In this document: positions 1 through 35,205 of the stretch, piece by piece | Position numbering within the stretch: the first letter of the stretch is position 1 | Layout of the letters: each line of letters opens with the position of its first letter | Source: Bacteroidales bacterium | GTDB taxonomy: Bacteria; Bacteroidota; Bacteroidia; Bacteroidales; F082 | Assembly: GCA_015488735.1 (NCBI GenBank) | Contig: WFNG01000028.1 | Coordinates: 1-35,205 of the forward strand | Reading direction: 5' to 3' | Length of the DNA: 35,205 bases | Made by a program: the position numbers and the translations under genes | Notes under the pieces: model-generated | Database searches by the model: none | Told to the model about the DNA's origin: nothing | What the model saw: the letters and a program-made list of their open reading frames with translations, nothing else

Positions 1-588
1 AAAATTGGATCTCGCAGCAGTAAACAGGTGGATGTTCGTGTTATTGCTGCATCCAACACTGATCTGGAAAAGCTGGCCAACGAAAATAAATTCCGTCTCG
101 ATTTGTTTCACAGACTTAACATTTTTCTTATCAACATTCCCCCTTTACGAGATCGTAAAGAAGATGTCCCTGCGCTAATCAATTATTATCTAAAATTGTA
201 TTGTCGCCAGTTTGGAAAATCAACATTGAAAATAAACGAAAAAGCTATGGAAAAACTGGTCTCTTATAATTTTCCGGGAAACGTTCGCGAACTCAGAAAT
301 ATAATGGAGCGTGCCGTTATCCTTTGTGAAGGTGATGAACTTTTACCAATGCACTTACAGCTTTCCCATAAAAACGGAGAGGCCGTAACAAGAAAAAATA
401 ATCCTGCTGCTCAGAGAATTGTACAAGAAGTAATTTCGGATGAAGAGCTTGACCTGGAAGCAAATGAACAGCGCCTTATCCGGAAAGCATTGGCTCAGGT
501 TGGCGACAATAAATCGAAAGCTGCAGCTTTACTGAACATTACCTGGCAGGCATTGGATCGCAGAATGAAAAAATATGGTATGGAATAA
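1..588 (+). CDS. Sigma-54-dependent transcriptional regulator (NtrC family), C-terminal part, 5'-truncated by window edge
   Basis: Open in frame from base 1 (KIGSRSSKQVDVRVIAASNTDLEKL...FRLDLFHRLN...LRDRKEDVPALI...FPGNVRELRN), typical AAA+ sigma-54 activator, with C-terminal Fis-like HTH (NKSKAAALLNITWQALDRRMKKYG). Confidence 0.95.
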   Translation, partial: KIGSRSSKQVDVRVIAASNTDLEKLANENKFRLDLFHRLNIFLINIPPLRDRKEDVPALINYYLKLYCRQFGKSTLKINEKAMEKLVSYNFPGNVRELRNIMERAVILCEGDELLPMHLQLSHKNGEAVTRKNNPAAQRIVQEVISDEELDLEANEQRLIRKALAQVGDNKSKAAALLNITWQALDRRMKKYGME

Positions 589-632
589 AGAGATAAACCT
601 GATTGCGTTAAAATTTTTCTCAACAGACGGGG

Positions 633-1265
633 TTAATCCTCGTCCAGTGTCCAACTGTAAACCAGAGAAGCATCGCCTGTAAAATCTTTTTCGCGATCGA
701 TATCGGTCTGACTTTCGAACTCGGGGCCAAAACGCTCAAAAGCACTAAGAAAGCCAAAATCTTTGTCGGGAATTTTTTCCAGGATTTTCCCAATCATTGA
801 AATTGATTTTTTTGCAATGACCAGCCAGGGCATACCTGCTGTTCCCACAATATTGGTTACGATACCCAGTGCATCACCACCAATTCCTGTTTCAATATCG
901 TTGAGTATTTCTCCCAGATCTCGTGTTGCCTTACGGCTGTGGCGCAAATAGAACTGAACATTGATTTCCCGGTCTTTGGGCATTTCACGGCTTAACACAA
1001 AAAGACCTTCTGAGCCTTGCTGGTCAGTGTCAAACTGATATTCGTTGTTGTGCCGGCTGGTAAGCCGGAATGGTTGTTGGGGAAGTGTGGATACAATCAT
1101 TTTGTCTTTTTCAGTGGGATGCTCGGCCACAACCACAAAATAGAGATGCCACCTTTTGCGGGGACGATAAATTTTTACTTCATCAATTTCCAAACGTACT
1201 TTTACCATAGTATTAGAGTTTAAGGGGTTGGCTATAAAATTACTAAAATTCAAGGTCATAGCCAA
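633..1265 (-). CDS. Conserved hypothetical protein (possible internal start near 1208, MVKVRLEIDEVK)
   Basis: 210-aa ORF, coding-like composition, no family recognised; overlapping plus-strand ORFs look like antisense noise. Confidence 0.7.
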   Translation of the reverse strand: MAMTLNFSNFIANPLNSNTMVKVRLEIDEVKIYRPRKRWHLYFVVVAEHPTEKDKMIVSTLPQQPFRLTSRHNNEYQFDTDQQGSEGLFVLSREMPKDREINVQFYLRHSRKATRDLGEILNDIETGIGGDALGIVTNIVGTAGMPWLVIAKKSISMIGKILEKIPDKDFGFLSAFERFGPEFESQTDIDREKDFTGDASLVYSWTLDED

Positions 1266-1382
1266 ATTTTTTTAAAATTATTGTTAAAAATTCAAAATAT
1301 TTTGTTAATTCGCAGTCGATTTCCCGGAAAAAGGATTTTACTAAAGGAAATTTCTCTATCATTGTAAATTAGAAAAAATGGC

Positions 1383-2189
1383 ATGAAAAATAAAGTGGCT
1401 GTTATTACCGGAGCCAGCTCAGGCATTGGGAAAGCGCTTGCCTACGCATTTGCAGGACATGGCTTGTCTGTGTTTTTGGGTGCCCGAAGTGGTGATAAAT
1501 TGGAAGAAATTGTTTCTGAAATTAAGGCAAAGGGCGGAAAAGCAGCTTTTTCTTCTGTTGATGTCGCTATAGAAAATGATTGTAAAAATTTTATTCTAAA
1601 TGCTAAAGAAACTTTTGGAAAAATTGATGTGCTGATAAATAATGCCGGTATTTCCATGCGGGCGCTGTTTGCTGATACAAGCCCTGATGTCATAAAACGT
1701 GTTATGGCCGTAAATTTTTGGGGTACTGTTTATTGTACCAAATACGCTTTACCGTTTTTACTGGAAACAAAAGGCTCGGTAGTGGCTGTTTCTTCGGTGG
1801 CTGGTATTAAGGGATTGCCTGGCAGGACAGGTTATTCGGCTTCAAAATTTGCCATTCATGGTTTCATGGAGAGCCTGCGTATTGAAAACCGGAAGACAGG
1901 ATTGCATGTTCTGATGGCTTATCCGGGATTTACGGCCTCCAATATTCGGAATACTGCATTGGTTGCAGATGGTTCCGAACAGGGAAAATCACCACTGGAA
2001 GAGGGTAAAATTATGTCTGCAGAAAAGGTGGCAGAACATATTTACCATTCTGTAAAGAAGCGAAAAAGTTCCATGGTTTTGACATCTGAAGGAAAGCTGA
2101 CCGTTTTTCTGAGTAAATTTTTTACGGGATTTCTCGACAAGTTAGTCTATAATCACATGGCGAAAGAGCCGGGCTCTCCTTTTAAATAG
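1383..2189 (+). CDS. SDR family NAD(P)-dependent oxidoreductase
   Basis: TGxxxGIG (TGASSGIGKALA), NNAG, S...YSASKFA catalytic motif. Confidence 0.95.
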   Translation: MKNKVAVITGASSGIGKALAYAFAGHGLSVFLGARSGDKLEEIVSEIKAKGGKAAFSSVDVAIENDCKNFILNAKETFGKIDVLINNAGISMRALFADTSPDVIKRVMAVNFWGTVYCTKYALPFLLETKGSVVAVSSVAGIKGLPGRTGYSASKFAIHGFMESLRIENRKTGLHVLMAYPGFTASNIRNTALVADGSEQGKSPLEEGKIMSAEKVAEHIYHSVKKRKSSMVLTSEGKLTVFLSKFFTGFLDKLVYNHMAKEPGSPFK

Positions 2190-2231
2190 AAAAATAATAC
2201 AAGGTATATAAATCAATAAAATAAACGAAAA

Positions 2232-2684
2232 ATGATTAGTTCATATGAAATAGTTCCCAAAGTGGGTCTTGGAGATTTGACTTTTGGAATGGATATGGAA
2301 AAAGTAGTCTCTGTATTGGGAGAACCGGAAGAGGTGGATAATTTTGAGGGCGATGAAGAGCTTAATGCCGTCCTTCTGCATTATCAGGATAAAGGATTTT
2401 CTGTCTTTTTTGAAGGTGTTACACGTCAGGTAGTTGCAGGTATAGAAACAGATTATTCCAAGGCCACTCTCTTTGGTGAAAAAGTTATCGGTATGACAGA
2501 AGAAGAAGTCATAAAACTGATGACCCGAAATGGTTTTCCTGATTTTGATAAGGATACCGAAGAAGGGGAGATCCGACTCTCTTTTGAAGAAATTATGGTC
2601 GATTTTTACCTTCGCGATGGTAAAGTAGCCTATGTAAACTGGGATGTTATTGTTGACGAAGAGGGTAACGTAGCTGATTTCTAA
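2232..2684 (+). CDS. Conserved hypothetical protein (small acidic protein)
   Basis: 150-aa ORF with clean start after A-rich leader; no known family identified. Confidence 0.75.
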   Translation: MISSYEIVPKVGLGDLTFGMDMEKVVSVLGEPEEVDNFEGDEELNAVLLHYQDKGFSVFFEGVTRQVVAGIETDYSKATLFGEKVIGMTEEEVIKLMTRNGFPDFDKDTEEGEIRLSFEEIMVDFYLRDGKVAYVNWDVIVDEEGNVADF

Positions 2685-2809
2685 AACTGTTTCTCTCTAT
2701 CAATTTATTATCGGATAGTTATAAATTTCCCCGGCAGTGATGCGTCTTATTCGTGCCGGGGTTTGCTGTGTTTGCCCGTAAGGGCCAAAAAGTCTTATTT
2801 TTGTCAGGT

Positions 2810-4837
2810 ATGCAGTTTAAACTCACATCGGAATATAAGCCCACCGGCGATCAGCCGGAAGCCATCGCACAGCTTGTGGATGGCCTGCACCGGGGCGATG
2901 AAGCACAGGTGTTGCTGGGTGTTACCGGGTCCGGGAAGACATTTACCATTGCCAATATGTTGGCACAGGTGAACCGTCCCGCTTTAATCCTGAGCCACAA
3001 CAAAACACTGGCAGCACAATTGTATGGCGAGTTTAAACAGTTCTTCCCGGAAAACCGGGTCGAATACTTCGTGTCGTATTATGATTACTACCAGCCCGAA
3101 GCTTATCTGCCGGTAAGCAATACTTACATTGAAAAAGACCTTTCTATTAATGAGGAGATTGAGAAATTGCGGCTGAGCACCACTTCTGCCTTACTTTCCG
3201 GCAGGCGCGATGTGATTGTAGTGAGTTCTGTTTCCTGTATTTATGGCATTGGAAATCCGGAAGACTTTACCAGTAATGTGGTGGTTTTGCAAAAAGGACA
3301 GGCACTGAGTCGCCAGAAATTGCTGAACGATTTGGTAAATGCACTCTATTCGCGTACGCAAACGGAGCTGAACCGTGGGAATTTTCGGGTAAAAGGAGAT
3401 ACAGTCGATGTATACCCTGCCTACGCGGATGATGCTTTCCGCATTATCTTCTGGGGTAACGAAATCGAGACCCTGGAAACCATCGAACCCCTTTCCGGAA
3501 AACGCATCAACAGTATGGATACACTCACTATATATCCGGCTAATATCTTTGTAACCACCAAAGATAAAATGAGTTCTGCGATTACTGATATTCAGCTGGA
3601 TATGCAAAAGCAGGTGGATTATTTTCATGAAATTGGAAAACATCAGGAAGCTAAAAGACTGGCAGACAGGGTGAGTTACGATGTGGAAATGTTGCGCGAA
3701 TTAGGCTATTGTTCGGGCATTGAAAATTACTCCCGTTATTTTGATGGACGAAGTTCCGGCTCACGGCCCTTTTGCCTGCTTGATTATTTTCCGGAGGATT
3801 ATATCACCGTTATCGACGAAAGCCATGTTACCATTCCGCAAATCAGGGCCATGTACGGTGGTGACCGTTCGCGGAAGCAAAATTTGGTGGAGTACGGTTT
3901 CCGGCTGCCTTCGGCCATGGATAACCGGCCGCTAAAATTTGATGAATTTGAGCAGCTTTCCAGCCAAACAATTTATGTTAGTGCTACCCCGGCAGATTAC
4001 GAGTTGCAGAAAGCCGAAGGTGTTGTTGTAGAGCAGGTTATCCGTCCTACGGGGCTGTTGGAACCAAAAATTGAAGTGCGCCCCAGCCTGAACCAAATTG
4101 ATGATTTGTTGGATGAGGTGGACCTGACTATAAAAGCCGGGCAGCGTGTTTTGGTTACCACGCTTACCAAACGAATGGCCGAGGAACTAACCAAATACCT
4201 TATGGAACTGAACATAAAATCACGTTATATCCATTCGGATGTGGATACTCTGGATCGTATTGAGATTATGCGCGATTTACGCCTCGGCAACATTGATGTG
4301 CTGGTGGGTGTGAACCTTCTGCGTGAGGGACTGGACTTGCCTGAAGTGTCGCTGGTGGCTATTTTGGATGCAGACAAAGAAGGGTTTTTGCGCTCTGAGC
4401 GGTCGCTTACACAGACGGCTGGCCGCGCTGCCCGAAACCTGAACAGTAAAGTGATTTTTTATGCAGACAAAATTACCGGCTCTATGCAGCGAACCATTGA
4501 CGAAACCAACCGCAAGCGCGAAAAACAAATGGCTTACAACATAAAATTTGGTATCACGCCCCGTCAGATTTTTAAATCTACGGATGCCATTATGGGACAA
4601 ACAGTTGTTGCCGATTCCCGAAAAGAACAGGAAAACGCTTATGTAGAAAATGGTCCAGCCGGCATCGCAGCCGATCCCGTGGTGCAATACATGAACAGTC
4701 AGGCCATCCAGGAAGCCATCGAAAAGACAAAAAAAGAGATGCAGAAAGCGGCAAAAGCACTTGATTTTATCGAAGCTGCCCGCCTGCGCGATGAAATGAA
4801 AGGGCTGGAAAAGCTTTTGGAAAAGAAAAAATTATGA
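2810..4837 (+). CDS. uvrB: Excinuclease ABC subunit UvrB (likely start 2810, inside ORF 2753..4837)
   Basis: MQFKLTSEYKPTGDQPEAIAQL, Walker A GVTGSGKTFTIAN, YFVSYYDYYQPEAY beta-hairpin, helicase motifs, C-terminal UVR motif (AAKALDFIEAARLRDEMKGLE). Confidence 0.98.
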   Translation: MQFKLTSEYKPTGDQPEAIAQLVDGLHRGDEAQVLLGVTGSGKTFTIANMLAQVNRPALILSHNKTLAAQLYGEFKQFFPENRVEYFVSYYDYYQPEAYLPVSNTYIEKDLSINEEIEKLRLSTTSALLSGRRDVIVVSSVSCIYGIGNPEDFTSNVVVLQKGQALSRQKLLNDLVNALYSRTQTELNRGNFRVKGDTVDVYPAYADDAFRIIFWGNEIETLETIEPLSGKRINSMDTLTIYPANIFVTTKDKMSSAITDIQLDMQKQVDYFHEIGKHQEAKRLADRVSYDVEMLRELGYCSGIENYSRYFDGRSSGSRPFCLLDYFPEDYITVIDESHVTIPQIRAMYGGDRSRKQNLVEYGFRLPSAMDNRPLKFDEFEQLSSQTIYVSATPADYELQKAEGVVVEQVIRPTGLLEPKIEVRPSLNQIDDLLDEVDLTIKAGQRVLVTTLTKRMAEELTKYLMELNIKSRYIHSDVDTLDRIEIMRDLRLGNIDVLVGVNLLREGLDLPEVSLVAILDADKEGFLRSERSLTQTAGRAARNLNSKVIFYADKITGSMQRTIDETNRKREKQMAYNIKFGITPRQIFKSTDAIMGQTVVADSRKEQENAYVENGPAGIAADPVVQYMNSQAIQEAIEKTKKEMQKAAKALDFIEAARLRDEMKGLEKLLEKKKL

Positions 4838-6237
4838 AACACGATATTATTCCAACCAGCAGGAAAGCACTGCAGATAAACATAGATACTGATTTCTATG
4901 GAAGTTTTGCCGAGATCGGCGGCGGGCAGGAAGTAGCCCGACAGTTTTTTATATCGGGTGGTGCTTCCGGTACCATCGCCAAAACTGTTTCGGCATACGA
5001 CAAGCGCTTTAGCGATGTGGAATACAATGATAATAAGGCCGGCCGGTACGTTTCGGAAGACAGACTGTTGAAAATGTTACGCCACGAGTACCATGAGGTG
5101 GTGAAACTGTTGGCGGAAAAACGACCTGGGAGCAGCTTTTTTGCATTCGCGGATACGGTTGAAATATTGAATTATACCAAAACAAATTATGCACACGGTT
5201 GGATGGGAGTGAAATTTCAACTTTGTCCCGGAGGTAAACCCAATATCGTTACGCTGCATGTCAAATTGTTGGAAAATGATGGATTGCTGCAACAGGCAAC
5301 GTTGGGTAAACTGGGTGTCAACTTACTGTATGCCTGTAAAAAATTCCATCATGATCCTTCCCGGTTTTTGATTTCGCTCATGGATAATCTTTCCGCTGAC
5401 CGGTTTCGGATTTCGGCATTGCGTATGTCCGGCCCCGATTTGGAATATGTGGATAATCGTTTGTTGGCTGTACAACTGGTGAAGAACGGTATGGCACACG
5501 CCATGATGTTCGATAATCAGGGAAATGTGCAACAGCCTTCGGATATGCTCTATAAAAAAAATGTATTGGCTTTCCGTGGTGGATTTCGTCCTATCACGTA
5601 TGTGGCAAGAGATATTTTGCGCAGGAGCATGGAGCTTTTCCAAAAAGATGAAACTTACGAAAAAGAAAATACACTTTCGTTTTGCGAGATATCACTAAAC
5701 AACCTGCTTTCAAAAGGGGAGGTGGACGACCGTGATTTTCTGGAAAGAGTCAACATGCTAAACCATATCGGACAGAATGTGATGATCTCCGATTTTAAGG
5801 AATACTATAAGTTAGTGGATTTCTTCTCTCAGTTTAAATTAAAGAATCTTCGCATCGTAATGGGTGTCCCAACACTTGAGAAAGTTATGGACAAACGCTA
5901 TTATGAAAATTTAAAAGGTGGAATTTTACAGGCCATGGGACAGCTTTTCCCAAAAAATACCAAACTTTATATTTATCCTACACTGAAAAAAGAGGGGATA
6001 AAAGCACAGATGGTTAACTCTAAAAATGTTGAAATAGCCAATGATATCCGCATGATTTATGATTATCTGCTGCAAAACCGCCTTGTTCTTGATCTGAAAA
6101 GTGAACTCCCCCAACATCTTTTTATTAAATCACGTGAGGTACTTAAAATGATTCAGGAAGGCAATCCGGATTGGGAACATTTTGTCCCAATGACTGTTGC
6201 AAAGACCATTAAAGAAAAGGAATTATTCTTGAAATAA
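4834..6237 (+). CDS. Large conserved protein of unknown function, translationally coupled to uvrB
   Basis: 467-aa ORF whose ATG overlaps the uvrB stop (ATGA at 4834). FAEIGGGQEVARQFFISGGASGTIAKTVSAYDK resembles a widespread bacterial family with inconsistent database names. Confidence 0.85.
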   Translation: MKHDIIPTSRKALQINIDTDFYGSFAEIGGGQEVARQFFISGGASGTIAKTVSAYDKRFSDVEYNDNKAGRYVSEDRLLKMLRHEYHEVVKLLAEKRPGSSFFAFADTVEILNYTKTNYAHGWMGVKFQLCPGGKPNIVTLHVKLLENDGLLQQATLGKLGVNLLYACKKFHHDPSRFLISLMDNLSADRFRISALRMSGPDLEYVDNRLLAVQLVKNGMAHAMMFDNQGNVQQPSDMLYKKNVLAFRGGFRPITYVARDILRRSMELFQKDETYEKENTLSFCEISLNNLLSKGEVDDRDFLERVNMLNHIGQNVMISDFKEYYKLVDFFSQFKLKNLRIVMGVPTLEKVMDKRYYENLKGGILQAMGQLFPKNTKLYIYPTLKKEGIKAQMVNSKNVEIANDIRMIYDYLLQNRLVLDLKSELPQHLFIKSREVLKMIQEGNPDWEHFVPMTVAKTIKEKELFLK

Positions 6238-6272
6238 TGTTTTCTGCTTTAGCGGAAGGACAGGGTATGCGG

Positions 6273-6683
6273 CTAGAAACTTTTGAATATCCTTGCCTGG
6301 GAAACACCGGGCGCTTTGACGTCAATATCCAGGAAATAGCCAAAGGGCGTTTGTTCGCATTCGTAAGCTGCATTTTTCATGCGGGCTTCGGCCAAATCAA
6401 AAAGCTCTTTGGTAAAATGGGGTTCGGCTTTGCTTTCGGACAGATGGGCGAATGAATGCAGTACCACTTTCCGTGTGTCATTTTTCTTGGCACCCCATTT
6501 CAGGTTCTTCACCAGTTTTGTTTCCACTGCTTTCATGTTTTGCATATCTGCCTCTTCCGTTTGGATAAAGGCTACCAGCGTGTCTTCAAACGTGGCACCT
6601 TCGTTTATTTCAGGGAAATCTTCCAGCGTTTTGCTAACCGGTTTGTAGGTAAAACCCGTGCAATATATCATTAATAATTTCAT
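6273..6683 (-). CDS. Free-standing archaeal-type threonyl-tRNA synthetase editing domain (tRNA-Thr_ED/DTD-like fold)
   Basis: 136 aa; VVLHSFAHLSESKAEPHFTKELFDLAEARMKNAAYECEQTPFGYFLDIDVKAPGVSQARIFKSF matches the remembered archaeal ThrRS editing-domain pattern (YPFAHLSS..LAKP...APFGYYK.F.ISCKGHPLAELSR). Confidence 0.85.
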   Translation of the reverse strand: MKLLMIYCTGFTYKPVSKTLEDFPEINEGATFEDTLVAFIQTEEADMQNMKAVETKLVKNLKWGAKKNDTRKVVLHSFAHLSESKAEPHFTKELFDLAEARMKNAAYECEQTPFGYFLDIDVKAPGVSQARIFKSF

Positions 6684-7029
6684 GATTTGAATTTTTTACA
6701 AAGATATAAACTTTAAAAGGAGGAAAAGGATTTTTAATCTGATGGAAGATTAGAAATTACCAGAATGTGTTCTGTTGTTGGATTTCTCCAGGGGAGTGCC
6801 TGCGGTACAAATCCCAAATCCTTATTATTTCCAGATTACCCACTTGGATGGTACAGCCGGGCAGGCAAATCCTGAAGGAATACTGTATTGAATAACAATT
6901 TATTATCTTAAATTAATCTTTCCTGATATCAATAATAATGCATTTGCCCGGCTAATGCTAAGAAAATGTCACGCAGATGCTTTGTATTTGTCTATTTTTG
7001 CTCCAATATAATTTATCAATAGAATTTTA

Positions 7030-7902
7030 ATGCAAAAGACAACCGACCCCGTTTTTTTGTCTCAGCAAAAGGCAGAAATTACTGAATGTCATGTTTATGA
7101 AAAGCTGTCTGCATTGTCTCAGGACGAAAAGAACAAAGCGTTGCTGATGGATATTGCCAACGATGAGTTACGCCATTACCACACATGGAAAAGTATTACA
7201 GGAAAAGAGATAAAGCCCAACTCTCTGAAAGTGTTTTGGTATGTTTTTTTGGCACGCCTTTTTGGGTTGAGCTTTGCGCTAAAGCTGATGGAAAACGGTG
7301 AAGCACACGCCCAGTCGTTTTACAAAAAAGCAGCAGAGAAGCACCCTGAAGTGAGCAGGATTGCATTGGATGAAGAAACACATGAAAAGGAACTTATCGG
7401 TATTCTGAACGATAAACGACTTTCGTATGTAGGCGCTATTGTGTTGGGACTCAACGATGCCCTTGTGGAACTTACCGGTACATTGGTGGGGCTGAGTTTT
7501 GCTTTTAGCGACAATCTGGTGATTGGCGTTACCGGTCTTATTATGGGTATTGCAGCTGCCTTGTCCATGGCTTCTTCCGGATATCTTGCTTCGCAGGAAG
7601 AGGAAGAAAAAGAGGATATTAATCCTGTAACCGCGGCCATTTATACCGGTGTAGCTTATCTGGTAACGGTACTGTTGCTCGTTTTTCCTTATTTCGTTTT
7701 TCCCGACACCAAAATTGCCATGGTTGTTATGCTGGTTATGACGCTTTTAATTATTGCCACTTACAATTATTATATTTCCGTCGCCAAAGAGGTTAACTTC
7801 AAAAAGCGGTTTTTAACAATGGCACTTATTTCGCTCGGTGTAGCTGCCATCTCTTTTGGTATTGGATTTATGGCGAAAGCCTGGTTGGGAATCTCCATTT
7901 AA
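7030..7902 (+). CDS. Ferritin-like/rubrerythrin domain fused to VIT1/CCC1-family iron/manganese transporter
   Basis: N-terminal E..H..E motifs (DELRHYHTW, DEETHEKELIG), then VIT1-like membrane domain (GLNDALVELTGTLVGLSFAFSDN...GIAAALSMASSGYLASQEEEE). Confidence 0.9.
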   Translation: MQKTTDPVFLSQQKAEITECHVYEKLSALSQDEKNKALLMDIANDELRHYHTWKSITGKEIKPNSLKVFWYVFLARLFGLSFALKLMENGEAHAQSFYKKAAEKHPEVSRIALDEETHEKELIGILNDKRLSYVGAIVLGLNDALVELTGTLVGLSFAFSDNLVIGVTGLIMGIAAALSMASSGYLASQEEEEKEDINPVTAAIYTGVAYLVTVLLLVFPYFVFPDTKIAMVVMLVMTLLIIATYNYYISVAKEVNFKKRFLTMALISLGVAAISFGIGFMAKAWLGISI

Positions 7903-7982
7903 GGATTGTAATTTTCAGGGAAACAGTTTCGCGTTTCGCTTTTGCCCCGCTTGTAAAAAAGTGTTTCGTAACGGGAAAAATC

Positions 7983-9074
7983 CTACATCAATTCATAAAG
8001 AGAACGCAACTTGCCTCTTGTAATAGTCTTTTGCCAGTCTTTGCCTAAAGCATTTTCCCATAAGGGTGTTAAGCTTAAGGCTACATCGATCATTATGTCA
8101 AATTGTTTTTCTGTTAAATCTTTACAAATTCCTTTAGGAATTTCAACTCCGTGCTTGGCTACCATAAGTTTGAACTCGGTAACACCTTGGGGATAAAATT
8201 CTTCTAACTGGTCAAATACAATACAATTGCCGATGCCATGTCTGGTTCCCAATAAAAAAGATAATCCATAACTCATTGCATGGGCGACGCCTACCTGGGA
8301 GTTGGCAATACTCATTCCTCCGTGCCATGATGCTGCCATGAGTTTTTCCTGCGAATCTTCATCGATCCCATCTTTATGTAAAAAAACTTCCCGGCAAAGG
8401 CTTAATGACTGGTCTCCACAGCTGCGGCTAAAAGCATTTAAAAAGGTACCGTTTAGCGATTCTATACAATGTATATAACAATCCATTCCCGTGTAAAACC
8501 ATTGATTTTTGGGTATGCCTGTTAACAACGAAGAGTCCAGAATAAGTTGGTCAAATGGTGTAAAATCTGAATTTAAGCCTAATTTTTTTTCTGGTCCGGT
8601 TAATACTGCTGTTCTGGAAACTTCAGCCCCCGTGCCCGAAAGCGTTGGAATCCCAACATGATAAATACCTTTATTTTTAATCAAATCCCAGCCCTGATAG
8701 TCTGCTGATGATCCCGGGTTTGTCAACATTAAAGCAATGGCCTTGGCATAATCCATAAGTGTTCCTCCTCCTATGCCGATGATTCCTGAAGGGTTTTCCG
8801 GAAACTCTTTTTTTATTTGATCACGGTATTGGTCAACGTATTTTGTTTTTGGTTCTTCAGAAGCGCTTATAAAGATAATTTTATCATTATAACGAAGTGG
8901 TATTCTTGCTATTAACGATTTGTTTTCTTTAAAAACATCGTCAACGAGAAAAATAAAAGGAGCGTTATTGCTTTTTCTGTTTGGTTCTATTATTTCATGC
9001 AATTGGTTAAAACTCCCTCTTCCAAAAACCATGTGGGGAACTAAAGGAAAATTTTTGAATTCCATAAGGCTCAT
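7983..9074 (-). CDS. kdnB: Iron-containing alcohol dehydrogenase, 3-deoxy-D-manno-octulosonate 8-oxidase (KdnB-like)
   Basis: Fe-ADH signatures (GGGTLMDYAKA, GTGAEVSRTAVL, GMDCYIHCIESLNGTFLN, HAMSYGLSFLLGTRHGIGNCIVF), close to remembered Shewanella KdnB; neighbours are KdsB and an aminotransferase. Confidence 0.88.
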   Translation of the reverse strand: MSLMEFKNFPLVPHMVFGRGSFNQLHEIIEPNRKSNNAPFIFLVDDVFKENKSLIARIPLRYNDKIIFISASEEPKTKYVDQYRDQIKKEFPENPSGIIGIGGGTLMDYAKAIALMLTNPGSSADYQGWDLIKNKGIYHVGIPTLSGTGAEVSRTAVLTGPEKKLGLNSDFTPFDQLILDSSLLTGIPKNQWFYTGMDCYIHCIESLNGTFLNAFSRSCGDQSLSLCREVFLHKDGIDEDSQEKLMAASWHGGMSIANSQVGVAHAMSYGLSFLLGTRHGIGNCIVFDQLEEFYPQGVTEFKLMVAKHGVEIPKGICKDLTEKQFDIMIDVALSLTPLWENALGKDWQKTITRGKLRSLYELM

Positions 9075-9103
9075 CCTCTTTATTGTGTCGATTAAATCAA
9101 AAT

Positions 9104-9841
9104 TTATTTTCTACTGTCTAAATGAAGATTAGCTTTTTTTAAATCTTCAGGGGTATCTATTTCTATCCAGGCGTTTTCTGTTTCTACCATCTTTATCTTT
9201 TTACCGTATTCCAAAAACCGGATGCACTCAATTTTTTCTGCATTTTCCAGGGAAAGGGCCGGTAGTCTGGAAAAATCCAAAAGAGCCTGTTTTCTGAAAG
9301 CATATACGCCAATGTGTTCGAAATAACGAACACCGGCATTTTTATCCCTTAGATAAGGGATGGGCGAACGGGATAAATATAAAGCAAAATTATTTTTATC
9401 AACGATTACCTTAACGTAATTGGGATCCTGGATTTGTTTCCAGTCTGAGATTTCCTGCATCATGGATGCCAGATCTATTTTTTCGGAATCTTCTCCGTAA
9501 AAAACATTGATTACCTTTTGTAAAGCTTCTTTTTTAACAAAAGGTTCGTCTCCCTGCACGTTAACCACGATATCGGTATCAATATTTTCAACCGCTTCAG
9601 CAATTCTGTCTGAACCGGTTTGGTGTTCTTTAATACTCATGATGGCTATGCCTCCGGCATGTTCAATCTCATCTTTAATCAGTTTGCTGTCTGTAACAAC
9701 ATAAACCCGATCAAAAAGTCCGGTTTTTACAGTCGCTTCGTATGTTCGGACAATTACCGGTTTACCTCCCAAATCGGCCATCATCTTTCCGGGAAACCGG
9801 GAGGCCCCATATCGGGCGGGAATCATTGCTATAATTTTCAT
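9104..9841 (-). CDS. kdsB: 3-deoxy-manno-octulosonate cytidylyltransferase (KdsB family; likely Kdo8N-dedicated)
   Basis: [35 protein letters not shown]...TGSDRIAEA...NVQGDEPF. Confidence 0.95.
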
Positions 9842-9899
9842 TAGAAATACTTTATCTCAATATCAGATTTAACAAAATGTAATTTTATTTGTGGTTTGC

Positions 9900-11093
9900 T
9901 TACAAAGAGGCTTTTATTGCAGCTACCATTTTTTCGGCCCTCGCCATTACTTCTTTCTCCGTCCACGATAATTTGATCAGGCAGGAAATATTTCTCGATA
10001 TAAAATCATCAGATTGAGGAAATGAAGCTGAATTAAGATTCCGGAGGCCTTTTTTCACGAGATCTGAAAGCGGATAAATTGATTTCATGTTTTTTAAATG
10101 ATCCCATTTTCGAATATAATGCCAGTTATTTTCATAATAATTCCAGCAGGAATCAATTCCATTTTTTTCAAATTCCCGGATTGCCTTGTCCGCTGACCGG
10201 GCCGTGGGCATGAAAAAGTTCAAGAAGCTACAACTATCACCTTCCTCGTCGGGCAATCGCCGAAAAGATATTTCAGGAATTGTGCTTAAGGCCTTATGGA
10301 GAATGGCATGATTTCTTTTTTGAATTTCTATAAATTCATTAGTTCGCCTGACCTGTGCCAATCCAACAGCTGCGTTTAACTCAGATATCCTGAAGTTATA
10401 TCCCAGGTTTGGATGTGTTTCCGCACCCCTGTCGTTGCCCACGTGGTCATGACCATGGTCTGTATACCGGTCGGCCATAACAGCATATTTATCATTGTTG
10501 GTAACAACTGCACCGCCTTCTCCACATGTAACCGTTTTTACAAAATCGAAAGAAAAAGCACCGGCATCGCCGATAGTTCCAAGTTTTTTACCCTTGTAAG
10601 AAGCACCGTACGCCTGGCATGCATCTTCCAAAAGGAGTAAATTATGTCGTTTGCAAATATCGAGAAGCGGATCTAAGTCTGCCATGGAGCCACACATGTG
10701 TACCGGCATTATTACTTTCGTCCTTGGTGTTATTGCAGCCTCAACGGCTGCCGGGTCTAAAGTAAGGGTGTCATCAATTTCAACGATTACCGGAACCGCA
10801 CCACTGAGAAGAACGGCTTCAAAACTTGCCACAAAAGTAAAAGTAGGCATTATAACTTCATCCCCGTAGCCAACTCCCATAACTGCTAACGCTACATTAA
10901 GGGATGCTGTTCCGCTGCTGGTAAGCTGAGCATGTTTTACCGGAAGCGTTTTTTCTATTTCCTGTTCTAATTCCCTGGCTTTCCAGTGACCTCTGCGCAT
11001 GGCATCAAACCCGTATCTCATTAATATTCCGGTTTCTAAAACATCGTTTAGCTCTTTGCGCTCTGTGTCTCCAAATAATTCAAATCCTGGCAT
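9900..11093 (-). CDS. kdnA: DegT/DnrJ/EryC1 PLP aminotransferase, 8-amino-3,8-dideoxy-octulosonate aminotransferase (KdnA-like)
   Basis: GTASLNVALAVMGVGYGDEVIMPTFTF, LLEDACQAYGASYKGKKLGTIGDAGAFSFDFVKTVTCGEGG (PLP lysine); upstream in the same cluster as kdsB/kdnB. Confidence 0.88.
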   Translation of the reverse strand: MPGFELFGDTERKELNDVLETGILMRYGFDAMRRGHWKARELEQEIEKTLPVKHAQLTSSGTASLNVALAVMGVGYGDEVIMPTFTFVASFEAVLLSGAVPVIVEIDDTLTLDPAAVEAAITPRTKVIMPVHMCGSMADLDPLLDICKRHNLLLLEDACQAYGASYKGKKLGTIGDAGAFSFDFVKTVTCGEGGAVVTNNDKYAVMADRYTDHGHDHVGNDRGAETHPNLGYNFRISELNAAVGLAQVRRTNEFIEIQKRNHAILHKALSTIPEISFRRLPDEEGDSCSFLNFFMPTARSADKAIREFEKNGIDSCWNYYENNWHYIRKWDHLKNMKSIYPLSDLVKKGLRNLNSASFPQSDDFISRNISCLIKLSWTEKEVMARAEKMVAAIKASL

Positions 11094-11272
11094 TGTTCTT
11101 TTTTACTTTGTAAAATTAATTCATGCTAAAGTAGTAAATAATGGTATTCGGGATACTGTAATTTGAAAGTTTTTCAAAAAGAACAAGGGATATTTTGTGG
11201 TATGTTGAGACGAATAGGTGACGAATGTTTATCAAAAAAGTAAGTCAGGCATGAACATCCTCACATTCAACA

Positions 11273-12457
11273 TTAAAAATCCAAACACCCTCTTTTTATC
11301 GCTTCTTTTCCATATCGTTTCCGGATGTGGTCCATGGCCTGATAAAGATGGGCCAGCTCCGGTTTCTCATCAAAAAGATCCAGCTGTTGGCTGCCGCCTG
11401 TCAGATGACTGAAACGTACGCCGATAAGACGAATGAGCATTCTTCGCTGGTAGAGTCTGTCGAAAAGTTCCAAAGCAGTATTGATTAAAACATGATCGAA
11501 GGCGGTGTAGGGAAGCCGCTTTTGCAGCGTGTGGGTGTCGAAATTGGCATAGCGGATTTTTACGGTAACACAACCGGTGAGTTTTTGCTTTGTCCGTAGC
11601 TCAAAAGTAATTTTCTCTATCATGGAAATAAGCACATTACGTAATTTATGCAAATCAATGGTATCACGTTCAAAAGTGCGTTCTGTACTTATGGATTTCT
11701 GTTCGGAATAGGGGACTACCGGCGCGGGGTCAATGCCGTTGGCTTTCTTCCAGATGACAAGCCCGTTTTTGCCCATTACCTGCACCAGCATTTCAGGCGG
11801 AATCAGGCTCAACGTGTGAATGGTAGAAACGCCCATGGAACGCAGCAAATGATAACTTTTCGTTCCCACCATGGGAATTTTCCGGATGGAGAGTGGAAAC
11901 AAGAAAGGTTTTACTTTTCCGGGAGGGATGTACATCTCACCGTTGGGTTTTGATTCACCCGTGGCTATTTTCGAAATGGTTTTGTTTACTGACAGCCCGA
12001 AAGAGATGGGCAATCCTGATTCTCTGATGATACGTTGCCGCAGCTCGTGTGACCATTTTAAACTTCCGAAAAAGCGATCCATACCAGTGATGTCGAGATA
12101 ATGCTCGTCGATGGAAGCTTTTTCGTAAACGGGTGCACTTTCGGCAATGATATCTGTCACCAACCGGGAATACTTGCTGTATTGCTCCATGTCGCCACGG
12201 ATAAAGATGGCATCTCCACACAGCTGCTTTGCCATACGTACAGGCATGGCCGAATGGACGCCAAACTGTCGGGCTTCGTAACTGCAACTCGCCACCACAC
12301 CGCGATCGGAAAGTCCGCCGATAATTACAGGTTTGTCTTTTAAGGCACTGTTTGTCAGTCGCTCCACCGACACGAAAAAGCTGTCCAAATCCAAATGTAC
12401 AATCGTCCGTTCCCCCATCGCATAAAAATATTTTGTCTGAATACTTGACATTTGCAA
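11273..12457 (-). CDS. dinB: DNA polymerase IV (Y-family); alternative start at 12418 (MGERTIVHLDLDSFF)
   Basis: HLDLDSFFVSVE, SYEARQFGVHSAMP, YEKASIDEHYLDIT, GLSVNKTISKIATGESKPNG. Confidence 0.96.
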   Translation of the reverse strand: MQMSSIQTKYFYAMGERTIVHLDLDSFFVSVERLTNSALKDKPVIIGGLSDRGVVASCSYEARQFGVHSAMPVRMAKQLCGDAIFIRGDMEQYSKYSRLVTDIIAESAPVYEKASIDEHYLDITGMDRFFGSLKWSHELRQRIIRESGLPISFGLSVNKTISKIATGESKPNGEMYIPPGKVKPFLFPLSIRKIPMVGTKSYHLLRSMGVSTIHTLSLIPPEMLVQVMGKNGLVIWKKANGIDPAPVVPYSEQKSISTERTFERDTIDLHKLRNVLISMIEKITFELRTKQKLTGCVTVKIRYANFDTHTLQKRLPYTAFDHVLINTALELFDRLYQRRMLIRLIGVRFSHLTGGSQQLDLFDEKPELAHLYQAMDHIRKRYGKEAIKRGCLDF

Positions 12458-12474
12458 TATTTTGTGTACTTTTG
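12445..12474 (+). promoter_or_regulatory. Bacteroidota-type promoter (TTG-N19-TACTTTTG) reading rightward
   Basis: TTG at 12445-12447 and TACTTTTG at 12467-12474, 19-nt spacing; matches TTG/TAnnTTTG -33/-7 consensus. Confidence 0.6.
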
Positions 12475-12489
12475 ATTAAAATTTAATCA
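12473..12489. promoter_or_regulatory. Perfect 17-nt palindrome TGATTAAA-A-TTTAATCA, candidate repressor operator
   Basis: 8-bp perfect arms, 1-nt centre, overlapping the end of the -7 box between dinB and the S24 regulator. Confidence 0.5.
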
Positions 12490-12534
12490 TTTTTACGACG
12501 GCAATATAATCATTTTGGAAACAAAAACGGAAAA

Positions 12535-12585
12535 GAAACCACGAAGTCCCGCGAAGGACATCACCAAGTCGCACAAAGCAAAAAG
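12535..12585 (+). repeat. ACCACGAAG/CACCAAG repeat, left-type arm L1
   Basis: gaaaccacgaagtcccgcgaaggacatcaccaagtcgcacaaagcaaaaag; same modules recur at 13232 and 13311 and, inverted, at 12781, 13260 and 13360. Confidence 0.85.
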
Positions 12586-12597
12586 CATCCAAACGCT

Positions 12598-12620
12598 CAT
12601 TCGGATTTGCAATCCGAATG
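12598..12620. repeat. REP-like palindrome 1 (CATTCGGATT-TGC-AATCCGAATG)
   Basis: 10-bp perfect stem, 3-nt loop, core GGATTTGCAATCC. Confidence 0.8.
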
Positions 12621-12715
12621 CCACAGCAGCCGGTATTCCTGCAACAGAGACCATGTTAGATGAAAATCATCCTTTGAGAAATTTCCGGCATGCAGTACAA
12701 AGCGAAACCGGTTTT

Positions 12716-12732
12716 GGCGATTACAAATCACC
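12716..12732. repeat. REP-like palindrome 2 (GGCGATT-ACA-AATCACC; minus strand GGTGATTTGTAATCGCC)
   Basis: Same GATTTGNAATC core on the minus strand; one mismatched pair; overlaps a further AACCGG...CCGGTT inverted repeat. Confidence 0.65.
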
Positions 12733-12743
12733 GGTTCTTTTTA

Positions 12744-12766
12744 GGTCGGGATTTGAAATCCCGACC
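12744..12766. repeat. REP-like palindrome 3 (GGTCGGGATTT-G-AAATCCCGACC)
   Basis: 11-bp perfect arms around 1 nt, same GATTTGNAATC core. Confidence 0.8.
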
Positions 12767-12780
12767 AGCATTGGGGAAAA

Positions 12781-12830
12781 ACCTTCGTGTCCCTTCGTGA
12801 AAACCCTTGGTGCCCTTTGTGGTAAAAGAG
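12781..12830 (-). repeat. ACCACGAAGG/CACCAAGG repeat, right-type arm R1
   Basis: accttcgtgtcccttcgtgaaaacccttggtgccctttgtggtaaaagag; 3 differences from R2 (13260-13309). Confidence 0.9.
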
Positions 12831-12852
12831 TAAAAACTTAAAGCAAGCTAAA

Positions 12853-13230
12853 ATGGATGTTTACACTGAAGATATTTTTAAAGAGATTCTGGATTGTTCT
12901 TTTCGGGTACACACAGTATTAGGCCCCGGGTTGCTGGAAAGTGCTTATGAAGAATGTTTGTTTTATGAATTAAAACAGGCAGGCTTGGATGTTGAAAAGC
13001 AAAAGTCTTTACCTCTTATTTATGAAAAAGTAAAATTGGAAGCCGGATACAGGGTCGATTTGATGGTGGAAAGCAGGATAATAGTTGAAATAAAGTCTGT
13101 TGAGACTATGGCCAACATTTACATGGCTCAAATACTAACTTATTTAAGGTTGTCCGGCTGTCGGCTTGGCCTACTAATTAATTTTAACGTAAAACATTTA
13201 AAAGATGGAATCAAACGAGTTATTTTATAA
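12853..13230 (+). CDS. GxxExxY family protein (PD-(D/E)XK nuclease-like fold)
   Basis: GLLESAYEE (GxxExxY motif), YRVDLMVESRIIVEIKSVE (D...ExK), 125 aa; matches known family length and layout. Confidence 0.92.
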   Translation: MDVYTEDIFKEILDCSFRVHTVLGPGLLESAYEECLFYELKQAGLDVEKQKSLPLIYEKVKLEAGYRVDLMVESRIIVEIKSVETMANIYMAQILTYLRLSGCRLGLLINFNVKHLKDGIKRVIL

Positions 13231-13231
13231 T

Positions 13232-13259
13232 GAAACCACCAAGGTGCACAAAAGAAAGT
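13232..13259 (+). repeat. Truncated left-type arm L2
   Basis: gaaaccaccaaggtgcacaaaagaaag, starts 1 nt after the GxxExxY stop codon. Confidence 0.75.
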
Positions 13260-13309
13260 ACCTTCGTGTCCCTTTGTGAAAACCCTTGGTGTCCTTCGTG
13301 GTAAAAGAG
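13260..13309 (-). repeat. Right-type arm R2
   Basis: accttcgtgtccctttgtgaaaacccttggtgtccttcgtggtaaaagag. Confidence 0.9.
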
Positions 13310-13310
13310 G

Positions 13311-13359
13311 GAACCACTAAGTTGCACGAAGTGCATCACCAAGGCACACAAAAGAAAAA
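13311..13359 (+). repeat. Left-type arm L3
   Basis: gaaccactaagttgcacgaagtgcatcaccaaggcacacaaaagaaaaa. Confidence 0.85.
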
Positions 13360-13409
13360 ATCTTCGTGTTCCTTCGTAAGAACCCTTGGTGCCCTTCGTG
13401 GTAAAAAAG
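13360..13409 (-). repeat. Right-type arm R3
   Basis: atcttcgtgttccttcgtaagaacccttggtgcccttcgtggtaaaaaag. Confidence 0.88.
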
Positions 13410-13439
13410 AAAACAAACATCAAAAAATCTAAAATCAAA

Positions 13440-14240
13440 ATGTATTTCAAAGACAACATTAAATTACTCAGAAAGCGCAGAGGCCGCACGCAGGACGAAG
13501 TGGCTTTTGCCCTCGAAATGAAACGTCCCTCGCTGAGTGGCTATGAAAACGGCGTGGCGCAACCCAATCTGAACGCGCTGATGCGCTTCTCGGAATATTA
13601 CGGCGTAGCCATTGACACGCTGGTGAAAGTGGATTTATCCTCCCTTTCAGAAAACCAGCTCTCGCAACTCGAACGTGGTTATGATATTTATGTGAAAGGC
13701 AGTAACCTGCGTGTGCTGGCCACCACGGTGGATCAGGACAACGAAGAAAACATCGAACTGGTAAACGAAAAAGCCAAGGCAGGCTATGCCACCGGTTTTG
13801 CCGATCCTGATTATATTAAGGTGCTGCCTACTTTCAAGCTGCCGTTTCTGTCGAAGCAAAAAAAATACCGTACTTTTCAGGTAAGTGGCGACTCCATGCT
13901 GCCCATTCCTGATGGTTCCTACGTTACCGGCGAGTTTGTGCAGGATTGGAATTATATCCGTAACCACCACGCCTACATCGTGCTGACCAAAGAAGATGGT
14001 ATCGTCTTCAAAGTACTGGAGAGTAAGATAAAAGAAGATGGAAAAATCAAACTGTACTCTTTGAATCCGCTCTATCTCCCTTATGAATTACCTGTTAGCG
14101 AAATCCGGGAAATCTGGAAATTTGTCAATTACATCAGTTCCGAAGTCCCCGAACCCAACAAGGAAAAAGACCGGCTGGCAGAAGAGGTGAAGCAGCTGAA
14201 ACAACAGGTGCAGGCCATCCAGATGAAATTGAATTTATAA
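13440..14240 (+). CDS. XRE-family transcriptional regulator with S24 (LexA/CI-like) domain (likely start 13440, inside ORF 13386..14240)
   Basis: N-terminal HTH (NIKLLRKRRGRTQDEVAFALEMKRPSLSGYENGVAQPN) and S24 part with FQVSGDSMLPIPDGSYV; C-terminal coiled coil. Confidence 0.92.
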   Translation: MYFKDNIKLLRKRRGRTQDEVAFALEMKRPSLSGYENGVAQPNLNALMRFSEYYGVAIDTLVKVDLSSLSENQLSQLERGYDIYVKGSNLRVLATTVDQDNEENIELVNEKAKAGYATGFADPDYIKVLPTFKLPFLSKQKKYRTFQVSGDSMLPIPDGSYVTGEFVQDWNYIRNHHAYIVLTKEDGIVFKVLESKIKEDGKIKLYSLNPLYLPYELPVSEIREIWKFVNYISSEVPEPNKEKDRLAEEVKQLKQQVQAIQMKLNL

Positions 14241-14251
14241 TCATTCATTTC

Positions 14252-14352
14252 ATGTACGCCATTCTCAATATTGAAACCACCGGGCTGACCCTGCCCGGGA
14301 GAAGATAACTGAAATTGCCATCTTTCAGCATAACGGAAAAAAGATTGTTTGA
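14252..14352 (+). pseudogene. Remnant of DnaQ-like DEDDh 3'-5' exonuclease
   Basis: Frame 1 MYAILNIETTGLTLPG then a -1 shifted frame EKITEIAIFQHNGKKIV*; together MYAILNIETTGL.P..EKITEIAIF.H.G.KIV, an ExoI-motif N-terminus with catalytic D changed to N. Confidence 0.75.
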
Positions 14353-14420
14353 CTTCTCCATGTCGAAAATCTCTGTTTTCCACGTTTCATAAAAAAGTTT
14401 AAATTTTTTTTCTTTTTTTC

Positions 14421-14452
14421 TTGACTTGTAATGATTTTTTATTTTACCTTTG
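14421..14452 (+). promoter_or_regulatory. Bacteroidota-type promoter for the RND efflux operon (TTG-N21-TACCTTTG)
   Basis: TTG at 14421-14423 and TACCTTTG at 14445-14452. Confidence 0.6.
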
Positions 14453-14765
14453 CGAGTGAACATTTACTTACAAGATATTTCAGTAAAATGAATATGTAAA
14501 AAACATAACTATTTGTAAATAAGTAATTAATGTGCGTGGTTGAAAAGAAAAATTTATACCTTAAGAAAAACAGGTGGCAGAAGAACACTTCAGAAAGTGT
14601 ACTTGTTCTTGCAGAATTGCCGATAAATTTTGATTGAAAGCATGAAAAATACAGAGCAAAATAAAATGTGTAAGGAATTATTGTAATTTTAAAAACGATA
14701 AATATGAAAGATAAAAACGATAAAATTGATTTATTTAATAAAGTTAAACCAAAGAAGTAGTTGTT

Positions 14766-16070
14766 ATGATGAAGAAGTTATTGATTTTTTTACTGCTGTT
14801 ACCTCTGTTTACGCAAGCGCAAGATAGTTTGCAAATACAGAGACAACAAAGTATCAGGGTGCTTTTCGATTCGTTGAAAACACATCCCCAGACCATAGGC
14901 GATCAACTTAACATGGAGAAGGCGCTGGTAGGTAAACACATGGTTACCGGAATGCTTTATCCAAAGGTTAATGCCTTCGGCAGATACGAATATTCCAATA
15001 CCCCCAACGGAATGTTACCCTTGGCACCCAACAACTTGTTGACCATGGTAAAAGACCAGACTGTTCCCCAGCCTTTCAGTAAAAACATATTCCGGGTTGG
15101 GGTAGGCGTTTCCATGCCTGTTTTTGCCCTGTCTATTTATACCACGGCAGCCAAAGCAAAGGCCATGTATCAATCGGCAGCGGCTAAAGCCGGAATTAAT
15201 CTCCAGGAGAATGAGGCTCTTATCGTGAGTACGAATGCCAACTTGCAATATTTGCATGAATTACTGACAGCACTTGCCGCGAAGAAAGTATCCCTTGCAA
15301 AAACATTGTCTGTTATTAAGATGCAGGTGGAAAACGGCAGAGCTTCAAAGACTGCTTTGTTAAAAATACGGAACGCGATGAATGAAATAAACATTCTGGA
15401 CAATAATATCCGGCAACAGCAGCAAAAAGCATTATCTGCCATTCGTTCACTTACGGGAATCATGCTTCAACAACCTGTAAAAATGATCCAAACCGGAACT
15501 TATCAAAATGGTAGTTTAAAGGTTTTGGAACCTTTGCGCAAAAAGGCTGAAGCTGACAAGCTTGCCTGGCGTGCCGAAAAAGAAAAACTTATTCCAGCCG
15601 TTTATTTCAATGGTAATTATAATCACAGCATTGCTAAAGCCTACAATAACAATCTGAATATCAGCGAAGATTATGGAACCATGGCGCTGACATTGGATAT
15701 CCCGCTTTTTGCCAAGTCGCAGTATGCGGTTATCAAGAAGAGTAAAATTGACTATGAAAGCTCTCTGAATAATTTAAAAAAATTGCATCTTGAACTGGGG
15801 TCACAGGCTCAGGCTTTAGAGAATAATCTGGTATTATTAAATAGTTCTGTAAAACTTTATCAGAATAGTGTTAAAGATAAAAAAGAATTACTCAAAATAG
15901 CCAGGGTTTCCTATTTGTCTCATCGTATGACGGTCGAAGACTATTTGAAATACGAAGATGATTTGGTTTTAGAGAAGTCGCACCTATACAGTGCAATGGC
16001 AAAAAAATGGCAAACGCTTATGCAACTTGCTGTAATATATGGAAATAATATCGAACAAATTGTAAAATAA
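14766..16070 (+). CDS. TolC-family outer membrane efflux protein
   Basis: Signal peptide MMKKLLIFLLLLPLFTQAQ, long coiled-coil helical repeats; first gene of a tripartite efflux operon. Confidence 0.9.
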   Translation: MMKKLLIFLLLLPLFTQAQDSLQIQRQQSIRVLFDSLKTHPQTIGDQLNMEKALVGKHMVTGMLYPKVNAFGRYEYSNTPNGMLPLAPNNLLTMVKDQTVPQPFSKNIFRVGVGVSMPVFALSIYTTAAKAKAMYQSAAAKAGINLQENEALIVSTNANLQYLHELLTALAAKKVSLAKTLSVIKMQVENGRASKTALLKIRNAMNEINILDNNIRQQQQKALSAIRSLTGIMLQQPVKMIQTGTYQNGSLKVLEPLRKKAEADKLAWRAEKEKLIPAVYFNGNYNHSIAKAYNNNLNISEDYGTMALTLDIPLFAKSQYAVIKKSKIDYESSLNNLKKLHLELGSQAQALENNLVLLNSSVKLYQNSVKDKKELLKIARVSYLSHRMTVEDYLKYEDDLVLEKSHLYSAMAKKWQTLMQLAVIYGNNIEQIVK

Positions 16071-16097
16071 ATTACCCGCCAATAAAATTATTTAATC

Positions 16098-17153
16098 ATG
16101 AAAAAATATAAAAAATCGATTATCTGGACTATTGTCATTCTGGTTCTTGTGATAGCAGGTGTCCTGAAAATAAAACATACAAGAGACAAGGATGCAGAAC
16201 TTCCGCCTGCAAAGCAATACGCTATTGTCGTTTCAACAATAAAACCGCAGGAAAAAAACATACAACTGACACTCCCTTATCTTGCATTGACAAAAAATGA
16301 TAAAGATGTTATGCTCGCTTCCCGTATTTCTGCCCGTGTCGACTGGATAAAAGCCAGCGGAAGCCGAATTAATAAAGGTGAAGTGATTGCCAAACTAGAC
16401 AGTACAGGTATTAAATCTGAGATTAATAGTGTGAAGTCTCAGATTATCGCCCAGGAAACATCCTTAAAAAATCTGGAAGCCAGTCATAACCGTACCTTGG
16501 AACTGTTGAATGTTGAAGGTGCTTCTATTGAGCAGTCGCAGGCAGAAGAAAGTAAAATTGCCGGAGTGAAATCCCAGGTTGAGTCTCTTAAGCAAAAGTT
16601 GAATGATTTGAACAATGTGCTGACTTATGCCATAATTAAATCTCCCGTGACCGGGCGTATTTCCAAAACCATGGTGAACAAAGGCGACATGGCCATGCCC
16701 GGACACCCTGTGGTCAGCGTGAGTGCAAACAATGGCTTCTTCTTGTTGCTTCGTGTTCCCACCAATCTCCGGGTTTATGGCATTACGCTTAATGGTAAAA
16801 TTTACGATGCTATTCCGCTGCACAGCACTTTCAACAGTCTTGCTGAATATAAAGTATATGTGGACAATACGGAAATGACTACTGGTAACCGCGTGGAAGT
16901 CAATGTAATTATCTATAAGGGGAATGGTATTGAATTGCCATTTGATGCTATTTTGAACCGAAATGGCAAAAGCTACGTGCTGCTTAGAAAGGGTAACCAG
17001 GCTGTTGCAGAAGAAGTTCACCTGGTGCAGAGTGGCCAGCAGGGCATAGTGGTAAGTAATGTTTCTGTTCTCGGTAAAGAACTTGTTGTAGCGAAACCTG
17101 ATATTTTGCTGAGATTACTCGGGGGTACTTCACTTAAAGTTAAGGAGGACTAA
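16098..17153 (+). CDS. RND efflux periplasmic adaptor subunit (HlyD/MFP family)
   Basis: N-terminal TM, lipoyl-like segment (ISARVDWIKASGSRINKGEVIAKLDS), coiled coil, IKSPVTGRISKTMVNKGDMAMPG. Confidence 0.93.
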   Translation: MKKYKKSIIWTIVILVLVIAGVLKIKHTRDKDAELPPAKQYAIVVSTIKPQEKNIQLTLPYLALTKNDKDVMLASRISARVDWIKASGSRINKGEVIAKLDSTGIKSEINSVKSQIIAQETSLKNLEASHNRTLELLNVEGASIEQSQAEESKIAGVKSQVESLKQKLNDLNNVLTYAIIKSPVTGRISKTMVNKGDMAMPGHPVVSVSANNGFFLLLRVPTNLRVYGITLNGKIYDAIPLHSTFNSLAEYKVYVDNTEMTTGNRVEVNVIIYKGNGIELPFDAILNRNGKSYVLLRKGNQAVAEEVHLVQSGQQGIVVSNVSVLGKELVVAKPDILLRLLGGTSLKVKED

Positions 17154-17156
17154 GCT

Positions 17157-20100
17157 ATGTTTGGGTTTTTTTATAAACGACCTTATCTGTTATTTTCGAT
17201 AATCGGAGGTTTCTTTATTCTTGGTATTGTGGCATTAATCACACTTCCCAAGAACCTTTTCCCCGATTCTACTCCTCCTGAAGTTCTTGTTATCACCAAC
17301 ATACCAGGTGCAACAGCACAGGTTTCTGCTAACACTATTTCCAAACCTATTGAAGATGAAATCTCGCGCTTGGGAATGGTAACAGATGTAAGTTCCGTTA
17401 ATGTGGCAAACTTTTCCATAGTTTTGGCACAATTTAGCTACAAAAAAAGTTTAAATGCTGCTGCCGTAGATGTGGCCAATGCACTCTCCATTGCCAAAGC
17501 CAAACTGCCCAAGGATGTTAATCCGGCTGTATATACAGTGGGCGATTTTACTTTGCCGGTAGATGTTATTGCGCTTTCCCCAAAAAATAAGAGTATAACG
17601 TTACCTGAAATCCGTAAAATTGCCCAGAGCTTTATCAAACCCTATTTGTTGAGTAATCCGGGAATTGGTAATGTTGAAGTGTTTGGTGGTTACCAAAGTG
17701 CCATCAATATCGATGTTGATCCATTTCGGGCAAAACGTTATGGTGTTGATTTTGCCAGTATTGCTAAAGCTATTCAGTCGTTGAATCATGATATTCCTGT
17801 TGGCTTTGTTAAAGGGAAAAACGGCTTTTTTACCATTACTATTTATGGTGAGAAAGATGAAATTGCCAGGTTGAAACAGATTCCTATTCTGCCGAATGTC
17901 CGTCTCGGTGATGTGGCTGATGTGAAATGGGGTTATCAAAAACGAACCAGCGGATACATTGGAGACGGACGACAAGCCATTGCATTGAGTATTCAGCGTG
18001 CGCCCGGAGGCAGTGTGCTTTCAGTGAGTAATGTGGCGCGTGCGCAAATGAAAAAGCTGGAAAAGGAATATCCGAATATTCGTTTTCAGATATCGGATAC
18101 ACAACGTAATTTGATTGAACTCTCCAACGAAAACATGTTGAGTGCTTTGCGCGATGCCATCATCTTTACGTTGATAGTTGTGTTCTTTTTCCTGGGGAAT
18201 TTCCGGGCCATTATTGCTGCCGGCTTTTCTATTCCCATGGTGTTTTTCGGCACCCTCGCAGTTATCTGGCTTGGCGGTGGCGAATTGAATATTGTAATTT
18301 ACACCGCTATCATTCTGGCGCTTGGAATGTTGACCGATGATGCGGTGGTGGTGCTCGAAAATGTCGAGCGACATCTAACCGACCTTGGCGAAGAGCTGAA
18401 TACTGCTGTTACAAAGGGAACCAAAGAAGTTATTGCGCCTGTATTTGCCGGAACACTTTCTACTATTGCTATCCTATTCCCGCTGATGTTTGTGGGCGGT
18501 TTTCCGCAGAAAATATTTAAACCATTGATATCAACGTTGATTATTGCCTTGCTGTTTTCATTCTTCCTGTCGATTACCTTTATCCCTCAGCTTCTGAAAG
18601 TGATGTATAAAAACGGCGTTACGAAAACAAAGTTTGAACTGTGGTTCGACCGCGCCTATCAGAATACTTTGGGGCGACTTGTGGAGCCTTATATTAGTGT
18701 GCTGAAGTTTTCCAACGGGAAACACAGAATCTGGCGACGTGCATTGTTGATTGTTGGGGTGCTGATAGTCTTGCTAATTAGCCTTAAAACAATTATGCCA
18801 ACCATTGGACGTGATGCTATGCCTCCCATGGATACAGGAATTATTAAAGCACAGGTGGCTTTCAGTTCCAACGAAACCGTTGACAATTCCGAAGCAAGAA
18901 TTCAGCCTTTCTTGAACTGGCTTGAGAAACAAAAATGGTTAAAGATGAGTTCTGTGGCATTTGGAAATGAAAAAGGAGTGCTTAGCCTGGGAAGTGGTAA
19001 CCTGCCTTCTGAGGCTACCATTACAATCAATGCGGTAGATCGTTTTCAGCGTAAACTGACCATTTGGCAACTGGAGGATACTATTCGTCGTAAACTGGCC
19101 CAATTGCCGGGTGTAAAAAGAGATGATGTGTTTGACTTCGGGGCAACAGCCGTTTCCACAGTAAAAGCGCCGCTAGATGTTCGTCTTCTTTCACCTTATG
19201 TTACCGGACTTGGCCACAAAGCCGATGAGGTAAAAAAGGCCCTGAGCAAAGTGAAAGGGTTGACTTCCCTTTCCACAAGCTGGGACAAAGACTTTACGGA
19301 AGTTAAGCTGGATGTGGACGAAAACAAAGCACTCAGTTACGGTGTTACACCTTATCAGATTGCTATGCAGCTTCCTGTGAAAGGGCAGGTTGTAGGACTG
19401 GCCGGCAACTTCCAGTCAATGAATACCCAGTTTGTCCGGCTATATCTGAAAGGGAAATTCAGTCAAAACATTCAGACATTACGCTTGCTTCCCATTAAGA
19501 CAAAATTCGGAGAAGTTCCTTTGGAAACTTTTGCAAAGGTCTCGAAACAACTGACTTATGCTAAAATTGAACGTGATAAACTGATGTACAGTGTGGATGT
19601 GAACGGATATCGTGCAAAACGGCCCATTACTCATTTGACAGATGCCGCAATTTCTTCTTTGAAGAATGTAAAACTCGGAGGTGTTATCGTCAGTCAACAA
19701 GGCGACATTGCTACGATAAATGACAGTTTTGCCCGGATGTTAAAAGCTATTGGTTTGGGGATTGTCATTTTGTTAATCTCTCTGATTGCCATTTATAAGT
19801 CGGTGAGAATGGCTCTGATTATGATTTTTGTTCTGCCGTTATCTCTGATAGGTGCAGCCTGGGGCATGTTACTCTTCAATAAGCCAAGCTGTTTGCCGAG
19901 TATGCTCGGTATTCTGCTTCTGTTTGGTATTATCATTAAAAATGCCGTACTGCTCATAGATTTTTATCAGCAGTATCGTGAAGGTGGTGATACGCCATTT
20001 GAAAGTGCAATGGAAAGCGTTCGTGTACGTTTTCGTCCGGTTATGATGACCGCTTTTGGTACCATTGCCGGGATGATACCGATTGCCCTGGAAATGGCAG

Positions 20101-20246
20101 TAGGTCTTGAACGGCTTAGCCCGCTCGCCGATGTGGCTATTGGCGGCCTGCTCATTGGAACACTTCTCACTTTGATATATGTTCCCATGTTTGCTTATTC
20201 TGTTGATAATAAAGACAAGAAAAAACAAACAGTGAAGATTGAGTAA
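17157..20246 (+). CDS. RND family efflux permease (AcrB/MexF-like)
   Basis: 1029 aa, GMLTDDAVVVLENVERHL TM4 motif, repeated RND architecture, PLSLIGAAWGMLLF...GIIIKNAVLLIDF. Confidence 0.96.
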   Translation: MFGFFYKRPYLLFSIIGGFFILGIVALITLPKNLFPDSTPPEVLVITNIPGATAQVSANTISKPIEDEISRLGMVTDVSSVNVANFSIVLAQFSYKKSLNAAAVDVANALSIAKAKLPKDVNPAVYTVGDFTLPVDVIALSPKNKSITLPEIRKIAQSFIKPYLLSNPGIGNVEVFGGYQSAINIDVDPFRAKRYGVDFASIAKAIQSLNHDIPVGFVKGKNGFFTITIYGEKDEIARLKQIPILPNVRLGDVADVKWGYQKRTSGYIGDGRQAIALSIQRAPGGSVLSVSNVARAQMKKLEKEYPNIRFQISDTQRNLIELSNENMLSALRDAIIFTLIVVFFFLGNFRAIIAAGFSIPMVFFGTLAVIWLGGGELNIVIYTAIILALGMLTDDAVVVLENVERHLTDLGEELNTAVTKGTKEVIAPVFAGTLSTIAILFPLMFVGGFPQKIFKPLISTLIIALLFSFFLSITFIPQLLKVMYKNGVTKTKFELWFDRAYQNTLGRLVEPYISVLKFSNGKHRIWRRALLIVGVLIVLLISLKTIMPTIGRDAMPPMDTGIIKAQVAFSSNETVDNSEARIQPFLNWLEKQKWLKMSSVAFGNEKGVLSLGSGNLPSEATITINAVDRFQRKLTIWQLEDTIRRKLAQLPGVKRDDVFDFGATAVSTVKAPLDVRLLSPYVTGLGHKADEVKKALSKVKGLTSLSTSWDKDFTEVKLDVDENKALSYGVTPYQIAMQLPVKGQVVGLAGNFQSMNTQFVRLYLKGKFSQNIQTLRLLPIKTKFGEVPLETFAKVSKQLTYAKIERDKLMYSVDVNGYRAKRPITHLTDAAISSLKNVKLGGVIVSQQGDIATINDSFARMLKAIGLGIVILLISLIAIYKSVRMALIMIFVLPLSLIGAAWGMLLFNKPSCLPSMLGILLLFGIIIKNAVLLIDFYQQYREGGDTPFESAMESVRVRFRPVMMTAFGTIAGMIPIALEMAVGLERLSPLADVAIGGLLIGTLLTLIYVPMFAYSVDNKDKKKQTVKIE

Positions 20247-20272
20247 TTTCTGATTCATAACGTTTATTATTT

Positions 20273-20311
20273 ACAAAGACAGAAGATTTATTCTTCTGTC
20301 TTTGTTTTTTT
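20273..20311 (+). terminator. Rho-independent terminator of the efflux operon
   Basis: ACAAAGACAGAAGA-TTTAT-TCTTCTGTCTTTGT followed by TTTTTT: 14-bp perfect stem plus T tract. Confidence 0.93.
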
Positions 20312-20413
20312 ATAGGTATAAATCTGTCCTTGGCTCATGTCAGTAAGAACCTCTGTTTTATCATCCACAGGGATAGTTTAGCTACTCTCAGCTTATTGTG
20401 ATTTAGCTGCTGC

Positions 20414-21706
20414 CTATTTTTTTTTCTGTAACTTTTTTCTTAGTTTTTTAATAGCCGTTTGAATAGATGTTTCCGGTTCAATTACATTGTTTGCTCCCCA
20501 AAAGTTGGGATCTGCAAAATTGCTCACCTTCTCAGAAAATATCTCGTTGGGTTTAAACCTTTCGCTATATTTTGGTTTTATTACGTTTTTTGTGTCTATA
20601 TTGGTAATGGCAGTTTCTGCCGTAATGGTATAATCGGAGTGGAAAAGTTTTTTCTTCCACTTAAATTTCAGGTCGGTTTCACTACGCAGGTAGTTTAAAT
20701 ACCATTTGTTACCAATCTTCCTGTATTTTACCAGGATATAAACGCCCAATAAATGTGCTTTAAGGCCTGCCGGTTTTTTACGGATAATATAATTCAATGC
20801 TTTTTGCATGTGTATCGGACTTATTTCCACTTCAAGACCTGCCACGGCAAGGTTTTGTGCATCAAGGTAAATTTTCCCCTTGAAGAGCGGCAGTTGAACG
20901 GTATCTTTCTGGTTAAAACTAATTACATAAGTTTCTCTGTTATTCAGCATGATAACACCGTCAACCTGATAATTATAATAGGGATAAATATCTTTTGATA
21001 AAATATCGCCATTGTTTTTAACAATATCAAGATAAGAAAGGCTCAAAGGTCCTCCCTGAAATTTTACCGCCAGCGTATCTCTTTTTTTTGCATACTGAGC
21101 CTTACGTCCCTTATAAATTGTAACACGGTCGTTGCTGATGTTGTTTCTGGTATAGGCACTTTTGTAAATATTCAATATGGCTTCGGCAACCGAGAGGTAT
21201 TTTTTATTTTTCCGAATTGATTCACGGTAGAAACCTGTCATCATAACAGGTTTGTCGGAGTAGTTCTCCGGAATTCTGTCCACGGCAGAACTGAGTAGAT
21301 GAACCGGGTTAAGGTGTCGGATAACCACTTCTTTTAAAGGGACAATGGCGGGCTTTACATAAACTTTATTGGATGTTTTATTTAGTTGCGAAACAGGGAT
21401 GTAATTTGGATTGAAACCGATACTGCTGAATCCAAGCTTTTTGTTTTTATATTTCAAAGGGACTTTTATCAGAAATTTACCGTTGGAATTAGAAACGGTT
21501 CCGATTTTTGTGCCTTCGATAAAAATAGAGGCAAAGACTATCGGAGAATGTGTTTCACTGTTGATAACTATACCACGTACTGAAATGTAATGTGTGGTGT
21601 CGCTTAGCGCATTTGCCGGTGTGGCTGCTGATGCATTTGACGAAAAAGAAACGAAAAGCATCAGGAAACCGGCAAAAATAATTTTATAGAAAAATTTTGT
21701 CTTCAT
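20414..21706 (-). CDS. Exported protein with carboxypeptidase-like regulatory domain (likely start 21706)
   Basis: Signal peptide MKTKFFYKIIFAGFLMLFVSFSSNASA, then VRGIVINSETHSPIVFASIFIEGTKIGTVSNSNGKFLIKVP (CarboxypepD_reg-like). Confidence 0.88.
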   Translation of the reverse strand: MKTKFFYKIIFAGFLMLFVSFSSNASAATPANALSDTTHYISVRGIVINSETHSPIVFASIFIEGTKIGTVSNSNGKFLIKVPLKYKNKKLGFSSIGFNPNYIPVSQLNKTSNKVYVKPAIVPLKEVVIRHLNPVHLLSSAVDRIPENYSDKPVMMTGFYRESIRKNKKYLSVAEAILNIYKSAYTRNNISNDRVTIYKGRKAQYAKKRDTLAVKFQGGPLSLSYLDIVKNNGDILSKDIYPYYNYQVDGVIMLNNRETYVISFNQKDTVQLPLFKGKIYLDAQNLAVAGLEVEISPIHMQKALNYIIRKKPAGLKAHLLGVYILVKYRKIGNKWYLNYLRSETDLKFKWKKKLFHSDYTITAETAITNIDTKNVIKPKYSERFKPNEIFSEKVSNFADPNFWGANNVIEPETSIQTAIKKLRKKLQKKK

Positions 21707-21884
21707 GGCCTTTGGTATTTTATTATTAGTATTTTTATATAGCTCATCTTCACTTCCCCAAAAGTAAACAAATTCACAGCAAATAAAAAGGATTTTATTT
21801 ATAATTTTCATAGCCTTACCCAGGTTTCTCACCGAGGCTTAAAAGTATTTTTAGAAAGTATTGTCAGATTCACATTATACGAAA

Positions 21885-21910
21885 AAAAGCTGCCCGAAAG
21901 AGCAGCTTTT
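21885..21910 (-). terminator. Rho-independent terminator downstream of the DHOD-like gene
   Basis: Minus strand AAAAGCTGC-TCTTTCGG-GCAGCTTTTTTT; hairpin plus T tract on minus strand. Confidence 0.85.
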
Positions 21911-21956
21911 CCAATGAACTAATAAAACTAAATTTATTCCGGAATTACGGGTTAAA

Positions 21957-22955
21957 TTATTTTATATCGCTAAAATATTTCATGAACTGCATGCGTTCAT
22001 AGGCGTTTGGATTTTCAGTGGTTTCCTGGCTGAGTTTGCCACGAACCTGGTCGATATAGTTAAAACCTTTGCTTTCCATCCAGTCATTCACAAATTTAAC
22101 AACATCCAGAATATAGGAAGGGCCGTTTTTATAAATAGCCGTTGTGAGTTGCGTTACAGTTGCCCCGGCAAGCAGTTGTTTTACAACAGCTTCACCATCG
22201 TGAATACCGGTAGAAGCAGCAAGGCTCATATTAACACGTTTGGCCAGAATAGCAATCCAGCGTAACGAGTTGGCAATATCTGATGCATGGCTCAGGATGT
22301 CGCCATGGGTCACTTTCATGTTTTGAATGTCGATATCCGGTGTGGAAAAACGGTTAAACAGCACAACGCCATCAGCACCGTTGGCTTCCAGGTTTTTCAC
22401 CACTTTTCCCAGATTGGAAAAATAAGGGCTGATTTTTACAGAAACAGGAATGTTTACCTGGCTTTTAACTTTTTTGAGAATTGCATAATATGCTTGTTCA
22501 TTTTCTTCACAACTTTTATCCAGGTTGAAAGGCATAATGAAAATATTCAGTTCGATAGCATCGGCACCGGCCTCTTCGATACGCCTGGCAAAAGATGTCC
22601 ATTCCTGAGAGGTAACCGCATTTACGCTGGCAATTACAGGCATTGAAACTTTGCTTTTTACTTCCTGGATTAATGCAAGATAATTTCCCAGCTCTTTTTC
22701 ACGGATGTGCACGTCGATATAATCCAGCGTTTCCGAATAATCAGCATACATCATGTCGTTAGCAACGGCTTTTTTGATGCTGTCTTCAGCCTGTAAGAGA
22801 ATTTGTTCTTCAAAAATAGATTTCAGAACAACAGCTCCCGCACCGTTTTTGTCAAGTTCTACAATTTCTTTAACGGAATTAGTCAGCCCGGAACTCCCGA
22901 TTACGATAGGGTTTCTAAGGGTAAGTCCGAGGTATTTTGTGCTTAGGTCTGCCAT
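21957..22955 (-). CDS. Dihydroorotate dehydrogenase-like protein
   Basis: MADLSTKYLGLTLRNPIVIGSSGLTNS, TIM-barrel FMN-type segments (SVKISPYFSNL, GADGVVLFNRF, STGIHDGEAVVKQLLAGA). Confidence 0.9.
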   Translation of the reverse strand: MADLSTKYLGLTLRNPIVIGSSGLTNSVKEIVELDKNGAGAVVLKSIFEEQILLQAEDSIKKAVANDMMYADYSETLDYIDVHIREKELGNYLALIQEVKSKVSMPVIASVNAVTSQEWTSFARRIEEAGADAIELNIFIMPFNLDKSCEENEQAYYAILKKVKSQVNIPVSVKISPYFSNLGKVVKNLEANGADGVVLFNRFSTPDIDIQNMKVTHGDILSHASDIANSLRWIAILAKRVNMSLAASTGIHDGEAVVKQLLAGATVTQLTTAIYKNGPSYILDVVKFVNDWMESKGFNYIDQVRGKLSQETTENPNAYERMQFMKYFSDIK

Positions 22956-22998
22956 AATATTTTTATTTTTTTGTTTTCGAAAATAAGAAAATTAATTG

Positions 22999-23037
22999 AT
23001 TTGGAGAAAATCGCCATTTAGGCGATTTTCTCCAAAT
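22999..23037. repeat. Long perfect inverted repeat (17-bp stem, 5-nt loop) between glutamate-synthase-like and DHOD-like genes
   Basis: ATTTGGAGAAAATCGCC-ATTTA-GGCGATTTTCTCCAAAT; no strong T tract on either side. Confidence 0.85.
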
Positions 23038-23043
23038 ACATTA

Positions 23044-24534
23044 TTAATTAGCTTTAACTTTTTCCTGAATATATTTATGCATGCCAACAGCGGCTTTACG
23101 GCCATCGCCCATGGCGAGGATCACGGTTGCACCGCCACGAACAATGTCGCCACCGGCAAAAATATCGGGAATAGAACTCTGCATAGATTCTTTGTCCACG
23201 ACAATGGTTCCCCAATTTGTCATTTTCAAATCTTTCAGGCTACTTGGGACAATAGGATTGGGAGAAACGCCTACGGCAACTACTACCAAATCAACATCGA
23301 TGTCGAATTCGGAACCTTCAATGGGGATGGGCCTTCTGCGTCCGGAAGCATCCGGTTCGCCAAGTTCCATTTTCTGGACACGCATTTTGTTGACACGGCC
23401 ATTCTCGTCAGCGAAATATTCTACGGGGTTATGGAGATTCATAAATTCAATTTCCTCCTCCATGGCATGGTGTACTTCTTCCACACGGGCAGGCATCTCT
23501 TCCAGTGAACGACGGTAAATAATCATAGAGCGTTCGGCACCCAGCCGTTTAGAAGTACGGACAGAATCCATGGCTGTGTTTCCGCCTCCTACAACAGCAA
23601 CATTTTTACCCAATAAAACAGGTGTGTCATAATCATTGCTGGCTGCTTTCATAAGGTTAACACGGGTAAGATATTCGTTTGAAGAAAAGATTCCATTATA
23701 GTTTTCTCCCGGAATATTCATGAACCGGGGTAAGCCGGCACCACTTCCAACAAAAAAGGCCTGAAAACCCTGTGCTCTTAAATCTTCGAAAGAAGCTGTT
23801 TTACCAACAATGAAATCGGTACGAAATTTAATACCCATTTTACGCATGTTTTCGATTTCCACGTCCACAATGTCGTTGGGCAGACGGAACTCGGGGATAC
23901 CATATTTTAGTACACCACCAATTTCGTGTAAAGCCTCAAAAACAGTAACGTCATAGCCGAATTTTGCTAAATCGCCGGCAGCAGCGAGTCCGGAAGGACC
24001 GGAACCAACCACGGCTACTTTAATACCATTGGATTCGGCAATATCGGGAATATTCATTTTGCCGCTGTTTCTTTCGTAGTCGGCAGCAAAACGCTCAAGA
24101 TGGCCAATGGCAATAGGGGTTGCGTTTAGTTTGTCCGTGTAAAAGCAACTCAATTCGCACTGTTTTTCCTGGGGACAAACACGGCCGCAAACTGCAGGAA
24201 GTGCATTGGTCTCTTTTATGACAGCCGCAGCGCCTAAAAAGTCTTTGGTTTCAATTTTCTTAATAAACTTCGGAATATTGATACCCACCGGGCAGCCGAT
24301 GGTACAGGTTGGCTGGGGACAATCGAGGCAGCGATGTGCTTCGGCAACAGCCATTTGCTCTGTAATACCAAGATTTACTTCAACAATATTTTTATTTCTT
24401 ACATGGGGGTCTTGTTCCGGCATTTGAACGCGCTCAAGGCTTGTGCGCTCTTTGGCTTTCATGGATTTGCGCAGTTCGGCACGCCATGCATCAGACCTGC
24501 CTTCTTTAATATATTCAGCTATAATATTTTCCAT
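23044..24534 (-). CDS. NADPH-dependent glutamate synthase small-subunit-like / NfnB-like flavoprotein
   Basis: N-terminal Fe-S Cys motifs (CLDCPQPTCTIGCPVGINIPKF, CGRVCPQEKQCELSC), FAD GSGPSGLAAAGDLAKFGYDVTVFEA, NADP GGGNTAMDSVRTSKRLGA. Confidence 0.93.
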   Translation of the reverse strand: MENIIAEYIKEGRSDAWRAELRKSMKAKERTSLERVQMPEQDPHVRNKNIVEVNLGITEQMAVAEAHRCLDCPQPTCTIGCPVGINIPKFIKKIETKDFLGAAAVIKETNALPAVCGRVCPQEKQCELSCFYTDKLNATPIAIGHLERFAADYERNSGKMNIPDIAESNGIKVAVVGSGPSGLAAAGDLAKFGYDVTVFEALHEIGGVLKYGIPEFRLPNDIVDVEIENMRKMGIKFRTDFIVGKTASFEDLRAQGFQAFFVGSGAGLPRFMNIPGENYNGIFSSNEYLTRVNLMKAASNDYDTPVLLGKNVAVVGGGNTAMDSVRTSKRLGAERSMIIYRRSLEEMPARVEEVHHAMEEEIEFMNLHNPVEYFADENGRVNKMRVQKMELGEPDASGRRRPIPIEGSEFDIDVDLVVVAVGVSPNPIVPSSLKDLKMTNWGTIVVDKESMQSSIPDIFAGGDIVRGGATVILAMGDGRKAAVGMHKYIQEKVKAN

Positions 24535-25370
24535 TATGCAACAGTTTCAACAGTTTTTAAATATTTTTCGTAAGCTTCGTGTTCCTGCGTTTTGTAAGCG
24601 CCCATACGCATCATCATCTCTTCCCAGTTTACCTGGAAGGCATCAAATTCAGGACCATCTACACAGACAAATTTTGTTTTTCCGCCAACGGAAACACGGC
24701 AGGCCCCACACATTCCCGTTCCGTCCACCATAATGGTATTCAGGCTGACATCGGTAGGAATGTTGTATTTTTTGGTTGTAAAGCTTCCGAATTTCATCAT
24801 AATAGCAGGGCCGATAACAAAGGCTTTATGTACTTTTTCGCGTTGGATGACCTCTTCCATTCCGGCAGTAACGAGGCCTTTTTTTCCGTAGGAACCATCA
24901 TCTGTCATAACAATGACTTCATCGGAATATTTTTTTACTTCATCTTCAAGAATAATCAGCTCTTTGGTACGACCGGCCAAAACGGAAATAACTTTGTTCC
25001 CGGCTTCTTTTAAAGCTTTAATAATAGGTAACATAGGGGCAACACCTACGCCACCGCCTGCACAGAGAACTGTGCCAAATTTTTCGATATGGGTTGCATG
25101 TCCCAACGGGCCTACAACATCAAGAATTTCGTCACCTACTTTCATGGCAAGAAGTTTGGCAGAGGAAACACCAACCTTTTGTACGACCAGAGTAATAGTA
25201 CCTTTTTCAGGGTCGCCATCGGCAATGGTTAAGGGTATTCTCTCTCCTTTTTCGTCCAGCCTGATGATGACAAAGTGGCCGGCTTTGCGGGAGTTGGCAA
25301 TATCAGGAGCTTCCAGAACGATTTTAGCCACGTTTTCCGAGAAGAACTCCATTTCAACTATTTTATTCAT
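24534..25370 (-). CDS. Sulfide/dihydroorotate dehydrogenase-like FAD/NAD-binding protein (NfnA/PyrK-like)
   Basis: FNR-like fold; GAGGGVGVAP-like segment (CAGGGVGVAPMLPIIKAL), [2Fe-2S] site (DGTGMCGACRVSVGGKTKFVCVDGPEFDA); stop overlaps next start (TAATG). Confidence 0.93.
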   Translation of the reverse strand: MNKIVEMEFFSENVAKIVLEAPDIANSRKAGHFVIIRLDEKGERIPLTIADGDPEKGTITLVVQKVGVSSAKLLAMKVGDEILDVVGPLGHATHIEKFGTVLCAGGGVGVAPMLPIIKALKEAGNKVISVLAGRTKELIILEDEVKKYSDEVIVMTDDGSYGKKGLVTAGMEEVIQREKVHKAFVIGPAIMMKFGSFTTKKYNIPTDVSLNTIMVDGTGMCGACRVSVGGKTKFVCVDGPEFDAFQVNWEEMMMRMGAYKTQEHEAYEKYLKTVETVA

Positions 25371-25588
25371 ATTATTATATTTAGTTCATTAGTATTCTGA
25401 TTTTGAGGCGCAAATTTAGAAAAATTGCCTGCACAGAATGATTTTAGCTTATTTGATTATGGCAACATACAGGAAATCTGTATGTTACTGTTTTAATTTA
25501 TATTCAGTCTAATCCAATGTTTTGAAGTGATAAATTGAAAAATATTTTTTATTTATCAATGAGATAATGTTTTTCTGTTCTTTAAAAT

Positions 25589-28500
25589 TTACTTATATAT
25601 CACGTAAATTCTGTTTTTCCCATCCATTTTTACCTTTAACGGCTCACGGAAACGGATATGCCGGAAATAATCTCCTTCTTCAATAATTTCCTGCTGTTCA
25701 AGTAGCTCATAATTTAGATAGCTGTCGTGCATTTCGGGCTGAATGGTGAAATATCCCACATTCATGCTGGTAACGTTATGAAAAAAATGAGAGGCCGAAG
25801 AGGCATCCAATGGAAAATTTAGCAAACTTGTTTCTACCATAACTTTTGCATGGGATATTTGTGGCCATCGTACGGGAATACCGATCCATTTGTCGCGTGT
25901 ACCCCAACGTCCCGGACCGATTAGAATATAATGGCTGTTTTCACTTATCATGGTTTGGTTAAAACGTTCAGCTTCCTGTCCCATCTCTTCGGTTTTAGAT
26001 TTGTCAAATTTCTTCGGATTCACATAAATGACATCCCGCAGATTTTCGATTAATCCGTTTCCCATGCCTACTTTTGTATAGAGCAGGATATTATCGGAGG
26101 CTATTTTATCCAGGTCAACCTCACAATCTGCAGTCTGTGAGATAAGTGGTTTTATTTGCAGAATATAAAAAGTAGCATCCCCATCTTTATCGCGGTTCAG
26201 ATCGACGGCATATTCCATTTCCACCGCTGTCCCCATGGCTTCTTTTCCCAGTTCGAGTAACACACTCAGGGTTTTTGCCAGTGGCACATAGTTGTATTTC
26301 AATATATTGGCAAAATTAACGATGCGCGGCCCCGGCTTTGTAATTCCGGGATAAATGGTGTTGTTGTCGGGGTTGTAAACGGAGGCACAATGTTTTAGTG
26401 CTCCCTGTCTTTCTGCCACACTAATATTTTCCAGTGAGAGTCCTGCATCTTCACCTTCCATCAAATCCAAATCTTTTTTATTTAAATCCACCGCATAAAA
26501 TTTTACCTGTGAGTTTTTGAACTGATCTTTGGGCGAGTTAATTTCAACTCCCGGATATTTTGGTGAAAAACGATAAGCGCGATTTCCTTCAACCACGTAA
26601 TTTCCCAGTCCCACTGCGGCAATAGCAAAACCCTCTTCCGGCTTCATGTGAGCAAACGGATAATAATTGTAAGATTGTGCCACGCCGCTTATGTGTGGAT
26701 AATAAAGATTATCATAACGGCTGCCGACAGCCTCTTCAATTACAACGGCCATGCGTTCATCTTCCAGTTTATAATTGATGGCTTTTACATAATCTTTGGC
26801 AAGGGTGGAATAAAGTGATGCATAAACCAGTTTTACAGCATCGCCAAGTTGCTTATGCCGAACAATGAAGTCCTCGTGGCTGTTGGGAAGAATGTAAGTT
26901 TCAAAAATACCGGCAAACGGAAGTGTGAGCGAGTCTTCAAAAAGGCTGGAAGAGCGGACTGCAATGGGATTTTTGATATGACGTAAAATGGATGCGAGTT
27001 TTTCTGATAATTCCTCCGAGAGTTCTGTATCTATAAATGCACGCTTAATTTTTTTTGTGTTCTTTTCAAAAAGAGCAAGTTTGTTCAGTTTTCCTTTGGC
27101 GATGAAATCCTCAAATTCTTTGGTGCCAATGACAAAAGTAATTGGTGTTTTTATTTTGATGTCCCGGACGTACCTCGAAAAATCAAAGTTGTGAATAAGT
27201 GCGTTGATGAAAGCAAGTCCGCGTCCCTTGCCGCCAAGTGAACCATCCGATAGTGTGTAGATATTGTCGGGATTTAGTGTTATCTCCGGCTCAAAAGGAA
27301 TGAGGTTTCCACTTTCGGCTTCATCGCGATGTTCTTTGATCATCTCTATCAAGGCTTCCCGGAGTTCCGTTGCGTTTTTGTAATCGCTTACCTGCTTGGG
27401 GTTGATAAAATTGGCTGCTTTGATTTCCTGTCTTGCCATGAGCCACATCGAAAAATGGTTGCGGCTTGCATGAAACAGCAACGAGTTATCGGGGATTTTG
27501 TGTAGCTGCTTTTCAAATTCGCGTATGTTTGCCGCTCGCGCAATGATTTTTCCGTGATTGTCTTTGAAAGCGAAATCGCCAAATCCGAGGTAGTTTGTTA
27601 TGAAATCCTGAAAATCTTCGTACAGGGTTTCGGAATTCTTGTCGATAAACAGTGAATGGTATTTTTTTGCCACCGCTGCGTAAGAGGGATCCGCCGATTG
27701 CATGATAACCGGCAGATTTTTCAACTCTTTGCGGGCATAATCGAGGAGCTCTACACCGGCATTATCATTCACTTTCCCGTGGCGTTCATATTTCACATCG
27801 GTAATCAGGCAAAGCAGGTTGTCCTTGTATTTATCAATAATGTCCACGGCTTGCTCAAAAGATGGCGCAAACAATATCTTGGGCCGTGCACGCATACGCA
27901 GCACTTTATACAGCTCATCTGTGCTTACATCGTCAATAATGCGTTTGGTTTGTTCCATTAATACCCGGTACAAAAACGAAAGATAACGTGAAGAATATAC
28001 AGGCGAATCCTCGGCAAGCAGAATAACCCTGACATTTCCACGGCGGGTGTCGTTGTCAACATTCATCTGGTCCTCAAGCAATTTAATCATAGAGAAAAAG
28101 ATGTTACTGTCGCCATTCCACGAAAAAATCTGATCTATAAAGCGTAGTTTTAACTGCTCACTTCTGAAATATTCCACATCGCTGTTGTTGTTCAAAAGTA
28201 GAAAAATGGGGATATACGGATATTTTCCCTTGATGCGCTGGCTGGCAAGAATTGGCGTCTTTTTATCGACACCCACCATGTAAATTATCTGGTCGAAATG
28301 ACGTCGTTTTAACAGGTCAAAGGCCTGTTCAACCGATGACGTTCCGGTGATACGCGGGATGGAGGTAAGGTTCAACTGGCCGTATTGCCCCAGCATATGT
28401 TCTGAAAAACGGCCTTCCCGCTCAATGGCATAAGCATCATAAAGACTGGATATCAAAAGTATTTCCCTGACTTTAAACGGCATTAAATCATGGTAAACAT

Positions 28501-28996
28501 CGCGGGTGTGTGTGTTTTTGTTTAAAAAGCGTTGTAAAAACCGGCTACTGATAATACCCTTTTTTATTTCTTCCTTTTTTGGGGTGATTTTTTCCAGTTC
28601 CAGCGATTGCTGCATACGCTCTTTTTTGTTCAGATAGCGGCGGATGATGTTTACAAGGCTCTTTAAAAAATATTCCTGATTTTTGCTGTCGTATTCTGTT
28701 TCTTCATCGGCCTCGCAGCTGCAAAAGTGCAGCGAACCTTTTTTCCCGGAATGCGTAAAGAAATAAATCTCATCGCAGGAGTTGGCTTTTCCTTTTCCGT
28801 TTCCTTTCTCGCGGTATTCCATTCCATCATATGTAATCCGGAAAAAATCAAAATGAACCAGTTGTTCCTGTTTCGATAAAATCTCAACAATCAGTTTTAA
28901 CGTGTTATCCACATTTCTGTTTTGCCGGATGATATGGTTGATTTTGTTCATGGCCTCCAGCAGGTTCATATCCCGACGCGATTTATTCTCAGGCAT
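25589..28996 (-). CDS. Multidomain protein: degenerate and canonical receiver-like domains plus PEP synthase/PPDK N-terminal (ATP-grasp) domain
   Basis: Receiver-like VILLAEDSPVYSSRYLSF...LLCLITDVKYE...GVELLDYARKELKNLPVIMQSADPS; PPDK-N SLGGKGRGLAFINAL, PIAVRSSSLFEDSLTLPFAGIFETY, FYILQIKPL. No GGxTSH phosphohistidine motif found. Confidence 0.88.
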   Translation of the reverse strand: MPENKSRRDMNLLEAMNKINHIIRQNRNVDNTLKLIVEILSKQEQLVHFDFFRITYDGMEYREKGNGKGKANSCDEIYFFTHSGKKGSLHFCSCEADEETEYDSKNQEYFLKSLVNIIRRYLNKKERMQQSLELEKITPKKEEIKKGIISSRFLQRFLNKNTHTRDVYHDLMPFKVREILLISSLYDAYAIEREGRFSEHMLGQYGQLNLTSIPRITGTSSVEQAFDLLKRRHFDQIIYMVGVDKKTPILASQRIKGKYPYIPIFLLLNNNSDVEYFRSEQLKLRFIDQIFSWNGDSNIFFSMIKLLEDQMNVDNDTRRGNVRVILLAEDSPVYSSRYLSFLYRVLMEQTKRIIDDVSTDELYKVLRMRARPKILFAPSFEQAVDIIDKYKDNLLCLITDVKYERHGKVNDNAGVELLDYARKELKNLPVIMQSADPSYAAVAKKYHSLFIDKNSETLYEDFQDFITNYLGFGDFAFKDNHGKIIARAANIREFEKQLHKIPDNSLLFHASRNHFSMWLMARQEIKAANFINPKQVSDYKNATELREALIEMIKEHRDEAESGNLIPFEPEITLNPDNIYTLSDGSLGGKGRGLAFINALIHNFDFSRYVRDIKIKTPITFVIGTKEFEDFIAKGKLNKLALFEKNTKKIKRAFIDTELSEELSEKLASILRHIKNPIAVRSSSLFEDSLTLPFAGIFETYILPNSHEDFIVRHKQLGDAVKLVYASLYSTLAKDYVKAINYKLEDERMAVVIEEAVGSRYDNLYYPHISGVAQSYNYYPFAHMKPEEGFAIAAVGLGNYVVEGNRAYRFSPKYPGVEINSPKDQFKNSQVKFYAVDLNKKDLDLMEGEDAGLSLENISVAERQGALKHCASVYNPDNNTIYPGITKPGPRIVNFANILKYNYVPLAKTLSVLLELGKEAMGTAVEMEYAVDLNRDKDGDATFYILQIKPLISQTADCEVDLDKIASDNILLYTKVGMGNGLIENLRDVIYVNPKKFDKSKTEEMGQEAERFNQTMISENSHYILIGPGRWGTRDKWIGIPVRWPQISHAKVMVETSLLNFPLDASSASHFFHNVTSMNVGYFTIQPEMHDSYLNYELLEQQEIIEEGDYFRHIRFREPLKVKMDGKNRIYVIYK

Positions 28997-29129
28997 AATT
29001 AAATATTTTGAACAAATATAATCTAAAATATTTTGTGTCTGCGTTTGTGAGAATCATCCGGATTTTCGGATGCCGGCCAACCAGATAAATTTCCGGAAGG
29101 TAAGAATACATCTGCTGATACAGGAGTTT

Positions 29130-30251
29130 CTACCGGCTTAGCGGATAAAGAACAGAGGATGATCTTATGTAAATTCCTATTTCGCTGAAGGGCAAAAATA
29201 TTTTTTGAATTCCCATAGCAGGCGGTGCCAAATCATACACGTTGTAAACGAATGAAATACCGTTGCCGTTAAAAGCCATATTACGGCTGATGGGAATGCT
29301 GTCGTAAAAAAAACCAATCTTTTTCAGCGATTCTTTTTCCGACAGTCCGTTATTTTCTCTGATCTTTTTATTGATAAGCTTTGTAATTGATAATTTGGCA
29401 TCAGGTTTAAAGATGTTTTCAGGAGTAAGTTTCTTTCCGTTTCTCAAATCAATTATGTCATAGGAAATATGCTCCATGGGATTTCCACGTCCGGCATAGC
29501 CCCGCTTTTTATATTGCAAACAAAGGAGGTTGTATCCATTAAAAATTACCAACACCTGCTCCTTCTTCTCCATGTTAAACCCCAGTTTATGGTTGTTTTT
29601 CCAATGACTGTTCAGCTCATTGAACTGATTGTAAAAATTCTGTTCACTTTTGGCCAACAAATCTTCAGGAAGTTCTCCCGATTTTGATTGCCCGAAAAAT
29701 TGTTTCCGGATAAACTTCTTTACGGAGTCAGAAACTGCTTTAGATACCAGGACACTGTTTTTAGGATAAATCAGCGTGAGCTCAATTTCTGCTGATGGGC
29801 TGCTTTGGTGTCCGGATGCCAGTTCTTTACCTGAATGCAGATAAAAAACATTCAGGGGAATGCTGCCTTTTGTATAGGTTTTGCTCAGGTCGAAGGGAAG
29901 AATTGTGCTGTCGGAACCATGCCAGCTTCCCGTAAAACGGCTGTCGGTAAATAATCCGGCAATGGTTGTGTCGTTGGCCGGATACTGCTTAAAAATTACA
30001 TTGTTATGTTTGTCAATATCTCCGTATAACGTTACAATATGAGATAGATGTGTCAGGCTGTCGTTTATATACAGGTTATAAGAATAGCTACCATCCATCC
30101 GGGAACCGTTACGTTGAAAATTACCTACTACATTAATGTTGCCACCAAGGCGGCCATGCATCCTCGAATAACTGTTTTTTTTCTGTGCAAAAAGTGTGGC
30201 CGAAAAGAAGAAAAAGGCCATTGCCAGAAATGTTAAGTTGCGTTTTGTCAT
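29130..30251 (-). CDS. Exported DUF3298/RsiV-like domain protein
   Basis: Signal peptide MTKRNLTFLAMAFFFFSATLFAQ; C-terminal LTPENIFKPDAKLSITKLINKKI...FVYNVYDLAPPAMGIQKIFLPFSEI pattern. Confidence 0.75.
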   Translation of the reverse strand: MTKRNLTFLAMAFFFFSATLFAQKKNSYSRMHGRLGGNINVVGNFQRNGSRMDGSYSYNLYINDSLTHLSHIVTLYGDIDKHNNVIFKQYPANDTTIAGLFTDSRFTGSWHGSDSTILPFDLSKTYTKGSIPLNVFYLHSGKELASGHQSSPSAEIELTLIYPKNSVLVSKAVSDSVKKFIRKQFFGQSKSGELPEDLLAKSEQNFYNQFNELNSHWKNNHKLGFNMEKKEQVLVIFNGYNLLCLQYKKRGYAGRGNPMEHISYDIIDLRNGKKLTPENIFKPDAKLSITKLINKKIRENNGLSEKESLKKIGFFYDSIPISRNMAFNGNGISFVYNVYDLAPPAMGIQKIFLPFSEIGIYIRSSSVLYPLSR

Positions 30252-30400
30252 TATTTTAAAGGAGTAATAATTGTGTTGTCAAAAGTAAGGATAATTAGTG
30301 GATGCATGTTTTCGGCGGTGTGGTTTTTTGCTGGTTTTTTTCAGCGTGAAACCTGAGTAATTATATCTCCGGGTTATATTGCAATCTGTTGTCATGTCCA

Positions 30401-33334
30401 TTACATCTCCCGCGGATTTGGGCGAAAGGGCATTTTGGCCATTTTTTCCACATCGAGGCTGGCGTAGCCAAATTCTTCCGTGATTTTTCCCAGCAATAAA
30501 TAAATACCTTCTCCCCGGAAGGGATATTTCTTTAATGTTCCGGGGAAATGGATGGTGTCGAACATTTCCCCTTTGTCGTCCAGGAAGGTGGCAAAATACA
30601 TGATCTCTTTGCGTTTGGTGCGGACATATTTTATGGTTATCAGTTGCCCCAGCATCCGCACGGTGTGGCCGGTATGGTTTATCATTTCCGGTGCTTTTAC
30701 TTCGCCACGGAATTTGGTTTGCAGCATGTCGAAAGGGGAGAGGGTAACCGGATATCCCAGTAGTTCTGTTTCGTCATAGGCATCTTCCAGCTTGTCTGTT
30801 TTCAATGCTGGCATCACAAATTCCTGCCTTTTAGTCTGAAACAGCGTTTCGTCAGGCAATCGGCTTTTCTCTGTTTTTGTCAGCAGATGAGCTTCCCACA
30901 ATAGATGCGGCTTACTTTTCCCGGTAAACCGGAAGGCGCCCACACGGATTAACAGTATCAGCTGTTCAATACCCGGTTTCGCTCGCCGGACAAAATCTTC
31001 AAGGCTTTTATAAAGGCCGTTTTTATTCCTTTCGTCCAGCAGCTGTGTGGCTGTTTTTTGTTCCATGCCGGTTAAATGGATGAACCCGACGAAGATATCC
31101 TTTCCCCGGATATTTGTTTTGAAATCACTTTGGTTAACGCAGGGCAAATGAACAATACCTCCCTGTCGCCGGGCTTCGTTGAAATAAACCCAGGTGGAAT
31201 AAAACCCACCAAAGTTGTTGATAACGGCCACCTGAAATTCCAGCGGAAAATGCGCTTTCAGATAGAGGCTCTGGTAACTCTCCACCGCATAGCTTGCCGA
31301 ATGCGCTTTGGAGAAACTGTAGCCGGCAAAACTCTCTATCTGCCGCCATACCTCCCGGGTAATGTTTTCCGGGCGGCTCAGCTTTCTGCTGTTTTCAAAA
31401 AATTTCTCTTTGATCCGCTGGAATTCTTCTTTCCCCCTGAATTTCCCACTCATGGCGCGTCGCAGCACATCGGCATCTGCGAGGTTGAGGCCGGCAAAGT
31501 GATGGCAAACTTTGAGCACATCTTCCTGATAAACCATTACGCCGTAAGTCTCACTAAGCTGCTCTTTCAGCACAGGATGGGTGTATTCAAAACTATCCGG
31601 GTGATGGAAGCGCCGGATATACTCGCGCATCATCCCGGAGCCTGCCACACCGGGACGGATGATGGAACTGGCGGCCACCAGTGTCAGATAATTATCGCAT
31701 TGCAGCTTTTTGAGCAGACTGCGCATGGCCGGACTCTCGATATAAAAACAACCGTTGGTCTCACCGCTTTTCAGCATGGCTTTTACCTTCTCATCCTTTT
31801 TAAAGATTTCTGTTTGGTGGATGTCAATTGCTGTTCCTCTGTTTTCCCGGATAAGTTCCACCGCTTCCCGGATGTGGCCGATACCACGCTGACTCAGGAT
31901 ATCTAACTTTTCAAAACCCAGTGTTTCGGCGGTGTACATGTCCCATTGCGTGGTGGGGAAGCCTTTTGGAGGCAGGTCGAGGGCGGTGTAAAAGCTAAGT
32001 GGCTTCCCGGAAATTAAAACCCCACCGGCATGGATGCTCCGCTGATGCGGAAAGCCGATGAGCTGTTGTGCCAATGTGCAAATGTGTTGGTGTAATCCGC
32101 TGGCGGCTGCTTCGGTTTCCGGATGCCTTACCAGCTTATCGATTTCGTCTTTGGGCAGCCCGTGGACTTTTCCCAGCTCGCGGTAAGCCGATTTCCCTTT
32201 GAACGTGACCATCGTCCCGAGTAATGCCACATGGCCTTTCCCATACCGGGTAAAAAGATACTGCTGGATTTTCTCGCGTTCTTTCCAGGAGAAATCCAGA
32301 TCAAAATCGGGCGGCGAGCTGCGTTTGGGATTGATAAACCGTTCAAAATAAAGATCCAGTTCTATGGGATCCACATCGGTAATACGCAGACAATAAGCTA
32401 CAATGCTGTTGGCACCGCTGCCGCGCCCCACATGATAAATGTTGTTTTTCATGGCATACTGAACCACATCATGCGTGATGAGGAAGTAAGCAGAGAATCC
32501 CAGCTTCTCGATAATTTCCAATTCGTTTTGTAAGCGTTTTTTGGCTGTTTTATTTTTATTTCCATAGCGGTATTCTAATCCATCAATGGACAGCTTTTCC
32601 AGTAATTTTTTATCTTTAGAAACACTTCCCGTAAAAGTTTTTTTGTTCTTTGGTTGTGAGAAATCAAAATTTATCTCACAATTGTCCAGTAATTTACGGC
32701 TGTTTGCGAGGATGGCCGGAAATGCTTCAAATGCCTGTTCAATTTCTGCAGGCGTGAGAAATTTTTCGTCGGGATGGGCATACATTTCCATCTCCAACTG
32801 GCTGAGTAGCAGGTTATGGTCGATAGCACGCAGGTTTTTGTGCAGCACGTAATCTGTATCGTTTTGAAAGGTTACAGGCTGAAGGACAACCAGTTTGTTT
32901 TGTGGCAGTTTCGTACGAAGTAATTTTCCAGCCTGCGATGGCCGGATGCCGGCAAACTCATTTTTACGGAATACTTCCGGCAGGTTTTCCAGCGGATAAA
33001 TCACAAAAACATTTTTGAAATCGGGTGCTTTTTCCTGTATTTCGGCTTTCCCGAGATTAATTTGTGTCAGATAATGATTCAATTCGCCAAAACCCTCCTG
33101 ATTTCTTGCCAGCCCGATAAACAACAGCCGGTCGTCAAGGCGGAATTCCATGCCTGCCACCGGTTTTATCCCATTGTTCCGACAGTTTATTACAAAATCG
33201 ACCATGCCAGTGCTGTTGTTGATATCCGTGAGTGCCAATGTTTTGACACCCATGGCAGAAGCTATTCTCACCAGTTGCCCGATAGAAATAGTGCCATAGT
33301 GCAGGCTGTAATACGAATGGCAGTTGAGGTACAT
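30401..33334 (-). CDS. DNA polymerase III alpha subunit, short DnaE form (977 aa)
   Basis: PHP domain (NCHSYYSLHYGTISIGQLV), catalytic PPDFDLDFSW, KLDILSQRGIGHI, HHH region, C-terminal OB fold (VRMLGQLITIKYVRTKRKEIMYFATFLDDKGEMFDTIHFPG); lacks a long C-terminal tail. Confidence 0.94.
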   Translation of the reverse strand: MYLNCHSYYSLHYGTISIGQLVRIASAMGVKTLALTDINNSTGMVDFVINCRNNGIKPVAGMEFRLDDRLLFIGLARNQEGFGELNHYLTQINLGKAEIQEKAPDFKNVFVIYPLENLPEVFRKNEFAGIRPSQAGKLLRTKLPQNKLVVLQPVTFQNDTDYVLHKNLRAIDHNLLLSQLEMEMYAHPDEKFLTPAEIEQAFEAFPAILANSRKLLDNCEINFDFSQPKNKKTFTGSVSKDKKLLEKLSIDGLEYRYGNKNKTAKKRLQNELEIIEKLGFSAYFLITHDVVQYAMKNNIYHVGRGSGANSIVAYCLRITDVDPIELDLYFERFINPKRSSPPDFDLDFSWKEREKIQQYLFTRYGKGHVALLGTMVTFKGKSAYRELGKVHGLPKDEIDKLVRHPETEAAASGLHQHICTLAQQLIGFPHQRSIHAGGVLISGKPLSFYTALDLPPKGFPTTQWDMYTAETLGFEKLDILSQRGIGHIREAVELIRENRGTAIDIHQTEIFKKDEKVKAMLKSGETNGCFYIESPAMRSLLKKLQCDNYLTLVAASSIIRPGVAGSGMMREYIRRFHHPDSFEYTHPVLKEQLSETYGVMVYQEDVLKVCHHFAGLNLADADVLRRAMSGKFRGKEEFQRIKEKFFENSRKLSRPENITREVWRQIESFAGYSFSKAHSASYAVESYQSLYLKAHFPLEFQVAVINNFGGFYSTWVYFNEARRQGGIVHLPCVNQSDFKTNIRGKDIFVGFIHLTGMEQKTATQLLDERNKNGLYKSLEDFVRRAKPGIEQLILLIRVGAFRFTGKSKPHLLWEAHLLTKTEKSRLPDETLFQTKRQEFVMPALKTDKLEDAYDETELLGYPVTLSPFDMLQTKFRGEVKAPEMINHTGHTVRMLGQLITIKYVRTKRKEIMYFATFLDDKGEMFDTIHFPGTLKKYPFRGEGIYLLLGKITEEFGYASLDVEKMAKMPFRPNPREM

Positions 33335-33469
33335 ATTTTGAAATTTTCTGTTTTCAAATTTAAGAAAAACTATCCTGTGTTAACTTTTTATAACCCCTCT
33401 TTACGGTAGTGGAATATGTGTAAATTTGCGTTTTATTTGAGTAATTCTTTTTGAAAAAAATAAAACGAC

Positions 33470-34630
33470 ATGTATCCAAAAATCAGTGACCTGATCAACG
33501 CGCTTTTCGGGACGCACATAAATTTGCCCATCATGAGTTATGGTTTTTTTGTGGCCCTGGCTTTTCTTGTGGGCGCATATCTGCTCTATCTGGAATTTAT
33601 TCGTAAGGAAAAGGATGGACTTATAAAAGCAACAACGAAAAAAATTACGGTTGGAAATCCCGCTTCTGCAGCTGAACTGTTCATTAGTTTCGCCGTCAGC
33701 TTTTTTCTGGGTTTTAAAACAGCTGCAGCCATTACGGATTATCAGCACTTTGCCAACGACCCACAGCAATTCCTGTTTTCGGCCGAAGGATCTGTTTGGG
33801 TTGGGCTGGTTGTTGGCATTCTTTATACGGTGTATATCTGGTACGACAAAGACAAACATAAGCTGAAAAAGCCTGTGGTGAAAGAAATTCTGGTACGGGC
33901 CCATGAGCAGGTTTGGATGATTGTTCTGGTGGCTGCCATTTTTGGGATTATCGGCGCTAAGATTTTTGATCAGCTGGAGAATTGGCAGGCATTTTTGGCT
34001 GATCCGTGGGGACAGTTGTTTTCTTTCAGCGGCCTTACCTTTTACGGAGGACTTATTATTGCTGGTATTGCCGTTGTATGGTATGGGGAGAAACATGGTA
34101 TTCCGTGGAAGCCCATGGCGGATAGTTTTGCTCCCGGGTTAGCTATAGCGTATGGTATTGGACGTATCGGCTGCCAGGTTGCCGGCGATGGCGACTGGGG
34201 TATTGTGAACCATTGGGCAAAACCACATTGGCTGAATTTCCTTCCCGACTGGTTGTGGCGTTACAACTATCCCCACAACATTATCAACGAGGGTATTCCC
34301 ATCCCGGGATGTACCGGCGCACATTGTATGCAGTTGGCACACGGTGTTTTCCCAACACCTGTTTATGAAACATCCATGATGATTATCATTTTCATTATTC
34401 TGTGGTCTATTCGTAAAAAGATTAAAACGCCCGGTGTTTTATTTGCTATTTACCTGATATTGAGTGGTACAGAAAGATTTTTTATTGAGCATATCAGAGT
34501 AGATACTACCTATAACATTTTTGGACATCTTATAACGCAGGCAGAAATAATTTCTCCTATTCTTGTCATTATTGGGATTGTGGGCTGGATAGTTTTGGAA
34601 AAAAGAGCCAAAAGAGAGGCGGCGGCATGA
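33470..34630 (+). CDS. lgt: Prolipoprotein diacylglyceryl transferase
   Basis: FSGLTFYGGLIIAG, LAIAYGIGRIGCQVAGDGDWG signature, TPVYETSMM, LSGTERFFIEHIRV. Confidence 0.95.
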   Translation: MYPKISDLINALFGTHINLPIMSYGFFVALAFLVGAYLLYLEFIRKEKDGLIKATTKKITVGNPASAAELFISFAVSFFLGFKTAAAITDYQHFANDPQQFLFSAEGSVWVGLVVGILYTVYIWYDKDKHKLKKPVVKEILVRAHEQVWMIVLVAAIFGIIGAKIFDQLENWQAFLADPWGQLFSFSGLTFYGGLIIAGIAVVWYGEKHGIPWKPMADSFAPGLAIAYGIGRIGCQVAGDGDWGIVNHWAKPHWLNFLPDWLWRYNYPHNIINEGIPIPGCTGAHCMQLAHGVFPTPVYETSMMIIIFIILWSIRKKIKTPGVLFAIYLILSGTERFFIEHIRVDTTYNIFGHLITQAEIISPILVIIGIVGWIVLEKRAKREAAA

Positions 34631-35205
34631 GAAAAGTATCTTTTGTGATGTTTGGCTTGCTTTTATTTATTGTGGCAGGATGCGTTAACCATGCAAAAAT
34701 AAATTCACAGAAGCAGAATGATGGCATTGCATTAAAAATTAAATATGCCAAAGATTTTGCCGTTTTTAACCGGAATGGAAAGCAGGAAGTAGTCGTTTAC
34801 AATCCATGGCAGAAAGGAAAAGTGCTGGTGCGTTTTGTCCTGGTGAAGAGCCATCCCGGTAAAGGGGAAATAAAAGTGCCGTTGGACAGCGTGGCAGTCT
34901 TTTCGTCCACGCAGCTGAATGCTTTGCGGATGTTGGGAGTGCTCAACAGGGTAACTGGTATTTCAGAAGCACGATTTATCTCTAATCCGAAGGTGAAGAA
35001 GTTGCTTGCAGCAGGAAAAATGACGGAATTGTCAGCCGGTGGAAATTATTTTATTGAACGTATTCTGCAAATGAAGCCACAGGCCATTTTCTATTCTCCT
35101 TTTCAGGGAACACTGTATTTGCCGCGTACTTTGTCATCAATTACAGCCATCCCATATCTTGATTATACAGAAAAAAGTCCGCTGGGCAGGGCCGAGTGGA
35201 TAAAG
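34627..35205 (+). CDS. Substrate-binding lipoprotein of an ABC transporter (BtuF/FhuD-like), 3'-truncated by window edge
   Basis: ATGA overlap with lgt stop; MRKVSFVMFGLLLFIVAGC lipobox; DSVAVFSSTQLNALRMLGVLNRVTGISEARFISNPKVKKLLAAGKMTELSAGGNYFIERILQMKPQAIFYSPF. Not in the ORF track because no stop lies in the window. Confidence 0.85.
   Translation, partial: MRKVSFVMFGLLLFIVAGCVNHAKINSQKQNDGIALKIKYAKDFAVFNRNGKQEVVVYNPWQKGKVLVRFVLVKSHPGKGEIKVPLDSVAVFSSTQLNALRMLGVLNRVTGISEARFISNPKVKKLLAAGKMTELSAGGNYFIERILQMKPQAIFYSPFQGTLYLPRTLSSITAIPYLDYTEKSPLGRAEWIK

Follow-up and report, generated by a model that had tools for sequence, protein, structure and literature searches.

GxxExxY nuclease-like genes lie between inverted modular arms: a unit in a Bacteroidales genome and its relatives

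Described systems that resemble the unit

The closest described counterparts of the unit studied here, as the available excerpts of the sources present them, are the REPIN-RAYT system, in which a REP-associated tyrosine transposase is coupled with REP/REPIN palindromes (PMC3116915, PMC3686654); free-standing homing endonuclease genes of the T4 type (PMC2988022), with PD-(D/E)XK enzymes among the listed homing families (PMC6083498); and the Coxiella IVS, which lies in 23S rRNA, is excised from the RNA by RNase III and carries an S23p ORF encoding a four-helix bundle (PMC4990558). Heptameric GACAGAT repeats precede S23p in the Coxiella IVS (PMC4990558), and TAACTGA heptads occur in Beggiatoaceae (PMC4679880). 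The available text of these two papers contains no statement linking heptads to four-helix genes in general.

We compared these systems with GxxExxY genes, one of which lies in the window, i.e. the whole 35,205-nt stretch of Bacteroidales DNA that was analysed. As in the REPIN-RAYT excerpts, the enzyme gene sits between inverted palindromic repeats, gene-less kin of the repeats are found elsewhere in the genome, and enzyme and repeats co-vary. The enzyme, however, is PD-(D/E)XK and Cas4-like rather than a Y1/HUH transposase (the window gene, the PF13366 match, has no Y1_Tnp profile match), the arms are four-module arrays at both gene edges, the repeats can be single-copy, and arm families are many and lineage-specific. 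With free-standing homing genes, as excerpted, the unit shares a small intergenic nuclease gene that splits a symmetrical site, a locus with both occupied and empty alleles, and gene transfer without adjoining DNA. It differs from them in that its target palindrome varies and recurs in the genome, cleavage is at present a proposal, and the gene is in neither an intron nor an intein; 50,697 phage records, searched for a phage origin, held no match, and the eight plasmid records with a match are all non-mobilizable.

The Coxiella IVS is likewise a short selfish unit, with terminal inverted repeats whose loop contains the ORF (PMC4990558, in excerpt), whereas the GxxExxY unit lies between protein-coding genes and its ORF encodes a PD-(D/E)XK nuclease. 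IVS identity was rejected for the window unit: the genes on both sides are protein-coding (window ORFs, profile search), the unit is outside rRNA, and an Rfam search of 12300-13600 gave no credible match and nothing above the gathering score. Judged against these excerpts, the GxxExxY system matches no one of REPIN-RAYT, homing genes and IVS on all defining features. A literature search confined to freely accessible journals (subscription titles and preprints lie outside it, and an earlier description is possible) found GxxExxY rarely, mentioned in passing as a neighbouring domain in the text available, TIGR04256 not at all, and PF13366 scarcely. The proteins themselves are common, being present in 23 of 40 relatives and in 27 of 30 Flavobacterium genomes, with up to eight matches each.

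The unit in the window and its protein

The features of the locus are as follows.

11273 to 12457, minus strand: dinB-type DNA polymerase IV, left neighbour, context outside the unit (IMS and IMS_C profile matches)
12529 to 13444, no strand assigned: inserted tract, delimited against the empty site of same-genus genome G006 (blastn of the window against L354, junction sequences)
About 12535 to 12584, plus strand: left arm L1, modules CCACGAAG..CACCAAG..CACAAAG
12600 to 12766, no strand assigned: REP-type hairpins nested between L1 and R1, TTCGGATTTGCAATCCGAA at 12600-12618 and GGTCGGGATTTGAAATCCCGACC at 12744-12766
12781 to 12830, minus strand: right-type arm R1, 47/50 identical to R2, ending 22 nt before the ATG
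12853 to 13230, plus strand: GxxExxY gene, 125-aa PD-(D/E)XK protein (profiles, alignment, AlphaFold2)
13232 to 13259, plus strand: short left arm L2, starting 1 nt after the stop codon
13260 to 13309, minus strand: right arm R2 (sequence comparison)
13311 to 13359, plus strand: left arm L3, 79% identical to L1
13360 to 13409, minus strand: right arm R3; the L3-R3 hairpin has an ssDNA fold z of -4.25
13440 to 14240, plus strand: HTH/peptidase S24 regulator, right neighbour, context outside the unit (profile matches)

The initial annotation had described three left-type and three inverted right-type arms built from ~10-bp modules around the gene. Sequence inspection found all of them in place and reproduced the details, namely 3 differences in 50 nt between R1 and R2, the 22-nt gap from R1 to the ATG, and the start of L2 one base past the stop. 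Left-arm words of the palindrome are of the CRCNRAG type and right-arm words are their complement, again in ~10-bp modules. The order R1-gene-L2 is also present as described, but its polarity is unusual, relatives (including the orthologous G005 locus) usually having a left arm before the gene and a right arm after it. The window gene lies between complete palindromes on both sides, and REP hairpins sit inside the L1-R1 interval; this arrangement represents a rearranged or derived form of the unit.

REP hairpins of the GGGATTTGAAATCCC type occur within arm palindromes at two places in two species (12600-12766 of the window and the gene-less palindrome at the ftsY locus of G004, L267), as if palindrome centres were a target for REP insertion. 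A 108-aa ORF at 12515-12841, spanning L1 to R1, was taken as spurious, as profile searches gave it no family match.

Allowing up to two mismatches, the arm core CCTTCGTGNNCCTTNGTG occurs at 31 places in the window genome (G000), compared to 6 for a reversed control pattern, so the arms are not a product of chance. Most of the 31 are gene-less palindromes at other intergenic sites; gene-less arms occupy about ten other places in this genome. Several arm copies and GxxExxY fragments also sit at or near the ends of contigs C23, C173, C193, C165 and C207, so that assembly probably breaks at these repeats and leaves some of them uncounted.

The ORF at 12853-13230 is, as annotated, a full-length GxxExxY protein, scoring 147.2 bits against TIGR04256 (cut-off 35) and 140.1 bits against PF13366 (cut-off 22). 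In an alignment of 28 sequences, residues E29, D69, E79, K81, Q93 and Y97 are invariant across the family. The E, D, ExK (E79-x-K81) and QxxxY (Q93xxxY97) elements are thus all present, in agreement with the PD-(D/E)XK fold first suggested, and the PD-(D/E)XK/QxxxY active site of the window ORF is predicted to be intact. The AlphaFold2 model is confident (pLDDT 92). Its best Foldseek neighbours in the PDB are Cas4 SSO0001, LHK-Exo, lambda exonuclease and AddB, all with weak E-values (best, 2.5e-3); Holliday-junction resolvase and the catalytic domain of homing endonuclease I-Bth0305I rank lower, also with weak E-values. The family profile matched no PDB chain sequence.

In Pfam, Cas4 is the commonest second profile match (16 of 28 family members, best 6e-5). 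With the nuclease domains of Cas4, lambda exonuclease and AddB, GxxExxY proteins share the PD-(D/E)XK core with QxxxY, weak Cas4 profile matches and the top fold neighbours. Unlike these, they are half to two-thirds the size, have no conserved Fe-S cluster cysteines, have no CRISPR or helicase partner nearby, and are typically wrapped in modular arms. Cas4 identity was rejected for the window protein, which matches the Cas4b model with an E-value of only 0.021; the 28-sequence alignment contains no invariant cysteine, and no cas genes were recognised among the window ORFs. The protein is best called a mini Cas4/RecB-like nuclease. We also rejected a defence-system reading, PADLOC defence models giving only weak matches of the Cas4 type and similar.

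Arms across loci and their match to the protein

For a word-independent test, we took the 300 nt on each side of a gene and scored their similarity in inverted orientation, with a threshold flank-to-flank score of at least 30. Of 79 GxxExxY loci from a GTDB scan (mostly Bacteroidota, with Cyanobacteria, Ignavibacteria, Planctomycetota, Verrucomicrobiota, Acidobacteria and others), 61% reached the threshold; among 498 control ORFs from these contigs, 2.2% did. At a stricter threshold the values were 39% and 0.6%. We then considered 70 Flavobacterium loci, which were fetched after the hypothesis was formed and played no part in forming it. Here, 86% scored at least 30, versus 7% when flanks were permuted among loci. 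Inverted modular arms are thus far commoner beside GxxExxY genes than beside other genes, an enrichment that the initial annotation had proposed to look for. These data show that the arm-gene-arm architecture recurs across phyla.

Nearly all GxxExxY genes of relatives are wrapped in tandem words, but the wording is gene-specific (CTCTGTG, CTTTGCG, CACAGATT, TCAGTG, AATCCG and others). A search of the relatives for the exact arm of the window found it only in the window genome and G004, and almost nothing else; arm sequences vary among clades, so the pattern escapes any search with a fixed sequence. In 65 of 129 loci, the 120 nt downstream contain at least two copies of the commonest word, CTYNGYG; in 59 of 129, the 120 nt upstream contain at least two of its complement. 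The corresponding count for far windows is 1 of 96. Spacing between words is mostly 9-10 and 12-13 bp, with autocorrelation peaks in agreement, and the first word lies a median of 6 nt past the stop and 15 nt ahead of the start.

Several individual loci were also inspected. Units lie tight in operons between two CoA-transferase subunit genes (L042 and L061, in G003 and G005) and between fabD and fabG in Sphingomonas (L348), with reading frames on either side apparently unbroken. In two families of the order (L050, L052), differently armed GxxExxY units lie between what appear to be the same two sugar-nucleotide genes, suggesting that one site may have been invaded repeatedly. At the G001 ortholog (L157; C69:4419-5732), the right-arm word pair CCTTAGAGCGCCTTTGTGG is present in ~31 copies, at ~25-bp spacing and in one orientation. 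Genes of the four-helix-bundle S23/IVS family (TIGR02436 loci L163-L190, e.g. L163, L165, L169, L177 and L185) have inverted tandem words in their flanks as well. The period of these words is strictly 7 bp (autocorrelation 0.42/0.45 at lag 7 versus about 0.28), and the IR score is at least 30 in 12 of 29 loci.

Across 126 loci, arm similarity increases with protein identity. In a restricted Mantel test, which excluded pairs that were at least 80% identical or had distant flanks in common, rho was 0.43, a value reached in 0 of 500 permutations (best permutation, 0.12). For pairs in the 60-70% protein identity bin, near flanks were similar in 18% and far flanks in 0.1%. Divergent GxxExxY genes of a single genome have unrelated arms. 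Clade-wise arm similarity, together with unrelated arms inside single genomes, indicates that arms are cognate to the protein clade; at the level of sequence, arms follow the nuclease clade, not the host genome. This co-variation fits the initial suggestion that the repeats are a substrate or binding site, although binding itself stays a prediction from sequence. Genus-wide counts of the arm pattern, uncorrected for kinship, were 20, 72, 30 and 33 in four genomes with the window gene clade and 0-12 in eight without it; most hits in G001 sit at the gene's own locus. One cross-phylum case, from a 'Rhizobium' bin (L101), was excluded because the DNA is probably mis-binned: its protein is 89% identical to a Flavobacteriaceae one.

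The palindromes might instead be independent intergenic repeats, possibly hairpins that act in RNA processing or as terminators, in which the gene lands or is kept without acting on them. Most arm copies in the window genome do lie away from any GxxExxY gene, palindromes are found at gene ends in operons, and S23/IVS four-helix-bundle genes also have inverted tandem modules in their flanks. However, arms that follow the protein clade rather than the genome, and that abut start and stop codons in many phyla, make this account quite improbable. The modules around four-helix genes also obey a different grammar (period 7, versus 9-10/12 for GxxExxY), indicating that each family has its own arms.

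Empty sites, exchange and a proposed route of spread

We compared the regulator locus in 11 genomes of the genus (G000, the window genome, with G001, G002 and G004-G011). GxxExxY lies upstream of the regulator orthologue in G000, G004, G005 and G001, and a solitary right arm is left in G002. In G006, G011, G007 and G008, dinB adjoins the regulator with no insert between them; G009 and G010 are also without it. In the sister species G006, 42 nt replace 916 nt of the window. Homology between the two (blastn against L354) is last seen at window position 12528 and resumes at 13445, and thus the element as first delimited is essentially the inserted tract. Among these genus genomes the dinB locus is therefore not fully conserved, and empty sites, which the initial annotation had suggested seeking in relatives, exist in four of them.

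Synonymous sites point to recent movement. Between G000 and G004, which carry the gene at the same site, fourfold-site identity is 38/41 (0.93) for the GxxExxY gene, compared to 72/142 for dinB, 58/105 for the regulator and 44/129 for the TolC-like gene (0.34-0.55); for ftsY it is 96/147. The difference between gene and regulator is significant (Fisher p = 6e-6). Against G005 the gene matches at only 9/26 fourfold sites, which argues against a general constraint on its synonymous sites. These data show that the gene and part of the arms were exchanged after the species split, without adjoining DNA, and they strengthen the initial view of a small mobile or selfish unit. Some copies appear to be long established, since fourfold sites at the hemW locus and in the G000/G005 comparison show no higher conservation for the gene than for the genes beside it.

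The same observations make a domesticated host function very improbable. Nuclease and palindromes would then form a regulatory or repair module (e.g. autoregulation via the arms, or defence), as might be expected from catalytic residues that are intact family-wide and from orthologous placement in some genera, e.g. between CoA-transferase subunit genes in two genus members. Yet presence is patchy within the genus, the same-site transfer is recent, many copies are degraded with internal stops, and the PADLOC matches are weak.

In 30 Flavobacterium genomes, gene-less palindromes at hemW were counted by eye, since an automatic palindrome score failed on module variants. Arm-gene-arm was present in 3 genomes and a gene-less palindrome in about 15, with nothing or something else in the rest. 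The gene-less palindromes are of the same design, directly follow the hemW stop codon and have the same outer ends, TTAACC...GGTTAA. An uninterrupted palindrome in G045, which folds at z = -5.6, is the counterpart of the G040 arms TTAACCGCAAGG...|gene|...CTTTGCGGTTAA; in this case, the gene sits at the palindrome dyad. Different palindrome types replace one another at this one site, and only about 6 of 15 gene-less palindromes match the GxxExxY arms of their own genome (top fifth), a mixed result. In the ftsY-rimO spacer, gene-less palindromes are present only in G000 and G004 and absent from nine other genus genomes. One Flavobacterium genome has almost no arms beyond the unit itself, indicating that high-copy spread is not general. 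Gene-less palindromes thus exist at the same site and elsewhere, and so do empty sites.

The explanation we put forward, and judge about evenly balanced between right and wrong, is that of a selfish palindromic unit whose Cas4-like nuclease would recognise its own arms and spread, homing-style, by repair copying. The unit would consist of a palindrome of ~10-bp modules with a mini Cas4/RecB-like PD-(D/E)XK nuclease gene at the dyad. The nuclease would recognise cognate arms, probably as an oligomer on hairpin or duplex, and cut gene-less palindromes or similar sites; repair off a gene-bearing copy would then put the gene into the dyad. By splitting the site, the inserted gene would protect it, as in homing. 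Palindromes that lack the gene would be either targets or non-autonomous products of decay, and the window unit may later have been amplified to tandem palindromes on both sides, one of which REP hairpins entered. A homing-like route would explain the dyad position, the occupied and unoccupied alleles and the transfer without neighbours. Mobility and cognate specificity of the unit are well supported; binding, cleavage and the copying route are inferred. That the nuclease cleaves the uninterrupted palindrome, specifically, is less likely than not. Cas4, lambda exonuclease and AddB act mostly at DNA ends, not as site-specific endonucleases, and the predicted fold, with mostly DNA-end enzymes as nearest neighbours at weak Foldseek E-values, counts against a homing-type cutter.

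A transposon/MITE route would explain the new gene-less insertions at ftsY, seen in G000 and G004 only. Here, the arms would serve as terminal inverted repeats and the nuclease, possibly aided by host factors, as the transposase; the gene-less palindromes would be internally deleted copies mobilised in trans, as in REPIN-RAYT. The dyad position of the gene, with an arm on either side, the outer ends common to gene-less palindromes, and numerous arm copies only where the cognate gene clade is present are all in line with this. We nevertheless consider it unlikely: palindrome types swap for one another at one site, the Flavobacterium genome noted above has almost no extra copies, and the modelled fold resembles Cas4/lambda exonuclease, not a DDE, HUH or recombinase fold. 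No target-site duplication is obvious by eye at dinB, ftsY or hemW, but the empty sites compared there are too diverged for a firm reading.

Returning to the selfish, homing-like unit, we tentatively propose, with somewhat less than even confidence, that GxxExxY genes and modular palindromes constitute an undescribed class of prokaryotic selfish elements in many phyla. A standalone mini Cas4-like nuclease would read a code of ~10-bp modules, spaced at 9-10/12-13 bp and able to evolve, and would spread both itself and, acting in trans, palindromes that lack the gene; four-helix S23 proteins would be surrounded by a sister class with heptad modules. A cognate palindrome for each gene gives the GxxExxY family a testable role, and the pairing of gene and arms would explain a widespread class of intergenic repeats (CTTTGCG, CTCTGTG and CTTCGTG words). 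As naturally matched protein-site pairs, these units could serve to work out a DNA recognition code.
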